This document shows, in pieces, positions 1 through 59,022 of a stretch of DNA of 59,022 bases (positions are counted from its first letter, which is position 1; each line of letters begins with the position of its first letter). Made by a program: the position numbers and the translations under genes. The stretch is from Acidobacteriota bacterium (GTDB taxonomy: Bacteria > Acidobacteriota > Vicinamibacteria > Vicinamibacterales > 2-12-FULL-66-21), in assembly GCA_016184105.1 (NCBI GenBank), contig JACPDI010000002.1, forward strand, positions 17,330 to 76,351, read 5' to 3'. The notes below the pieces were generated by a model. It saw only the letters and a program-made list of their open reading frames with translations. It had not been told where the DNA came from and did not search any database.

Positions 1-81
1 GTACCCGTTTCCATAGTCGAAGTGCCCGTTGACCATCAGCACCTCGAAGTCCTGCAGCTTCCTGAGCGCCTGCAGCCTCAC
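1..81 (-). CDS. Phosphoribosyltransferase-like protein, N-terminal fragment
   Basis: Only the first 27 codons are inside the window; the gene runs off its left edge. A GTG start two bases beyond the pyrC stop gives a peptide containing VNGHFDYGNGY. That segment reminds me of the N terminus of phosphoribosyltransferases found beside pyrimidine genes, and orotate phosphoribosyltransferase is the one de novo step missing here besides the carbamoyl phosphate synthase genes. The assignment is from memory of the family and from position in the pyrR-pyrB-pyrC run; too little protein is visible to show a PRPP motif. Confidence 0.45.
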   Translation of the reverse strand, partial: MRLQALRKLQDFEVLMVNGHFDYGNGY

Positions 82-82
82 T

Positions 83-1411
83 TCATCCAGCCGCGACACG
101 TCTGCCCTCCAGGTTCGCGGCGCCCGGCGCGCCGGGATTCACGTACACGAGACGGCCGCCCACGATCGTCGCCGCCACGCCGCCGCGCAGCGTCCAGCCA
201 TCGAACGGCGTGTTCTTCGACTTCGATCGCAGCGCCGCGGCCGAGATCGTCGTCGGCATGTCTGGCGCGAGAAGCGTGATGTCGGCCGGCGCGCCGCCGG
301 CGAGCGTGCCGCCGGGGACGTTGAGAATCCTGGCCGGGTTGACCGACATGAGCTCGATCATCCGATTCACGGTGATTCGTCCCGCGTGCACGAGGCGATC
401 GAAGACCAGCGCCACCGCGGTCTCGAGGCCGACGATGCCAAAGGGGGCGCGGTCGAACTCCACGAGCTTCTCGTCGTAGTGGTGCGGCGCGTGGTCGGTC
501 GCGATGGCGTCGATCGACCCATCCGCGAGCCCCTCGATCAACGCATCGCGATCCGCCAGGTCGCGCAGCGGCGGGTTCATCTTCACGTTCGTGTCGTAGC
601 CCTCGAGCGCCTCGTCGGTCAGCACCAGGTGATGCGGGGTCACCTCGCAGGTCACGCGCACGCCGCGCTCTTTCCCCGCACGCACCGCGCGCAGCGAGCC
701 GCGCACGCTCATGTGTGCAATGTGCACCGGCGCGCCGGCCACGTCCGCGAGCGTGACGTCGCGCTCGACCATCAGGGCCTCTGCGGCGGCCGGGATGCCG
801 CGGAGCCCCAGGCGGGACGCGTGGTAGCCCTCGTGCGCCACGCCGTCGGCCTTCAGCGACGAGTCCTCGCAGTGGTCGATCACCGGCATGCCGAACATGC
901 CCGCGTACTCGAGCGCGCGGCGCATCAGCAGCGCGGTCGCGACCGGCCGGCCGTCGTCGGAGATCGCGACGCACCCTGCGCGCTTCAGCTCGGCGATGTC
1001 GGCAAGCTGCTCTCCCTTCGATCCGCGCGAGACCGCGCCGATGGGATACACGCGCGCCTGCCCTGCTTCCGCGGCGCGCCGGAGGATCAGCTCCGTCACC
1101 GCCGCGTGGTCGTTCACCGGCTCGGTATTCGGCATGCAGGCGACGGCGGTGAAGCCGCCGGCCACGGCCGCCGCCGTGCCGGTCGCTACCGTCTCCTTGT
1201 GCTCCTGGCCGGGCTCGCGCAGGTGCACGTGCATGTCGATGAGCCCGGGCACCACCAGCCAGCCAGCCGGCACCTCGACGATCGACGCGCCATCGCCGGG
1301 GATGGAGGTGCCCACCCGCGCGATGCGCTCTCCCTCGACGAGCACGTCCGCCGGCCCGTTCAGCCCGCGCACGGGGTCGACGACGTGCCCTCCCTTCAAC
1401 AGCAGTTTCAC
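83..1411 (-). CDS. pyrC: Dihydroorotase
   Basis: This 442-residue protein closes carbamoyl aspartate to dihydroorotate, step three of de novo pyrimidine synthesis, in the cytoplasm. It is an amidohydrolase of the class I dihydroorotase type: the HVHLREPG motif near residue 60 gives the metal-binding HxH, and ATDHAPHH near residue 310 carries the catalytic Asp. Length is normal for the class. The ATG start lies one base after the pyrB stop, so it is the third gene of a pyrR-pyrB-pyrC operon and probably shares the PyrR-controlled leader. Nothing in the sequence looks damaged. Confidence 0.97.
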   Translation of the reverse strand: MKLLLKGGHVVDPVRGLNGPADVLVEGERIARVGTSIPGDGASIVEVPAGWLVVPGLIDMHVHLREPGQEHKETVATGTAAAVAGGFTAVACMPNTEPVNDHAAVTELILRRAAEAGQARVYPIGAVSRGSKGEQLADIAELKRAGCVAISDDGRPVATALLMRRALEYAGMFGMPVIDHCEDSSLKADGVAHEGYHASRLGLRGIPAAAEALMVERDVTLADVAGAPVHIAHMSVRGSLRAVRAGKERGVRVTCEVTPHHLVLTDEALEGYDTNVKMNPPLRDLADRDALIEGLADGSIDAIATDHAPHHYDEKLVEFDRAPFGIVGLETAVALVFDRLVHAGRITVNRMIELMSVNPARILNVPGGTLAGGAPADITLLAPDMPTTISAAALRSKSKNTPFDGWTLRGGVAATIVGGRLVYVNPGAPGAANLEGRRVAAG

Positions 1412-1412
1412 G

Positions 1413-2377
<965 letters not shown>

Positions 2378-2381
<4 letters not shown>

Positions 2382-2920
2382 ACCGCCACCTCTTCTTCGA
2401 TGCTGACCTCGTCGCGGCCGTCGACCTCCGCCAGCCTGACCTGGACGCTCTGACGCGGCGAGGTCGGCAGGTTCTTGCCGACGTAGTCCGCCTTGATCGG
2501 CAGCTCCCGGTGCCCGCGGTCCACGAGCACGACGAGCTGGATGCTGCGGGGCCGCCCGAAATCGATCAGCGCGTCGAGCGCCGCGCGGACGGTGCGCCCG
2601 GTGTACAGCACGTCGTCCACGAGCAGGATGCGCCGGTCGTCGATCGAGAACGGGATTTCCGTCTTGCGGACGACGGGCTGCGGGCCGACGGGCTGGCGCA
2701 TCAGGTCGTCGCGGTAGAGCGTGATGTCGAGCGCGCCGGTGGGAATCTCGTGACCGGCGATCGACGCGATGTTCTGCGCGAGGCGCCGGGCAATCGGCAC
2801 GCCGCGCGCGCGCACGCCGACAAGGGCCAGCTCGTCGAACGCGCGCGTGCGCTCGACGATCTCGTGGGCGATGCGCATGAGCGTGCGCCCGACGCGCTCG
2901 GCGTCCATTACAATCGGCAT
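2378..2920 (-). CDS. pyrR: Bifunctional pyr operon regulator / uracil phosphoribosyltransferase
   Basis: The 180-residue protein is the UMP-sensing RNA-binding regulator PyrR, which also has weak uracil phosphoribosyltransferase activity. The PRPP-binding loop [19 protein letters not shown] spans about residues 97-115, and [12 protein letters not shown] near residue 33 is the conserved N-terminal segment. It is the first gene of the minus-strand operon. Its leader carries a good match to the PyrR-binding loop at 2974-2996, so the protein probably regulates its own operon. I chose the ATG at 2920; an internal ATG four codons later is possible. Confidence 0.96.
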
Positions 2921-2973
2921 GGCGTGACCTGGGAAAGCGGGATGAGCGGAAGGACGCGTGACTTCACGACAGA

Positions 2974-2996
2974 CCTCTTCGCGGCCTCGCGGGACC
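2974..2996 (-). promoter_or_regulatory. Probable PyrR-binding RNA loop in the pyrRBC leader
   Basis: Read on the minus strand the leader contains GGTCCCGCGAGGCCGCGAAG, which follows the conserved PyrR-binding pattern UCCNGNGAGG. The flanking CGCGG and CCGCG can pair and close the conserved loop. It lies about 55-75 nt upstream of the pyrR start. I see no U-tract terminator between it and the start, so control may be by translation rather than attenuation. A small hairpin (CGTGAAGTCACG) and a second GTCACG just before the ATG could form alternative pairings; that is inference. Confidence 0.72.
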
Positions 2997-3016
2997 GCGG
3001 TTAAAGAGCAGGAACG

Positions 3017-3022
3017 AGTGTA
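3017..3022 (-). promoter_or_regulatory. Extended -10 box of the pyrRBC promoter
   Basis: On the minus strand the sequence reads TGATACACT, an extended -10 (TGN then TACACT). No good -35 is visible 17 bp upstream, where the end of the palindromic repeat lies. A start point near 3010 would give a leader of about 90 nt that contains the PyrR-binding loop. Confidence 0.45.
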
Positions 3023-3031
3023 TCACGGACG

Positions 3032-3097
3032 GAATAAGGGGGACAGTCACACTTTCCGAAGCAGCGACCCAGGAAAGTGTGACTGTCCCCCTTATTC
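3032..3097. repeat. Palindromic dispersed element, copy 1
   Basis: Two perfect 26-bp inverted arms (3032-3057 and 3072-3097) flank a 14-nt loop. The arm core is GGACAGTCACACTTTCC. The same element occurs at 12590, 21241, 30780 and 45215. It lies between the 3' end of the phosphodiesterase-like gene and the pyrR leader, both on the minus strand, so it may act as a terminator for the upstream gene. It looks like a REP/MITE-type element; no transposase is present in the window. Confidence 0.9.
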
Positions 3098-3105
3098 TCA
3101 CCTCT

Positions 3106-4863
3106 TCACCGATCGTACGACGGGATGAACACGATCGGCCGGCTCTCCGAGAACTCCTTCTCGAACAGGTCGGCGCGCGCGTACCCATCCATGTCGCGGC
3201 CGACCGGGAGCCCCAGGTAGTAGAGGATCGTCGGCGTCACGTCCACGACCGCACCGCGCTGGATCTTGCCCGAACGCACGTGCGTACCGTAGGCCAGCAG
3301 GAAGCCGTCGGGCGCGCGCTCGTGCGTGCCGCTCATCCGCGCGTCGCCGAGGACGCGCGCGAGCACGCGCTTGGGCACCGTCATCGGCTCCATCCCGAAT
3401 CCCGAGACAATGAGCAACAGGTCGCCGGGACCCAGGCCCTCGAGCGCGGCACCGACCTCCGCGTCGAGAAACGCGTAATACCGGTCGAGCACGCCGCCAA
3501 ACGCCCTCAGCTCCGTTTCCGGCACGTCGCCAAAGGCGCGGGGCGTCGCGTAACGGAGATACGTGTGGCCGACGGCGTCGAGCCCCGTGTAGCGAATCGC
3601 CAGAATGTCCGGGGATTGCTGCGCGGCGACGTCGCGCGCCAGGCGGCCGTAGATTCGATCCCACCGCGTCGGCTGGTCCTGGACCGTCTCGAGGCCGCTG
3701 CCGGACGCATTGGCCGGGATTGGCGCGATCTCGACAATCGCCGGCCCCTCGGAGAACGCCGCGCGAGCCGCCGGGAGCAGATCCGCCGGGTACGCAATCG
3801 ATTCGTCCGCCAGCCGCACCAGCGATCGTGACACCAGGTGAAGGCGATCGGAAATGATGAACCCGTTGACCGCATGCGCCGGATACGTGACGGGCCAGCG
3901 CACGATGCCGGTGCGCAGCCCGCGGCTGCCCGCAAGCTCCCAGAGCGGGCGGGCGCGCCATGATGCCGACGAATGCGGCGCCGTCCGGACGACGCCAAAG
4001 CGCACCAGCGCGTGCGCCAGGCAGTAATCGGGCAGCAGCTCGACATCGGCCTCGCGCGATCGCACGTAGTACGTGGCGCCGCTCGGCACGCCGTTCTCCG
4101 GCGGGTACTTTCCGGTGGCGACCGCGGTCCACACTGGCTCGGGCTGCGTGGGCCTGAGCGTGGCCAGGTCCATCGCCGCCCCGCGGTCGAGGATGCGGCC
4201 GAAGTTTGGGAACCGCCCTTCCGCCGCGCGCGGCCACAGGTACTCCAGCGAGGCGCCCTCGAGCAGGATCAGCACGACGCGTCCGGCGCCTGCCGCCGGC
4301 CTCTCAGCCGGCGACAGATCGAGCCGTCGCGCCACGATCGGCCGCCGCTCGCCCACACCGCGCACGGCGAGCGGGAGCGCCATGGAGGTTGCCAGCGAGA
4401 TCCCCAGCACCGCGGCGGCGGCGCGGCTTCCCCGACGGCCGACCGAGTAGTAAATGATCGCGATCGACAGCAGCACGACGGCGACGCCGGTGGCACCCAC
4501 CGCCCCCGCGGCCATGCGCTGCGCCGCCTCGTCTCCGATGGTCACCGAGAACGCGCGCAGGTTCATCCACATCAGCAGCGCGGTCGCCGAGCACAGCACC
4601 GTGCCGGTCCACGCCTGCAGCCGCACGCTGATCCACGCCGGCGCGCTCACCGGCAGGCCCACGATCTCCAGCAGCATCATCACGAGATATCCGGCGATCG
4701 CGAGGTGCAGCCCGTAGAGCAGCGCGACGGCCGCGTACCACTCCGCCACGACGCGGCTGTGCAGCGGCACGTGCGGATTGAGCTGGAGGATCAGGACGGT
4801 GAGATACGCGGCGCCGATGAGACCCGTGACGACGGCGTTCGCGAGCAGGCGGAGGTAGCGCAC
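3106..4863 (-). CDS. Membrane-anchored alkaline phosphatase-superfamily protein (phosphodiesterase/phosphotransferase-like)
   Basis: The N-terminal ~180 residues form about five hydrophobic segments; the rest is an alkaline-phosphatase-superfamily domain. Visible motifs are PVWTAVATGKYPPENGV (nucleophile Thr in the TGK-type loop), TGLDAVGHTYLRY (Asp/His metal ligands) and a C-terminal PTILYYLGLPVGRDMDG segment typical of type I phosphodiesterases and related enzymes. The first metal-ligand position reads LLEGAS, with Glu where Asp-Gly is usual. Substrate is unknown; a membrane lipid or glycan phosphotransfer role would fit. I chose the GTG at 4863, since the upstream ATG at 4890 would overlap the divergent pyrK start. 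Confidence 0.75.
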   Translation of the reverse strand: MRYLRLLANAVVTGLIGAAYLTVLILQLNPHVPLHSRVVAEWYAAVALLYGLHLAIAGYLVMMLLEIVGLPVSAPAWISVRLQAWTGTVLCSATALLMWMNLRAFSVTIGDEAAQRMAAGAVGATGVAVVLLSIAIIYYSVGRRGSRAAAAVLGISLATSMALPLAVRGVGERRPIVARRLDLSPAERPAAGAGRVVLILLEGASLEYLWPRAAEGRFPNFGRILDRGAAMDLATLRPTQPEPVWTAVATGKYPPENGVPSGATYYVRSREADVELLPDYCLAHALVRFGVVRTAPHSSASWRARPLWELAGSRGLRTGIVRWPVTYPAHAVNGFIISDRLHLVSRSLVRLADESIAYPADLLPAARAAFSEGPAIVEIAPIPANASGSGLETVQDQPTRWDRIYGRLARDVAAQQSPDILAIRYTGLDAVGHTYLRYATPRAFGDVPETELRAFGGVLDRYYAFLDAEVGAALEGLGPGDLLLIVSGFGMEPMTVPKRVLARVLGDARMSGTHERAPDGFLLAYGTHVRSGKIQRGAVVDVTPTILYYLGLPVGRDMDGYARADLFEKEFSESRPIVFIPSYDR

Positions 4864-4868
4864 AAGGT

Positions 4869-4874
4869 TATACT
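4869..4874 (+). promoter_or_regulatory. -10 box placing the pyrK transcript start at or near its ATG
   Basis: TATACT ends eight bases before the pyrK ATG, so transcription would start almost at the start codon and the message would be leaderless. There is no Shine-Dalgarno sequence. A convincing -35 is not visible. Confidence 0.5.
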
Positions 4875-4882
4875 GCTCCCAT

Positions 4883-5701
4883 ATGCCCATCGACGTCGAG
4901 GCCGCGGTCGTCTCGAACACGACGCTCTCCGACGACTTCAACGTGCTTTCGCTCGACGCGCCCGGCATCGCGGAGGCGGCGCAGCCCGGCCAGTTCGTGA
5001 TGATCAAGGCGAACGACGGCACCGACCCGCTGCTGCGGCGGCCGTTCTCGATCTTCCAGGTCCTGCGCGACGCCGCGGGACGTCGCACGGGCTTCACGGT
5101 GCTCAACAAGCGCATCGGGCGCGGCACCAGCCGGCTGTTCGACGCCGCGCGCGGCGCGCGCATCGCCTGCCTCGGCCCGCTCGGCCGCCCGTTCGACCTC
5201 GTCGCTCCGGGCGCAGAGGCCTGGATGGTCGCCGGCGGCGTCGGGCTGGCGCCGTTTGCCACGCTCGCCGAGGCGCTTCGAGAGCGCGGGACGCCGATGA
5301 CGCTCTTCTACGGCGCGCGGCGCGCGTGCGAACTGTTTTTCGTCGAGCTGTTCGAACAGCTCGGCGTTCGCGTCGTGCTCGCCACCGAGGACGGCAGCCG
5401 CGGCGATCACGGCCGCGTGACCGTCCCGCTCAAGCGCGCGCTGCAGCAGGGGGGGGCGTCCGCGCGCCTGTTTGCCTGCGGCCCGACGCCGATGATGAAC
5501 GCCGTCGCCGCGCTCGCGCGGGCGCACGGCCGGCCGTGCACCGTCTCGCTCGAACAGGTCATGGGCTGCGGCCTCGGCGGGTGCTACAGCTGCGTCGTCG
5601 GCGTTCGTGCGGAGGACGGCCGGACGCACCTCGTGCGGTCCTGCGTGGACGGCCCCGTCTTCGACGCGCGGCAGATCGCCTGGGAAGAGCTGGTTCATTG
5701 A
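4883..5701 (+). CDS. pyrK: Dihydroorotate dehydrogenase electron transfer subunit
   Basis: The 272-residue protein is the FAD/2Fe-2S partner that passes electrons from class 1B dihydroorotate dehydrogenase to NAD+. An FAD-binding beta barrel is followed by a ferredoxin-reductase NAD domain (WMVAGGVGLAPFATLAEAL near residue 115) and a C-terminal cluster site CGLGGCYSC plus a distal Cys in VRSCVDGPVF. The four cysteines are intact. It overlaps pyrD by one base (TGATG), so the two subunits are probably made together. The start is preceded by a -10 box rather than a ribosome binding site. Confidence 0.95.
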   Translation: MPIDVEAAVVSNTTLSDDFNVLSLDAPGIAEAAQPGQFVMIKANDGTDPLLRRPFSIFQVLRDAAGRRTGFTVLNKRIGRGTSRLFDAARGARIACLGPLGRPFDLVAPGAEAWMVAGGVGLAPFATLAEALRERGTPMTLFYGARRACELFFVELFEQLGVRVVLATEDGSRGDHGRVTVPLKRALQQGGASARLFACGPTPMMNAVAALARAHGRPCTVSLEQVMGCGLGGCYSCVVGVRAEDGRTHLVRSCVDGPVFDARQIAWEELVH

Positions 5702-6639
5702 TGGATTTGACGACTCCTCTCGGCCCGCTGACCTTGAAGAACCCGCTCATCGCCGCCAGCGGCTGCTTCGGTTACGGACTGGAGTACGCGGAGATCGTCG
5801 ACCTCTCGTCGCTCGGCGCCATCGCCGTCAAAGGCTTGTTCCTCAACGAGCGCGAAGGACACCGGCCGCCCCGAATCGTCGAAACGCCGTCCGGCATGCT
5901 GAACGCGATCGGGCTCCAGGGGATCGGTGTGCACCGCTTCGTTCGCGAGAAGCTCCCGGAGCTGCGGCGTCTCGGCGCGACCGTCATCGTCAACATCTGC
6001 GGCAGCACGCTGGACGAGTACGTGGAAGTGGCGAACGTGCTGTCGGACGCGGAGGGGGTCGCAGCACTCGAGTTGAACATCTCGTGCCCGAACATCAAGG
6101 AAGGCGGCATCCAGTTCGGGTGCAGCCTGCCGGGCACGCACCAGGTGGTATCCGCCATCCGCAAGGCCACGCGGCTGCCGGTCATCCCCAAGCTCACGCC
6201 GAACGTAACCGACGTCGCGTCATTCGCGCGCGCGGCGGAGGAGGCCGGCGCCGACGCCGTCTCCCTCGTGAACACGTTTCTCGCGATGGCGATCGACGTG
6301 CACACACGGCGGCCCAAGCTGACCAACGTCGTCGGCGGCCTGAGCGGGCCCGCGATCCGGCCGATCGCGGTGCGCATGGTGTACGAATGCCGTCAGGCGG
6401 TGAAGATCCCGATTATCGGCATGGGCGGCATCGCGTGCGCGGACGACGCGATCGAGTTCATGATTGCGGGGGCGAACGCGGTGCAGGTGGGAACGGCGAA
6501 TTTCGTCGATCCGTTCATCTGGCCGAAGCTGCGCTCGGGCATCGAGGCCTACATGCAGCGCCACGGCCTCACGCGCCTGGCCGACATCGTCGGCACCGTG
6601 GACACGCGGAAGAAGGACGTGGTGTGGACCAGCTCATAG
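5701..6639 (+). CDS. pyrD: Dihydroorotate dehydrogenase, catalytic subunit (class 1B type)
   Basis: The 312-residue FMN enzyme oxidises dihydroorotate to orotate. Recognisable segments are NPLIAASGCFGYGLEY at the N terminus, ELNISCPNIKEGG with the class 1 catalytic Cys, PVIPKLTPNV with the FMN-contacting Lys, and IIGMGGIACADDAIEFMIAG binding FMN phosphate. The Cys base and the adjacent pyrK make it NAD-linked class 1B rather than the quinone-linked class 2. It overlaps the pyrK stop and is itself overlapped by pyrF, giving a tight pyrKDF operon divergent from the phosphodiesterase-like gene. Confidence 0.97.
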   Translation: MDLTTPLGPLTLKNPLIAASGCFGYGLEYAEIVDLSSLGAIAVKGLFLNEREGHRPPRIVETPSGMLNAIGLQGIGVHRFVREKLPELRRLGATVIVNICGSTLDEYVEVANVLSDAEGVAALELNISCPNIKEGGIQFGCSLPGTHQVVSAIRKATRLPVIPKLTPNVTDVASFARAAEEAGADAVSLVNTFLAMAIDVHTRRPKLTNVVGGLSGPAIRPIAVRMVYECRQAVKIPIIGMGGIACADDAIEFMIAGANAVQVGTANFVDPFIWPKLRSGIEAYMQRHGLTRLADIVGTVDTRKKDVVWTSS

Positions 6640-7322
6640 TGGCGCTGGATGTCGATTCCGCGGCGAAGGCGCGCCGGCTGGCCGATACGCTCCGCGGCGC
6701 CGTCGGCGCGTTCAAGATCGGCAGCCGCCTGTTCACCGCGGAAGGGCCGGCATTTGTCAGGGAGCTTGCCGAGCGCGGCGACCGTGTCTTCCTCGACCTG
6801 AAGTTCCACGACATTCCACATACCGTGGCGGGCGCGGTGGAAGCCGCGACACGGATGGGCGTGTGGATGGTGAACGTCCATGCGGCGGGCGGTGGATCGA
6901 TGATGCGCGCCGCGCGCGATGCCGCGGACAGCGCGTCGGCACAGGCGGGACGGGCGCGGCCGATCGTCATCGCGGTGACCGTGCTGACGAGCCTCTCGGC
7001 CGGCGAGCTTCGGGAAACGGGCGTGCCGCGCGAGCCGCTGGAGCACGTCACGCACCTCGCGCGGCTCGCGAAGGAGGCCGGGCTCGACGGCGTCGTGGCG
7101 TCGCCGCAGGAAACGGCGGCCATCCGGGCCGCGTGCGGGCCCCGGTTCGCGATCGTGACGCCGGGTATTCGAGGGCCGAACGACGCCAAGGGGGACCAGA
7201 CGCGGACGCTGTCGCCCCGCGACGCGATCGCGGCTGGCGCGAGCTACATCGTCGTCGGCAGGCCTGTGATCGGCGCGCCGGATCCCCGGCGCGCCGCAGA
7301 AGAGATCGTTACTTCGCTGTGA
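6624..7322 (+). CDS. pyrF: Orotidine 5'-phosphate decarboxylase
   Basis: The 232-residue barrel enzyme makes UMP from OMP, the last step of the pathway. The catalytic DLKFHDIPHTV motif lies near residue 58, VVASPQE near 160 and the phosphate-binding YIVVGRPVI near 211. I chose the GTG at 6624, which overlaps pyrD by 16 bases and has AGAAGGA seven bases upstream; the protein then begins VDQLIVALDVD, as expected for the first barrel strand. Its 3' end overlaps the convergent lipoprotein gene by 14 bases. Confidence 0.95.
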   Translation: MDQLIVALDVDSAAKARRLADTLRGAVGAFKIGSRLFTAEGPAFVRELAERGDRVFLDLKFHDIPHTVAGAVEAATRMGVWMVNVHAAGGGSMMRAARDAADSASAQAGRARPIVIAVTVLTSLSAGELRETGVPREPLEHVTHLARLAKEAGLDGVVASPQETAAIRAACGPRFAIVTPGIRGPNDAKGDQTRTLSPRDAIAAGASYIVVGRPVIGAPDPRRAAEEIVTSL

Positions 7323-7884
7323 AGATGAAGTGGCCGCGACGGTTCTGCGACCAGCAGCTCTCGTTCTCCTCGGTGCAGAACGGCTGCTCTTCGCCCTTGC
7401 TCACCATCTGGAGGCGATCGGTGGGCACGCCGAGGCTGACGAGGTAGTCGCGCACCGCGGCGGCACGGCGTTCGCCGAGCGCAAGGTTGTACTCGTTGGT
7501 GCCGCGCGAGTCGCAGTGCCCCTCGACGAGGATGCGCGTGCTCGCCCAGCGCTGCAGCCAGGCCGCGTTCTTCTGAAGGTCCGCCCGGGCCTGCTCGGAG
7601 AGCGCCGCGCTGTCATAGTCGAATGACACGTCGGTCAGCGGCTTCTCGGCGTTGAGCTCGTCGAGCGTCTTCTTCGCAAAGATCTCATCCTCAGTCGGCG
7701 GCTTCGGCGCCGGCGGAGGCGGCGGCGGGGGCGGTGGGGGCGGTGGCGGCGGTGGCGGCGGCGCCGGCTCGGCAGCGGGCGGGGGCGCCGGAGCGGCCTC
7801 GGGCTGCTTCTTGCCGCACCCGACAGCCGCGATGAGGGCACCACACAGCATAAGCGTGCAGAGAATTCGGAGCGTTCGTTCCAT
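7309..7884 (-). CDS. pal: Pal/OmpA-family peptidoglycan-associated lipoprotein
   Basis: The 191-residue protein has a signal peptide ending in a lipobox-like AAVGC, a spacer with about 17 consecutive prolines, then an OmpA-type peptidoglycan-binding domain (VSFDYDSAALSEQAR, ILVEGHCDSRGTNEYNLALG). Pal proteins are outer-membrane lipoproteins that bind peptidoglycan and work with Tol proteins in envelope constriction; no tol genes are in this window. The proline tract is probably a stiff periplasmic spacer. The gene has a clear sigma-70 promoter 7 nt before its ATG and overlaps pyrF tail to tail. Confidence 0.88.
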   Translation of the reverse strand: MERTLRILCTLMLCGALIAAVGCGKKQPEAAPAPPPAAEPAPPPPPPPPPPPPPPPPPAPKPPTEDEIFAKKTLDELNAEKPLTDVSFDYDSAALSEQARADLQKNAAWLQRWASTRILVEGHCDSRGTNEYNLALGERRAAAVRDYLVSLGVPTDRLQMVSKGEEQPFCTEENESCWSQNRRGHFIFTAK

Positions 7885-7891
7885 GGCGCTG

Positions 7892-7920
7892 AGCTTAACG
7901 ACTCGCTGAGGACCTGTCAA
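7892..7920 (-). promoter_or_regulatory. Sigma-70 promoter of the pal-like gene, leaderless
   Basis: On the minus strand a perfect TTGACA (7915-7920) and TAAGCT (7892-7897) are separated by 17 bp. The -10 ends seven bases before the ATG, so the message should begin at or next to the start codon. The -35 lies beside the TTG start of the divergent methyltransferase gene. Confidence 0.75.
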
Positions 7921-7921
7921 T

Positions 7922-8674
7922 TTGGATCGACTTCTCGAGGCCACGGCACGCGCCGAACGCGAGCATTTCTGGTGGCGCGGTTTCCGCGCGTTCGTCCGGC
8001 CGGCGATCGCCCGCGCCGCCGCCCGGGGGCGGGTAGAGGTCCTGGACTGCGGCTGCGGCACGGGCGCCAACCTCGCGATGCTGCGCGAGTTTGGCCCGGC
8101 GGCCGGCATCGACCTGGCGTGGGCAGGGCTGGCATTTGCGCGCGAGCGCGGTGAGCGACAGGTCGCCCGCGCCAGCGCAGATGCGCTGCCGTTTGCCGAT
8201 GCCACCTTCGACCTGGTGACGTCGTTCGACATGCTGCAGTGCCTGCCGGACGCCGCCGAGCGCGGGGCATTTGCCGAGATGCATCGCGTGCTCAAGCCCG
8301 GGGGGCACGCGGTGCTGAACGTTGCCGCAATGGACATCCTGTGGGGGAACCACTCGATCCTCGCCCACGAAGTGCGCCGCTACTCGAAGCGCGGGCTGCG
8401 CGAGCGGCTGCTTGCGGCCGGTCTGCAGCCGCTGCGGATTACCTACACGAACGCGACGCTGTTCCCCATCCTCGCGCCGCTCCGGATCACGCAACGCGCG
8501 ATCGGCCTTGCGGCCTCGGACGCGGACGCCAGGGCCGAGCAGGAGGTTGCCCTCCCGTCCCGGCCGGTGAACGCGGTTATGACAGGGCTGCTGCGCCTCG
8601 AGGCCGCCGCCGTGCGCGCCATCGATATGCCGTTTGGAAGCTCGCTGCTGGCGGTGGCGAAGAGATCCTTGTAG
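7922..8674 (+). CDS. Class I SAM-dependent methyltransferase
   Basis: The 250-residue protein has the AdoMet-binding glycine motif VLDCGCGTGAN near residue 40, an acidic motif II (FDLVTSFDMLQCL) and motif III (RVLKPGGHAVLNVAA), so it is a Methyltransf_11-type enzyme. The N-terminal REHFWWRGFRAFVRP segment is common in versions sitting near glycosyltransferases and membrane proteins; its neighbour here is a large polytopic membrane protein on the other strand. Substrate unknown. The start is TTG, with GAGGA about 11 bases upstream; no ATG or GTG lies in frame before the fold begins. Confidence 0.8.
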   Translation: MDRLLEATARAEREHFWWRGFRAFVRPAIARAAARGRVEVLDCGCGTGANLAMLREFGPAAGIDLAWAGLAFARERGERQVARASADALPFADATFDLVTSFDMLQCLPDAAERGAFAEMHRVLKPGGHAVLNVAAMDILWGNHSILAHEVRRYSKRGLRERLLAAGLQPLRITYTNATLFPILAPLRITQRAIGLAASDADARAEQEVALPSRPVNAVMTGLLRLEAAAVRAIDMPFGSSLLAVAKRSL

Positions 8675-8720
8675 TGAGCAGTGGCCAGTGGCCAGACTGA
8701 CCACTGATCACTGATCAGTG
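8675..8720. repeat. AGTGG/CAGTG-type heptad repeat with inverted symmetry
   Basis: Short reiterated units (AGTGGCCAGTGGCCAG then ACTGATCACTGATCAGTG) fill the gap between two convergent genes and run into the stop codon of the second. Similar degenerate units occur at 28590-28612 and 28926-29006. They may serve as terminator-like hairpins. Confidence 0.5.
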
Positions 8721-10660
8721 CGGTATAACTCGAGCCCGTCTGCCGACGCCACCAGCCGAAGCCGCAGCAGATCGATTGCCGTGGCCCTCAGCTCGGGCGA
8801 AGCCGTCCTCGAGTTGATGACGACGTAGCGGATTCGTCCCTTCTGAAGGAAAGATCCCGCGTCCTGCCTGGCAGCCTCCGCGAGCGTTCGGTCCACCGGC
8901 TGCCGTTCGCTCATGAGGGTGAGCATCCGGAGCGTCGGATGCGAGAGCTGACTGCGTATCCGCCTTCGTGGCACGCGCGAAAGATAGCCGCCGACGAGGC
9001 GTTTCTCGTGACGTGTCTGGTAGTACATCTTCGCCGTGTTCGGAACACCTGTCTGCGACCTGCCGTCCCAGATGCCGAACGGAATTTCCAGCACCGTTAC
9101 CTCGTCCGGGTCGGACGCAATCGTGTCATAGACAACCGGCACGCGGGCGCTCGCGGTGACGCGCGGCACCGGAAGCAGCTCGAACGCAAGGGCGCCGGCG
9201 ACAATCCCGACAGTCAGCCGGCGCCGGGCGACACGGTCCATCGCCCACGCAAACAGCAGCGCGACGGCGATGAGCATCGGAATCGCAAATCGCGCCGGCG
9301 TGCGCGCTGCGCCCAGGATGGGCAGGTATCGAAGCAGGGCCCATGGACCCGGGATATGGGTGTTCAGGTGCGCGACCGTGATGAAGGGTCCGAGCGCGAG
9401 CAGCCCGAAGAACGCCGCGAGGCCGAGCGACGTTTTCGGCCGCGGCCGCCGCGCGAGCGCGAGGCCGATCACGACCAGCGCGACATACGGCACCGAGGCC
9501 ACGTTCTCCGGAAAGCTGTCCGGGCGCGTCGTCAGGAAATCCCGGAACGCCTCCGGCGCGAGCGGGTGGTTCGGGTTGGGTACGAAGAAGGCCAACAGAT
9601 CCACGCCGGGCGGGCTGCTGCGCCAGAGCACCGGCTCCTGCAACCGCCCGCCGGCCTGCATGCGCGCGCGCGCCGTGTGAATGACAGGCGCGAGCAGCGC
9701 GGCACAGACGGCACCGCCGACCGCCAGCTGAAGCAGCCGGAAACGATCTGCCCCTCCATCGATATGCCAGCGACCGCGCCCGCGCAGCGCGAGCCAGGCG
9801 CGGATCGCGACGAGCACGCTGAAGGCCAGCATCGGCGTGTAGAGCGTGGTCGCCCGGATCGTCAGGCCGCCCAGTTCGAGACGGCCCCCTCCGGTGACGA
9901 GAATGATCGCGGCGATGACAATCGGGAACGCCATCAGCCCGGTCACGATCGTCGCGAGCGGGCTCGGCCCTCGGCGCTGCGGCAATGGCTCGAAGCGGGC
10001 GAGGCGGGCGACGCCGACCCAGACGAGCAGCGGCACGCAATAGACGCCGTAGTACGCGTCGCACAGGGCCGCCCACGCGGCGCACACCCCCGCGAGGGCG
10101 GCGTCGGCGAGCGTGCGCCGATCGGCAGCCCGCAGCACGAACAGGAGAAAGAAGGTCAGCGGCGCGGCGGCGACGAGGCTCTGGTGCGCGGTGCTGCGCG
10201 CGATCATCGTCGGAGAGAACGCGAAGAGCGCGCCCGCAAGAAACGCGATGGCATCGCGCGCGGTCTTGCGGCGTGCGAGCAGGAAGGCGCCCAGCCCGCC
10301 GAGCGCCTGCATGCCGATCCAGATGACGTTGAAGGCGGCGACGAGCCCGAGGCCGGGCACGAGGGCGAGCGCCAGCACATCCTGGAACATCGTGTAGTTG
10401 TGAAGCGCCAGGTCGATGCGCGACCCGGGTTGCAGGATGTGGTCGGTCCAGAGCGGAACCGCGTGGTGGTCCAGCAGCTCGTGCCGGAAAATCCAGAGAT
10501 TCCAGACGTAGATTCCCGTATCGCCCGACGCGTCGCCGGGCAGCGTGCCGCCGAGGTCCGCCGTCAGCGGCCATGCCGCGGCGAACGCCAGCAGGAGGTA
10601 CCCGACGAATACGGGGACGAGCGGCCAGCGCCGCGGAGGCGCGGGGGTCGCATCGGTCAT
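8708..10660 (-). CDS. Polytopic membrane protein, GT-C/YfhO-like
   Basis: A 650-residue protein with roughly a dozen hydrophobic segments through residue ~480 and a soluble-looking C-terminal tail. The first outer loop contains GDASGDTGIYVWNLWIFRH, whose acidic residues after the first membrane segment recall GT-C glycosyltransferases and YfhO-like membrane proteins that use lipid-linked sugars. I cannot name a substrate. It follows larE by 10 bp on the same strand, so it may be the last gene of the LysW-like/larE operon. Its stop lies inside a short inverted repeat shared with the convergent methyltransferase. Confidence 0.6.
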   Translation of the reverse strand: MTDATPAPPRRWPLVPVFVGYLLLAFAAAWPLTADLGGTLPGDASGDTGIYVWNLWIFRHELLDHHAVPLWTDHILQPGSRIDLALHNYTMFQDVLALALVPGLGLVAAFNVIWIGMQALGGLGAFLLARRKTARDAIAFLAGALFAFSPTMIARSTAHQSLVAAAPLTFFLLFVLRAADRRTLADAALAGVCAAWAALCDAYYGVYCVPLLVWVGVARLARFEPLPQRRGPSPLATIVTGLMAFPIVIAAIILVTGGGRLELGGLTIRATTLYTPMLAFSVLVAIRAWLALRGRGRWHIDGGADRFRLLQLAVGGAVCAALLAPVIHTARARMQAGGRLQEPVLWRSSPPGVDLLAFFVPNPNHPLAPEAFRDFLTTRPDSFPENVASVPYVALVVIGLALARRPRPKTSLGLAAFFGLLALGPFITVAHLNTHIPGPWALLRYLPILGAARTPARFAIPMLIAVALLFAWAMDRVARRRLTVGIVAGALAFELLPVPRVTASARVPVVYDTIASDPDEVTVLEIPFGIWDGRSQTGVPNTAKMYYQTRHEKRLVGGYLSRVPRRRIRSQLSHPTLRMLTLMSERQPVDRTLAEAARQDAGSFLQKGRIRYVVINSRTASPELRATAIDLLRLRLVASADGLELYRTDQ

Positions 10661-10670
10661 GTGCGCGGAC

Positions 10671-11543
10671 TTAGACGACTTTCAGCCGAAGTCCCTCGTT
10701 GAGGCTGCCGGAACGATAACCGCGCAGGTCGAGCGTCACCTGCCGGTAGCCGATATGGCGAAGCTCCCGCCAGATCCGCTCGCGAATATCCGGCTCGACG
10801 GCGCGTGCGAGCTCGCCCGAGCCAATCTCGAGGCGCGCGGTCTCGTCGTGGTGCCGCACGCGACACACGCGAAAGCCCAGGTCGCGCAGCACGGACTCGG
10901 CACGTTCGATCATCTCCAGCTTCGCCTCGGTGACCTCGGTGAAGTGCGGGATGCGGGACGAAAGGCAGGCCGACGCGGGCTCGTCCCAGGTGGGCAGGCC
11001 GCGGTCGCGCGACAGCTGGCGGATTTCGTCCTTCGTGAGGCCGACCTCGTCGAGCGGGCTGCGCACGCCGAACTCGCGCGCGGCCGTGCGGCCGGGCCGG
11101 TAGTCGCCGCGATCATCCGCGTTGCTGCCGTCCACGACGACGGCGATCCCACGCGCGGCGGCGACGGCGGCGAGCCGCGTGTACAGCTCGTGCTTGCAGT
11201 AGTAGCAGCGGTCTCCGGCGTTGGCGCGGTACTCGGGCCGCGACATCTCGTCGGTCTGGACGAACTCGTGCTGCAGGTTGAATTCGCGGACGACGCGAAG
11301 CGCGATCTCGCGATGGCGGTCGGGATAGCTCGGGCTGTCGGCGGTGACCGCGAGGGCGCGGCCGCCGAGGACATCGGCCGCCACGCAGGCCAGGTACGCG
11401 CTGTCCACGCCGCCGCTGAAGGCGACGATGACCGAGCCGAAACCACGCAGCAGATCCTGGAGGCGCTGCTCTTTTTCGCGATGGAGCGGAACCGGGGTCG
11501 CGGCAGAACGGGGTGTCGGGATCGCTGCCGCGGCGCGGATCAT
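10671..11543 (-). CDS. larE: ATP-dependent sacrificial sulfur transferase LarE
   Basis: LarE supplies sulfur to the pyridinium cofactor of the nickel-pincer nucleotide used by lactate racemase and relatives. The PP-loop SGGVDS is at residues 43-48, RCYYC places Cys at 113 and 116, and EPASACLSSRI places Cys at 193. Single-Cys enzymes sacrifice the last Cys; enzymes with three such cysteines have been proposed to hold an Fe-S cluster, and this sequence has all three. No larA, larB or larC is in the window. I chose the ATG at 11543, whose ATGA overlaps the stop of the LysW-like gene. Confidence 0.9.
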   Translation of the reverse strand: MIRAAAAIPTPRSAATPVPLHREKEQRLQDLLRGFGSVIVAFSGGVDSAYLACVAADVLGGRALAVTADSPSYPDRHREIALRVVREFNLQHEFVQTDEMSRPEYRANAGDRCYYCKHELYTRLAAVAAARGIAVVVDGSNADDRGDYRPGRTAAREFGVRSPLDEVGLTKDEIRQLSRDRGLPTWDEPASACLSSRIPHFTEVTEAKLEMIERAESVLRDLGFRVCRVRHHDETARLEIGSGELARAVEPDIRERIWRELRHIGYRQVTLDLRGYRSGSLNEGLRLKVV

Positions 11544-11800
11544 TCTTCCCACTCTCCGTCGTCCTCGTCGTCCTCGTCGAGGCCGTCCTCGTCGTCGTCG
11601 AGGTCTCCCTCGTCTTCGTCTTCTTCGTCCTCGTCTTCGTCCTCGTCCTCGTCGTCTTCATCGGAGAGTTCGAGCTCGAGCGGATCGGTGCCCGTCACGA
11701 CGAAGCTCTCGCCGCACTCGTCGCATTGGACCGGATCGCCCTCCTCGAGTTCCTCTTCGTCGATGGGCAGATCGGCGTCACATTCCGGGCAGGTGGCCAT
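11540..11800 (-). CDS. LysW-like zinc-ribbon protein with a polyacidic C-terminal tail
   Basis: This 86-residue protein starts MATCPECDADLPI and continues VQCDECGESF, giving a CPEC/CDEC zinc ribbon, followed by TDPLELEL. That layout matches LysW, the amino-group carrier of alpha-aminoadipate lysine/arginine synthesis, whose C-terminal Glu carries the substrate. Here about 40 Asp/Glu residues are inserted before a C terminus reading GEWEE. LysX, LysZ and other partners are absent, and the gene is coupled to larE. Whether the terminal Glu is modified is unknown; a carrier or a metal-binding role are both open. It has its own promoter and a GAGGAG ribosome binding site. Confidence 0.75.
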   Translation of the reverse strand: MATCPECDADLPIDEEELEEGDPVQCDECGESFVVTGTDPLELELSDEDDEDEDEDEDEEDEDEGDLDDDEDGLDEDDEDDGEWEE

Positions 11801-11838
11801 ACGAACTCCTCGCGCAGCGCGCGTCGCGCCGAGTTCGG

Positions 11839-11868
11839 ATTATAGACAGAACCTGATACATTCTGCAA
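11839..11868 (-). promoter_or_regulatory. Sigma-70-type promoter of the LysW-like/larE operon
   Basis: On the minus strand TTGCAG (11863-11868) and a perfect TATAAT (11839-11844) are 18 bp apart. Transcription would start near 11832, giving a leader of about 30 nt ending in a GAGGAG ribosome binding site. Confidence 0.6.
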
Positions 11869-11874
11869 TGCAAC

Positions 11875-12579
11875 GTGACCACCAAAACCGTCCTGATCGC
11901 AGACGACACCGCGTTCGTCCGCGACCGTTTCGCCAACGCGTTGCTGGCGGCCGGGCATCGCGCCCTCACCGTCAAGAGCGCCGCGGAAGTGCTCGCGCGC
12001 GTGCGGGGCGATCGCGATCAGATCGATCTGCTGCTCCTCGATTTGCGCCTGCCGCACGCCGGCGGCGTCGAACTGGTCCGGTCGATCCGGAAACTGGACG
12101 ACGGCCGGATCGTCATCCTGGTCTTCAGCGGCACGATTGGAAGCGCGGAGGAGGTCCGCACGCTCGCCTCGCTCGGCGTGAAGGGCTATATCAACGAGTA
12201 CAGCGCCGTGCAGCACATCCTGCCGTCGCTCGCGCCGCACCTCTTCCCCGACAACTTCAACCGGCGCGGCAGCCCGCGCGTGGTGCTCGGCATTCCCGTG
12301 GCATACCGGTTCGGCAGCACGATCGCCGCCGCGCTGACGCTCAACCTGGGTAAGGGCGGGCTCGGCATCCGGACGATGAGCCCGCTCGGGCCGGGCACGA
12401 AGGTGCGCGCGCGTTTCCGGCTGCCAGGGTCGAAGCGTGACATCGAGACGGAGTCGCGCGTGGCGTGGAGCGACCGCCGCATCGGGATGGGGTTCCAGTT
12501 CGAGAAGATGGCCGCGGAGGATCAGGCCGCGATCGACGATTTCGTCGACCGGCACTTCTTTTCGAACAGGAGGGGCTGA
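11875..12579 (+). CDS. Response regulator receiver-PilZ protein
   Basis: The 234-residue protein joins a CheY-like receiver (VLIADDTAF with the acidic pair, LLLLDLRLP with the phospho-acceptor Asp, a conserved VFSGT Ser/Thr and VKGYINE in place of the usual Lys-Pro) to a PilZ domain from about residue 125 (RRGSPR, then LNLGKGGLGIRT, WSDRRIGMGFQF). PilZ domains bind cyclic di-GMP through RxxxR and a following [DN]xSxxG motif; the first is kept but the second reads NLGKGG, so binding is uncertain. It starts with GTG and is divergent from the LysW-like gene. No kinase is nearby. Confidence 0.85.
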   Translation: MTTKTVLIADDTAFVRDRFANALLAAGHRALTVKSAAEVLARVRGDRDQIDLLLLDLRLPHAGGVELVRSIRKLDDGRIVILVFSGTIGSAEEVRTLASLGVKGYINEYSAVQHILPSLAPHLFPDNFNRRGSPRVVLGIPVAYRFGSTIAAALTLNLGKGGLGIRTMSPLGPGTKVRARFRLPGSKRDIETESRVAWSDRRIGMGFQFEKMAAEDQAAIDDFVDRHFFSNRRG

Positions 12580-12589
12580 GGGCGGGGCG

Positions 12590-12644
12590 ATAAGGGGGAC
12601 AGTCCCACTTTCCTGGCCATGGAAAGTGGGACTGTCCCCCTTAT
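12590..12644. repeat. Palindromic dispersed element, copy 2
   Basis: Two 24-bp perfect arms (12590-12613 and 12621-12644) with a 7-nt centre. The core reads GGACAGTCCCACTTTCC, differing symmetrically from the other copies (TCCCAC for TCACAC), so both arms changed together. It lies between convergent genes and its right end supplies the GAA-TAA end of the P-type ATPase gene. Confidence 0.9.
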
Positions 12645-14779
12645 TCCGCTCTCAACAGCCGCAGGCTGTTGCCGATGACCACCAGCGACGCCCCCATGTC
12701 GGCGACGACCGCCATCCAGAGCGTCGCGACCCCTGCGACCGCCAGGATCAGAAACGCGCCCTTGAGGACAAGCGAGAACGCGATGTTCGCGCGCATGTTG
12801 CGCAGCGTCGCGCGGCTCAGACGCACCGTGTAGGGAATCTTGAGCAGTTCGTCGGCCATGAGCGCGACGTCGGCGGTTTCGAGCGCGGCGTCCGTGCCGG
12901 CCACCCCCATCGCGATGCCCACATCCGCCGCGGCCAGTGCCGGGGCGTCGTTGACGCCGTCGCCAACCATCGCGATCACGCCGTGGCGCTCGCGCAGGCG
13001 CTGGACGGCGTGCACCTTGTCCTCCGGCAGCAGCTCCGAGCAGACTTCATCGATCCCGAGGTCGGCGGCGAGCGCACGCGCGGTCGCCTCGTTGTCGCCG
13101 GTCAGCAGCGCGACGTGGTGCACGCCGTGGTGGCGCAGGAGCTCGACGGTGTCGCGGGCGGCCTCGCGGGTTTCGTCCGCAACCGCGATGACGCCGCTGA
13201 CGCCCGACCCGGGCGAGGCGACCAGCACGACCGTGCGTGCCGACGCCGAGAGGCGCTTCAACTCGGCGTCCACGGCGGGCGAGCACAGCCCGCGCTCCTC
13301 GATCAACCGGTGGCTGCCGATGATGACGTCCGCGCCGCCGACCACCGCCTGGGCGCCCAGGCCGGGGAGCGCCTGAAAGTCTTCGGCCTTGGCGGGCGTC
13401 ACCCCTTCGGCAAGCGCGTGCTGCACGATCGCGTGCGCGATCGGGTGCTCCGACCGGGCTTCGAGCGATGCGGCCACCGACAGCAGCTCGGTGCGCGGAA
13501 CGCCGTTGACCGGCACGACCTCGACGACCCGGACCCGCCCGCGCGTCAGCGTGCCCGTCTTGTCGAAGGCCACGCACCGCACGTCGCCGGTGCGCTCGAG
13601 GTGCACGCCCCCCTTGATGAGGACCCCCTTGCGCGCCGCGGCCGCCAGCGCCGACACGATCGAGACCGGCGTCGAGATCACGAGCGCGCACGGGCACGAG
13701 ATCACCAGGAGCACGAGCGATCGATACCACCAGTCGCGGAACGGCCCCGCGCCGAGAAGCGGCGGCGCGATCGCCACGACGACCGCGAGGACGAGCACGA
13801 TCGGCGTGTAGACGCGCGCGAAGCGATCGACGAAGCTCTGCGTCGGCGCGCGCTGCGCCTGGGCGCGCTCGACGAGATGGATGATTCGCGCGAGCGTCGT
13901 GTCCTGCCGCCGCCGCGACACGATCACCTCGAGCGCGCCGCGGCCGTTGATCGTCCCGGCGAACACCTCGTCGCCGGGCCCCTTGTCGGCCGGGAGCGAC
14001 TCCCCCGTGACCGGCGCCTGGTTGACGAAGCTGCTGCCCGCGGCCACGTGCCCGTCAACCGGGATCTTCTCGCCGGGGCGGACGATGACCACGTCGCCGA
14101 CCTGGACGGCATCGATCGCGAGACGCACCTCGGACGCGCCGCGCCGCACGAGCGCTTCGGCGGGGGTCAGATCCATCAGCGCGCGGATCGCGCCGCGCGC
14201 CCGCGCCATGCTCCGCGCCTCGAGCAGCTGCGCCAGCGCGAAGAGGAACATGACCGTCGCCGCCTCGAACCACTCGCCGATCGCGAGCGCGCCGACGACG
14301 GCGATCAGCATCAGGACGTTGATGTCGAGCGTGCGGTGCCGGAGCGAGATCCACGCGCGCCGGGCCACGGTGAGGCCGCTCGTCAGCGCGGCACCGGCCA
14401 GCAGCAGCGCCTGCACCAGCTCGGGCGCGCCCGCCAGCCAGGCGGCGCCGGCGGCGGCGGTCGCCAGCCCGGAGGCCATCACGAGGCGCTGCCGATCGCG
14501 CACCGCGTGATCGGGGGCGATCGAATCCTCGTGCTCCAGCCACGCGCGCATGCCCGTCTGCGCGACCGCCTCGGCGATGTCGCTCGCCGAGAGCCGCGCC
14601 GCGTCGTACTTTACGCGCATCCGCTGCGCGAGCACGTCGGCGTCGAGCGCTTCGAGACCGCCAAGGCGCTTCAGCCGCCGCTCGAGGATCGTCACTTCTT
14701 CGTGGCAATCCATGCCTTCGATCTTGAAGACCGACTCGGCGTGGAGCTCGCAGACCTCGCAGGCCGCCGCGCGCGCCAT
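12641..14779 (-). CDS. Zn/Cd/Pb-translocating P1B-type ATPase
   Basis: The 712-residue pump exports divalent metal ions across the cytoplasmic membrane. An N-terminal heavy-metal domain has GMDCHEE (Cys with acidic residues rather than CxxC). TGES is in the actuator domain, the CPC ion-binding motif is at residues 362-364, the phosphorylated Asp is D406 in DKTGT, and GDGVNDAPAL completes the hinge. The last membrane segment keeps VVADMGAS with the Asp typical of Zn/Cd/Pb pumps (ZntA/CadA group). It overlaps the ArsR-type repressor by one base. Its last two codons (GAA TAA) come from the palindromic element. Confidence 0.93.
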   Translation of the reverse strand: MARAAACEVCELHAESVFKIEGMDCHEEVTILERRLKRLGGLEALDADVLAQRMRVKYDAARLSASDIAEAVAQTGMRAWLEHEDSIAPDHAVRDRQRLVMASGLATAAAGAAWLAGAPELVQALLLAGAALTSGLTVARRAWISLRHRTLDINVLMLIAVVGALAIGEWFEAATVMFLFALAQLLEARSMARARGAIRALMDLTPAEALVRRGASEVRLAIDAVQVGDVVIVRPGEKIPVDGHVAAGSSFVNQAPVTGESLPADKGPGDEVFAGTINGRGALEVIVSRRRQDTTLARIIHLVERAQAQRAPTQSFVDRFARVYTPIVLVLAVVVAIAPPLLGAGPFRDWWYRSLVLLVISCPCALVISTPVSIVSALAAAARKGVLIKGGVHLERTGDVRCVAFDKTGTLTRGRVRVVEVVPVNGVPRTELLSVAASLEARSEHPIAHAIVQHALAEGVTPAKAEDFQALPGLGAQAVVGGADVIIGSHRLIEERGLCSPAVDAELKRLSASARTVVLVASPGSGVSGVIAVADETREAARDTVELLRHHGVHHVALLTGDNEATARALAADLGIDEVCSELLPEDKVHAVQRLRERHGVIAMVGDGVNDAPALAAADVGIAMGVAGTDAALETADVALMADELLKIPYTVRLSRATLRNMRANIAFSLVLKGAFLILAVAGVATLWMAVVADMGASLVVIGNSLRLLRAE

Positions 14780-15132
14780 CAGGCCCTCGCCCCGCGGCGC
14801 GCGCCCGCCTGCGCGGCCGCCTCTTCGACGTGGCGGCTCGCCTGCTGAAACAGACTGATGATGTGCTGGTCGTCGAGCGCGTAGAAGATCATCCGTCCGG
14901 CGCGCCGCGAGCGCACGAGCCGCATGTTGCGGAGCAGGCGCAACTGGTGCGACACGGCCGATTCAGACAGACCGACCAGCGACGCGAGGTCGCAGACGCA
15001 GAGCTCCTGCTGCGCGAGGGCGTCGAGCATGCGCACCCGCGTCACGTCGCCGAGGGTCTTGAACGTCTCGGCCAGCTCGAGGGCGGCATCGGCGGAGAGC
15101 AGGTTCGGTGTGACATCTGAGCATATGCTCAT
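14779..15132 (-). CDS. ArsR/SmtB-family metal-responsive repressor
   Basis: The 117-residue winged-helix protein is the likely repressor of the downstream metal ATPase. ELCVCDLA in the alpha-3 region keeps the CxC of CadC/ArsR-type sensors, LSESAVSHQLRLLR is the recognition helix, and LDDQHIISLFQQASRHVEE has the Asp-x-His and His-x-x-Glu ligands of the SmtB/CzrA alpha-5 zinc site. Having both sites suggests Zn/Cd/Pb sensing. The ATG at 15132 lies inside a palindromic operator and six bases after a TATACT box, so the message appears leaderless and autoregulated. An ORF extension upstream has no family similarity. Confidence 0.92.
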   Translation of the reverse strand: MSICSDVTPNLLSADAALELAETFKTLGDVTRVRMLDALAQQELCVCDLASLVGLSESAVSHQLRLLRNMRLVRSRRAGRMIFYALDDQHIISLFQQASRHVEEAAAQAGARRGARA

Positions 15133-15144
15133 ACGTCTAGTATA
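15118..15144 (-). promoter_or_regulatory. Promoter and palindromic operator of the arsR-metal ATPase operon
   Basis: TGAGCATATGCTCA (15118-15131) is a perfect 14-bp palindrome of the 6-2-6 form used by ArsR/SmtB repressors. It overlaps the repressor start codon. A TATACT -10 (15139-15144, minus strand) lies six bases upstream of the ATG, so the operator covers the transcription start, the expected place for steric repression. Confidence 0.7.
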
Positions 15145-15190
15145 ACTGGACCATGCATTTCTGCTACTAATTAGAGATCCACAGGGGGAG

Positions 15191-16171
15191 ATGCCGGTGA
15201 TAGAGGTCCAACACCTCACGAAACGCTACGGCCGCGTCACGGCCGTCGATGATGTCAGCTTCCAGGTGAAGCGGGGAGAAATCCTCGGCTTCCTCGGCCC
15301 GAACGGCGCAGGCAAGACCACGACGATGCGCATCCTGACCGGCTACATGCCCGCAACGGAAGGACGCGCGAGCGTGGCCGGGTACGACGTGTTCAACCAG
15401 CCGATCGAAGCCAAGCGCCGCACGGGCTACCTGCCCGAGACGCCGCCGCTGTACCCCGACATGACCGTGCGTGAGTACCTCGCGTTTGTCGCGCGGATCA
15501 AGAACATCCCGCCGGCGCAGCGCAAGGCCCGCGTCGATGCCGTGATGGAGCGCACGCACGTGGCCGACATGGCGGACCGCCACTGCGCGAAGCTGTCGAA
15601 AGGCTACCGGCAGCGCGTGGGCCTGGCGCAGGCGATCATCCACAACCCGGAGGTCCTGATCCTCGACGAGCCCACGGCCGGCCTCGATCCGAAGCAGATC
15701 ATCGAGACGCGCCAGCTGATTCGCAGCCTCGCGGGGGATCACACGGTCGTCCTCAGCACGCACATCCTGCCGGAGGTGGCGCAGACCTGCCAGCGGGTCG
15801 TCATCATCAACAAGGGACGCGTGGTGGCCGTGGACACACCTGCCAACCTGACCGCCCGGCTGCGCGGGACCGAGGCCATGTACGTGCAGGTCGAAGGGGG
15901 CGGCCAGGAAGTGGCGACCGCGCTCGAGGGTGTCCGGGGCGTGCTGCGCGTGACCCTGGCCGACCAGCACAACGGCCTGTCGGGCTACGAGGTCGAGAGC
16001 GCGAAGGGGGAAGACGTGCGCCGCGAGCTGGCGCGGACCGTCGTGGGGCGGGGCTGGGGACTGCTCGAGCTGCGCCCGGTGCGCATGAGCCTCGAAGAGA
16101 TCTTCCTGCACCTCACCACCGAAGAGCCGCCGGCAGGCAACGGATCGAGCGAGGAGGTGGCGCATGCGTAA
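15191..16171 (+). CDS. ABC transporter ATP-binding protein (GldA-like)
   Basis: The 326-residue ATPase has Walker A GPNGAGKTTT, signature LSKGYRQRVGLAQA, Walker B LILDEPTAGLDP and the switch His in STHILPEV. A C-terminal extension of ~90 residues after the ATPase core is common in the ABC-2/drug-exporter and Gld-type groups. It overlaps the permease gene by eight bases and starts the set ATPase-permease-GldG-DUF4340, a block known from gliding bacteria but widespread elsewhere. The exported substrate is unknown. The ATG follows GGGGGAG closely. Confidence 0.88.
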   Translation: MPVIEVQHLTKRYGRVTAVDDVSFQVKRGEILGFLGPNGAGKTTTMRILTGYMPATEGRASVAGYDVFNQPIEAKRRTGYLPETPPLYPDMTVREYLAFVARIKNIPPAQRKARVDAVMERTHVADMADRHCAKLSKGYRQRVGLAQAIIHNPEVLILDEPTAGLDPKQIIETRQLIRSLAGDHTVVLSTHILPEVAQTCQRVVIINKGRVVAVDTPANLTARLRGTEAMYVQVEGGGQEVATALEGVRGVLRVTLADQHNGLSGYEVESAKGEDVRRELARTVVGRGWGLLELRPVRMSLEEIFLHLTTEEPPAGNGSSEEVAHA

Positions 16172-16931
16172 CGTCGTCGCGATCGCGGGCAAGGAGCTGC
16201 GGTCGTACTTCGCGTCGCCCGTGGCCTACATCATCACCGGGCTCTTCGCGTTGATCTTCGGCTGGTTCTACGTGAACTCGCTCGCGTGGTTCGTCGAGCG
16301 CAGCATGGGGATGGACCAGTTCGGCGGCGGCGGTTCGGTCAACGTGAACCAGGATTTGATCAAGTACCTGCTGCTCAACGCGACGGTCGTGATGCTGTTC
16401 CTGCTGCCGATGATCACCATGCGGACCTACGCGGAGGAGAAGCGATCCGGGACGATCGAGCTGCTGCTCACCTCGCCGGTGCGCGATATCGAGATCATCC
16501 TCGGCAAGTTCTTCGGCGCGCTCGGCCTGTACTGCGTGATGCTGCTGGTGACGGTGCTGTACCTGGCCGTCCTGTTCATTTACGGAAACCCCGAGTGGAA
16601 GCCGATCGCCTCGGCCTACCTCGGGCTGGTGCTGCTCGGCGGCTCGTTCATCTCGTTCGGGCTGTTCATCTCGAGCCTCACGAAAAACCAGATCGTGGCG
16701 GGCGTGGGCACCTTCACGCTGGTGCTGATGCTCTGGATCATCGACTGGGTCGGGGACCAGGCGGGCTCGACCGTCCGCGAGGTCGTCGCGTACCTGTCAA
16801 TCACGAAGCATTTCGAGGACTTCGCGAAGGGCGTCATCGACACGAAGCACGTGGTCTACTACCTCAGCTTCATCGCGTTCGGGCTCTTCCTGACGGCGAA
16901 GTCGGTGGACACGGAACGGTGGAGAGGCTGA
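16164..16931 (+). CDS. ABC-2 type transporter permease (GldF-like)
   Basis: The 255-residue protein has six hydrophobic segments and the conserved cytoplasmic motif TYAEEKRSGTIELLLTSPV, typical of ABC-2 permeases. It starts inside the last codons of the ATPase gene, so the pair is translationally coupled. It is the membrane channel part of the exporter; GldG and DUF4340 neighbours are probable extracytoplasmic partners. Confidence 0.88.
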   Translation: MRNVVAIAGKELRSYFASPVAYIITGLFALIFGWFYVNSLAWFVERSMGMDQFGGGGSVNVNQDLIKYLLLNATVVMLFLLPMITMRTYAEEKRSGTIELLLTSPVRDIEIILGKFFGALGLYCVMLLVTVLYLAVLFIYGNPEWKPIASAYLGLVLLGGSFISFGLFISSLTKNQIVAGVGTFTLVLMLWIIDWVGDQAGSTVREVVAYLSITKHFEDFAKGVIDTKHVVYYLSFIAFGLFLTAKSVDTERWRG

Positions 16932-16932
16932 C

Positions 16933-18407
16933 GTGCTGAAGCGAGTGCTGAATCTCATCGGATGGCTCGGCGCCGCGCTCGTCCTGGCGGCGCTCGCCCT
17001 GAAATTCACCCGGCCGGAGTTGTCGCAGTGGTACCGCCCGCTCGCCATCGGCGGCCTGATCTGCACGCTCCTCTATCTTCTGAGCCAGTGGCGCGAGATC
17101 GGGCGCAGCTTCACGCGGCGCCAGGTGCGCTACGGCGCGGTGTCGGCCGCGAGCGTCCTGGTCGTGCTGCTGATCCTCGCGGGCATCAACTGGATCGCGG
17201 CCCGCCAGTCGACGCGCTGGGACCTGACGACGGGCAGCCAGTTCACGCTGTCGGACCAGACGAAGAAGGTCCTTGGCAGCCTCAAGGAGCCGGTCAGGGT
17301 CCGGGTCTTCGCGAGCGCGCGCACGGTCGATCGCTTTCGCGATCGGCTCACCGAGTACACGCACGCGGCCGACAAGCTGGTGGTCGAGTACATCGAGCCG
17401 CTGAAGCAGCCCGCGCTGGCCAACCAGTACCAGGTTCAGCAGGACGGCACGGTCGTGTTCGAGTACGCGGGGCGCATGGGGAGAAGGACACCGGCTCGAC
17501 CGAGCGAACGGGCTACAGCGGCGCGGCATCCGCGCTCGGCGGCGACAACTTCACCGTGGAGAAGGTCGTGCTCGCCCAGCAGACGACGGTCCCCGCGGAT
17601 GCGGCCGTCCTGGTCGTTGCCGGCCCTCGCACCGACTACCTCCCCGCCGAGATGGACATGCTGCGGGCCTACCTGCGCAAAGGGGGCAAAGTGCTCCTCA
17701 TGCTGGATCCGCCCGAGTCGACCGACAGCGCGCCCGTGCCGAACCTCATCGCGTTCGCGCGCGAATGGGGCGTGGATGCGGGCAACAACGTGGTGGTGGA
17801 CCTGAGCCCGGCGGGACGGTTCCTGGGCACCGGGCCGTCGATTCCCGTCGCCGCGAGCTACCCGACACACGCGATCAACGAACGCATGGAAACGCTGACG
17901 GCGTATCCGCTGGCGCGGTCGATCACTCCCGCCGCAGCGGGCGCGGACGGGCGCGTTGCGCAGTCAATCGTCGAGACGAGCCAGAACAGCTGGGCGGAGA
18001 CCGATCTGAAGGCGCTCTCGACCACGGGCGAGGCGCGGCGCGAAGAGGACAAGGGTGACAAGGCGGGGCCGATATCGCTGGCGGCCGCGGTCAGCGCCGC
18101 GGCGCCCGAGGCTCCGGCGGCGCCCGAAGGCCAGTCGAAAGCCGAATCCCGCGTCGTCATCTTCGGTGATTCGGACTTTGCGTCGAACCTGGCGCTGGGC
18201 GTCCAGGGCAACCGCGACTTCTTCCTCAACGCGGTGAACTGGCTCGCCCAGCAGGAAAACATGATCGCGATCCGCGCGAAGGAACCCTCCGATCGCCGCG
18301 TGACGATGACCGCCGAGCAGCAGCAGCGGGTGTACTGGCTCGCGCTCTTCATCATCCCCGGCCTGATCATCCTCGCGGGTGTGCAGTCCTGGTGGCGGAG
18401 GCGCTAG
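16933..18407 (+). pseudogene. GldG-family ABC exporter subunit, disrupted by a frame-breaking deletion
   Basis: The N-terminal part (two membrane segments, then GINWIAARQSTRWDLTTGSQ and TKKVLGSLKEPVRVRVF) is in one frame up to FEYAGR at about 17475. The rest (HGEKDTGSTERTGYSG onward, VVIFGDSDFASN, and a C-terminal membrane anchor) continues in another frame to 18407. In intact relatives I expect roughly 30 residues between these parts, so I infer a deletion not divisible by three near 17470-17478 rather than a single-base slip. Both flanks are otherwise well preserved, which means the event is recent or an assembly error. GTG start. Confidence 0.75.
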
Positions 18408-19760
18408 ATGCGGCGCGAGCGATCGTTCCTGATGCTGCTTGCGGCGGGCGTCGCGCTCGGCGCCTACATCTACTTCGTCGAGCGGCACCGGCCCGCGGGC
18501 GACGCGCCCGAGCAGAAGCCCAAGGTGTTCGAGGGCGTCCAGGAGGGGGACGTCGAGGAGATCACCGTTTCCAGCGGCGGACAGACGACGCGATTGACGA
18601 AAGTGGATGGCAAGTGGCGGGTCGTCGCGCCGATCACCGCCGATGCGGACACCGAACAGGTCAACAACCTCACCGGGAACTTCGCGACGCTCGAGCGGTC
18701 GGACGTGGTGGACGAACATCCATCCGCGCTCAAGGAGTTCGGTCTCGACCCGCCGCGCGCCGAAGTCGGGTTCCGCACGAAAGGCTCCCGGGAGCCGAAA
18801 CGGCTGCGCGTGGGCAACAAGACGCCCACCGGCGGCGAGCTGTACGCGCAGGTGGAGGGGGAAGCGCGCGTCATCCTCATCTCCGGCTTCATGGAAGGGG
18901 TCTTCGTCCGCAGCACGTTCGATCTGCGCAACAAGGCGATCCTCGCGTTCGAGCGTGACAGGATCGAACGGATTGACATTGACTCCGCGGGCGGCGTTCT
19001 GACGCTCGCGCACGCGCCGGGCGAGTGGCGGATCGCGCAGCCGCTGAAGGTGCGGGCTGACTTTGGCGCAGCCGAGGGGCTCGTGGGCAGGCTGACCACC
19101 GCGCAGATGCGGTCGGTGGTGTCCGACGAAACGCCGGCGCCTGCGGCGTTGCAGCAATACGGGCTGGCGGCGCCCGCGATCACCGTGACGCTGACCGGCG
19201 GCAGCGCGCGCGCGGTGCTGAAGGTCGGCCGCACCGACCCGGAAGGCAATTACTACGCGATGGACACGGCGAGGCCGCTCGTGTTCACCGTGGAGCCGTC
19301 GCTGGTCGACGAGTTCAAGAAGACCGCGTCCGATTTCCGCCGCAGGGACCTGTTCGAGTTCCGGCCGTTCAACGCGACGCGCGTGGAACTGACGCGGAAC
19401 GGCCGGCCGATCGCCTTCGAACTGGTGAAGGACGCGGATCCCAAGGCGGTTGCGACGCTCAAGTGGCGGCAGGTCTCCCCCGCACGCGACGTCGATCGCC
19501 AGAAGATGGACTCGTTCCTGTCCGCGCTCTCCAACCTGCGGATCGACGCGTGGACCGGCGGGACAGGGGCTCCCGGACTTGACGCGCCCCCGCTTGCATT
19601 CGTCGTGAAGTTCGAGGAGGGCAAGAAGGAGGAACGCGTGGCCTTCGCGAAGAAGGGGGCCGACGTGTACGCCACCCGGAGCGATGAGCCCGGCGCGGCG
19701 AAGATCCCGTCCACCGATTACGACGCGGCCATCCGCGCGCTCGACGACCTGCTGAAATGA
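18408..19760 (+). CDS. DUF4340 domain-containing protein
   Basis: The 450-residue protein has one N-terminal membrane segment (residues ~6-23) followed by repeated beta-rich modules with the DUF4340 hallmarks KVDGKWRVVAPI, LKEFGLDPPRAEV and LLKVGRTDPEGNYYA-like stretches. It is regularly encoded next to GldG-type ABC exporters and is probably an extracytoplasmic accessory protein. It starts directly after the gldG stop and overlaps dacB by four bases. The molecular role is unknown. Confidence 0.85.
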   Translation: MRRERSFLMLLAAGVALGAYIYFVERHRPAGDAPEQKPKVFEGVQEGDVEEITVSSGGQTTRLTKVDGKWRVVAPITADADTEQVNNLTGNFATLERSDVVDEHPSALKEFGLDPPRAEVGFRTKGSREPKRLRVGNKTPTGGELYAQVEGEARVILISGFMEGVFVRSTFDLRNKAILAFERDRIERIDIDSAGGVLTLAHAPGEWRIAQPLKVRADFGAAEGLVGRLTTAQMRSVVSDETPAPAALQQYGLAAPAITVTLTGGSARAVLKVGRTDPEGNYYAMDTARPLVFTVEPSLVDEFKKTASDFRRRDLFEFRPFNATRVELTRNGRPIAFELVKDADPKAVATLKWRQVSPARDVDRQKMDSFLSALSNLRIDAWTGGTGAPGLDAPPLAFVVKFEEGKKEERVAFAKKGADVYATRSDEPGAAKIPSTDYDAAIRALDDLLK

Positions 19761-21238
19761 CCCGCCGGCACGGTGCCGCCGCCATCGCTGCCCTTGCCAT
19801 CGTCTGGGCGCCGGCGGCGCCGGTGGCGGACGCGCCGCCGCGGCCTGGCGGGCTCCGCCAGGATCTCTCGGCGGTGCTCTCGGCGCCGCTCCTCGCCCGC
19901 TCCCACTGGGGCATCCTGGTGAAGTCGCTCGATCGCGGCGACGTCATCTTCGAACACAACTCGCGCAAGCTCGTGATGCCCGCGTCGAACATGAAGGTGT
20001 TCACGATGGCCGCGGCGGCCGAGCGTCTCGGATGGGACTATCGGTTCGAGACGACGCTCGAGAGCGCCGCCCCGGTCGTCGGGGGCGTGCTGACGGGCGA
20101 TCTGATCGTGCGGGGCGGAGGGGACCCGTCCATCGGCACGCGCGACGGTGTGGCGGCGACGACGTTCGACGAGTGGGCGCAGCAGTTGCGCGCGGCGGGG
20201 ATCGCGGCGATCGACGGCCGCATTGTCGGAAGCGATGACGCGCTGGACGACGAGGAGCTGGGAAGCGGCTGGGAGTGGGACGACCTGGCGTATGCCTATT
20301 CCGGCCCCATCACGGGGCTCGTGTACAACGAGTCGCTCGTCCGCATCGACGCGCGGCCCGGCGCGCGACCGGGCGATCCGGCAATCCTCGAGGTGACGCC
20401 GGACGGCGACCACGGCCTCGCGGTCGTGAACCGCGTGATCACCGCTCCTGCCGGCGAGCCTGAGAGCCTCGAGGCGCGGCGCGCACGCGGCTCCGAGATC
20501 CTGGAAGTCGTCGGCCGCGTGCCGGCAGGCCGCGAGCGCGCGGCCACGCTCACCGCCTCGGTGGACAATCCCACGCTCTTCTTCGCACGAGCGCTGCGGT
20601 CGGCGCTCATCGCCCGGGGGTTCCGTGTGTCGGGAGACGCCATGGACGCTGACGCGCTGCCGCCGGGCGATCCTGCGCGGCGCGCCGGCACCATGGCGGT
20701 GCTCGCGCGCCACCGGTCGGCGCCGCTCGCCGAGATCGGCCGGACGTTCATGAAGGTCAGCCAGAACCTCTACGGCGAGCTGATCGTGAAGGCGGTCGGG
20801 CGGGCGGCGGGCGAGGGAACCACGGCCCGCGGGCAGCAGGCGATTCGAGAGACGCTCAGCACGTGGGGTGTGCCGGCCGATTCGTACATCCTGGCGGACG
20901 GCTCGGGGCTGTCACGGAGGAACTTCGTCTCCGCCGAGGCGCTCGTGCGGATCCTGGAGCACGTTCACGCGGATGCCCGGCATCGCGACGCGTTCCTGCA
21001 GGCGCTGCCGATCGGGGGGCAGGACGGCACCTTGCGCAACCGGCTGCGCGCGTCCTGGACGGCGGGCAACGTCCACGCGAAGACCGGGTCGATCTCCAAC
21101 GCGCGCGCGCTCTCCGGGTACGTGAGGACGCGGAGGGGCGAGACGCTCGTGTTTTCGATCGTCGCCAACAACTTCAGCCTGCCGGCGTGGCGCGTCGAGC
21201 GGGTGATTGATCTGCTCGTCGAGATCCTGGCGCGGTAG
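19757..21238 (+). CDS. dacB: D-alanyl-D-alanine carboxypeptidase/endopeptidase (PBP4-type)
   Basis: The 493-residue class C penicillin-binding protein trims peptidoglycan peptides in the periplasm. A signal peptide precedes the SxxK motif PASNMK (Ser77, Lys80), the SxN motif is KVSQN, a conserved DGSGLSRRN follows, and the KTG motif is HAKTGSISN. Length matches the family. The gene is coupled to DUF4340 by ATGA and ends two bases before a palindromic element, which may terminate the operon. Confidence 0.93.
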   Translation: MTRRHGAAAIAALAIVWAPAAPVADAPPRPGGLRQDLSAVLSAPLLARSHWGILVKSLDRGDVIFEHNSRKLVMPASNMKVFTMAAAAERLGWDYRFETTLESAAPVVGGVLTGDLIVRGGGDPSIGTRDGVAATTFDEWAQQLRAAGIAAIDGRIVGSDDALDDEELGSGWEWDDLAYAYSGPITGLVYNESLVRIDARPGARPGDPAILEVTPDGDHGLAVVNRVITAPAGEPESLEARRARGSEILEVVGRVPAGRERAATLTASVDNPTLFFARALRSALIARGFRVSGDAMDADALPPGDPARRAGTMAVLARHRSAPLAEIGRTFMKVSQNLYGELIVKAVGRAAGEGTTARGQQAIRETLSTWGVPADSYILADGSGLSRRNFVSAEALVRILEHVHADARHRDAFLQALPIGGQDGTLRNRLRASWTAGNVHAKTGSISNARALSGYVRTRRGETLVFSIVANNFSLPAWRVERVIDLLVEILAR

Positions 21239-21240
21239 GC

Positions 21241-21304
21241 AATAAGGGGGACAGTCACACTTTCCGGAGCAACGGCCCAGGAAAGTGTGACTGTCCCCCT
21301 TATT
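21241..21304. repeat. Palindromic dispersed element, copy 3
   Basis: Two perfect 25-bp arms (21241-21265 and 21280-21304) flank a 14-nt loop closely similar to that of copy 1. It sits two bases after the dacB stop. On the other side it abuts the broken 3' end of a spermidine-synthase-like relic, immediately after a conserved DTWAATG motif. Confidence 0.9.
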
Positions 21305-21306
21305 CC

Positions 21307-21735
21307 CCCCGGTGGCGGCCCACGTGTCGATCAGCGACATCTGGAGCACGTCGTACCGCTCGGTCGACCGGTGCAGGTACGCGCGCGCCTCATCGTGGAC
21401 GAGCTGCACGCCGGGCGTGCCGGCAATCCGCGCGAAATCCCTGTGCGTTCGCGTGTTCAGCAGCGGGACGACGGCCAGGCACCCGGCCGACGCGCCGAGC
21501 AGGTCCCACGCATAGATACGGCCGATCTGCGCGCCGGCGCGCGTGAGGGCCAGCGAACGGCGCCCGCGGCCATGCCGAGCATGGCCAGCGACACCGCAAA
21601 GAACGACAGGTGGTACCACGTCAGGACCGACAGGAGCCTCGAGTCGAGCACTTCGAGCACCAGGGTGGCGAACGTCACGAGGAACAGACCGGCGGCGAGC
21701 GCCGAGGTCGGAGCGGGGCGCGACGCGGTCGTCAT
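21307..21735 (-). pseudogene. Spermidine-synthase-like membrane protein, decayed relic
   Basis: The first ~48 codons (MTTASRPAPTSALAAGLFLV, then LEVLDSRLLSVLTWYHLSFF) match the start of long membrane proteins with a C-terminal spermidine-synthase-like domain. The remainder, GRIYAWDLLGASAGCLAVVP and then YDVLQMSLIDTWAATGG, is in a different frame. Hundreds of residues expected between these pieces are missing, and the protein is cut right after DTWAATG by palindromic copy 3. The ATG still overlaps the response-regulator stop, so it was once the last gene of the queC-alaX-regulator operon. Confidence 0.78.
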
Positions 21736-22121
21736 TCGGGTGTCGGCAGGAACCGTTCGAGGCAGGCGGACAACGATTGGCGCGTGATCGGTTTCATGAG
21801 GGTGCCGTCCACGTCCAGCTTCGCCCCGTGTTGCTCGAGCGCCGCTTCGGTGCTCATCACGATCACCGGCGTGGAGGCGACGGCGGGCATCTCCTTGAGA
21901 TGCAACAGAAACGTCAGGCCGTCGATGCGCTCCATCATCAGGTCGAGCAGGATCACACGGGGGGCGAGCCCGTCGCGGAGCTGCTCCAGCGCCTGCAGGC
22001 CCGATGTGGCGGCCTTGACGCGAAACCCCAGCCGCTCCGCGATGACATCGATCAGCAGAAGCACCGATGGGTCGTCATCGACGACGAGCAGCGTCGGTGC
22101 GCTTTCCGGCTCGGTATTCAT
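21732..22121 (-). CDS. Single-domain response regulator
   Basis: A stand-alone CheY-like receiver of 129 residues: VVDDDPS gives the acidic pocket, VILLDLMMERIDG the phospho-acceptor Asp, VIVMSTEA the Ser/Thr and LMKPI the Lys-Pro. No output domain and no kinase nearby. It overlaps the alaX gene by four bases upstream and the pseudogene by four bases downstream, so it is in the queC-alaX operon. I picked the ATG at 22121 because it forms the ATGA overlap; a longer reading upstream is only a shadow of alaX. Confidence 0.88.
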   Translation of the reverse strand: MNTEPESAPTLLVVDDDPSVLLLIDVIAERLGFRVKAATSGLQALEQLRDGLAPRVILLDLMMERIDGLTFLLHLKEMPAVASTPVIVMSTEAALEQHGAKLDVDGTLMKPITRQSLSACLERFLPTPE

Positions 22122-23311
22122 GCGGCCTCCGCGGCGCGGACAACGAGCTGTCGCGCGGTCTCGAGAACGCCCGCGCCAGCCAGTCCGCCGGCCTGCGCCA
22201 ACTCCGGGCGCCCGCCGCCCCTTCCGCCGTGTGCCGCGACGAGCGCCTCGAGGGCCGTGGCCGCGTCGAACGCGACGTCGCCGGAGCGCGCCACGACAAT
22301 CAGGCCGCCGGCGGGGTTGAAAAGGATCGTCACCACGCCCGGCGAGGCGGCGACGGAGAGGGCCAGCGCCTTCAGGCCGGCCGCATCCCAGTCCGCCGTC
22401 TCGATGACGGCGCGCCACGGGCCGATCGCCGTTGCCCTGGACACCAGTGCCTGGGCCTCAAATCCGGCGAGCCTCTCCTGCTGCCCCTTGATCGTGCGCT
22501 GCAGCTCGCGCGATTCCGCCTGCAGCCGCGCGACGGCCTCGGGCAGCTCCACCGGCAGTACGGACAGCCGCCTGATGCATCCGGCGACCGTGTCCCGGAG
22601 CGCGCCGAACGCACCGAGCGCGCGCGCGCCGCACAGGAACTCGACGCGCAGGCCCCCCTTGTATTTCTCCGTGCCGCTGATGGCGATCACGCCGATGGCT
22701 CCGGTTCTCGCGACATGGGTTCCCCCGCACGCCGACACGTCGTAGCCATCGACGTCGACAATGCGGAGCCGGCCGGTGCGGGCAGGTTCCTTGCGCAGGG
22801 GCAGCCTCGCAGCCTCTTCCTCGCTGACCACGCGCACGCCAACGGGCCGGTCTTCCCACACGATCCGGTTCGCCTCACGCTCCACACGCGCCAGTTCGGC
22901 GCCCGGAACGTCACGCGCGAGGTCGATCGTGCTCCGGTCGGACCCGAGGTGGAAGCTCGCCGTGCGCGCGCCGGCCACCTTGTCGAACGCGGCCGACAAG
23001 ATGTGCTGCCCCGTGTGCTGCTGCATGTGCTCGAAGCGCCGCTCCCAGTCCACCGCACCGCGCACCGGGCCCTTCGCGATTTCGCGATCGAGCACGTGGA
23101 TCACCGCGCCATCGTCGCGATCGACCACGTCGACGACCTTCGCGGCGCCGAGCGTGCCGGTGTCGAACGGCTGACCGCCGCTCGTCGGATAGAAGGCGGT
23201 GCGATCGAGGATCGCCGCCGGCCTGCCCTCGTGCTCGGAGGTTTCGACGACCGACGCGTCGAATTCCCGGGCGTAGGCGTCCAGGTAGTAGATGCGTTCA
23301 GTGATGGACAC
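22118..23311 (-). CDS. alaX: Alanyl-tRNA editing protein (AlaX-type, with DHHA1 domain)
   Basis: The 397-residue protein resembles the editing half of alanyl-tRNA synthetase: an N-terminal beta barrel ([16 protein letters not shown]), the zinc-binding [11 protein letters not shown] and [10 protein letters not shown], then a coiled region and a C-terminal DHHA1 domain ([16 protein letters not shown]). It should hydrolyse serine or glycine wrongly attached to tRNA-Ala. There is no aminoacylation domain. The GTG start lies inside the last codons of queC, so it is co-translated with it. All three ligands of the zinc site that can be recognised are present. Confidence 0.9.
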
Positions 23312-23990
23312 GAGCGGTCAGTGGATCCTGCGCGCCCGCCTCCGCGAAGCCGCGGGCACGCAGCCGGCAGCTGTCGCAATGGCCGCACGGCGCGCCGTCC
23401 GGATCCGGATCGTAACAGCTGTGGGTCAGGCTGTAATCAAGGCCGAGCGAGAGGCCGGTGCGGATGATTTCCGCCTTTGTCATACGGAGCAGGGGCGCCT
23501 CGATCTGGATCGTCCGCCCCTCGGCGCCCGCCTTCGTGGCGAGCGCGGCCATCTGCTCGAAGGCGCGCAGGTATTCCGGCCGGCAATCGGGATACCCGGA
23601 GTAATCGACGGCGTTTGCCCCAATGACGATGGCGCGCGCCCCCACCACCTCCGCCCACCCGAGCGCCAGCGAGAGGAAGATCGTATTGCGCGCCGGGACG
23701 TACGTGGACGGGATGCGCGATTCGTCTTCGAGCGGCCGGTCCTTCGGCACCGGCCCGTGGCCGGTCAGGGCCGAGCCACCGACCGCATCCAGGTTGACGG
23801 AGATTTCCAGCCGTCGGGCCACGCCCAGCGCCTGGCACACGCGGCTCGCGGCCAGCAGTTCCTGGGCGTGGTGCTGGCCGTAGCGCACCGTCAGCGCGTA
23901 CAGCTCCGTCCCGCGCGCCTGGACGAGCGCCGCGGCGGTGTAAGAATCGAGCCCGCCGCTGAGGAGGACGACGGCGCGTGAGCGTGACAT
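23298..23990 (-). CDS. queC: 7-cyano-7-deazaguanine synthase (preQ0 synthase)
   Basis: The 230-residue enzyme converts 7-carboxy-7-deazaguanine to preQ0 with ammonia and ATP in queuosine synthesis. The PP-loop LLSGGLDS is at the N terminus, and the C terminus has the zinc site [19 protein letters not shown]. queA, a later step, is at 48139. I chose the ATG at 23990, which follows a TACAAT box by seven bases; an ATG nine bases further upstream would lie in that spacer. It is divergent from the selenoprotein gene and heads the operon queC-alaX-regulator. Confidence 0.93.
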
Positions 23991-23997
23991 GGGTTTC

Positions 23998-24003
23998 ATT
24001 GTA
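23998..24003 (-). promoter_or_regulatory. -10 box of queC, leaderless start
   Basis: TACAAT on the minus strand ends seven bases before the queC ATG, with no ribosome binding site between. On the other strand the overlapping TAGTAT (24002-24007) could serve the divergent gene, giving a start near 24014 and a short leader with GGAGGA before the GTG at 24027. Confidence 0.5.
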
Positions 24004-24026
24004 GTATGTCGCGGCCGGAGGAACGC

Positions 24027-24362
24027 GTGGCGAAGCCAACGCTGTACTGGAAACCCACCTGAACGACCTGCCGCAACGCCAGAAGGTTTCTGGACGAGCA
24101 GCAGATCGACGTGGAAGAACGGGACATCAACCGGGACCCGCCAACGCGCGAGTTCCTCGAGCAGCACATCGACGCCACCCGCTTCCTCGATTTTGTCAGC
24201 ACCCGCAGCCCGGTGTTCAAGGAGCGGCCGCTGCCGAAGTCCAAGAAGGAGGCGATCGACCTGATGATGCAGCAGCCGAACCTTATCAGGCGGCCGATCC
24301 TGGTTCGGGGCTCGAAGGTGATTTTCGGGTTCGACAAGGACAAGTACCAGGAAGTTGGGTGA
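24027..24362 (+). CDS. ArsC/Spx-family thioredoxin-fold selenoprotein (in-frame UGA = selenocysteine)
   Basis: Reading from the GTG at 24027 gives YWKPT, then UGA at 24060-24062, then [10 protein letters not shown] and an uninterrupted frame to 24362 (111 residues). In ArsC/Spx relatives this is the CxxC-type redox site, YxxPxCxxCR; the first Cys is replaced by UGA, giving U12-x-x-C15. The downstream protein is well conserved in style ([29 protein letters not shown]), so the gene is not decayed. A hairpin with a GGU loop follows at the right distance. GGAGGA precedes the GTG; an in-frame ATG at 24006 is an alternative start. The redox substrate is unknown. selA, selB and selD are not in the window. 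Confidence 0.85.
24079..24093 (+). promoter_or_regulatory. Bacterial SECIS-like hairpin
   Basis: CCAGAAGGTTTCTGG forms a perfect stem (CCAGAA/TTCTGG) with GGT in the apical loop. The loop guanines lie 23-24 nt after the UGA, inside the spacing known for bacterial SECIS elements, and a GGU apical loop is as in E. coli fdhF. It is inside the coding sequence, where bacterial elements always are. Confidence 0.78.
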
Positions 24363-25287
24363 GATCCGCATCGGCACCTCCGGCTGGAGCTATCCAGCCG
24401 GCCAGGGGACCTGGAACGGCGTGTTCTACCCGCCGAAGGGGTCGCGCCCGCGCGGGTTCCGCGAGCTCGCCTTCTACGCCGAGCACTTCGACACGGTCGA
24501 GATCAACTCGACGTTCTATCGGCCGCCGTCCGCCGCGGCTGCCCGCAACTGGATCGAGCAGACGCCGCCCGGGTTCGATTTCTCGGTCAAGCTGTACCGG
24601 AAGTTCACACATCCCGAGATGTTCGTGAAGGCGACCGGCAGGGACCCGCACGATCTGGGCGCGGCAGACATCGACGAGTTCCGCGCAGGGATCGCGCCGC
24701 TCGCGGATGCCGGACGCCTGGGCGCGCTGCTCGCCCAGTTTCCCGCCAGTTTCAAGGACGATCCGGACGCGCGCGCGTACCTCGCGTGGCTCCTCGAGGC
24801 GTTTCGTGACTATCCGCTCGCGGTCGAGCTGCGGCATCGCAGCTGGAGCGACGCGATCGACCGAACGCTCGGCATTCTGGGCGAGTCGGGCGCCGCGCTC
24901 GTCCAGATCGACGAGCCGAAGTTCCGCCTGTCGATCCGGCAGACATTCAAGCCGAACACCCCGGGGCTTTTCTACATGCGGCTGCACGGGCGCAACGCCG
25001 ACGCCTGGTGGAGCCACAAGGCGTCCGAAGAGCGGTACGACTACCTGTACTCCGTCGACGAGCTGAAGCCGGTGGTGGAAACGGTGGGGGCCGCCGCGCG
25101 CGCGACGCGCAAGGCGTATGTCTACATGAACAACCACCACTCCGCGAAAGCGGTGGCCAACGCCGCAGTGCTGAAGCACGAACTGGGGCAGGAAGCCGGC
25201 GGGATCTACCTGCCCGAGTTCATCGAGCGTTACCCGGACGTGAAGGACATCGTGAAGGCCGCGCCTACTTCACATACATTCTTTTGA
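24355..25287 (+). CDS. DUF72 domain-containing protein
   Basis: The 310-residue protein begins [20 protein letters not shown] and contains [15 protein letters not shown], the hallmarks of the DUF72 TIM-barrel family, whose biochemical role is not established. The C-terminal [11 protein letters not shown] and [17 protein letters not shown] segments are also typical. The start is TTG, overlapping the selenoprotein stop by eight bases with AGGAAG directly upstream, so its expression may depend on readthrough of the upstream UGA. It overlaps the convergent cyclophilin gene by 23 bases. Confidence 0.85.
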
Positions 25288-25813
25288 TCACGTCCTCGGC
25301 CTGGATCTTGTCGACGACGTCCATCCCCGCTATCACCTGTCCGAAGATGACGTACTTCCCGTTGAGGCCGGTGCGGTCGCTGCGCATGATGTAGAACTGG
25401 CTGTCGGCCTGCGTCGGATCGCCGGAGTGGGCCATGCCGACCGCGCCACGTATGTGCGTTCGGCGCTTGGAGAACTCCGCCACGCCGACCGGCTTGCCGC
25501 TCCCCGACGCGGGGCCGCGCCCCCACATGTCCCTCTTGGTGAAATCGCGCGTCTGCGGGTCGCCCATCTGGATGACGAATCGCCCCTCGGCGCGATGGAC
25601 CCGGAGGCCGTTGTAGAAGCGCCGCTTCACGAGGGTGAGGATGTGGTCGACGGTCTTGGGCGCGTCTTCCGGATACGTCTCGAACTGGATCGCGCCGCGG
25701 CTCGTCTCGACGACCACGATCGGGCCCGCGCCGGGGGACTTCTTCACCGGTGCCGCGGCCTGGCCGGCCGCCGGCTGCGAGGCCAGCAACAGTGCGGTGA
25801 GTATGAGGAGCAT
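25265..25813 (-). CDS. Peptidyl-prolyl cis-trans isomerase, cyclophilin type, exported
   Basis: The 182-residue protein has a signal peptide (MLLILTALLLASQPAAGQA) followed by a cyclophilin domain: NGLRVHRAEGRFVIQMGDP, a bacterial-type variant of the FHRVI..F.IQGGD motif, AVGMAHSGDPTQADSQFYI and FGQVIAGMDVVDKI. It probably assists protein folding in the periplasm. It follows nth by eight bases. A TATAAT spanning the nth stop ends seven bases before the ATG, so it may also have its own leaderless promoter. Confidence 0.9.
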   Translation of the reverse strand: MLLILTALLLASQPAAGQAAAPVKKSPGAGPIVVVETSRGAIQFETYPEDAPKTVDHILTLVKRRFYNGLRVHRAEGRFVIQMGDPQTRDFTKRDMWGRGPASGSGKPVGVAEFSKRRTHIRGAVGMAHSGDPTQADSQFYIMRSDRTGLNGKYVIFGQVIAGMDVVDKIQAEDVIKRMYVK

Positions 25814-25821
25814 GGGACGGA

Positions 25822-26511
25822 TTATAGCGCCGCGCGCGGCTTGCCGACCTTCGTGACGCCGACCTTCGGGCACACGTCCGCGAGCACGCACCGGGTGCAC
25901 AGCGGGTAGACCGGCCGGCACACGTTCTGCCCCCACGTGACGAGATAGAGATTCACCAGCGGCCACCAGCGGCGTGCCGCGACCTTGTAGAGGGCGTGCT
26001 CGGTCTGCTCGGGCGTCCGCGTCAGCACCCATCCCATGCGGTTCGAGATGCGGTGCACGTGCGTGTCCACGCAGATGTTCGCGTGGCTCTGGTGCGCGAG
26101 GATGAGCACCAGGTTCGCGGTCTTTCGCCCGACGCCCGGAAGCGTGAGGAGTTCCCCCATCGTGTCCGGCACGCGGCCGCCGAAGCGCTCGAGAATCCGG
26201 CCGCACGCGGCTTTCACGTGGCGCGCCTTGTTGCGGTAGAAGCTGACGGGGTAAATGAGCTTGCGGATCGTGGGCACCGGGAGCCTGGCCATGCTCCGCG
26301 GCGTGCGCGCGACCCTGAAGAGCCGCTGCGACGCCGCGTGCGTCACCTCGTCGCGCGTCTGCGCGGAGAGCATCGTCGCGATGAGAACCTCGAAGGGATC
26401 GTCCCGGCTGTCCTCGGCGATCTTCTCCACGGCGGGCTCATCGAGGCCGTCGATCGCCTTCCCCAGGCGGCGCATGACGACGGAAACAGACGCGCCATTC
26501 GTCAGGACCAT
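25822..26511 (-). CDS. nth: Endonuclease III
   Basis: The 229-residue DNA glycosylase/AP lyase removes oxidised pyrimidines. The helix-hairpin-helix LLTLPGVGRKTANLVL contains the catalytic Lys, VDTHVHRISNRMGW the catalytic Asp, and the C terminus has the Fe-S pattern CRPVYPLCTRCVLADVC (C-x6-C-x2-C-x5-C). The N terminus up to about residue 12 is weakly conserved, so a later start is possible. It sits between the 2-hydroxyacid dehydrogenase and the cyclophilin on the same strand. Confidence 0.94.
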   Translation of the reverse strand: MVLTNGASVSVVMRRLGKAIDGLDEPAVEKIAEDSRDDPFEVLIATMLSAQTRDEVTHAASQRLFRVARTPRSMARLPVPTIRKLIYPVSFYRNKARHVKAACGRILERFGGRVPDTMGELLTLPGVGRKTANLVLILAHQSHANICVDTHVHRISNRMGWVLTRTPEQTEHALYKVAARRWWPLVNLYLVTWGQNVCRPVYPLCTRCVLADVCPKVGVTKVGKPRAAL

Positions 26512-26525
26512 TCGTCAGAACCTGT

Positions 26526-27509
26526 TCAGGTGACCGGCGTGATCGGCGGCTGGCCGTCGAGCACGGCAATGACATTGCGCGCGGCAAGGTCCGCCATGGC
26601 GGTGCGCGTTTCACGCGTCGCGCTGCCCAGATGCGCCGCGAGCACGAGGTTGTTCAGCGCGAGCAGGTCCGGGTGGACCTGCGGCTCGCGCTCGTAGACA
26701 TCGAGGGCGGCGCCCGCAAGAAGCCCTTCCCGCAACGCCCACGCGAGCGCCTCCTCGTCGACAACGGGACCGCGCGAGGTGTTCACCAGGTACGCGCTGC
26801 GTTTCATGCGCGCGAACGCGCGACGGTCGAACAGGCGCGTGGTCTCCTCGGTCAGCGGCGTATGGATCGACACGACATCAGACGTCACCAGGAGTTCGTC
26901 GAAGCTCAGCGGCACGGCACCGCTGGCATCGCGAAGCGACTGGCCGGTGCGATCGGAATACGCCACCGTCATCCCGAACCCGCCGGCACGCGCGGCCACC
27001 GCGCGCCCGATCCGGCCGTAGCCGACGATGCCGAGCTGCTTGTCCCGCAACTCCATGCCGAGCATGTAGTCGAGTCCCCAACCCTTCCACTGCCCCGCGC
27101 GGATGACGCGGTCCGCCTCGGCGATGCGGCGCGTCGCCGCGAGGATCAACCCCCAGGTGAACTCCGCCACCGCCCCGGTCAGCACGTCCGGCGTGTTCGT
27201 GACGATGACGCCACGGTCGCGCGCCGCTTCCAGGTCCACGTTGTCGTAGCCGACCGCCACGTTGGCCACGATCGCGAGATCGCGTCCGGCGTCGAGGAGC
27301 GCGCGGTCGATGCGATCGGTCAGCAGGCAGACGAGCGCGCGCTTGCCCGCGACGCGCGCGCGCAGCTCCTCGGGCGGCAGCCTCGCCGCGCGCGTGTTCA
27401 TCTCGACATCGCAGTGCCGCTCGAGGAGCTCGATGACCGAGGACGGGAGGCGCCGGGTGACGAGGACCGGAGGGCGCTGGCTAGTGTCCGTGCGACTGGC
27501 AGTAGCCAC
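26526..27509 (-). CDS. D-2-hydroxyacid dehydrogenase (glyoxylate/hydroxypyruvate reductase-like)
   Basis: The 327-residue NAD(P)-dependent enzyme has the nucleotide-binding GIVGYGRIGRAVAARAGGFG, substrate-binding VANVAVGYDNVD, the catalytic Arg in VNTSRGPVVDEEAL, Glu in YEREP and His in LAAHLGSAT. The exact substrate cannot be read from sequence. It begins 29 bases inside the preceding small microcompartment-associated gene, so it may be the dehydrogenase of that locus, recycling NADH or reducing a pathway product. It has no obvious encapsulation peptide. Confidence 0.88.
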   Translation of the reverse strand: MATASRTDTSQRPPVLVTRRLPSSVIELLERHCDVEMNTRAARLPPEELRARVAGKRALVCLLTDRIDRALLDAGRDLAIVANVAVGYDNVDLEAARDRGVIVTNTPDVLTGAVAEFTWGLILAATRRIAEADRVIRAGQWKGWGLDYMLGMELRDKQLGIVGYGRIGRAVAARAGGFGMTVAYSDRTGQSLRDASGAVPLSFDELLVTSDVVSIHTPLTEETTRLFDRRAFARMKRSAYLVNTSRGPVVDEEALAWALREGLLAGAALDVYEREPQVHPDLLALNNLVLAAHLGSATRETRTAMADLAARNVIAVLDGQPPITPVT

Positions 27510-27720
27510 AGTGATTGCAGCGGACGACGGGTTCGATGAAGCAGGGGCCGTCGAGCTCTTCGCCGCTCAGCACGCCATAACGCGCGTGGCTGGCGTGCCA
27601 GGAGAGCGGAATGGTCCGCGACGATGTCAGGTGCCGTCCGGCCGCCGGCGTGCCGGGCGCCACGGAGAGCTGGCGCGCGATGACGTCGCGCACGAGCGCG
27701 CGGAGGGCGTCTTCGTTCAT
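27481..27720 (-). CDS. Small protein with encapsulation-peptide-like N terminus and Cys/His-rich tail
   Basis: The 79-residue protein starts MNEDALRALVRDVIARQLS, an amphipathic helix of the same style as the encapsulation peptides that target enzymes into bacterial microcompartments. A Pro/Gly linker follows, then a conserved-looking core (TIPLSWHASHARYGVLSGEE) and a C terminus ending RCNHCGYCQSHGH, a likely metal site. I do not recognise the family. It overlaps the third BMC-P gene by four bases and is followed by the dehydrogenase, so it is firmly part of the shell operon. It could be a cargo, an adaptor or a metal-binding factor. Confidence 0.72.
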   Translation of the reverse strand: MNEDALRALVRDVIARQLSVAPGTPAAGRHLTSSRTIPLSWHASHARYGVLSGEELDGPCFIEPVVRCNHCGYCQSHGH

Positions 27721-27995
27721 GACTCGATTCCCACATCCACCGTGTCGATGATGCCGACGATCGCCGCGTCCACCGGCGAGGACGCCCGGCCGAGCGCGCT
27801 GATCGCCGCCTTGCCCTCGACCACCACCAGCACCTTCTCACCGACCCCCGCACCCACCGAGTCGATCGCGAGCAGCGCGGCCCCGCGGGGCTCGTCAGCG
27901 GGACCGAGCGGCTGGACGAGGAGCAGCTTCGTGCCGTGCAGCTTCGAGTTCTTCTGCGTCGAAACCACCGCGCCCACGACCCTGGCGATGAGCAC
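27717..27995 (-). CDS. BMC-P (EutN/CcmL-family) microcompartment vertex protein, third copy
   Basis: The 92-residue protein has the pentameric vertex fold hallmarks: IARVVGAVVSTQKN at the N terminus, LLAIDSVGAGVGEKVLVV in the middle and DAAIVGIIDTVDV at the end. Such pentamers cap the corners of the icosahedral shell. The GTG start is one base after the preceding BMC-P stop. It differs clearly from the two upstream copies, so each may occupy different vertices or bind different partners. Confidence 0.9.
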   Translation of the reverse strand: MLIARVVGAVVSTQKNSKLHGTKLLLVQPLGPADEPRGAALLAIDSVGAGVGEKVLVVVEGKAAISALGRASSPVDAAIVGIIDTVDVGIES

Positions 27996-27996
27996 G

Positions 27997-28320
27997 TCAG
28001 CCTCGCCGCCGGCCGGCCGGCTGCCCTTTGCTCCCCCCGCCAGCGGCGGGCGGTGCGGCGTACGACCAGTGATCGACGATGCCGACGATGGCCGCGTCGG
28101 TCGGCGGTTCGCCGGGGAGATACGGCAGCGCGGCCTCGCGGCCGCGGACGAAAAAGACGTTCTCGCCGACCCCCGCACCCACCGAGTCGGTCGCGACCAG
28201 CGGGCGGCCGGCCGCGCGCCCGTCGGCGTCGAGCGGCTGGACGACGAGCAGCGTGAGGCTGACGAGCTGCTCGTCCTTGCGCGTCGCGACGACATCGCCG
28301 ATCACGCGGGCAAGCTGCAT
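27997..28320 (-). CDS. BMC-P (EutN/CcmL-family) microcompartment vertex protein, second copy
   Basis: This 107-residue vertex protein contains LARVIGDVVATRKDE, LVATDSVGAGVGENVFFV and DAAIVGIVDHW, then a C-terminal extension of about 20 Gly/Pro/Arg-rich residues absent from the other two copies. The extension could protrude from the shell corner. Its ATG overlaps the preceding BMC-P stop by one base. Confidence 0.9.
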   Translation of the reverse strand: MQLARVIGDVVATRKDEQLVSLTLLVVQPLDADGRAAGRPLVATDSVGAGVGENVFFVRGREAALPYLPGEPPTDAAIVGIVDHWSYAAPPAAGGGSKGQPAGRRRG

Positions 28321-28589
28321 CAGTCTTTCACCTCAATCGCGTCGATGATGCCGACAATCGCCGCATCCACGGGACAGTCCTTCATACCGGACGCCATGCG
28401 CGCCGAACTGCCGCTCACGATCAACACGGTCTCGCCGACGCCGGCGTCAACCGTGTCGACCGCGACGAGGTAGCTGCCGTCGACTTTCCCCTTCGGATCG
28501 ACGGGGCGGGCGAGCAGCAGCTTGTTGCTGACGAGCCGCTCGTCCTTCCGCGTCGCAACGACGGTGCCGACGACCTTGGCAAGGATCAT
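28320..28589 (-). CDS. BMC-P (EutN/CcmL-family) microcompartment vertex protein, first copy
   Basis: The 89-residue protein has LAKVVGTVVATRKDERL, LVAVDTVDAGVGETVLIV and DAAIVGIIDAIEV, the standard EutN/CcmL layout. It is the first of three tandem vertex genes after the hexameric shell gene. The spacer before it (28590-28616) carries AGTGG-type repeat units and no clear promoter. Confidence 0.92.
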   Translation of the reverse strand: MILAKVVGTVVATRKDERLVSNKLLLARPVDPKGKVDGSYLVAVDTVDAGVGETVLIVSGSSARMASGMKDCPVDAAIVGIIDAIEVKD

Positions 28590-28616
28590 GAGTGGTCAGT
28601 GCCCGGTGGCCAGAGC

Positions 28617-28910
28617 TTACGCCTTGGTCGCGTTTGTCTTGCCGATGGGCAGCGTGTCTTCGAGGTTCGCGTGCGGGCGCGGAATCACGTGCACCGACAC
28701 GAGCTCGCCGACGCGGCGCGCCGCCGCTGCCCCCGCGTCGGTCGCGGCCTTCACCGCGGCGACGTCGCCCCGAACGATTGCGGTCACGTAGCCGGCACCG
28801 ATCTTCTCCCAGCCGACGAGCGTCACCTTGGCCGCCTTGACCATGGCATCCGCCGCTTCAATCATCGCGACGAGCCCCTTGGTCTCGACCATGCCGAGCG
28901 CTTCACCCAT
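28617..28910 (-). CDS. BMC-H hexameric microcompartment shell protein
   Basis: The 97-residue protein is a single-domain BMC shell subunit of the CcmK/PduA/EutM type: [20 protein letters not shown], then [19 protein letters not shown], then [19 protein letters not shown]. Hexamers tile the shell facets and their central pores pass small metabolites. GGAGG five bases upstream supports the ATG at 28910 over one at 28922. It is the only BMC-H gene in the window, and no BMC-T gene is seen. Confidence 0.95.
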
Positions 28911-28925
28911 TACTGCCTCCATGTA

Positions 28926-29006
28926 GTGGACAGTGGACAGGGGACAGTGGGCAGGGCTCAACGGGCGATCGTCCGCCCACTGCCCACAGCCCACTGCGCA
29001 CTGCAG
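28926..29006. repeat. Reiterated GGACAGTGG/CCCACTGC units forming an inverted repeat
   Basis: Between the aldolase and the BMC-H gene, units such as GTGGACAGTGGACAGGGGAC face complementary units such as CCCACTGCCCACAGCCCACT across a ~20-nt centre. The transcript could fold into a long imperfect hairpin, possibly limiting readthrough or protecting the shell mRNA. Confidence 0.55.
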
Positions 29007-29025
29007 CTATCCGCTGCCGCGCGCC

Positions 29026-29868
29026 TCATTTCAACGCGCGGATCGCTTCCTCAATCAATGCCGCCAGTTCGCCGTATGTTAGCCGAATTTCCTGATCGGC
29101 TCCTAGCGCGGAGTCGGCGACCAGGCGCGGTCCGCCGGGAGGGACCTCCGGCGCACGAATGACCTGGCACGCATCCGCGCCGCTCTCCCCCTGATCCGGA
29201 GGGCAGATCGGAGCCGGGGCGGCAATCCCGTACTTGCCCCGGAGCTCCTGCAGCCGCCCGACCTCTTCGCGAGACAGCAGCCGTTCGCGCCCGAGCAGGC
29301 GCGCGACGAGGCTGATCTTGGCGAAGTGCTCGATCGTCTCCATCTTGTAGTAGGTCGCAAACAGCTCCTGCCCCACGGTCAGCGCCCCGTGATTGGCGAG
29401 CAGCAGGCCGTCGTGCGCCCTGATGTGGCGTTCCACCGCCGCCGCAAGCTCCGGGGTGGACGGCGTGCCGTACTCGGCAATCGGAATGCTGCCGAGCGTC
29501 GTGATGACTTCGGCCAGCACGGCGCGGTCGAGCGGGATGCCGGCCACCGCGAAGCCGGTCGCGAGCGGCGGGTGCGCGTGGACCACCGCCTGCGCGTCGG
29601 GACGGTTGCGGTACACGGCAAGGTGCATCAGCAGCTCGGAAGACGGATCGCGGTCTCCCGCGAGCTTCCGGCCGGACATGTCGGTCACAACCATCATGTC
29701 CGGCGTCATGAATCCCTTCGATACCCCCTTTGGCGTCGTCAGGAGGCGGGAGGCATCGAGGCGGACGCTGATGTTGCCGTCGTTTGACGCGCAGTAGCCG
29801 CGCGCGTACAGGCGCCTTCCCACTTCGACGATGTGCGCGCGAAGGGTGTCGTTGGAGGCGGGGGGCAT
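29026..29868 (-). CDS. Class II aldolase (fuculose/rhamnulose-1-phosphate aldolase-like) with C-terminal encapsulation-like helix
   Basis: The first ~205 residues are a class II aldolase/adducin domain: YCASNDGNISVR binds phosphate, SSELLMHLAVYRNRPD includes the catalytic Glu, and VHAHPP plus LLANHGALTVG give the zinc-binding histidines. A linker of about 50 residues leads to YGELAALIEEAIRALK, an amphipathic helix like known C-terminal encapsulation peptides. Such aldolases are the signature enzyme of microcompartments that break down fucose or rhamnose to lactaldehyde. The aldehyde dehydrogenase and PduL-type phosphotransacylase expected for that pathway are not in this window. Confidence 0.88.
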   Translation of the reverse strand: MPPASNDTLRAHIVEVGRRLYARGYCASNDGNISVRLDASRLLTTPKGVSKGFMTPDMMVVTDMSGRKLAGDRDPSSELLMHLAVYRNRPDAQAVVHAHPPLATGFAVAGIPLDRAVLAEVITTLGSIPIAEYGTPSTPELAAAVERHIRAHDGLLLANHGALTVGQELFATYYKMETIEHFAKISLVARLLGRERLLSREEVGRLQELRGKYGIAAPAPICPPDQGESGADACQVIRAPEVPPGGPRLVADSALGADQEIRLTYGELAALIEEAIRALK

Positions 29869-29871
29869 CGT

Positions 29872-30135
29872 TTACCGGGAATCCCGCGGCGCGCGCGCGA
29901 ACTCGTCGCGACAGCGCTCGGAACAAAAATAGCGGACGAGCCCGCCGTCGCGAAGCGCGAGCGCACGGCCTGGCACGACGTACGTGCCGCAGACCGGATC
30001 CCGGAACAGCGGCACGGCAGCGCCGCCGCCGCGAACCGCGCCGTGCTCGTGCAGGCCGCGGCGGATGCCCATCCACAGGCGCCACAGCGCACGGACGATG
30101 AGGAGCACGAGGAGGATCTGAAGCAGTCGGAGCAT
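29872..30135 (-). CDS. Small membrane-anchored YHS-like metal-binding protein
   Basis: The 87-residue protein has one N-terminal membrane helix (LLQILLVLLIVRALWRLWMG) and a soluble part with DPVCGTYVVPGRALALRDGG and YFCSERCRDEFA. The DPVCG motif and the later CSERC make it a YHS/TRASH-like domain, which often binds metal. It lies between the TPR gene and the aldolase on the same strand, three bases from the latter. Role unknown. Confidence 0.75.
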   Translation of the reverse strand: MLRLLQILLVLLIVRALWRLWMGIRRGLHEHGAVRGGGAAVPLFRDPVCGTYVVPGRALALRDGGLVRYFCSERCRDEFARAPRDSR

Positions 30136-30143
30136 GACCCCCG

Positions 30144-30773
30144 CTACTCGCTCCCGCGTGACGGCGTTCCCGGCGGCGTGGTGCCGGTCATGTCAGGGTG
30201 CGCTGACTTGACGGCGTCGAGCGCCTGTTTGGCGGCACGCCCCTCCTGGCTGTCGGGCGACAGCCGCACGACCTTCTCCCACGCCTCGGTCGCCCCCTTC
30301 AGATCCTGCTTGCCGAACGCCCGGACGATGCCCACGTTCAGCAGCGTCTTGGCGTGCGACGGATCCACGGCGAGGGAGCGATCGAACTGGGCAAGGGCGC
30401 GATCGGGCTGGTTCGTGTAGTAGTAGCTGACGCCGAGATCCGTGCTGGCGTTGACGTTCTTCGGATCGATCTGGAGCGCCTGCTCGTACCAGCGGATCGC
30501 CTCCGGATAGTGCTCCGCATCGAAGTACAGGTTGCCAAGCTCGATGCGCGGCGCCGGGTCGCTGGATGCGGCAGTGGCGGCGGTTTCAAGCGTGCGCACG
30601 CGCTCGGGGTCCACCGGCTTGGGCGCGGGCGCGTTCTGCCCCTGCGATGCGGCGCTCATCTGCGGCGCCAGGGCCGGGGCGGACGGCCTCGCCTGCTGCG
30701 TCCCGAGAATCCAGCCGACGAGAAGGCCGAAAAACGCGCCGGAGACGGCGAAGATGATCGACTCGCGCTGCAT
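30144..30773 (-). CDS. Membrane-anchored TPR protein
   Basis: The 209-residue protein has an N-terminal membrane helix (residues ~7-24), an Ala/Pro-rich linker and about three tetratricopeptide repeats (for example YPEAIRWYEQALQIDPKN and PDRALAQFDRSLAVDPSH). It is probably a periplasm-facing scaffold for protein interactions. Its ATG lies seven bases from the end of palindromic copy 4, leaving little room for a ribosome binding site. Confidence 0.82.
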   Translation of the reverse strand: MQRESIIFAVSGAFFGLLVGWILGTQQARPSAPALAPQMSAASQGQNAPAPKPVDPERVRTLETAATAASSDPAPRIELGNLYFDAEHYPEAIRWYEQALQIDPKNVNASTDLGVSYYYTNQPDRALAQFDRSLAVDPSHAKTLLNVGIVRAFGKQDLKGATEAWEKVVRLSPDSQEGRAAKQALDAVKSAHPDMTGTTPPGTPSRGSE

Positions 30774-30779
30774 AGGAGT

Positions 30780-30846
30780 GAATAAGTGGGACAGTCACAC
30801 TTTCCGAAAGCAGCGGCGCAGGAAAGTGTGACTGTCCCACTTATTC
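30780..30846. repeat. Palindromic dispersed element, copy 4
   Basis: Two perfect 26-bp arms (30780-30805 and 30821-30846) flank a 15-nt loop similar to copies 1 and 3. The outer part reads AATAAGTGGG rather than AATAAGGGGG, with the matching change in the other arm. It separates two tandem minus-strand genes and touches the stop codon of the hydrolase gene. Confidence 0.9.
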
Positions 30847-31622
30847 TATAGCGTCCGGTGGAACCAGTCGACGAGCGTCCCGACGATCGAGCCGTCGCGG
30901 GAGAGCATCACGGTGCCATGCCCCATCTGGTCGAGCACCAGCGATTCCCGGCCGGGGGCGGTCGCCGCCTTGGTCAGCTCGCGCAGCGTGCGGTGCGCGT
31001 ACGCGTCCTCGCGGCTGACGACCAGCAGCATGGGGCGCGGGGCGTACTTGCGGGCGCTCTGCTCGATGCGCAGGCCGCGGTAGTCCAGGGTGACCGAGAG
31101 CAGCGCGATCGAGCGCACGGCCGGATCGGCTGCGGCGGCGACCAGGGCGAGGTTCGCGCCGAGCGACGCTCCCGCGATCCCGATGCGGCTGTGCTGCACG
31201 TCGGGACGGCCCGCCAGGTATTGCCTGGCGGCGACAACGTCCTGGAGCATGGCGGAGGGGCCGGCAGACTCCTCGGTCAGCGCCGGCGAGGACTCGCCGT
31301 GGCCGCGCAGGTCGATGGCGAGGGCGGCAATGCCTTCCGACGCGAGCCTTGCCGCGACCGGCTCCCAGTCGCGACGCGTCCTGGTCAGCATGTGGACGAA
31401 GATAACGGCTGGCGCGGGACGCCGCGAGGGCTCGAAAAAACTGGCTGCGACGGTGACTCCGTCGGCGGTCTGGAACGACACGCGCTCAACCCGCTGCGCG
31501 TGCGCGGGCGCCGGCGCGACGCACAGCAGGAGCAGCAGGGAAAAAGGGGTCGGGAGCCTTTTCCGCGTTGCGTGCAACGCGGAAAAGGCTCCCGACCCCT
31601 TTTTACGTTTTGCGTAATTCAC
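30846..31622 (-). CDS. Exported alpha/beta hydrolase (dienelactone-hydrolase-like)
   Basis: The 258-residue protein has a hydrophobic signal segment (LLLLLCVAPAPAHAQ) and an alpha/beta-hydrolase fold: AVIFVHMLTRTRRDW oxyanion loop, LAIDLRGHGES, nucleophile elbow GIAGASLGANLAL with Ser, Asp in VVSREDAY, and His in DQMGHGTVM. The GTG start overlaps the pdxJ stop (GTGA). The codons before the signal segment are contributed by the unrelated palindrome at 31541-31604, so the basic n-region of the signal peptide is repeat-derived. Substrate unknown. Confidence 0.8.
   Translation of the reverse strand: MNYAKRKKGSGAFSALHATRKRLPTPFSLLLLLCVAPAPAHAQRVERVSFQTADGVTVAASFFEPSRRPAPAVIFVHMLTRTRRDWEPVAARLASEGIAALAIDLRGHGESSPALTEESAGPSAMLQDVVAARQYLAGRPDVQHSRIGIAGASLGANLALVAAAADPAVRSIALLSVTLDYRGLRIEQSARKYAPRPMLLVVSREDAYAHRTLRELTKAATAPGRESLVLDQMGHGTVMLSRDGSIVGTLVDWFHRTL
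31541..31604. repeat. Perfect 30-bp-arm palindrome of a second family
   Basis: Arms at 31541-31570 and 31575-31604 are perfectly complementary around CGTG. The core is GGGAGCCTTTTCCGCGTTG. It is unrelated in sequence to copies 1-5 but has the same design and position class (gene junction). Here it lies inside a reading frame, encoding about 21 residues at the start of the hydrolase. Confidence 0.9.
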
Positions 31623-32356
31623 GCGAGCACCGACAGGTATTCGCGCACGACCGTCTCGAGGCCGACGAACACCGCGCGGCTGATGATCGCGTGTCCGATC
31701 GACACTTCGTCAAGATGCGGCAGCGTGCGGAAGAGCACGAGGTTGTCCAGATCCAGATCGTGCCCCGCGTTGACCCCCATCCCAAGCTCGTGGGCGAGCT
31801 CAGCGGCGGCAACGTACCTCCCGAAACTGGCGCGCGAGGCGGGCTCGCCCGCCTCGAACGCGCGCGCGTACGGCTCCGTGTAAAGCTCCACGCGGTTTGC
31901 GCCGAGACGTGCAGCCCATCGCACCGCCGCGGGCTCGGGGTCGACAAACAGGCTCACCCGAACACCGCGGCGCTGGAGGTCTGCGATCGTCTCTTCCAGC
32001 GCTTCGCGCGGCGTGTCCGGAGGCCAGCCCGCCTGGCTCGTGATCTCGCCCGGCCGAACCGGCACGAGGGTGCACTGGTCGGGGGCGGTGCTCCGAACCA
32101 TCTCCAGAAGATCGGGTCGCGGATCCCCTTCAATGTTGAACTCCACGCGACCCCGCAGGGGCTTCAGGAACTCCGCGATGGCGCACACGTCAACGGGACG
32201 GATGTGGCGCTGGTCCGCACGAGGGTGGACCGTGATGCCGGGAGCGCCGGCATCGACGCAGACGCGGGCGGCGTGGAGAGGATCGGGCAGGCTGCCGCCA
32301 CGCGAGTTGCGGAGCGTCGCGATCTTGTTGACGTTGACCGACAGCCGGACGCTCAC
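31619..32356 (-). CDS. pdxJ: Pyridoxine 5'-phosphate synthase
   Basis: The 245-residue barrel enzyme joins 1-deoxyxylulose 5-phosphate and aminoacetone phosphate to make pyridoxine 5'-phosphate. SVNVNKIATLRNSRGG at the N terminus, GITVHPRADQRHI, FNIEGDPR and GMGVNAGHDLDLDNL are all typical. The GTG start overlaps the glmM stop (GTGA). The order glmM-pdxJ is common. The following hydrolase starts within its stop codon. Confidence 0.96.
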   Translation of the reverse strand: MSVRLSVNVNKIATLRNSRGGSLPDPLHAARVCVDAGAPGITVHPRADQRHIRPVDVCAIAEFLKPLRGRVEFNIEGDPRPDLLEMVRSTAPDQCTLVPVRPGEITSQAGWPPDTPREALEETIADLQRRGVRVSLFVDPEPAAVRWAARLGANRVELYTEPYARAFEAGEPASRASFGRYVAAAELAHELGMGVNAGHDLDLDNLVLFRTLPHLDEVSIGHAIISRAVFVGLETVVREYLSVLA

Positions 32357-33693
32357 GCGCCGATCTCCCGCTTGACCGCGTCAGCGATCCCTTGCGCCCA
32401 GCCCTGGATCTCGTCCTGGTCGCGCCCCTCGATCATGATGCGCAGCAAAGGCTCCGTGCCGGAATACCGCACCAGCAGCCGGCCCTGGCCCGCCATCGCG
32501 CGCTCGACCTGGTCCATCGCGCGGGCGACGGGCGGCAGCTCGCACAGCTCGCGTTTCTCGCGCACGCGCACGTTGACGAGCACCTGCGGGAAGGTCTTCA
32601 GGTCGGAGGCGAGGTCCGCCAGCTCCCGGCCGGTTTCCGCCATGACGCGCAGCACGCGCAGGGCGGTGACGATGCCATCGCCGGTGAAGAGGTGCTCGAG
32701 GAAAATGATGTGGCCGGACTGCTCGCCGCCGAGGGCGATGCCGCGCTGCAGCATCTCCCCCATCACGTATTTGTCGCCGACCGCGCAGCGCACAAGGCCG
32801 ATGCCGCGGTCGCGCAGGGCGAGCTCCAGGCCGATGTTGCTCATGACGGTCGCGACAATCGCATTCCCGGGAAGCGCGCCCGTCGAGTGGAGCCGGCTGG
32901 CGCACATCAGCAGCACCGCGTCGCCGTCCACGACGTTGCCCGCCGCGTCCACGAAAATGGCGCGGTCGCCGTCGCCGTCGAACGCGACGCCGAGCCGGTA
33001 CCCGCCCTCGCGGACGAGGCGTTGCAGCGCCTGCGGATGGGTGGAGCCGCACCCGAGATTGATGTTGCGGCCGTCGGGCGTATCTCCCGCGACCGTGACG
33101 TCGAAGCCGTAGCCGCGAAACAGCTTCGGCGCGACGCTCGTCGTCGCACCGTTGGCGAGATCGAGCGCGACACGCAGGCGCCCCAACAGAGACGCCTCGG
33201 GCAGCGCCTCGCGCGCGTGCGCGATGTATGCGTCGCGGAAATCGCGGTGCTCGATCTCCGGCCGCGCCTCGGCGTGCACCTGCCAGGAGGTGTCGGCGAT
33301 GGTCGCCTCAATCTCCTGCTCGAGTTTCTCGCTGAACTTCTCCCCGCGCCCCGAGAAGACCTTGATGCCGTTGTCCTGAAATGGATTGTGCGAGGCGGAG
33401 ATGACGATGCCGGCATCGAACCCGAGCGAGCGCGTGATGAAGGCTACCGCCGGGGTCGGAATGATCCCGGCGCTCGTCAGCGTCCCACCCTGGGAGCAAA
33501 TGCCGCGCGCGAGCGCGCGCTCGATCCACGCGCCGGACTCGCGCGTGTCGCGGCCCGCGACGAGGCGCGGCGTACGCCCCGGATCGGGCAGCGCGCGCAC
33601 GAGCGACGCACCGAGACGCTCGACGGTGGATTCATCGAGCGGATACTGGCCGGCGACGCCGCGGACGCCGTCGGTGCCGAACAGTCGGGGCAT
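32353..33693 (-). CDS. glmM: Phosphoglucosamine mutase
   Basis: The 446-residue enzyme converts glucosamine 6-phosphate to glucosamine 1-phosphate for peptidoglycan precursors. It begins MPRLFGTDGVRG, has the phosphoserine loop GIVISASHNPFQDNGIK (Ser101), the metal loop AFDGDGDRAIFVD and the phosphate-binding RYSGTEPLLR. It follows cdaA-cdaR, an arrangement in which GlmM is known in other bacteria to bind and restrain the cyclase. A TACAAT box eight bases before the ATG suggests an additional leaderless promoter. Confidence 0.97.
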   Translation of the reverse strand: MPRLFGTDGVRGVAGQYPLDESTVERLGASLVRALPDPGRTPRLVAGRDTRESGAWIERALARGICSQGGTLTSAGIIPTPAVAFITRSLGFDAGIVISASHNPFQDNGIKVFSGRGEKFSEKLEQEIEATIADTSWQVHAEARPEIEHRDFRDAYIAHAREALPEASLLGRLRVALDLANGATTSVAPKLFRGYGFDVTVAGDTPDGRNINLGCGSTHPQALQRLVREGGYRLGVAFDGDGDRAIFVDAAGNVVDGDAVLLMCASRLHSTGALPGNAIVATVMSNIGLELALRDRGIGLVRCAVGDKYVMGEMLQRGIALGGEQSGHIIFLEHLFTGDGIVTALRVLRVMAETGRELADLASDLKTFPQVLVNVRVREKRELCELPPVARAMDQVERAMAGQGRLLVRYSGTEPLLRIMIEGRDQDEIQGWAQGIADAVKREIGA

Positions 33694-33701
33694 GGAGGAC
33701 G

Positions 33702-33707
33702 ATTGTA
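33702..33707 (-). promoter_or_regulatory. -10 box directly upstream of glmM
   Basis: TACAAT on the minus strand ends eight bases before the glmM ATG, with CGTCCTCC between and no ribosome binding site. It would let glmM-pdxJ be transcribed separately from cdaA-cdaR. Confidence 0.45.
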
Positions 33708-33715
33708 TCTTGGGC

Positions 33716-34366
33716 CTACTGTTTCGCCTCGACAATCTCCACCACGACGCGTGCGCTCTGCGGGGTGCGCAGGCGCACCGTGGTCCTCGCCACGCCGATG
33801 TTCACCGTGTCTCGCACGAAGGCGCGGGCGTCGGTGATGTTCACCGGCTCGGTGATGGCCTCCGCCGTCTGGCGCAGATGGTCTTCGGGGCCGATGATCT
33901 CCACTGTCGCGGGGTCTGACCGCACCGCACGAACGACGTACCCCGCGGCCGGCTCCCCTTCGAGAGCGGGACGGACGGGCACAATGCGGCTGGAGGTCGG
34001 TTCCAGAACCAGGCTCAGCGTCGGCGGCTGCACGTGCGACACCGAGACTCCGTAGGGGCGGTTGACGGAGTCTGTCTGCAGATGGAACAACCGCATCCCG
34101 CGGCGGGCGCCGCGGAGATCCAGGACCGCCACGACCTCACCCGGCTGGAGCTTGGCGAGAAGCCCCGACGATCCGCGCAGCCGCACGTCGACGGCGGTGG
34201 GGGGGTCCCCGACAATCTCCATCCCTTCGGGGATGTTGCGAAACTCGAGCGGCACGCGCATGTTCCGCTCCACAACGTGCTCGCCCGCCACGACGAACCA
34301 GAGCCCGGCTGCCACCAGGACGGCGAGCACCTTGAGCCCCAGATTGCGGAACGGGTTGTACGCCAT
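33716..34366 (-). CDS. cdaR: YbbR-domain regulator of diadenylate cyclase
   Basis: The 216-residue protein has one N-terminal membrane helix (VLAVLVAAGLWFVVAGE) and two YbbR-type beta modules outside it (VERNMRVPLEFRNIPEGM, PPTAVDVRLRGSSGLL, PATVEIIGPEDHLRQTAEAI). CdaR proteins bind CdaA from the outer face and modulate cyclic di-AMP synthesis. It overlaps the cdaA stop by one base and precedes glmM. Two modules is fewer than the four of Firmicutes CdaR. Confidence 0.9.
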   Translation of the reverse strand: MAYNPFRNLGLKVLAVLVAAGLWFVVAGEHVVERNMRVPLEFRNIPEGMEIVGDPPTAVDVRLRGSSGLLAKLQPGEVVAVLDLRGARRGMRLFHLQTDSVNRPYGVSVSHVQPPTLSLVLEPTSSRIVPVRPALEGEPAAGYVVRAVRSDPATVEIIGPEDHLRQTAEAITEPVNITDARAFVRDTVNIGVARTTVRLRTPQSARVVVEIVEAKQ

Positions 34367-35184
34367 CAGAGTCCTGTATACACGCTCTCGGTGACGCGCG
34401 ACGCCGGCCGCCGCGAAACGAGCAGCGCCTGCAGGCGCGCCTTCAACTGCTCGGGATCCAGCCTGCGCTCGATCTGGCCGTCCAGGGCGAGCGAGACGGC
34501 ACCGGTCTCCTCCGAAACCACGATCGCCACGGCGTCGCTCTCCTCGCTGACGCCGATTGCCGCACGATGCCGCGTGCCCATCTCCCGTCCGAGGCTCGGA
34601 TTGACGGTCAGCGGCAGGAAGCAGGCGGCGGCGGCCACGCGGTCCTCCTGCACGATCACGGCGCCGTCATGAAGCGGCGATCCCGGCTGGAAGATCGTGA
34701 CGAGCAGGTCGTATGTGAGCCTGGCGTCGATCGGGATGCCGCTCTCGATGTAGTTTCGCAGCCCGATCTCGCGCTCGACGATGATGATGGCGCCGGTGCG
34801 CTGCGCCGACAGCATCTGCGCCGCAACGACGATCTCGGCAATCGCCTCCTCTGCCGCATCGGTCGTCGTGAAGTAGCGGAAGAACGGCGCCCGCCCGAGG
34901 TGCGCCAGCGCGCGACGGATGTCCGACTGGAAAATGACGATGGCCGCGAACGCCACGTACACGAGCATGTTCCGGATCAGCCAGTTGACCGTCTGCAGCG
35001 GCAACAGCCCGGAGACGAAAAACAGCACGATGACGAGAAACGAGCCGAGCGCCATCTGGACCGCACGCGTGCCGCGAATGAGCTTGAGCGCCTCGTAGAC
35101 GACGATGGCCACGACGGCGATGTCGAGGATGTCCCACCAGGAGATCGGCGGGCGTCGCAGGAGCGTGGAGAGGTACTGCAGCAC
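34366..35184 (-). CDS. cdaA: Diadenylate cyclase CdaA
   Basis: The 272-residue membrane enzyme makes cyclic di-AMP from two ATP. Three hydrophobic segments cover residues ~20-85 and the DAC domain follows, with the catalytic GSPLHDGAVIV (Asp173) and GTRHRAAIG (RHR at 205-207). The cdaA-cdaR-glmM order is the classic arrangement linking this messenger to cell-wall precursor supply. No promoter is obvious in the short gap upstream. Confidence 0.96.
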   Translation of the reverse strand: MLQYLSTLLRRPPISWWDILDIAVVAIVVYEALKLIRGTRAVQMALGSFLVIVLFFVSGLLPLQTVNWLIRNMLVYVAFAAIVIFQSDIRRALAHLGRAPFFRYFTTTDAAEEAIAEIVVAAQMLSAQRTGAIIIVEREIGLRNYIESGIPIDARLTYDLLVTIFQPGSPLHDGAVIVQEDRVAAAACFLPLTVNPSLGREMGTRHRAAIGVSEESDAVAIVVSEETGAVSLALDGQIERRLDPEQLKARLQALLVSRRPASRVTESVYTGL

Positions 35185-35224
35185 GCGCCGTTAGCTTATC
35201 AAGAACGGGGCGCGGGGCCAGAGG

Positions 35225-35473
35225 TCAGGGGTCCGGGTTCAGGGAGCCGAGCTGGGCGTTCAGGGCCTCGACGGCCTGTTCCAGCATCCGGCGGTGCGCG
35301 GCATTGGTGGCGCGCTGCAGATCCGCCAGGAGGCGGGCGCGCGAAAGTTCGAGCGTGCGGACCCTGTCCAGCCGCTCCATCTGGGCCGGGCTCAGCGGCT
35401 TGCCGGTGGCCTTCGGGCGGGCGGCCTCTTCCTGCTGCGACTCAACCTGCTTGCTCTCGAATCCACGGGCCAC
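35225..35473 (-). CDS. Small hypothetical protein, coiled-coil-like
   Basis: The 82-residue protein has a charged N terminus and a helical, Leu/Arg-rich C-terminal half (MERLDRVRTLELSRARLLAD, MLEQAVEALNAQLGSL) that could form a coiled coil. I do not recognise the family. The GTG at 35473 lies six bases after a TACAAT box, as for several other genes here, which supports its being real. It lies between folP and cdaA on the same strand. Confidence 0.55.
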   Translation of the reverse strand: MARGFESKQVESQQEEAARPKATGKPLSPAQMERLDRVRTLELSRARLLADLQRATNAAHRRMLEQAVEALNAQLGSLNPDP

Positions 35474-35518
35474 GAGGTGATTGTACCCACCGCAGAACGC
35501 GCGGAACACCCAGAAAAC

Positions 35519-36406
35519 TTAGTTCTCTGCGGATTCTGCGGCTTCTGCCGTGAAGCCCCGGATGCGATCCGCGACGCGGACGACATCGGCCATCGCCTTC
35601 ACGCCGTGCACGCGCACGATGTGGGCGCCAAACAGCACGGCCGCCGCGACGGCGGCCGCCGTCCCCCATTCCCGCTCGGCCGGCGGCACGTCGCCGACCG
35701 CGTCTTTGAGGAACGACTTTCGCGAGGCGCCGACGAGAATCGGCAGGTCCAGCACGGCCAGCCGCTGGAGACCGGCGAGCGCCGCATAGCTGTGGTCCGC
35801 CTTCTTCGCGAACCCCAGGCCGGGATCGACGATGACCTGCCCGCGCGGGATGCCGCAGGAAACCGCAAAGGCCACGCGCGGCTCCAGCTCGCCAGCCAGC
35901 TCGCGCGCAGCATCCTGGTAAACCGCCTCCTTGTACATCTCGGCCGGCCGCCCTCGCGTGTGCATCAGCACGATAGGCATGCCCCGTCGTGCAGCCACCA
36001 CGCCCAGCCCCGGGTCGTACAGAAGGCCGCTGATGTCGTTGACGATCGACGCTCCCGCCTCGAACGCCGCGTCTGCCACCGCCGCCTTGTACGTGTCGAT
36101 GGAAATGGGCGTCTTCACGCGCGCGGCAATCGCTTCAATCACGGGGAGCACGCGCCGCTTTTCTTCATCGGCCGGCACGGCGGCCGAACCGGGACGCGTG
36201 GACTCGCCGCCGACGTCGATGATGTCCGCTCCCTCGTCCACCATGCGCAGCGCCGCATCGACGGCGCGGCGCGCATCGAGGTGCAGGCCGCCATCCGCGA
36301 ACGAATCCGGGGTGACGTTGAGGATGCCCATGATGAGCGTGCGCTCGCCGAGCCGCAGGGCCGTGCCCGAGGGGAGGAGGAGGGTGTGGGATGTGCGGGG
36401 AAACAT
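35519..36406 (-). CDS. folP: Dihydropteroate synthase
   Basis: The 295-residue enzyme joins p-aminobenzoate to the pterin in folate synthesis. IMGILNVTPDSFADGG, DVGGESTRPGS, VNDISGL, VLMHTRGRP and ILVGASRKSFL are the pterin- and pABA-binding signatures. I chose the ATG at 36406; a longer frame upstream only reads through the decamer repeat array. It follows ftsH, as in many bacteria. The C-terminal codons GFTAEAAESAEN come from a short sequence rich in CTGCGG/TTCTGC repeats. Confidence 0.95.
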   Translation of the reverse strand: MFPRTSHTLLLPSGTALRLGERTLIMGILNVTPDSFADGGLHLDARRAVDAALRMVDEGADIIDVGGESTRPGSAAVPADEEKRRVLPVIEAIAARVKTPISIDTYKAAVADAAFEAGASIVNDISGLLYDPGLGVVAARRGMPIVLMHTRGRPAEMYKEAVYQDAARELAGELEPRVAFAVSCGIPRGQVIVDPGLGFAKKADHSYAALAGLQRLAVLDLPILVGASRKSFLKDAVGDVPPAEREWGTAAAVAAAVLFGAHIVRVHGVKAMADVVRVADRIRGFTAEAAESAEN

Positions 36407-36410
36407 GGGG

Positions 36411-36600
36411 GAGTTTGAAAGGGTTCGAGGGGGTTCGAGAAGGTTCGAGAAGGTTCGAAAGGGTTCGAGGGGGTTCGAGAGGGTTCGGCGGTAACCTGTC
36501 ACTCGAACCTTTTCGAACCGTTTCGAACCGTTTCGAACCTTCTCGAACCCCCTCGAACCTTCTCGAACCCTTTCGAACCTTCTCGAACCCTTTCGAACCT
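36411..36600. repeat. 10-bp-phased GGTTCGA repeats arranged as a giant inverted repeat
   Basis: Seven near-identical 10-bp units (GGGTTCGAGG-type) at 36421-36490, with a degenerate one before, face ten units of the complementary type (TTTCGAACCT) at 36501-36600 across a short centre. Spacing is exactly ten bases throughout. Each unit contains TTCGA, several the palindrome TTCGAA. It fills the gap between ftsH and folP. As RNA it could fold into a hairpin of about 70 bp; as DNA it presents the same face of the helix at every unit. Confidence 0.92.
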
Positions 36601-36605
36601 ACCCT

Positions 36606-38513
36606 CTACTCCTGCGTCACCGGCTTGTGCAGCGGCACGATGGCCGGCCGCTCGCGGGCTGGCTTGCGCGAATCGCCCGACTCGGCCGCCGGCGGGACCG
36701 CGGCCTTGAACTCCTCGAGCGCCTCGCCGGCCACCAGGCGCTTCACCTGTTCGGCGTCGAGCACCTCGCGCAGGAGCAGCTCCTGCGCGATCCGCTCGAG
36801 CACCAGTCGGTACTGTTCCATCGTCTGCTTTGCGCGGTTGTAATTGTCCGTCACGACCTTCTTGATCTCCTGGTCGATCCGGACCGCCGTGTCCTCGCTG
36901 TAGTCCTGGTGCTGCGCGATCTCCCGGCCGAGGAAGATCTGCTCTTCCTTCTTGCCGAACGTGAGCGGGCCCATCGAGTCGCTCATGCCCCACTCGCAGA
37001 CCATCTTGCGCGCCAGCTCGGTCGAGCGATCGAGATCGTTGCCCGCGCCGGTCGTGATGCCGCCGAGCGTGATCTCCTCGGCGATGCGGCCGCCGAGCAG
37101 GATCGCGATCATGTCGTTCAGGTAGTCGCGCGTGTAGTTGTGCTTGTCGTCCACCGGCACCTGCATGGTGACGCCGAGCGCCATGCCGCGCGGGATAATC
37201 GTCACCTTGTGGATCGGATCGGCGTGCGGCAGCACGACGGCGAGCAGCGCGTGCCCCGCCTCGTGCACCGCGGTCACCTTCTTCTCCTCGTCGGTGATGA
37301 TCATGGAGCGGCGCTCCGTGCCCATCATCACCTTGTCCTTGGCGAACTCGAAGTCCGCCATGCGCACGACCTTCTGGTTGTAACGCGCGGCGTTGAGCGC
37401 CGCCTCGTTCACCAGGTTCGCCAGGTCCGCGCCCGAGAAGCCCGACGAGCTCCGCGCCAGCAGCCGGATATCCACGTCGTCGGACAGCGGGATCTTCTTC
37501 GTGTGAACCGCGAGGATCCCCTCGCGCCCCTTCACGTCGGGACGGTTGACGACGATGCGGCGATCGAAGCGGCCCGGGCGCAGCAACGCCGGATCGAGGA
37601 CGTCGGGACGATTGGTGGCCGCGACCAGGATCACGCCTTCGTTCGACTCGAACCCGTCCATCTCCACGAGGAGCTGGTTCAGCGTCTGCTCGCGTTCGTC
37701 GTGTCCGCCGCCCAGACCCGCACCGCGGTGCCGGCCGACCGCGTCGATTTCATCGATGAAGATGATGCACGGCGCGTTCTTCTTGCCCTGCTCGAACAGA
37801 TCCCGGACGCGCGAGGCGCCCACGCCGACGAACATCTCGACGAAGTCCGAGCCGCTGATCGAGAAAAACGGCACGTTGGCCTCGCCCGCGACCGCGCGCG
37901 CGAGCAGCGTCTTGCCCGTTCCCGGAGGCCCCATCAGGAGCACGCCCTTCGGGATGCGGCCGCCGAGCTTCTGGAACTTCTGCGGCTCACGCAGGAACTC
38001 GATGATCTCCTGGAGCTCCTCCTTCGCCTCGTCCACGCCGGCGACGTCCTTGAAGGTCACCTTCTTCTGCGTGCTCGACGAGAGCTTCGCGCGGCTCTTG
38101 CCGAACGACAGCGCCTTGTTGCCGCCGCTCTGCATCTGCCGCACGATGAAAATCCAGAAGCCGATCATCAGGAGGATCGGCGCCCACGAATACAGCAGCG
38201 TGGCCCACGGGCTCGCCGTCGGTGCCTTCGCCGCCAGGTGCACGTTCTTTTCGAGCAGCTTGTTGCCAAGCCCCTCGAATTGCGGGGGCGCGTACGTGCG
38301 GAACTTGGTGTCGGGCCCGACCTTGAGCGTGCCGGTAATCTCGTTGCCGGTAATCGTCACCTCTTCCACTTCGCCGGCGTCGACCTTGGCGATGAAATCG
38401 CTGAAGGTCATCGGCTGGTCGGGTCCCTGGAACCCGGTGGAAAAGTTCCAGATCATGACCCCGACGACGACGAGGACCATCCAGAAGAGGAGGCTCTTAA
38501 GAGTCGAGTTCAA
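36606..38513 (-). CDS. ftsH: ATP-dependent zinc metalloprotease FtsH
   Basis: The 635-residue membrane protease has two N-terminal membrane helices around a periplasmic segment, an AAA+ module (Walker [19 protein letters not shown], Walker [12 protein letters not shown], second region of homology [17 protein letters not shown]) and the zinc protease motif HEAGH with the later Asp/Glu ligand region [13 protein letters not shown]. It degrades membrane and short-lived cytoplasmic proteins. The TTG start overlaps the tilS stop by four bases. A decamer repeat array follows its stop. Confidence 0.97.
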
Positions 38514-39916
38514 ACTGGTTCCCCCAAATGCCTGACCTTCAAGAGTAACATGTGCCCTTCGGGGCCCCTATCACTGCCGGCGCTGAGGCTGAATTCCTCT
38601 GCAATGGTGTGGCCGACGACCCAGACAATACGGTCGCGGCCATCCACGACGAGGGGCACCCGGTCCCGTTCGCTCCGGGGGACCTTCCGGTCGACGAAAT
38701 AGTCCTGCAGCTTCTTGGATCCGCCCAGCCCAAGCGGGCGGAAACGGTCCCCTGGCCGCCTGTTTCGCACGGCCAGCCCGTCGGTAACGGCCGGGGCGGC
38801 AACATGCACCCGGTATCTATCTGTCTCGGCCGTTCCCGTCCCGCCGATTACAAATTCGGCCGAGACGGCCAGGCCACATTCCGGAACCCGGGCCTCTCCA
38901 GGAATAGACAGCAAATACCGGAAATCGTTCACTTGGTCCGGTTTAAAGCCGGCCGCGGGGGTCAGCTCGAGGACCCCCTGCGCAAGTGCGGCGCGCGCCC
39001 CCGGCAGGTCCAGGCTTCCGGACTCGAGTTCCAGCAGCGCGTCCACGTGCTTCAGGCCCACGAACCGCCCTGGGGCGACGCGGGCCAGCGCGCCACGGGC
39101 CACGCGACGGCCCACCGCAGGATGAAGCGCCTTCAGCCGTTCGGCGGCGAGCCGGACGACGCTCCCCTCATCTGATAAGACGACACGACCCCCCTCTTCG
39201 ATTGCACGTTCCGCCAGAAAATCCTCATCGTCGAGCGAGAGCCGCGCGCTGCGCGCGATGATGGCGGACGCCCCCGGCGCCATCGCTTCGAGGAGCGGCA
39301 GGACCTGGTGACGGATGCGATTGCGCGGAATAGACACGTCCGCGTTGGTGGCATCGACTCGGAAGGCACCTCCTCGCCCTTCCAGCCAGGCGTGCAATTC
39401 GCGCCGGCCCAGGTCCAAAAGGGGGCGCACGACGGCGCCGCGAGACTCGTGAATACCGCCGAGGCCCCGGGCTCCCGCACCGCGCAGCAGTCGAAGCAGG
39501 AAGGTCTCCGCCTGGTCATCGCGCGTGTGCCCGACGGCCATGAGATCCGCTCCTTGCGCGAGGCGGGCGCGCTCGAGGAACTCGTAACGCAGCCGGCGAG
39601 CGGCATCCTCCACCGACGTCTTCCACTCCCGAGCCGCGGCGCGAACGTCGGCTCGGTCTGAGACGAACGCGACGCCGAGCTCGGCGGCCAGGTTGCGGCA
39701 GAACGCTTCGTCTGCATCGGCCTCGTCACCGCGCAACCGGTGGTTGAAATGGGCGATGGCGACCAGCGTGTAGTCGCCGGGCCGCTGCAATTCGCGGAGC
39801 AGCCATGCGAGCGCCACCGAGTCCGGGCCACCCGACACGGCGGCGGCCACGCGCGACCCCGCGGGGATCAGGCGCCGGATGCTGCGGAGGACGCGGTCGA
39901 GCACAGGGTTTCTCAT
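38510..39916 (-). CDS. tilS: tRNA(Ile)-lysidine synthetase
   Basis: The 468-residue enzyme attaches lysine to C34 of tRNA-Ile2 so that it reads AUA. The N-terminal PP-loop [11 protein letters not shown] near residue 28, [10 protein letters not shown] and [19 protein letters not shown] are typical, and the C-terminal domain contains the [24 protein letters not shown] motif split over that region. The ATG at 39916 gives [10 protein letters not shown]; the longer frame upstream enters a neighbouring pseudogene. tilS-ftsH is a very common gene pair. Confidence 0.94.
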
Positions 39917-39919
39917 CAC

Positions 39920-40259
39920 GATTAAACCACGACGGGCGATGGCGGGAGTCGTCCGGGCGGGCGCCAGCGACGAACAGGTCAATCTTCGTCGCGGACGGCT
40001 GGTGTATCAGGTTGGCGCACGATCGCTGGCGAATGGCGCGGCGGACCGCGTCGGCGTCGACATAGAACTCGGGGCCCAACGAGGCGAGCAGAGGGTCGAC
40101 ATCAGCCTCGGCGATCGCGACCACGATATCGACATCGAGCGTGGAGCGAGGCTCCCCGCTGACCGAGCTGGCCAGCGAGCCGCCGACGACGTAGCGCAGC
40201 CCGCACGCATCCAGGGTCTCGGCGACGCGAAGCGCGACCTGGATGGGCTCGTCTGCCAC
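39920..40259 (-). pseudogene. Nucleotidyltransferase-like protein, truncated by loss of its C-terminal half
   Basis: The first ~95 codons encode a nucleotidyltransferase-like domain of the MNT/AbiEii type (GLRYVVGGSLASSVSGEPRS then TLDVDIVV with the metal-binding acids). After KIDLFVAGARP the sequence loses similarity and runs into the start of tilS in another frame. I infer that the rest was deleted. It is paired with the small gene upstream (one base between them), an arrangement that recalls toxin-antitoxin modules. Confidence 0.6.
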
Positions 40260-40260
40260 G

Positions 40261-40548
40261 TCAGAGGTCTGGAAGGTGTGCGGCGTCCGGGTACAGGAGG
40301 CGGACGAGCGCGGGGCCGAGCTTCAGGGCAGCGATTCGCAAAAAGCACTCGCGCTCCGATGCACCCGGGTGCCGCAGGCGAACGCCGGCGCGGGCAAGGC
40401 TCACCGCGGCGCTCGTCATCTGGCCGACCAGCTGCATCTTCCGGAGCGGCGACATCCTGCGCCAGGCTTCGACCTGCACGCACTCGGCTTCGCGAGTCGT
40501 GTCCCGGGTGAGGACCGCCGCCTGGCGGGAAGGGCCTGGCTTTCGCAC
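40261..40548 (-). CDS. Small conserved protein paired with the nucleotidyltransferase relic
   Basis: The 95-residue protein has VEAWRRMSPLRKMQLVGQMT, RAGVRLRHPGASERECFLRI and AALKLGPALVRLLYP, a helical pattern I associate with short proteins encoded next to MNT-type nucleotidyltransferases. It looks intact, but its partner is truncated, so the module is probably dead. The first ~15 residues may not be translated. Confidence 0.55.
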   Translation of the reverse strand: MRKPGPSRQAAVLTRDTTREAECVQVEAWRRMSPLRKMQLVGQMTSAAVSLARAGVRLRHPGASERECFLRIAALKLGPALVRLLYPDAAHLPDL

Positions 40549-40696
40549 GGTTCGATTATGCGCAGGGAGGTCCTGGCACCCGGAAAACTGTGACCTCCCC
40601 TGTCACAGCGGGCGGTCAGGCTGGGCTGTGGGGGTAAGATAGCGCCGGCTGAACCCCGGTGCTGTCGTCTACCCTTCGCTTGCGGAGGTACGACTC

Positions 40697-41080
40697 GTGG
40701 CATTCGTTGTCGAGATGTGGGCCGGGCGACCGCACGAACTGCTTGTCGAGGACGTAGACGAGGAGGGCAAGCCCTACGTGCGTGCGGTCCGGACGGGGCC
40801 TCCGGATCCCGAGCGCCGAACCTTCTCGTGCAGCGGCGGCAACTGGAACGTCGCGCTGAAGCTAGGCGAGGCGTTCGGGTGGCGACCCAAGGGCCCGCTC
40901 CTCCATTCCAATTCCAATCGACACAGCCCGCCGGTTCGGGAGAGATCGTATGACCCGGATGGCATACTTGTGTTCGCTGACTCCGCGACCGCGCGGTCGC
41001 GGCCTCACCTCTTCCAAGACCGGCGTGGACGCCACACATGGGGCCGAGCCGCCCCTGGCGCCAGCCTTTCACCGCCGTGA
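40697..41080 (+). CDS. Hypothetical protein, C-terminal part probably degenerate
   Basis: A GTG with GGAGG seven bases upstream opens a 127-residue frame. Residues 1-90 (VEMWAGRPHELLVEDVDEEG, FSCSGGNWNVALKLGEAFGW) have normal coding character and recall small conserved proteins whose C terminus carries a D-G-x-x-V-x-x-x-D-A motif; here SYDPDGILVFADSATA resembles that motif, after which the reading changes to Arg-rich nonsense. I suspect a frameshift near 40985. No function can be given. The 150 bases upstream (40549-40696) hold no gene that I can see. Confidence 0.4.
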   Translation: MAFVVEMWAGRPHELLVEDVDEEGKPYVRAVRTGPPDPERRTFSCSGGNWNVALKLGEAFGWRPKGPLLHSNSNRHSPPVRERSYDPDGILVFADSATARSRPHLFQDRRGRHTWGRAAPGASLSPP

Positions 41081-41252
41081 TGGACTGGTCATCGAGGTGC
41101 CGGCGTTGTGGCCGCTGGAAGTGGCCAACGCGCTGGCAGTCCTCACCCGCCGCAGGAAGCTCACCGAGGACGAACGACAGACCGGCCTCGGATGGCTTCG
41201 CGGGCTGCCGATTCGCATCGACCACGAAATGGCCCCTCTGGCGTGGGCCTGA
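41080..41252 (+). pseudogene. VapC-type PIN-domain fragment
   Basis: A stretch encoding VIEVPALWPLEVANALAVLT and RKLTEDERQTGLGWLRGLPI closely resembles the middle of VapC PIN-domain ribonucleases. The N-terminal part with the first catalytic Asp and the C-terminal part with the remaining acids are missing, and a stop follows soon after. It is a relic lying 39 bases from the tRNA-Met gene. Confidence 0.65.
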
Positions 41253-41290
41253 GGAAGGCCGCCGGCTGCCCGAATGGACCCAGCGAAAAA

Positions 41291-41367
41291 TGGTGCCGGT
41301 GCAGGGACTTGAACCCCGGACACTGCGGATATGAGCCGCATGCTCTAACCATCTGAGCTACACCGGC
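41291..41367 (-). tRNA. tRNA-Met (CAT anticodon), CCA encoded
   Basis: On the minus strand the sequence folds into a full cloverleaf: acceptor GCCGGTG/CACCGGC, D arm GCTC...GAGC, anticodon stem TGCGG/CCGCA with loop CTCATAT, and T arm with TTCAAGT. The 3' CCA is encoded. The anticodon CAT with a non-initiator acceptor (G1-C72 paired) points to elongator Met; tRNA-Ile2, which also has CAT, cannot be excluded and would be the TilS substrate. Confidence 0.92.
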
Positions 41368-41488
41368 AGGAATCCTCAATTATAGCAGGCGCGAGGCGCC
41401 AGTCACGAGGCACCAGGCAGGGGGCAAACGAGCCGGACCGGCGCTATACTGCGCCTGCCCGCCTGCCTGCCTCATACCGGGAACAGCC

Positions 41489-44400
41489 ATGCCTGCTCGC
41501 AGTGCAACCATCGCGCTCGGGTTCATGCTCGCCATTGCGCTTGTTCAAGCCCAGTCTCCGGAACAACCGCGTTTTCGCTCGGGAGTGTCGGTCCTGCAGC
41601 TCAGCGTCAGCGTCATCGATGCCGAGGGACGCGCGGTGCGCGATCTGCGGGCAAAGGACTTCGACGTCGAGATCGGCGGCCGGCAGCGCAAGGTGCTGTT
41701 CGCCCGTTTCTCGGGAGCGCCGGACCAGCGCGCGTCGACGGACGCCGGCGCCACGCCTGCGGTCATTGCCACCAACAGCGCGGAGCGCGCCGGGCGCGCC
41801 GTCGTGTTCATGGTCGACCTGGAGAGCATCAGGGCGGGCAACGAGAAGACGCTGCTCGACACGGCGGCGCAACTGGTCGACAGCCTGGACGAGCGCGATG
41901 CCGTCTCGCTCGTGCCCGTGCCGGGCACGTCGATCGACCTCACGCGCGATCGGCGAGCGATCGCGGACGCGCTCCGCCGACTGCGCGGCACGAACGTCGT
42001 CCCCACCTACAAGTACTTCTTCACGATCGAAGAGGCGGTCGCCTTCGAGCGGGGCGACACGCGCGTGATCGGCGCGGTCATCGAGCGGGAGTGCGATGCG
42101 GCGACCGAAGAGGCGCGTGCCGCCATGGGTCTGCCGCCGATCTGCCCGCCTGCGCTCGAAAACGAAACCCGCGAGCGGCTTCGGGTCGAGCGGCTGCACG
42201 TCCAGTCCGTGCTGACGGCCGTCAGCAACGTGGCAGGACGGCTGCAGCGCGTCGACGCGCCGCGGACGATCGTGCTCATCTCCGGCGGCCTGGCGTTCGA
42301 GATGGACAGCCTGACGTGGTATCGACAGGCCGAGCGCACGCTCAAGCTCGCCGGCGTGAGCGTCTACGCCGTCCACGTACACCATCCCGACATGGACGCG
42401 TCCTCCTCGCGACGGCCGCAGAACGCGACGTTCGCAGCGCGCGAACGGGAGACGGGCCTGGCGAACGTCGCGACAATGGCCGGGGGGATGTTCTTCTTCG
42501 GGGTCGGCAAAGCGCAGGGCGTGTTCGACCGGATGCGCAACGAGATCGCCTACTCGTACCTGCTCGGGGTCGAGGGGCTCCCCCAAGACGCCGCTGACGC
42601 CGCCTCCGCCACGATCTCGGTCAAAGTGGACCGGCCCGGCGCCAGGCTGCGGACGACACGGCATCCTCCCGTCGAAAGCGTCGATGCGCAGCAGCGGCTT
42701 CGCAACCTGATCTCGCAGCCGATCGAGGTGACGGAGCTGCCGCTCGCCGCGACGCTCTACACCGTCCGCGGCGAGGAGCCGGACACCCTGAAGGCGATCG
42801 TCGGCGCGGAAATCGGCCGCGGCCTGGCGCGAACGCCGCCCGTGCGCTACGCGCTCGCGGTGCTGCGGGACGGGACTCCTGTGTTCGTGACGAACGGCAC
42901 GGCGTCGGACGGCGCAGACGCCGCGCGGGTGACCGCGGGCCTGCAGCTGGCGCCCGGCCAGTACCGCCTCCGCGTTGCCGCGGTCGACGCCGGCGGACGC
43001 GGCGGATCGCTCGAAGCTCCCATCAGCATCGGCATACGCGACGCGGGAGATCTGCAGGCGAGCGACCTGATGCTCGGCTCGCCGGCCGGCACGTTCACGC
43101 CGGCCTTCAGCGTTCCGGCCGGCACACCGCTGTCCGGCCTGTTGGAGGTGTACAGCGCGGACGCGGAGCGCTTCGCGCGCGCACGCGTGTCCTTCGAGCT
43201 TCGCCGCGCCGGTTCCGGCGCGGCGCTGTCCACGATCGATGCGCCGCTCGTCCAGACCGAGACGGATCCTCGCAGGCTCGCTGCCGGGACCATCGATACG
43301 GCGGGACTCACGCCTTCGCGCTACACCGTCGCGGCGATCATCTCTCTTGACGGACGGCCGGTCGGACGTGTCAGCCGGAGCGTGGACGTGACGCCGTCGA
43401 TCGCGAAAACTGCCGCTTCGATAACCGGCGACACCCCGGGTGCGCCGGCGCCGATCTCCACCGATCCGGCGATCAACGACGTTCTCACGAAGCTCGGAGG
43501 CTACGTCTCGCGGTACGGTGAGAAGGCCTCGCTCGTCGTCGGCGTCGAGAAGTACACGCAGCACGTGGAGCTGGAGCGCGCTCAGCCGTCGAGGCCGCGA
43601 CGCCTGGTGGCGGAGTTCGCGCTGGTGAAGACGGAGCGGCCCGGCGGCTGGATCGGCTTCAGGGACGTCGTCGAGGTGGACGGCGAGGCGGTGCAGGATC
43701 GGCGCGACCGGCTGATGACGCTGTTCACCGATTCCGCCGCACCGATGCCGGAGGCCACCCGCATCGCGAACGAGAGCGCGCGCTTCAACGTCGGGCCGAT
43801 CAGCCGCAACTTCAACGTGCCGACGATGGCGCTGCTGCTCTTCACGCCGGAGAACCTCGCGCGGTTCACGTTCACGCTCAAGGGGACGGACCGGATTGAC
43901 GGGGTCGAAACCCGGGAGGTCGCGTTCCGCGAAACGAAGCGGCCGACGATGGTGATGACGCGGGCGGGCAAGGACGTCCCGCTCGAGGGCACGTTGTGGA
44001 TCGTGCCCTCGGACGGGACTGTCGTCCGCACGCGCCTGCGGATGCGGGGGTTTGCGGACGCGATCGCGATGGGAGACGCGCGGGCGCCGTCGGCGAGCAC
44101 GCTGCCGCAGGAGTTTTCGTCGCCGACCTCAACCGCCCCGCAGCAGGCGGCTCAGGGGAGCGGCACTCCGGCCGGGTCGGGGCAGAGCGGCGGGACAACG
44201 CAGCCGGGCGGCTCCGGAACCGGCGGCGCTCCGGCGGGGGCGCAGGGCGGCTCGGGCGGAGGCGGGGGCGGGGGCACCGGCTCGGGTGTCCGTAAGCCCG
44301 ACCGCCGGGTGCCTGACTTCGAGATGCCGATGACGCGCCTGGAGAGCCGCGCGGACATCGAAGTCACCTACCGCCGCGACGAGCGGCTCGACATGTGGCT

Positions 44401-44542
44401 TCCCTCGAAGATGTCTGAGCACTACGAGGGACCGATTCCGCGCGTCCGCAGCGCGCCGGTTCTCGGCACGACGCGCACCATCGCCACATACGCGGACTAT
44501 CGCCAGTTCGGGACCTCCTCGAAGATTACGGTCCCGAAGTGA
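41489..44542 (+). CDS. VWFA-related protein of the acidobacterial type, exported
   Basis: The 1017-residue protein has a signal peptide and then the pattern of Acidobacteria VWFA-related proteins: VSVLQLSVSVIDAEGRAVRD and LRAKDFDVEIGG, followed by a von Willebrand A-like region (VVFMVDLESIRAG, RTIVLISGGLAFE, ITVYAVHVH-like strand). The metal-binding MIDAS is altered (DLESI rather than DxSxS). The middle contains beta-sandwich modules; a Gly/Ser/Pro-rich linker near residues 880-930 leads to a conserved end. It is probably a surface or periplasmic protein. Function unknown. Confidence 0.85.
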   Translation: MPARSATIALGFMLAIALVQAQSPEQPRFRSGVSVLQLSVSVIDAEGRAVRDLRAKDFDVEIGGRQRKVLFARFSGAPDQRASTDAGATPAVIATNSAERAGRAVVFMVDLESIRAGNEKTLLDTAAQLVDSLDERDAVSLVPVPGTSIDLTRDRRAIADALRRLRGTNVVPTYKYFFTIEEAVAFERGDTRVIGAVIERECDAATEEARAAMGLPPICPPALENETRERLRVERLHVQSVLTAVSNVAGRLQRVDAPRTIVLISGGLAFEMDSLTWYRQAERTLKLAGVSVYAVHVHHPDMDASSSRRPQNATFAARERETGLANVATMAGGMFFFGVGKAQGVFDRMRNEIAYSYLLGVEGLPQDAADAASATISVKVDRPGARLRTTRHPPVESVDAQQRLRNLISQPIEVTELPLAATLYTVRGEEPDTLKAIVGAEIGRGLARTPPVRYALAVLRDGTPVFVTNGTASDGADAARVTAGLQLAPGQYRLRVAAVDAGGRGGSLEAPISIGIRDAGDLQASDLMLGSPAGTFTPAFSVPAGTPLSGLLEVYSADAERFARARVSFELRRAGSGAALSTIDAPLVQTETDPRRLAAGTIDTAGLTPSRYTVAAIISLDGRPVGRVSRSVDVTPSIAKTAASITGDTPGAPAPISTDPAINDVLTKLGGYVSRYGEKASLVVGVEKYTQHVELERAQPSRPRRLVAEFALVKTERPGGWIGFRDVVEVDGEAVQDRRDRLMTLFTDSAAPMPEATRIANESARFNVGPISRNFNVPTMALLLFTPENLARFTFTLKGTDRIDGVETREVAFRETKRPTMVMTRAGKDVPLEGTLWIVPSDGTVVRTRLRMRGFADAIAMGDARAPSASTLPQEFSSPTSTAPQQAAQGSGTPAGSGQSGGTTQPGGSGTGGAPAGAQGGSGGGGGGGTGSGVRKPDRRVPDFEMPMTRLESRADIEVTYRRDERLDMWLPSKMSEHYEGPIPRVRSAPVLGTTRTIATYADYRQFGTSSKITVPK

Positions 44543-44560
44543 GCCCGCGCGCGCGCCAGG

Positions 44561-45094
44561 CTACCAGCCGAAGATCTGCAGCGGTGTCAGAGAAAGGTCG
44601 GGCAGGACCGCTGATGGAATGGGCTGCGATTCGGACGCGAGCGCACGGCTCGCAACGCCGGACGGCGTCAGCGCAAGCACGCTGACCTGCCGTGCGGGCA
44701 GGCTGACGAGCCAGCACTCGCGGACGCCGTAGCGCGCAAACCAACCCATGCGCTCCTCCAGCCGCCCCACGCGAGGCTGCGGCGAGAGCACCTCGATCAC
44801 GAGGTCCGGCGCGCCGTACACGCGGTCGCTGACGATCGCGCGCCGCTCGGCCGCGACAAAGAGCAGGTCCGGCTGGACGACGAGCGCGGCATCGTAGTCG
44901 AGCACGACGTCCATGGGCGCCAGCAGGACCTCTCCAAGCCGGCGGTCCCGGACGAACGGCGCCAGCTCCAAGTGCAGTTCGCCGACGACGCGCTGGTGGT
45001 GCACGGTGGGCGAATCCGCCACGTGGAGCACGCCGTAGGCCAACTCGCGCGGGAGCACGGTCTCGGGCGTCTGGAGGTATTCGGCGGTGGTCAT
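44561..45094 (-). CDS. Uma2-family putative restriction-like nuclease
   Basis: The 177-residue protein belongs to the Uma2 (DUF820) family with a PD-(D/E)xK-like core: TAEYLQTPETVLPRELAYGV, VVQPDLLFVAAERR with the Asp, APDLVIEVLSPQ with the Glu and its neighbours, and ARYGVRECWLVSLPARQV. Biological role of this abundant family is unsettled. I chose the ATG at 45094 (AAGGGCAGG upstream); a longer frame to 45208 exists but its extra residues do not look like the family. The 120 bases beyond hold no gene. Confidence 0.82.
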   Translation of the reverse strand: MTTAEYLQTPETVLPRELAYGVLHVADSPTVHHQRVVGELHLELAPFVRDRRLGEVLLAPMDVVLDYDAALVVQPDLLFVAAERRAIVSDRVYGAPDLVIEVLSPQPRVGRLEERMGWFARYGVRECWLVSLPARQVSVLALTPSGVASRALASESQPIPSAVLPDLSLTPLQIFGW

Positions 45095-45214
45095 CCTGCC
45101 CTTCGCTTTCTTCTGTTTCCGGTTATCCCGATAGGTCGTTGAGATCGGCACGCGACATCCTTTTCTGACCTCGACGACGACGATGCCATCGTCCGCGGCC
45201 AAATGCAACAGGGG

Positions 45215-45283
45215 GACGAATAAGGGGGACAGTCACACTTTCCTGGGTTGCTTCGGAAAGTGTGACTGTCCCCCTTATTCGTC
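45215..45283. repeat. Palindromic dispersed element, copy 5 (inverted orientation)
   Basis: Arms of 29 bp (45215-45243 and 45255-45283) with an 11-nt loop whose reverse complement, GAAGCAACCCA, resembles the loops of copies 1, 3 and 4, so this copy is inverted relative to them. It supplies the GAA-TAA end of the deoxyhypusine-synthase-like gene. Confidence 0.9.
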
Positions 45284-46216
45284 GGCTAGCGCCGCCGCCA
45301 GCAGGGGAATCAGCAGTTCGAGCGGCCCCGTCAGGGAATAACCGCGGCCGGTACCCGCGACCGGTCTGGTCACGACGTTGGTGTGCGGCCGGTAGTGCCG
45401 CAGGAAGTCGATGTTCACCGTCGTCATGCCCTCGAGCGCGAGACCGCGGTTGCGCGCGAGCGCGACCGCCTTCAGGAACACCTCCGGCAGCAGCACGGCC
45501 GATCCGCAGTTGAGATACACGCCGCGATCGAGAGCCGCCACATTGGACACGAAGTAACCGAAGTCGCGCAGGCTCCCTTCGCCGAGCGACGCGCCGGAGG
45601 CGGACGGGTGCATGTGGATGATGTCGGTCCCAATCGCGACGTGAACGGTGACGGGAATCTCGAGGCGCGCCGCCGCGGCGAGCACGCTCTTATCCGCGAA
45701 ACGCAGCTGCGACCGCTGCAGGTGGTTCGCGACCGCCTGGCCGAGACCCAGGCCGGCGGCAACGCCGGCATTGATGATGTCGTTCAACCCCCGCCCGGTC
45801 TCCTCGGCCATGCCGAACCGCCCGCGGCCGAGCGCCTCGTCCACATCTTCGGACGTCGCGCCGCCGAGCGCGATCTCGTAATCGTGGATGATGCCGGCGC
45901 CGTTTGTCGCCAGCGCCGAGACGAATCCGCGCTCCATCAGGTCGATGAGGATCGGGCCCAGCCCTGTCTTGACGACGTGGGCGCCGAATCCCCACAAGAT
46001 GCAGGCGTTGCGCGCACGCGCGTCGCGGATCGCGTCAGCCACCGCCTTGAAGTCGGCCGCGGCCTGGATCGCCGGAAGCGACTCGAAGAGAGCGCGCGCG
46101 GCCGCGGCGTCGCGTATCGGTTTCGCGAAATCGGCGGCGTTGGCCTTGCTCCGGCGCGAGGCGAGCGGGTAGGTGCGCACGCCTGAGAAGTCGAACGGCT
46201 TGTAGGTCAGTTTCAT
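45275..46216 (-). CDS. Conserved protein, deoxyhypusine-synthase-like fold suspected
   Basis: The 313-residue protein is conserved in style: WGFGAHVVKTGLGPILIDLM, ALATNGAGIIHDYEIALGG, VHVAIGTDIIHMHPSASGA and YLNCGSAVLLPEVFLKAV. The arrangement of a nucleotide-binding-type start and NGAG/HDYE resembles deoxyhypusine synthase and its bacterial relatives, but I do not see the spermidine-site Lys region and cannot assign an activity. Its ATG directly overlaps the stop of a queA 3'-end remnant (TGATG), so it was once the gene after queA. The last codons come from the palindromic element. Confidence 0.6.
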   Translation of the reverse strand: MKLTYKPFDFSGVRTYPLASRRSKANAADFAKPIRDAAAARALFESLPAIQAAADFKAVADAIRDARARNACILWGFGAHVVKTGLGPILIDLMERGFVSALATNGAGIIHDYEIALGGATSEDVDEALGRGRFGMAEETGRGLNDIINAGVAAGLGLGQAVANHLQRSQLRFADKSVLAAAARLEIPVTVHVAIGTDIIHMHPSASGASLGEGSLRDFGYFVSNVAALDRGVYLNCGSAVLLPEVFLKAVALARNRGLALEGMTTVNIDFLRHYRPHTNVVTRPVAGTGRGYSLTGPLELLIPLLAAALADE

Positions 46217-46258
46217 CAGATCACCAGCATCGCGTCACGGTAACTATAACCGGTAGGC
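46216..46258 (-). pseudogene. Duplicated 3' end of queA
   Basis: The 21 bases from 46216 are identical to the end of queA at 48139, and similarity continues with scattered changes for about 20 bases more. It encodes YSYRDAMLVI and a stop, against YSYGDAMLVI in queA. It is the scar of an event that placed the TonB-receptor gene between queA and the downstream gene. Confidence 0.75.
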
Positions 46259-46309
46259 GCACGGCACAATCATGACGTGAGCCGCACGATGTCTCGCGCA
46301 CCCGTGCGG

Positions 46310-46315
46310 TACGAT
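46310..46315 (+). promoter_or_regulatory. -10-like box of the TonB-receptor gene
   Basis: TACGAT ends eight bases before the ATG at 46324. No Shine-Dalgarno sequence and no cobalamin riboswitch are present in the short upstream gap. Confidence 0.35.
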
Positions 46316-46323
46316 GCTCTGAT

Positions 46324-48129
46324 ATGAATCGCGTCGCAGCGATCGCCCGCCAGACAGCGCTCGGCTGGCTCGCCGTTCTCTCTCTCTCCACGAGCCTGGC
46401 TGCGCAGCCCCACCAGGTGCGCGACACCGTCACCGTGACGGCCGCGGCGCGGCCCGTCCCGTTCGACAACCTCGCGCGCGCCGTGACCGTGCTCACGCGG
46501 GAGCAGATCGCGCGACTGCCGGCCCGTTCGGTGGCCGAGCTGCTGCGCTACGCCGTCGGCCTGGACGTGCGGGCGCGGGCGCCGTTCGGCATCCAGAGCG
46601 ACTTCTCCATCCGCGGCGCGTCGTTCGGGCAGACGCTCGTCCTGGTGGACGGCGTGCGGCTGAACGACGCGCAGTCGGGCCACCACAACGGCGATATTCC
46701 GGTGCCGATCGGTGACATCGAACGGATTGAAGTCCTTCAGGGCGCGGGCTCGTCGCTTCACGGCGCCGACGCGTTTGGCGGCACGATCAACGTCATCACG
46801 AGAAAGACCGTGGGCGGCGCGAGCGGGTCGCTCTCGGCGGGCGATTTCGGCCTGCTGCAGGGAACGATGCGCTGGGCGGGGGCCGGGCCGCGCCTGCCCT
46901 CGCTGGCCATCGAAGGCGCGCGATCGTCCGGCTTCATGTTCGCGCGCGACTTTGGCACGCTGGCGACGAGCGCCGGCGTCCTGGCCGGCGGCACGCGCGC
47001 GCGCCTTGGGTACGTGCGAAAAGAGTTCGGTGCCAACGGCTTCTACGGACCGTCTCCGTCGCGAGAGTGGACGGACCAGACGCTCGTGACGATCGAGCGC
47101 GACCCGGTCGAGATCGGCCGGTGGCAGGCGAGCGCGGTGGCCTCCTATCGAACGCACGGCGATCGCTTTCTGTGGGACGTGCGGCGGCCCGGCGTGCTCG
47201 AGAGCCGGCATCGCACGCACGCGGTGCTCGCGACCGCGAAGCTCCGCCGCGCGCTCGGCAGCCGGAGCGGTGTTGCGGCTGGCGCCGAGACGGGCGTGGA
47301 CTGGATCCGATCGAACAACCTCGGCGACCACCACGTGGCGCGCACCGGCCTTTACCTGGAATGGGAACAGGCGCTGGGGCCGCGCGCGGTGCTCTATCCG
47401 GGCGTCCGCTACGATCGCTATTCGTCATTCGGGAGCGCGTGGAGCCCGGCGCTGTCAGGAAGCCTCTGGCTGGCGCCGGCGGTCCGGCTTCGCGGCGCGG
47501 CCGGGCGGGCGTTCCGAATCCCGACCTTCACGGAGCTGTACTACCGCGACCCGGCGCATCAGGCGAGCGGGGATCTCCGGCCGGAGCGCGCGTGGAATCT
47601 CGAAGCGGGCTTCGACTGGTTCATCGGGCTCGATTGGGTCGCGTCGGCGACCGCGTTCCGGCGCTCGGAGCGCGACCTCATCGACTGGGTCCGCAACACG
47701 GCGGCAGAGCGATGGCGAACGACGAACATCCACCGCCTTCGCACGACCGGTTTCGAGCTCGAGCTTCGGCGGCCCATCGGCGCGAGCGCGTTCGTGGCCG
47801 CCGACTACTCACGCCTCGCTGCGGATGCGGGACGTGTGCCGTTCCTGTCCAAGTACGCGCTGGACTACCCGCGCGACACCTTCGCGCTCAAGGCGAGCGC
47901 GCCGCTGCCGGGCGCGGTGGGCCTCGGGCAGCGGCTCGCGCTCGTGCGCCGGTCCGACGGCCGCCGCTACTGGATCGCCGACGCCCGGGTGTCGCGCGCG
48001 TTCAGGGCGACTCGTCTCTTCGTCGAAGGCACGAACCTCCTCGACACGCGATACCAGGAGATCAAGGGGGTGGACATGCCGGGTCGATGGATATTGGCAG
48101 GAATCGAGCTCGGCGCCGTCCGGCAGTGA
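46324..48129 (+). CDS. TonB-dependent outer-membrane receptor, BtuB-sized
   Basis: The 601-residue protein has a signal peptide, a TonB-box-like DTVTVTAAARP, a plug domain (LRYAVGLDVRARAPFG, FSIRGASFGQTLVLVDGVRL, IERIEVLQGAGSSLHGADAF) and a 22-strand-type barrel ending in the usual aromatic-poor VRQ. Length and plug are like BtuB and other small-molecule receptors; the substrate (cobalamin, siderophore or other) is not readable. It is alone, with no TonB, ABC transporter or riboswitch nearby, and lies between two copies of the queA 3' end, so it may have been acquired as a single gene. Confidence 0.87.
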   Translation: MNRVAAIARQTALGWLAVLSLSTSLAAQPHQVRDTVTVTAAARPVPFDNLARAVTVLTREQIARLPARSVAELLRYAVGLDVRARAPFGIQSDFSIRGASFGQTLVLVDGVRLNDAQSGHHNGDIPVPIGDIERIEVLQGAGSSLHGADAFGGTINVITRKTVGGASGSLSAGDFGLLQGTMRWAGAGPRLPSLAIEGARSSGFMFARDFGTLATSAGVLAGGTRARLGYVRKEFGANGFYGPSPSREWTDQTLVTIERDPVEIGRWQASAVASYRTHGDRFLWDVRRPGVLESRHRTHAVLATAKLRRALGSRSGVAAGAETGVDWIRSNNLGDHHVARTGLYLEWEQALGPRAVLYPGVRYDRYSSFGSAWSPALSGSLWLAPAVRLRGAAGRAFRIPTFTELYYRDPAHQASGDLRPERAWNLEAGFDWFIGLDWVASATAFRRSERDLIDWVRNTAAERWRTTNIHRLRTTGFELELRRPIGASAFVAADYSRLAADAGRVPFLSKYALDYPRDTFALKASAPLPGAVGLGQRLALVRRSDGRRYWIADARVSRAFRATRLFVEGTNLLDTRYQEIKGVDMPGRWILAGIELGAVRQ

Positions 48130-48138
48130 GCACATCCC

Positions 48139-49194
48139 TCAGATCACCAGCATCGCGTCGCCGTAGCTGTAGAACCGGTAGCGCTCCGCGACCGCCTCGC
48201 GATACGCGGCGAGCACAGGCTCCCGTCCCGCGAAGGCGGACACCAGCATCAGGAGCGATGACTTCGGCAGGTGGAAATTCGTCAGCAGCGCCTGCACGAC
48301 CCGGAACGTGTAGCCGGGATAGATGAAGAGGGAGGCCTCGCCCCGCCCTGGTCCAAGCCGGCCGCTCCCGGCGATCGCCGCGCTCTCCAGCGCGCGCGTG
48401 GTCGTCGTCCCCACGGCGACGATGCGGCGGCCATCGTCGAGCGCCCGATTGATTTGCGCGGCGGCGGCATCTTCGATCTCGTAACGCTCGGCCTCGACGA
48501 CGTGCTGCTCGACATCCGCGGCTCGAACCGGCTGGAACGTGCCGTAGCCCACGTGCAGGGTGATGGAGACGCGGCCAACCCCTCGCGCGTCGAGCGCGCG
48601 CAGGATGTCGCCGGTGAAGTGCAGGCCGGCGGTCGGCGCGGCCACCGACCCGCGCCGGCGGGCGTAGATGGTCTGGTACCGCTCCCGGTCGTCGGCTCGA
48701 TCCGGACGATGGATGTACGGCGGGAGCGGTACGTGCCCCAGCGCGTCGATGAGTGCGCCGACCTCCGGGCCGTCGACGGCCCACAGCCGGATGCGGCGGC
48801 GGCCGAAGAAGCGCCGCTCCAGCACCTCGCCGTGCAGCGTGCCCGCCGGACCCTGGAAGACGAGTCGCGCGCCCGGCTTCAGCTTCTGCCCCGGATGCAT
48901 CAACGCGTCCCACTCCTCGCTCGATCCGGTGCCGCCGATCCGCTCAACGAGCATGCACTCGACCGCACCGCCGCTCGGCGCCCGGCGCCCGAGGAGGCGT
49001 GCCGGGAACACGCGCGTGTCGTTGACGACCAGCAGGTCTCCGGGCGCGAGCAGTCCCGGAAGATCGCCGATCCGCGCGTGCCGCGTGGCGCCGCTCCCGC
49101 GGTCCAGGACGAGGAGCCGCGAGGTCCCGCGGGGCGCCGCCTCCTGCGCGATCAGCTCAGGTGGCAGCTCGAAGTCGAAGTCCGAGACGCGCAT
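48139..49194 (-). CDS. queA: S-adenosylmethionine:tRNA ribosyltransferase-isomerase
   Basis: The 351-residue enzyme transfers and isomerises the ribosyl group of AdoMet to preQ1 in tRNA, forming epoxyqueuosine. FDFELPPELIAQEAAPRGTS, LLVVNDTRVFPARL, VAAPTAGLHFTGD, HVGYGTFQPVR and TNFHLPKSSLLMLV are the family signatures. It is divergent from the AI-2E permease gene. A duplicated copy of its last codons is found at 46216. queC of the same pathway is elsewhere in the window; queF, queG and tgt are not present. Confidence 0.97.
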   Translation of the reverse strand: MRVSDFDFELPPELIAQEAAPRGTSRLLVLDRGSGATRHARIGDLPGLLAPGDLLVVNDTRVFPARLLGRRAPSGGAVECMLVERIGGTGSSEEWDALMHPGQKLKPGARLVFQGPAGTLHGEVLERRFFGRRRIRLWAVDGPEVGALIDALGHVPLPPYIHRPDRADDRERYQTIYARRRGSVAAPTAGLHFTGDILRALDARGVGRVSITLHVGYGTFQPVRAADVEQHVVEAERYEIEDAAAAQINRALDDGRRIVAVGTTTTRALESAAIAGSGRLGPGRGEASLFIYPGYTFRVVQALLTNFHLPKSSLLMLVSAFAGREPVLAAYREAVAERYRFYSYGDAMLVI

Positions 49195-49222
49195 GGGTGT
49201 GGGCTACAATCCTGAGCGTACC

Positions 49223-50350
49223 ATGCCGCCGCAGACCAACGGCCACGACGCCGCACCCGTCGTCTCGATTCCGCCGCCGCACGCCGCGGTCATCGTGATC
49301 GCGGGCGTGGCCATCGTCCACGTCCTGCACTTCGCGCGGCCGGTGCTCATCCCGATCGTCCTGGCGATCCTGATCGCATTCGCGCTCGCGCCGCTCGTGA
49401 GCGCGCTCGCGCGCGTGATGGTCCGGGCGCTCGCCGCGGCGGTCGCGATCGCGCTGTTCACGGCGGGCATTGGCGCCGGCATCTGGGCGGTCAGCGACGA
49501 CGCGATCGAGGTGGTGCAGTCGCTGCCGCTGGCGGCGCGCCGCGTGCGCGAGGTGCTGCGCGAGCAGCGGCGTTCCGGCGAAGGGGCGCTGAAGCAGATG
49601 CAGCGCGCGGCGGCCGAGATCGAGCGCACGGCGAACGAGGCCGCGCCCCCCGCGACGCGCCCGCCCGGCGACGTGCAGCGCGTGCAGATCGTCGAGCCCG
49701 CGTTCCGCGCCGGCGACTATCTGTGGTGGGGCAGCCTCGGCACGATTGGCTTCCTCGGCGAGCTGATGGTCATCCTGTTCCTCGCCTACTTCCTGCTCGC
49801 AGGCGGAGACCTCTACAAGCGCAAGATGGTGAAGATCGCCGGGCCGGCGCTGAGCCGGCGCCGCGTGACGGTGCAGATCCTGGACGACATCTCGTCGCAG
49901 GTCGCGCGATTCATGCTGGCGCTGGCCGGCACGAGCGCGATCGTCGCCGCCGCGACCGCCGGCACGCTCTGGTGGCTGGGCCTCGACGCCTGGCTCTTCT
50001 GGGGGATCACCGCGGGAGTCCTGAACACGATTCCGTACTTCGGTCCGGTGATTGTCAGCGTCGCGCTCGCCGTGATCGGCTTCGTGCAGTTCGGAACGCC
50101 GGGGCGAACCTTCGCGGTCGCCGCCGGGGCGTTCGCCATCACCTCGCTCGAAGGCTGGCTGCTCACCCCGGCCCTCATGGGGCGCGCCGCGCGGATGAAT
50201 CCCGCGGCGGTGTTCGTCGGGCTGCTCTTCTGGGGCTGGGTCTGGGGGCTCTGGGGCGTCGTCCTCGCGGTGCCGATGATGATGCTCGTCAAGTCCGCCT
50301 GCGACCACATCGAGGATCTCAACCCGTTGGGAGAACTCCTAGGCGACTGA
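49223..50350 (+). CDS. AI-2E family transporter
   Basis: The 375-residue membrane protein has about eight hydrophobic segments and the family's features: paired N-terminal helices, a hydrophilic loop of ~90 residues, then [20 protein letters not shown], a segment near [19 protein letters not shown], and the C-terminal [18 protein letters not shown]. Members export small molecules or act in pH/Na+ homeostasis; the role in quorum signalling is not general. The ATG follows a TACAAT by 12 bases. Its 3' end overlaps the convergent DUF4112 gene by 32 bases. Confidence 0.88.
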
Positions 50351-50789
50351 GCGCCCACACAACGGCGATCACCGGCAGCGCGGCGATGACGAGCGCGGCC
50401 ACGACGACGCCGATCACGAACAGGTGGTCTCCCGCTCCGGCCGTTCGCCGCTCGAAGACGTGCCGCTCGAGCAGCCGCACGTTCGCCTGGTTGGCTTTCC
50501 AGAACACGTCCACCGCATCGCCCAGGAGCGGCACGACGCCCAGCGCGGCGTCGATCCCGGCATTGACGGCCATGCGGGCGATGACCACGTTCGGCACGCG
50601 CATCCGCCACGCGTGCGCGATCACCACGAGGCCGAACATCGGGCCGACGATGTCTCCGAGGCCGGGGATGAGGCCGAGGATCGGATCGAGCCCGAACGTG
50701 ATGCGCGTCCCCGGAATTCGGAACTGGCTGTCGAAGAGACGGGCCCACCGGCGGATGCCGTCGAGGTCCTGCGGCCTGCGGTCGCGCAC
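50319..50789 (-). CDS. DUF4112 domain-containing protein
   Basis: The 156-residue protein has [40 protein letters not shown] and [20 protein letters not shown], the three signatures of DUF4112, plus a C-terminal membrane helix ([20 protein letters not shown]). Function unknown. The GTG start follows a TATAGC box by eight bases, and the overlapping TATATC on the other strand may serve glgX, giving a compact divergent promoter. Confidence 0.83.
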
Positions 50790-50819
50790 GCGTCCACGCT
50801 ATATCATGGTGACTTCCGA

Positions 50820-52979
50820 ATGCGAGTCTGGCCCGGCTCTTCGTATCCGCTCGGCGCGACGTGGGACGGCAACGGCGTCAATTTCGCGATTTTTTCGGAG
50901 CACGCGACCCGCGTCGAGCTGTGCCTGTTCCAGTCGGCAGACGCTGCGAGCGAGTGCCTCACCATCCCGCTGCCGGAGCACACCGACATGGTGTGGCACG
51001 GCTACCTCCCCGACGTCCGGCCGGGCCAACTGTACGGGTATCGGGTCCACGGGCCGTTCGACCCGCACGCCGGCCACCGCTTCAATCCTCACAAGCTGCT
51101 GTTCGATCCGTATGCGAAGGTCGTCGGCCGTTCCGCGCGCTGGCACGAATCGCTGTTCGGCTGTACGCCGGGCGCGCCGGACGCGGACGCGTCGTTCGAT
51201 ACGCGCGACAGCGCGCCGTATGCCCCGCTGGCTGCCGTGGCCGACACCGCGTTCACGTGGGGAGACGATCGCCCGCCGCGCACGCCGTGGCACGAGACGA
51301 TCATCTACGAGGCGCACCTCAAGGGCTTCACGAAGCTCCACCCGCGCATCCCCGAGGCGGAACGCGGCACGTACCTGGGGATGGCATCGGACCCGGCGAT
51401 CAGCCATCTCCTCGAGCTCGGCGTGACGGCCGTCGAGCTGATGCCGCTGCACTACCACATCGACGAGCGGCCCCTCGTGACGCGCGGGCTGTCGAACTAC
51501 TGGGGATACAACACGCTCGGCTACTTCGCGCCCGATCCGCGGTTCGCCTCGTCGCGATCGCCGATGGAGGCCCTGCGCGAGTTCAAGATGATGGTTCGGG
51601 CGCTTCATGCCGCCGGGCTCGAGGTGATCCTCGACGTCGTCTACAACCACACGGCGGAAGGCAATCAGCTGGGTCCCACGCTCTCGCTGCGCGGCATCGA
51701 CAATCGATCGTACTATCGCCTGCAGCCCGGGCGGCTGAGCGCGTACGAGGACTTCACGGGCTGCGGCAACACGCTCAACATGCGCAGCCCCCGCGTGCTG
51801 CAGCTGATCATGGACAGCCTGCGCTACTGGGTGAACGAGTGCCACGTCGACGGGTTCCGCTTCGACCTGGCGAGCGCGCTCGCGCGCGAGCTGTACGCCG
51901 TCGACAAGCTCGGCGCCTTCTTCGACATCATCCACCAGGATCCCGCGCTGTCGCAGGTGAAGCTCATCGCGGAGCCGTGGGACCTGGGCGAGGGAGGGTA
52001 CCAGGTCGGGCAGTTTCCCACGAAGTGGACGGAGTGGAACGGCAAGTACCGCGACACGATCCGCCGCTTCTGGCGCGGCGACGGCGGCATCGTGTCGGAG
52101 CTGGCCACGCGGCTGTCTGGGAGCAGCGACCTCTACGAACAGAGCGGCAGGCGCCCGTACGCCAGCATCAACTTCATCACCGCGCACGACGGGTTCACGC
52201 TGGCCGATCTCGTCAGTCACAACGACAAACACAATGAGGCGAACGGCGAGCAGAACGGCGACGGCGAACGCAACAACCTGAGCTGGAACTGCGGCGTCGA
52301 AGGGCCCACCGCCGATCCGGACATCAGCGCGCTGCGCCTGCGGCAGATGCGCAACTTCCTGGCGACGCTGATGCTCTCGCAGGGCGTGCCGATGATCGGC
52401 GGCGGCGATGAAATGGCCCGCACGCAGCGTGGCAACAACAACGCGTACTGCCAGGACAACGAGCTGAGCTGGACGCCGTGGGACCTCACGCCCGAACAGC
52501 GTGACTTTCTCGATTTCGCACGCCGGCTGGTATGGGTGCGGCGGCGGGAGCCCGTGCTTCGGCGGCGGAAGTTTTTTCAGGGACGCGGGATCCGCGGCGC
52601 GGGCATCAAGGACATCGCGTGGCTGGATCCGCTCGGGCGCGAGATGACCGACCGCGAATGGCAGTCGCCCGACGCGCGCGCCCTGGGCGTGCTGCTCTCG
52701 GGCGATGCGATCGACGAACTGGACGGGCGCGGCCGGCCGGTCCGCGGCGAGACGCTGCTCGTGCTCTACAACGCCGCCGGCGCCCCCCTGTCGTTTCAGC
52801 TCCCCCCCGACGGCGGCGCGGAATCGTGGAGGCCGATGTTCGACACCGCGCGCGACACGGCCCCCGACGTCGTGCTCTCGCCCGGCAGCGCGTATCCTAT
52901 GGAGGCCCACTCGCTGGCGCTCCTGCGTCGCGAGGGGGCGACCGGCACCGGGCACGAAGATGGCACGTTGAACATGTGA
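50820..52979 (+). CDS. glgX: Glycogen debranching enzyme GlgX
   Basis: The 719-residue enzyme hydrolyses alpha-1,6 branches of limit dextrins or glycogen. A CBM48 domain ([20 protein letters not shown]) precedes a GH13 barrel with [13 protein letters not shown], the nucleophile in [12 protein letters not shown], the acid in [14 protein letters not shown] and [31 protein letters not shown] is also typical. It is the first gene of a run with glgE, treS-mak and treZ that interconverts alpha-glucan, maltose 1-phosphate and trehalose. Confidence 0.95.
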
Positions 52980-53012
52980 GGTCTGCGCAACCTCGGAATC
53001 AGGAGGCACCGG

Positions 53013-55046
53013 TTGCCGTCACGTCGCCGAAGCTCAGCCGTCACGCGCGCCCGCACGGCTGAGGTTGCTCCCACGCTCCCGCCGCGAGTCGTCATTGAAA
53101 ACGTCCAGCCGCAGGTCGACGGCGGCCGCTTCCCCGTCAAACGCTGCGTGGGCGAAGCCGTCACCGTGCAGGCCGACATCTTCGCCGACGGCCACGACGT
53201 GGTGGCCGCCGTGTTGAAATTTCGCGAGCGCGAGTACGACGACGCGGCAGCCGGAGCCTGGCGCGAAATCCCCATGCTGCCGCTCGGCAACGATCGATGG
53301 GAGGCGCGGTTCACGGTGGAACGCGTGGCGCTGTACGAGTTCACCGTGCAGGGATGGGTGGACCGCTTCGCCACCTGGCGCGACGGCCTCTCCAAGAAGG
53401 TCGCCGCCGGGCAGGATGTGGCGCTCGAACTGCAGGAGGGCGCGCTCATGGTGCGCGCGGCGCTCGTTGTGTCCGCCGTCGCCGACGGTCATCCCCGGAC
53501 GGACGGGGAACGCCTGGAAGGGTTTCTGGACGCGTTGGAGCGCGGCGAGCAGGCCGACCGGCATGCCGCGGCACTCTCTCCCGAGCTGTGGGCGCTCATG
53601 CTGCGCTGCGACGATCGGACGGCCGCGGCGACGATCGACCCACCGCTCACCGTGCTGGGGGAACGCGAGCGCGCGCGCGCCGGCGCGTGGTACGAGATGT
53701 TCCCGCGCTCCTACAGCCCTGAGCCCGGCCGCAGCGCGACGTTTGCCGAAGCGGCCGAGCGGCTGGCCGGCATCGCCGAAATGGGCTTCGACGTCGTCTA
53801 TCTGTCCCCGATCCATCCGATCGGGACGACGTTCCGCAAGGGGCGGAACAACCGCCTCGAGCCGGCGCCGGCCGACCCGGGCAGTCCGTGGGCGATCGGC
53901 GGCAGCGCCGGCGGACACACCTCGGTGGAGCCCGGACTTGGCACGCTCGACGACTTCGATCGGTTCGTTGCCGTCGCAGAACGCCTCGGCCTCGAGGTCG
54001 CGCTCGATCTCGCCTACCAGGCGTCACCCGATCACCCCTACGTCGCCGAGCACCCGGAGTGGTTCCGGCAGCGGCCGGACGGATCGATCAAGCACGCGGA
54101 GAACCCGCCGAAGAAGTACCAGGACATCTACCCGTTCGACTTCGACTCGAAGGACTGGCGCGCCCTCTGGGACGAGCTGAAGAACATCGTCGAGTTCTGG
54201 ATCGGGCATGGGGTCAAGATCTTTCGCGTGGACAACCCGCATACCAAGCCGTTTCGCTTCTGGGAGTGGATGATCGCCGGCATCCGCCGCCGGCACCCGG
54301 ACACCATTTTCCTGTCCGAGGCGTTCACGCGGCCCAAGGTGATGCGGCACCTGGCCAAACTCGGGTTCTCGCAGTCGTATACCTATTTCACCTGGCGGAA
54401 CTCGAAGCCGGAGCTGGTCGAGTACTTCACCGAGCTCACGCAGACCGACGTGCGGGAGTACATGCGCCCGAACCTGTTCGTGAACACGCCGGACATCCTG
54501 CACGAGTACCTGCAACGCGGCGGACGGCCGGCGTTCCGCGTGCGGTTGCTGCTCGCGGCGACCCTCGGCGCGTCGTACGGGGTGTACAGCGGGTTCGAGG
54601 TGTACGAGAACCGCGCCGTGCGCGCGGGATCGGAGGAGTACCTGAACTCCGAGAAGTACGAGTTCCGGCACTGGGACTGGAACCAGCCGGACACGCTGCG
54701 CCCGCTCATCGCGCGGGTGAACGCCATCCGGCACGAGCATGCCGCGCTGCGCTCGAACTGGGGCCTGCGCTTTCACCAGACGGACAACGATCACCTGATC
54801 TGCTACAGCAAACGGTCGCCCGACGGCGGCGACGCGCTGCTGATCGTGGCGAATCTCGATCCCCACGTCATGCAGCACGGCTGGATCCGGGTGCCGGTCG
54901 CGGAGTTCGGGCTCGTGCCGGACCGCGGGTACGAGGCGCACGACCTGCTGAGCGGCGAGACCTACTACTGGCACGGCGAGTGGGACTACGTGCGGCTCGA
55001 CCCCCAGCTGCGTCCCGGGCACATTCTGCGGCTCACGGCGTCATGA
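53013..55046 (+). CDS. glgE: Alpha-1,4-glucan:maltose-1-phosphate maltosyltransferase
   Basis: The 677-residue GH13_3 enzyme adds maltose from maltose 1-phosphate to alpha-glucans. An N-terminal domain ([20 protein letters not shown]) is followed by an insertion region and the barrel with [31 protein letters not shown], the nucleophile in [11 protein letters not shown], the acid in [12 protein letters not shown], and [12 protein letters not shown]. The TTG start has AGGAGG six bases upstream. It overlaps treS-mak by four bases, which produces the substrate. Confidence 0.95.
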
Positions 55047-58000
55047 CGGATCCGGCTTTCGCGGACGATCCGCTCTGGTACAAGGACGCCGTCGTGTACG
55101 AGACGCACGTCCGGGCGTTCTTCGACAGCAACAACGACGGCATCGGCGACTTCCCGGGCCTGACCGAGAAGCTCGATTACCTGCGCGACCTCGGCGTCAA
55201 CGCGATCTGGCTCCTGCCCTTCTATCCCTCGCCGCTGCGCGACGACGGGTACGACATCGCGAAGTACGAGGGCATCCATCCGTCCTACGGAGCGCTCGGC
55301 GACTTCAAGAAGTTCCTGCGCGAGGCGCACGCGCGCGGCCTGCGCGTGATCACCGAGCTGGTCATCAACCACACGTCCGACCAGCACCCGTGGTTCCAGG
55401 CTGCGCGCCGCGCGCCGAAGGGGTCACCGAAGCGCGATTTCTACGTGTGGAGCGAGACGAAGCAGAAGTACGAAGGCGTCCGGATCATCTTCACCGACAC
55501 CGAGAAGTCGAACTGGACCTGGGACGACACGGCAGGCGCGTACTACTGGCACCGGTTCTTCCACCACCAGCCGGATCTGAATTTCGACAACCCGCAGGTG
55601 CTGCGCGCGGTGCTGCGCGTGATGCGGTTCTGGTTCGACATGGGCGTCGACGGCATGCGGCTGGACGCCATTCCCTACCTCATCGAGCGCGAAGGCACGA
55701 TCTGCGAGAACCTGCCGGACACACACTCCGTGCTCAAGCAGATCCGCCGCGGCCTCGACACACGCTTCCGCGGGCGCTTCCTGCTTGCGGAAGCCAACCA
55801 GTGGCCTGCCGACGTCGCCGAGTACTTCGGCCAGGGGGACGAGTGCCACATGGCATTCCATTTCCCGCTCATGCCGCGGATGTTCATGGCGCTCCGGCAG
55901 GAGGATCGCCATCCGATCACCGAGATCCTGCGCCAGACGCCCGACATCCCCGACACGTGCCAGTGGGCGCTTTTTCTCCGCAACCACGACGAGCTGACGC
56001 TGGAGATGGTCACCGACGAGGAACGCGACTACCTGTACCAGGCGTACGCCGCCGATCCGCAGATGCGGATCAACGTCGGCATCCGCCGGCGGCTCGCGCC
56101 GCTCCTCGAGAACAGCCGGCGCCGCATGGAGCTGCTCAACAGCCTCCTGTTCTCGTTCCCCGGCACGCCGGTGCTCTATTACGGCGACGAGATCGGCATG
56201 GGCGACAACGTGTACCTGGGCGATCGCAACGGCGTGCGCACCCCGATGCAGTGGACCGGCGATCGCAACGCCGGGTTCTCGAAGGCGGACCCGGCGCGCC
56301 TCTACGCGCCCGTGATCATGGACTCGGTGTACGGCTACCAGGCGATCAACGTCGAGGCGCAGGAACGATCCCCCTATTCGCTGCTCAACTGGATGCGCCG
56401 CATGATCGCGCTCAGGCGCCAGAACCGCGTGCTCGGGCGCGGCAGCATCGAGTTCCTCCGGCCCGCCAACCGCAAGATCCTCGCGTACCTGCGCCGGCAC
56501 GCGGGCGACGTCGTGCTCTGCGTCGCCAACCTGGCACGCACGATCCAGCCGGTGGAGCTGGACCTCTCCGAGTTCAAGGGCTTCACGCCCATCGAGATGA
56601 TCGGGCAGACCGAGTTCCCCCGCATCGCCGACGAGCCGTACATGTTGACGCTCGGAACGTACGCGTTCTACTGGTTCAAGCTCCAGCTCAATCCGATGCC
56701 GGTCGCGGCGCGGGTCGCCGCGCAGGAGCCCGAGGTTCGCGAACAGGCGGCGCCGCTCTTCATGGGGGCCGCGTGGGACACCTTGCTCGAAGGGAACGTG
56801 CGCGGCCTCATCGAGCGCGACCTGCTGGCGGACTTCCTGCGGCGCCAGCGCTGGTTCGGCGGAAAGGCGCGCGAGCTGCGGCGGGTGCGGTTCGCGGACT
56901 GGGGGCTCGTGCGCCGCACGCCGTCTCCGCTCTTCGTCACGATCGTCGAAGCCGAGTACGGCGACCTCGGCCGCGAGCGCTACCTCCTGCCGATCACGAT
57001 GAGCAGCGGGGCGGATGCGGCAGCCATCGAGCGCCACCACCCGCAGGCCGTCATCGGACATGTGAGCGGCGCGCGGAAAGGCCTCATCCACGATGCCGCC
57101 GTCGCAGCGGCGTCGGGGCATGCGCTGTTCGAGGCGATCGCGCGGGAGGAAACGCTGGCGCTCCGCGGGGGCGTGCTGCGCGGCCGGGCGACCGCCATGC
57201 TTCCCGAGCTTCGCGGCCCGGCGGCGCTCGAGGCCGCTCCGGCGACCACCGAGCAGAGCAACTCGATGATCGCGTTCGGCGATCGCCTGCTGCTGAAGCT
57301 GTTCCGGCGCGTCGAGGAGGGACCGAACCCCGACGTGGAGATCACGCAGTACCTGACCGAGCGCACCGGCTTCACACGCGCGCCGCGCCTGGGCGGTGTG
57401 ATTGACTACGAGGCCCGCGGCGGAAAGACGGGCAGCTTCGCGATGCTGCAGTCGCGCATTGCCAGCCAGAGCGACGGATGGGGACATGCGATCAGCGAGA
57501 TGGGCCGCTACTACGAGCGCGTGTCGGTGGCGGGCGGTCCCTCCGCTGACACGGCAGCCGCCGCTGCGCTCCCCTGGACCCAGCTCGTTCGCACGCCGAT
57601 TCCCCGCGAGGCCCTCGACCTGGTCGGCGCGTACCTGGAGAACGCATCCACGCTGGGCAGGCGGAGCGCCGAATTGCACGCGGCGCTTGCCGGCGCGGAA
57701 GGAGACGAGGCGTTCGCGCCCGAGCCGCTGACGGAAGAAGACCGCCGCGCGCTCGCCGCCTGCATGGTGGAAGAGGCGGACCGCACGCTCGACGCGGTGC
57801 CGCCGCAGTTGCCGAAGCTGTCGCCCGAGACCGCGGCCGGCGCACGCGAGCTCATCGTGCTCCGCGAGCGGATCACCCGGACGTTCGGCGCGATCGCGCA
57901 CACGGCGGCCCCCGTGTCGAAGATCCGCGTCCACGGCGACTACCACCTCGGCCAGGTGCTCTGGGCGGAGAACGACTACTACATCATTGATTTCGAGGGC

Positions 58001-58381
58001 GAGCCGGCCAGGAGCCTCGCGGAACGGCGCGCGAAGCAGCTCGCGCTCAAGGATGTCGCCGGCATGCTTCGATCGTTCGGCTACGCCGCGTACGCGGGGC
58101 TGGGCGCATACGCCGCCACGCGCCCGGACGAGGCGGACCGGATGGAGCCGTGGGCCCGTGCATGGCAGGCGTGGACCTCGGCGGCGTTCCTGCGCACCTA
58201 TCTCGACACGGCGGCCGCCGCCGCGTTCCTGCCGTCCAGCCCCGAGGACACCGAGCGCCTGCTCGACGCGTTCGTGCTCGACAAGGCGCTGTACGAGCTG
58301 CGCTACGAGCTGAACAATCGTCCAGACTGGGTCCACATCCCCCTTTGGAGCATCCTGAGATTTCTCCGGGGAGGGGCATGA
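55043..58381 (+). CDS. treS-mak: Trehalose synthase-maltokinase fusion
   Basis: The 1112-residue protein fuses a GH13_16 trehalose synthase (residues ~1-550) to maltokinase (~570-1112). TreS isomerises trehalose and maltose: [20 protein letters not shown], nucleophile in [10 protein letters not shown], acid in [11 protein letters not shown] and [10 protein letters not shown]. The kinase part has a cap ([13 protein letters not shown]), catalytic [12 protein letters not shown] and metal-binding [16 protein letters not shown]. The product, maltose 1-phosphate, feeds GlgE. ATGA overlaps on both sides tie it to glgE and treZ. Confidence 0.96.
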
Positions 58382-59022
58382 GGACCAAGACCTCCGCGAC
58401 GCGCCGGAGCTTCGGCGCCCAGCCGCTGGCGGGCGCCACGCGGTTCAGCGTGTGGGCCCCCCGCGCCGCCGGCGTGTCGGTGCTCATCGAGTCAGGAAGC
58501 CGCGCGGGCGAGCACGCGATGGCGCGTGCCGAGGCCGGGACGTTCTCCGCAACGGTGCGCGGCATCGGCCCCGGCGATCTCTACCGTTACCGCGTCGACG
58601 GGTCCGCGCCGATGCCGGACCCGGCATCGCGGTTTCAGCCGCTCGGCGTTCACGGTCCGTCCGAAGTGATCGATCCGGCGGCCTATCGCTGGAACGATGA
58701 GGGCTGGCGCGGCGTGGACCCGGCACGTGCGGTCATCTACGAGCTGCACGTCGGCACGTTCACCGTTGAAGGAACATTCCGCGCCGCGGCGGCGCGCCTG
58801 CCCTACCTCCGCGACCTGGGAGTCACGATCGTCGAGCTGATGCCCGTCGCCGATTTCCCAGGCACTCGCAACTGGGGCTACGACGGCGTGGATCTCTATG
58901 CGCCGGCCCGCGTCTATGGGCGGCCCGACGATCTGCGACGCTTCGTGGAGGACGCGCACCGCAACGGCCTCGGCGTCATGCTCGACGTGGTGTACAACCA
59001 CCTCGGTCCCGACGGCGCCTAC
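58378..59022 (+). CDS. treZ: Malto-oligosyltrehalose trehalohydrolase, N-terminal part
   Basis: The first 215 codons are present; the gene leaves the window. A CBM48-like domain ([20 protein letters not shown]) precedes the start of a GH13 barrel with [40 protein letters not shown] and [16 protein letters not shown], diagnostic for TreZ rather than GlgB. TreZ releases trehalose from the ends made by TreY, presumably encoded next. The ATG overlaps the treS-mak stop (ATGA). Confidence 0.92.

Follow-up and report, generated by a model that had tools for sequence, protein, structure and literature searches.

ArsC-like selenoproteins with selenocysteine (Sec) in a UxxC motif have been in print since 2006-2008, and the clade of the protein studied here, which is encoded in a stretch of 59,022 nucleotides of acidobacterial DNA (the window), is a further member of this set. 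NF041106 (ArsC_rel_Se_1), tabulated with UxxC as 'Arsenate reductase-like protein' in PMC13188914 and under COG1393 in PMC9312934, resembles the window protein in being, according to these tables, an ArsC-fold selenoprotein with Sec at the first position of UxxC; the window protein, however, reaches 30.1 bits with this model, below its cut-off of 85. Both kinds occur in the same order, because a locus from another of its families (L082, genome G050) scores 104.9 bits with NF041106, and has a TGA and a strong hairpin. The 'Arsenate reductase 2' of the GOS data (cd03032, UxxC, 42 sequences; PMC2398784, Table 2) and the 'ArsC-like' selenoprotein of Deltaproteobacteria (PMC1794560) are, as presented in the tables and excerpts of these papers, Sec-containing ArsC-domain proteins with Cys homologues, with UxxC in the GOS entry; they come from other sources than the window clade, and the comparison is one of descriptions only.

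The 'Arsenate reductase' with UxxS (ArsC 1), which appears in the corresponding parts of PMC1088965 (Sargasso Sea) and PMC2398784 and as TIGR00014 in PMC13188914, shares with the window protein the ArsC fold and Sec as the nucleophile, but has Ser in the place of Cys15, and the window protein remains below the TIGR00014 cut-off (39.9 bits versus 106.05). Spx of Bacillus subtilis (3gfk, 1z3e, 3ihq) has the same fold, the same CxxC position, and the same STRS and RRP motifs; unlike the window protein it contains Cys rather than Sec, has a G52 segment and K62, and is longer by about 20 residues. As for acidobacteria, the deep-Sep paper (PMC12013277) includes, in the text available from it, one acidobacterium tested, with 3 known selenoprotein genes, and its main text contains neither 'ArsC' nor 'arsenate reductase'. 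Searches of the open-access literature found nothing that pairs a selenoprotein with Vicinamibacter, and for selenoprotein together with Spx they returned, judging by titles, only work on rice, functional food and horticulture.

The reading frame and the Sec/Cys column

The window belongs to an assembly of 4.24 Mb, 96% complete (G000 in our analysis), and contains the following elements of the gene:

24017..24022, + strand: GGAGGA, Shine-Dalgarno-like, 4 nt 5' of the GTG start, read from the sequence
24027..24362, + strand: putative ArsC/Spx-like selenoprotein gene, 111 residues, U12xxC15 (frame reading, Pfam, TIGR01617, 34 close homologues with TGA)
24060..24062, + strand: internal UGA, read as selenocysteine 12 (only TGA, TGC or TGT at this column in 130 distinct sequences)
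24069..24071, + strand: TGC, second Cys (C15) of UxxC (unchanged across all 32 rows of alignment A1)
24079..24093, + strand: candidate SECIS hairpin CCAGAA[GGU]UUCUGG, loop 24085-24087 (sequence, conservation of pairing)

The frame opens with the start codon GTG at 24027 and closes with the terminal stop TGA at 24360-24362, so that the protein ends in ...QEVG; the TGA at 24060-24062 is its single internal stop. The initial annotation had placed an in-frame UGA on the first redox Cys of an ArsC/Spx-family protein, with UxxC replacing CxxC: the UGA does coincide with the first position of UxxC, and the family assignment is upheld by Pfam ArsC (6.8e-15), by TIGR01617 (92.3 bits, cut-off 75.05) and by the alignment with Spx. 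Among some distant Cys forms (for example L056, L057 and L070) it is C15 that is replaced.

Homologous loci were collected from 100 genomes of the order (our own included), from five named contigs belonging to acidobacterial metagenome-assembled genomes, one of them labelled gp6, and from 396 genomes of the phylum. Matches were found in 42 of the 100 genomes of the order; the 34 full-length ones with at least 55% identity all carry an internal TGA (one also a TAG), while two partial matches do not reach the U column. From a total of 137 loci, L074, L075 and L132 were dropped as unaligned at the U column, 134 were placed, and removal of 4 duplicates gave 130 distinct sequences. In these the codon at the column is TGA in 70, TGC in 43 and TGT in 17, with no other codon represented; since TGA was scored like Cys when the rows were placed, the placing leans towards the UGA column. 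The proposal that homologues should have Cys or UGA at this position is thus borne out in 130/130 placed sequences. A further 20 matches of the phylum search, mostly the weakest, were left out of the alignment, and 5 of them are listed with one TGA.

The clade of the window consists of the window and 34 relatives that are 55-79% identical, with TGA in 35/35. The same grouping is recognized in the alignment scores, as the 35 distinct sequences with a score >300 (window included) all have TGA, and the best Cys row scores 225. In a larger tree of 128 rows, from which L051 and L076 were excluded, the clade comprises 34 rows, all of them Sec forms, on a branch with SH-aLRT of 99%. Over the whole phylum the best tree implies 14 changes between Sec and Cys, at least 7 of which are forced by the starred branches; this tree was a quick one, with few columns and several long branches, and its details are unsure. 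Both forms are found within the single genus g98. Since the column switches many times across the phylum, the family offers a natural experiment on keeping or dropping selenium. The clade itself represents a well-supported selenoprotein group, with members in roughly one third of the 100 genomes analysed from one acidobacterial order, and its genes are likely to be truncated by standard gene callers.

Such truncation bears on the reading in which the UGA is a true stop, leaving either an 83-residue product translated from 24111 or a pseudogene. An ORF of this length (24111-24362) is indeed present in the mechanical ORF list, as had been anticipated for standard gene calling, and relative L051 carries a further TAG; but a UGA shared by the window gene and its 34 close homologues, with conserved sequence on either side of it, at a column that otherwise holds only Cys, next to a constrained hairpin and in a genome with Sec genes (see below), makes this reading highly improbable. 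Reassignment of the genetic code, with the UGA read as Trp or some other residue, is scarcely conceivable: nothing was found in its favor, and against it the column alternates solely with Cys codons, TGA also terminates the window gene and several of its homologues, and a tRNA-Sec is present in the genome. Decoding of UGA 24060-62 as Sec is on these comparisons almost certain.

L051 (G044:C2:19793-20119, from a genome 97% complete) is a close homologue with the UGA and, 12 codons later, a TAG. Gene decay and assembly error are both possible in this case; the gene may be decaying, because of the extra TAG and because G044 has no SelB over the cut-off. A second group of loci (L104, L105, L118, L120, L127, L130, L131, L133-L135, L137, L139-L141, L145-L151) also has UxxC, with hairpins of its own; those of its members that were scanned lie closer to TIGR00014, the arsenate reductase model.

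The hairpin and the selenocysteine machinery

The perfect CCAGAA/TTCTGG hairpin with a GGU loop at bacterial SECIS spacing, which had been pointed out from the sequence, is confirmed at 24079-24093. It begins at the 17th nucleotide after the UGA, its loop occupies nucleotides 23-25, and the spacing between UGA and loop is 22 nt. The SECIS model as given in an excerpt of PMC13188914 calls for a loop of 3-9 nt, a stem of 4-16 bp, a G in the first two loop positions, a distance of 16-37 nt from the UGA, and an MFE of -7.5 kcal/mol or lower. With its GGU loop, 6 bp and 22 nt the window hairpin agrees with these figures; its MFE is -12.4 kcal/mol for 24070-24103 and -16.4 kcal/mol for 24063-24107, while the bare hairpin (24076-24096), at -7.4, falls slightly short of the limit. 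As stand-alone evidence we rejected the hairpin, as 15% of the TGA triplets in the window, counting both strands, score as well (185 of 1217). Since it is unremarkable by itself, the weight lies on the conserved UGA, the column, and the behavior of the hairpin in comparisons.

In these comparisons, the Arg codon in the stem is AGA in 24 and AGG in 11 of the 35 close TGA sequences (AGA/AGG in 35/35), versus 42/352 AGA/AGG and 310/352 CGN for the remaining Arg codons 3' of the UGA in the same genes. The third base of this codon pairs with the third base of the codon two further on, as A-U in 24 cases and G-C in 11, with no mismatch; these counts, like those of the codons, ignore kinship. On the tree there are 2 changes at each of the two covarying sites, and the independent pairs agree in 2/2 cases, which is too few for a test; for this reason we rejected the covariation as a set of independent events. 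The stem has one compensating pair, that is, a single pair that varies on both sides. Standard pairs fill 95.7% of the paired cells, against 23-62% when one strand is slid; a slide by -1 yields about the same covariation score (0.150 vs 0.148), but with 62% paired cells. In 500 shuffles, the paired cells and covariation score of the real alignment were never reached. The cells that fail to pair belong to the two outer pairs in one sequence each and to the innermost pair in 7.

When each hairpin was scored against synonymous recodings of its own gene (L073, which contains N, was excluded), the mean z was 1.62 for the close TGA sequences (n = 34), 2.12 for the distant TGA sequences (n = 35) and 0.12 for the Cys sequences (n = 60); individual hairpins surpassed the recodings at p 0.05 in 12/34, 19/35 and 7/60 cases, respectively. 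The hairpins of the distant TGA subfamilies differ from that of the window's clade, and many of them have a GGTC loop. Two Cys forms, L083 (TGT) and L128 (TGC), retain a hairpin like that of their TGA relatives in genomes with SelB: they are possibly relics of a recent change from Sec to Cys, L083 being a long branch.

Complete absence of the Sec machinery would speak against the selenoprotein reading, and the genome was searched accordingly: selA, selB, selD and the gene for tRNA-Sec are all present. SelA is over its cut-off, and is matched as two pieces (L002 and L003, G000:C4) in a locus that contains a run of N. SelB (C52) scores 356.3 bits, also over its cut-off. SelD (351.6 bits; L048, G000:C12:83064-83993) contains one in-frame TGA of its own, as Sec-containing SelD proteins do. 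The tRNA-Sec (C47) has 56.9 bits against a gathering score of 47, and ARAGORN types it as SeC(tca); this typing matters, because the tRNA-Sec model is less specific, and a tRNA-Ser of the same genome also exceeds the gathering score (48.5 bits). Among 14 control genomes, SelA, SelB and SelD are each over the cut-off in 2, and tRNA-Sec in 5.

Outside the order, SelB is over the cut-off in 33/33 tested genomes with TGA forms versus 22/46 with Cys forms only (Fisher 1.2e-7), a test that ignores kinship, the genomes without SelB being largely of one family, f38; it covered 80 of 88 genomes, with G218 unclassed and the 8 omitted ones all from genus g91 (Cys forms). Within the order SelB shows no significant association with the TGA form (29/35 vs 46/65, p 0.23), as it is common there. 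The six of 35 TGA genomes of the order without SelB over the cut-off are G006, G034, G044, G071, G080 and G099: in G071 and G080 SelB is in two pieces; G006, G044, G071 and G099 have matches to the tRNA-Sec family of 58-62 bits, and G034 and G080 have none over the gathering score.

Overall, the selenoprotein reading of 24027-24362 is strongly supported as far as sequence analysis goes: comparison demonstrates its coding potential, the Sec/Cys column, the RNA-level constraint, the Sec genes and a predicted fold, and from there we infer actual Sec insertion, an enzyme activity and a substrate. Ribosomes would begin at GTG 24027, SelB on the hairpin 24079-24093 would set Sec-tRNA(Sec) at UGA 24060-62, and the product would be a protein of 111 residues with the thioredoxin-like fold of ArsC/Spx and a U12-T-T-C15 active site.

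Fold and likely function

The AlphaFold2 model (alignment A1, 32 rows, TGA as Cys) has a pLDDT of 92.3. Its nearest structures by VIA-align are the ArsC-related 3gkx (Z 15.7, 2.0 A, 110 residues) and YffB 1rw1 (15.3), with the arsenate reductase 3f0i (Z 14.8) and Spx 3gfk (Z 14.5) further down; ranks 1-19 cover Z values of 13.1-15.7 over 107-111 residues, and consist of ArsC-related proteins, YffB, arsenate reductases and Spx. Foldseek places Spx at the top. For the predicted structure, therefore, this ranking of Spx, YffB and ArsC-related proteins alike gives no preference between a reductase and a regulator. As to sequence models, TIGR01617 (arsC_related), which NCBIfam names Spx/MgsR family RNA polymerase-binding regulatory protein, is the only NCBIfam model passed by the window protein; the divergent clade members L034 and L037 are below its cut-off (64.7 and 59.1 bits), and three clade members scanned against the Sec-specific NCBIfam models matched none of them.

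The family name invites the hypothesis of a transcriptional regulator of the Spx type, in which a Sec-Cys selenenyl-sulfide would replace the C10-C13 disulfide as the switch. Spx sequences are also the nearest in the PDB, R60, an activation residue of Spx, is matched within the STRS of the window protein, and the redox CxxC at the N-terminus is represented by UxxC at the position of the first Cys of Spx. Against a regulator, NF002459, the model for Spx, gives a score well short of its cut-off (59.3 versus 123), Spx does not stand out from YffB or the ArsC-related proteins in the structural comparison, and the 111 residues of the window protein compare with 131-132 in most Spx chains listed. 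In the alignment with Spx, moreover, K62 is replaced by Pro and the segment of G52, a residue that contacts alpha-CTD, is gapped. The mutations G52R and K62E impair Spx activation, according to an excerpt of PMC2801614. We regard a regulator of this type as distinctly unlikely.

A function as arsenate reductase, with Sec12 attacking arsenate, agrees with the ArsC fold of the model and with the Pfam ArsC match, and R60 and R89-P90 correspond to two arginines of the ArsC site. The low TIGR00014 score mentioned above argues against it; so does the FGFD of the clade, in a place where the ArsC-like rows L104, L128 and L131 have ARP, whose Arg is presumably catalytic, and the immediate neighbors (QueC, DUF72 and cyclophilin) include no ars gene. 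This function appears unlikely.

The absence of the Spx G52 segment and K62, together with FGFD in place of the ARP of the ArsC-like rows, favors a general oxidoreductase. The protein is likely to be a cytosolic selenol/thiol oxidoreductase, as predicted from these features, and we think it probable that it acts as an oxidoreductase rather than as a regulator. As such, Sec12 would attack a disulfide or another oxidised substrate, Cys15 would resolve the resulting selenenyl-sulfide, and a thiol donor would recycle the protein.

Neighboring genes

The genes on either side are:

22118-23311, - strand: AlaRS-like editing protein (tRNA_SAD, DHHA1; AlaX-type), adjoining queC
23298..23990, - strand: queC, divergent; 36 nt separate its start codon from that of the selenoprotein gene (PF06508; TIGR00364 over cut-off)
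24355..25287, + strand: DUF72 (YecE-like) gene, with a TTG start within the last codons of the selenoprotein gene (PF01904, 2.1e-59)
25265-26206, - strand: cyclophilin-type peptidyl-prolyl isomerase, convergent with DUF72

The initial annotation had noted a downstream gene that begins eight bases inside the end of the selenoprotein gene, and this is the DUF72 gene, which overlaps by 8 nt from its TTG at 24355. Of the 35 close loci, 32 have enough downstream sequence, and in 28 of these the flank contains DUF72 downstream in the same orientation; L072 and L073 were outside the neighbor search. In 12 of these 28 loci, that of the window among them, the mechanically picked candidate start of DUF72 that lies nearest to the homology is at or before the selenoprotein stop. 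The conserved pairing suggests that the two genes are likely to lie on one transcript. A DUF72 match is present in 71 of the 100 relatives, twice as many as have the selenoprotein gene (35): DUF72 is therefore independent of the selenoprotein, and we rejected it as an obligate partner. Among the open-access matches listed for the function of DUF72/YecE, titles and the beginnings of abstracts gave nothing on point.

The initial annotation had also suggested that readthrough may control the downstream gene. In the 12 loci where the candidate DUF72 start is at or before the stop, ribosomes halting at the UGA of codon 12 would not hand over to DUF72. It is conceivable, if improbable, that selenium status sets the translation of DUF72 by way of SelB-dependent readthrough and that the protein could be a Sec-based Spx switch.

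For queC, the flanks of 33 close loci were searched, and 25 of them contain a match. Several relatives have cyclophilin matches close to their selenoprotein gene.
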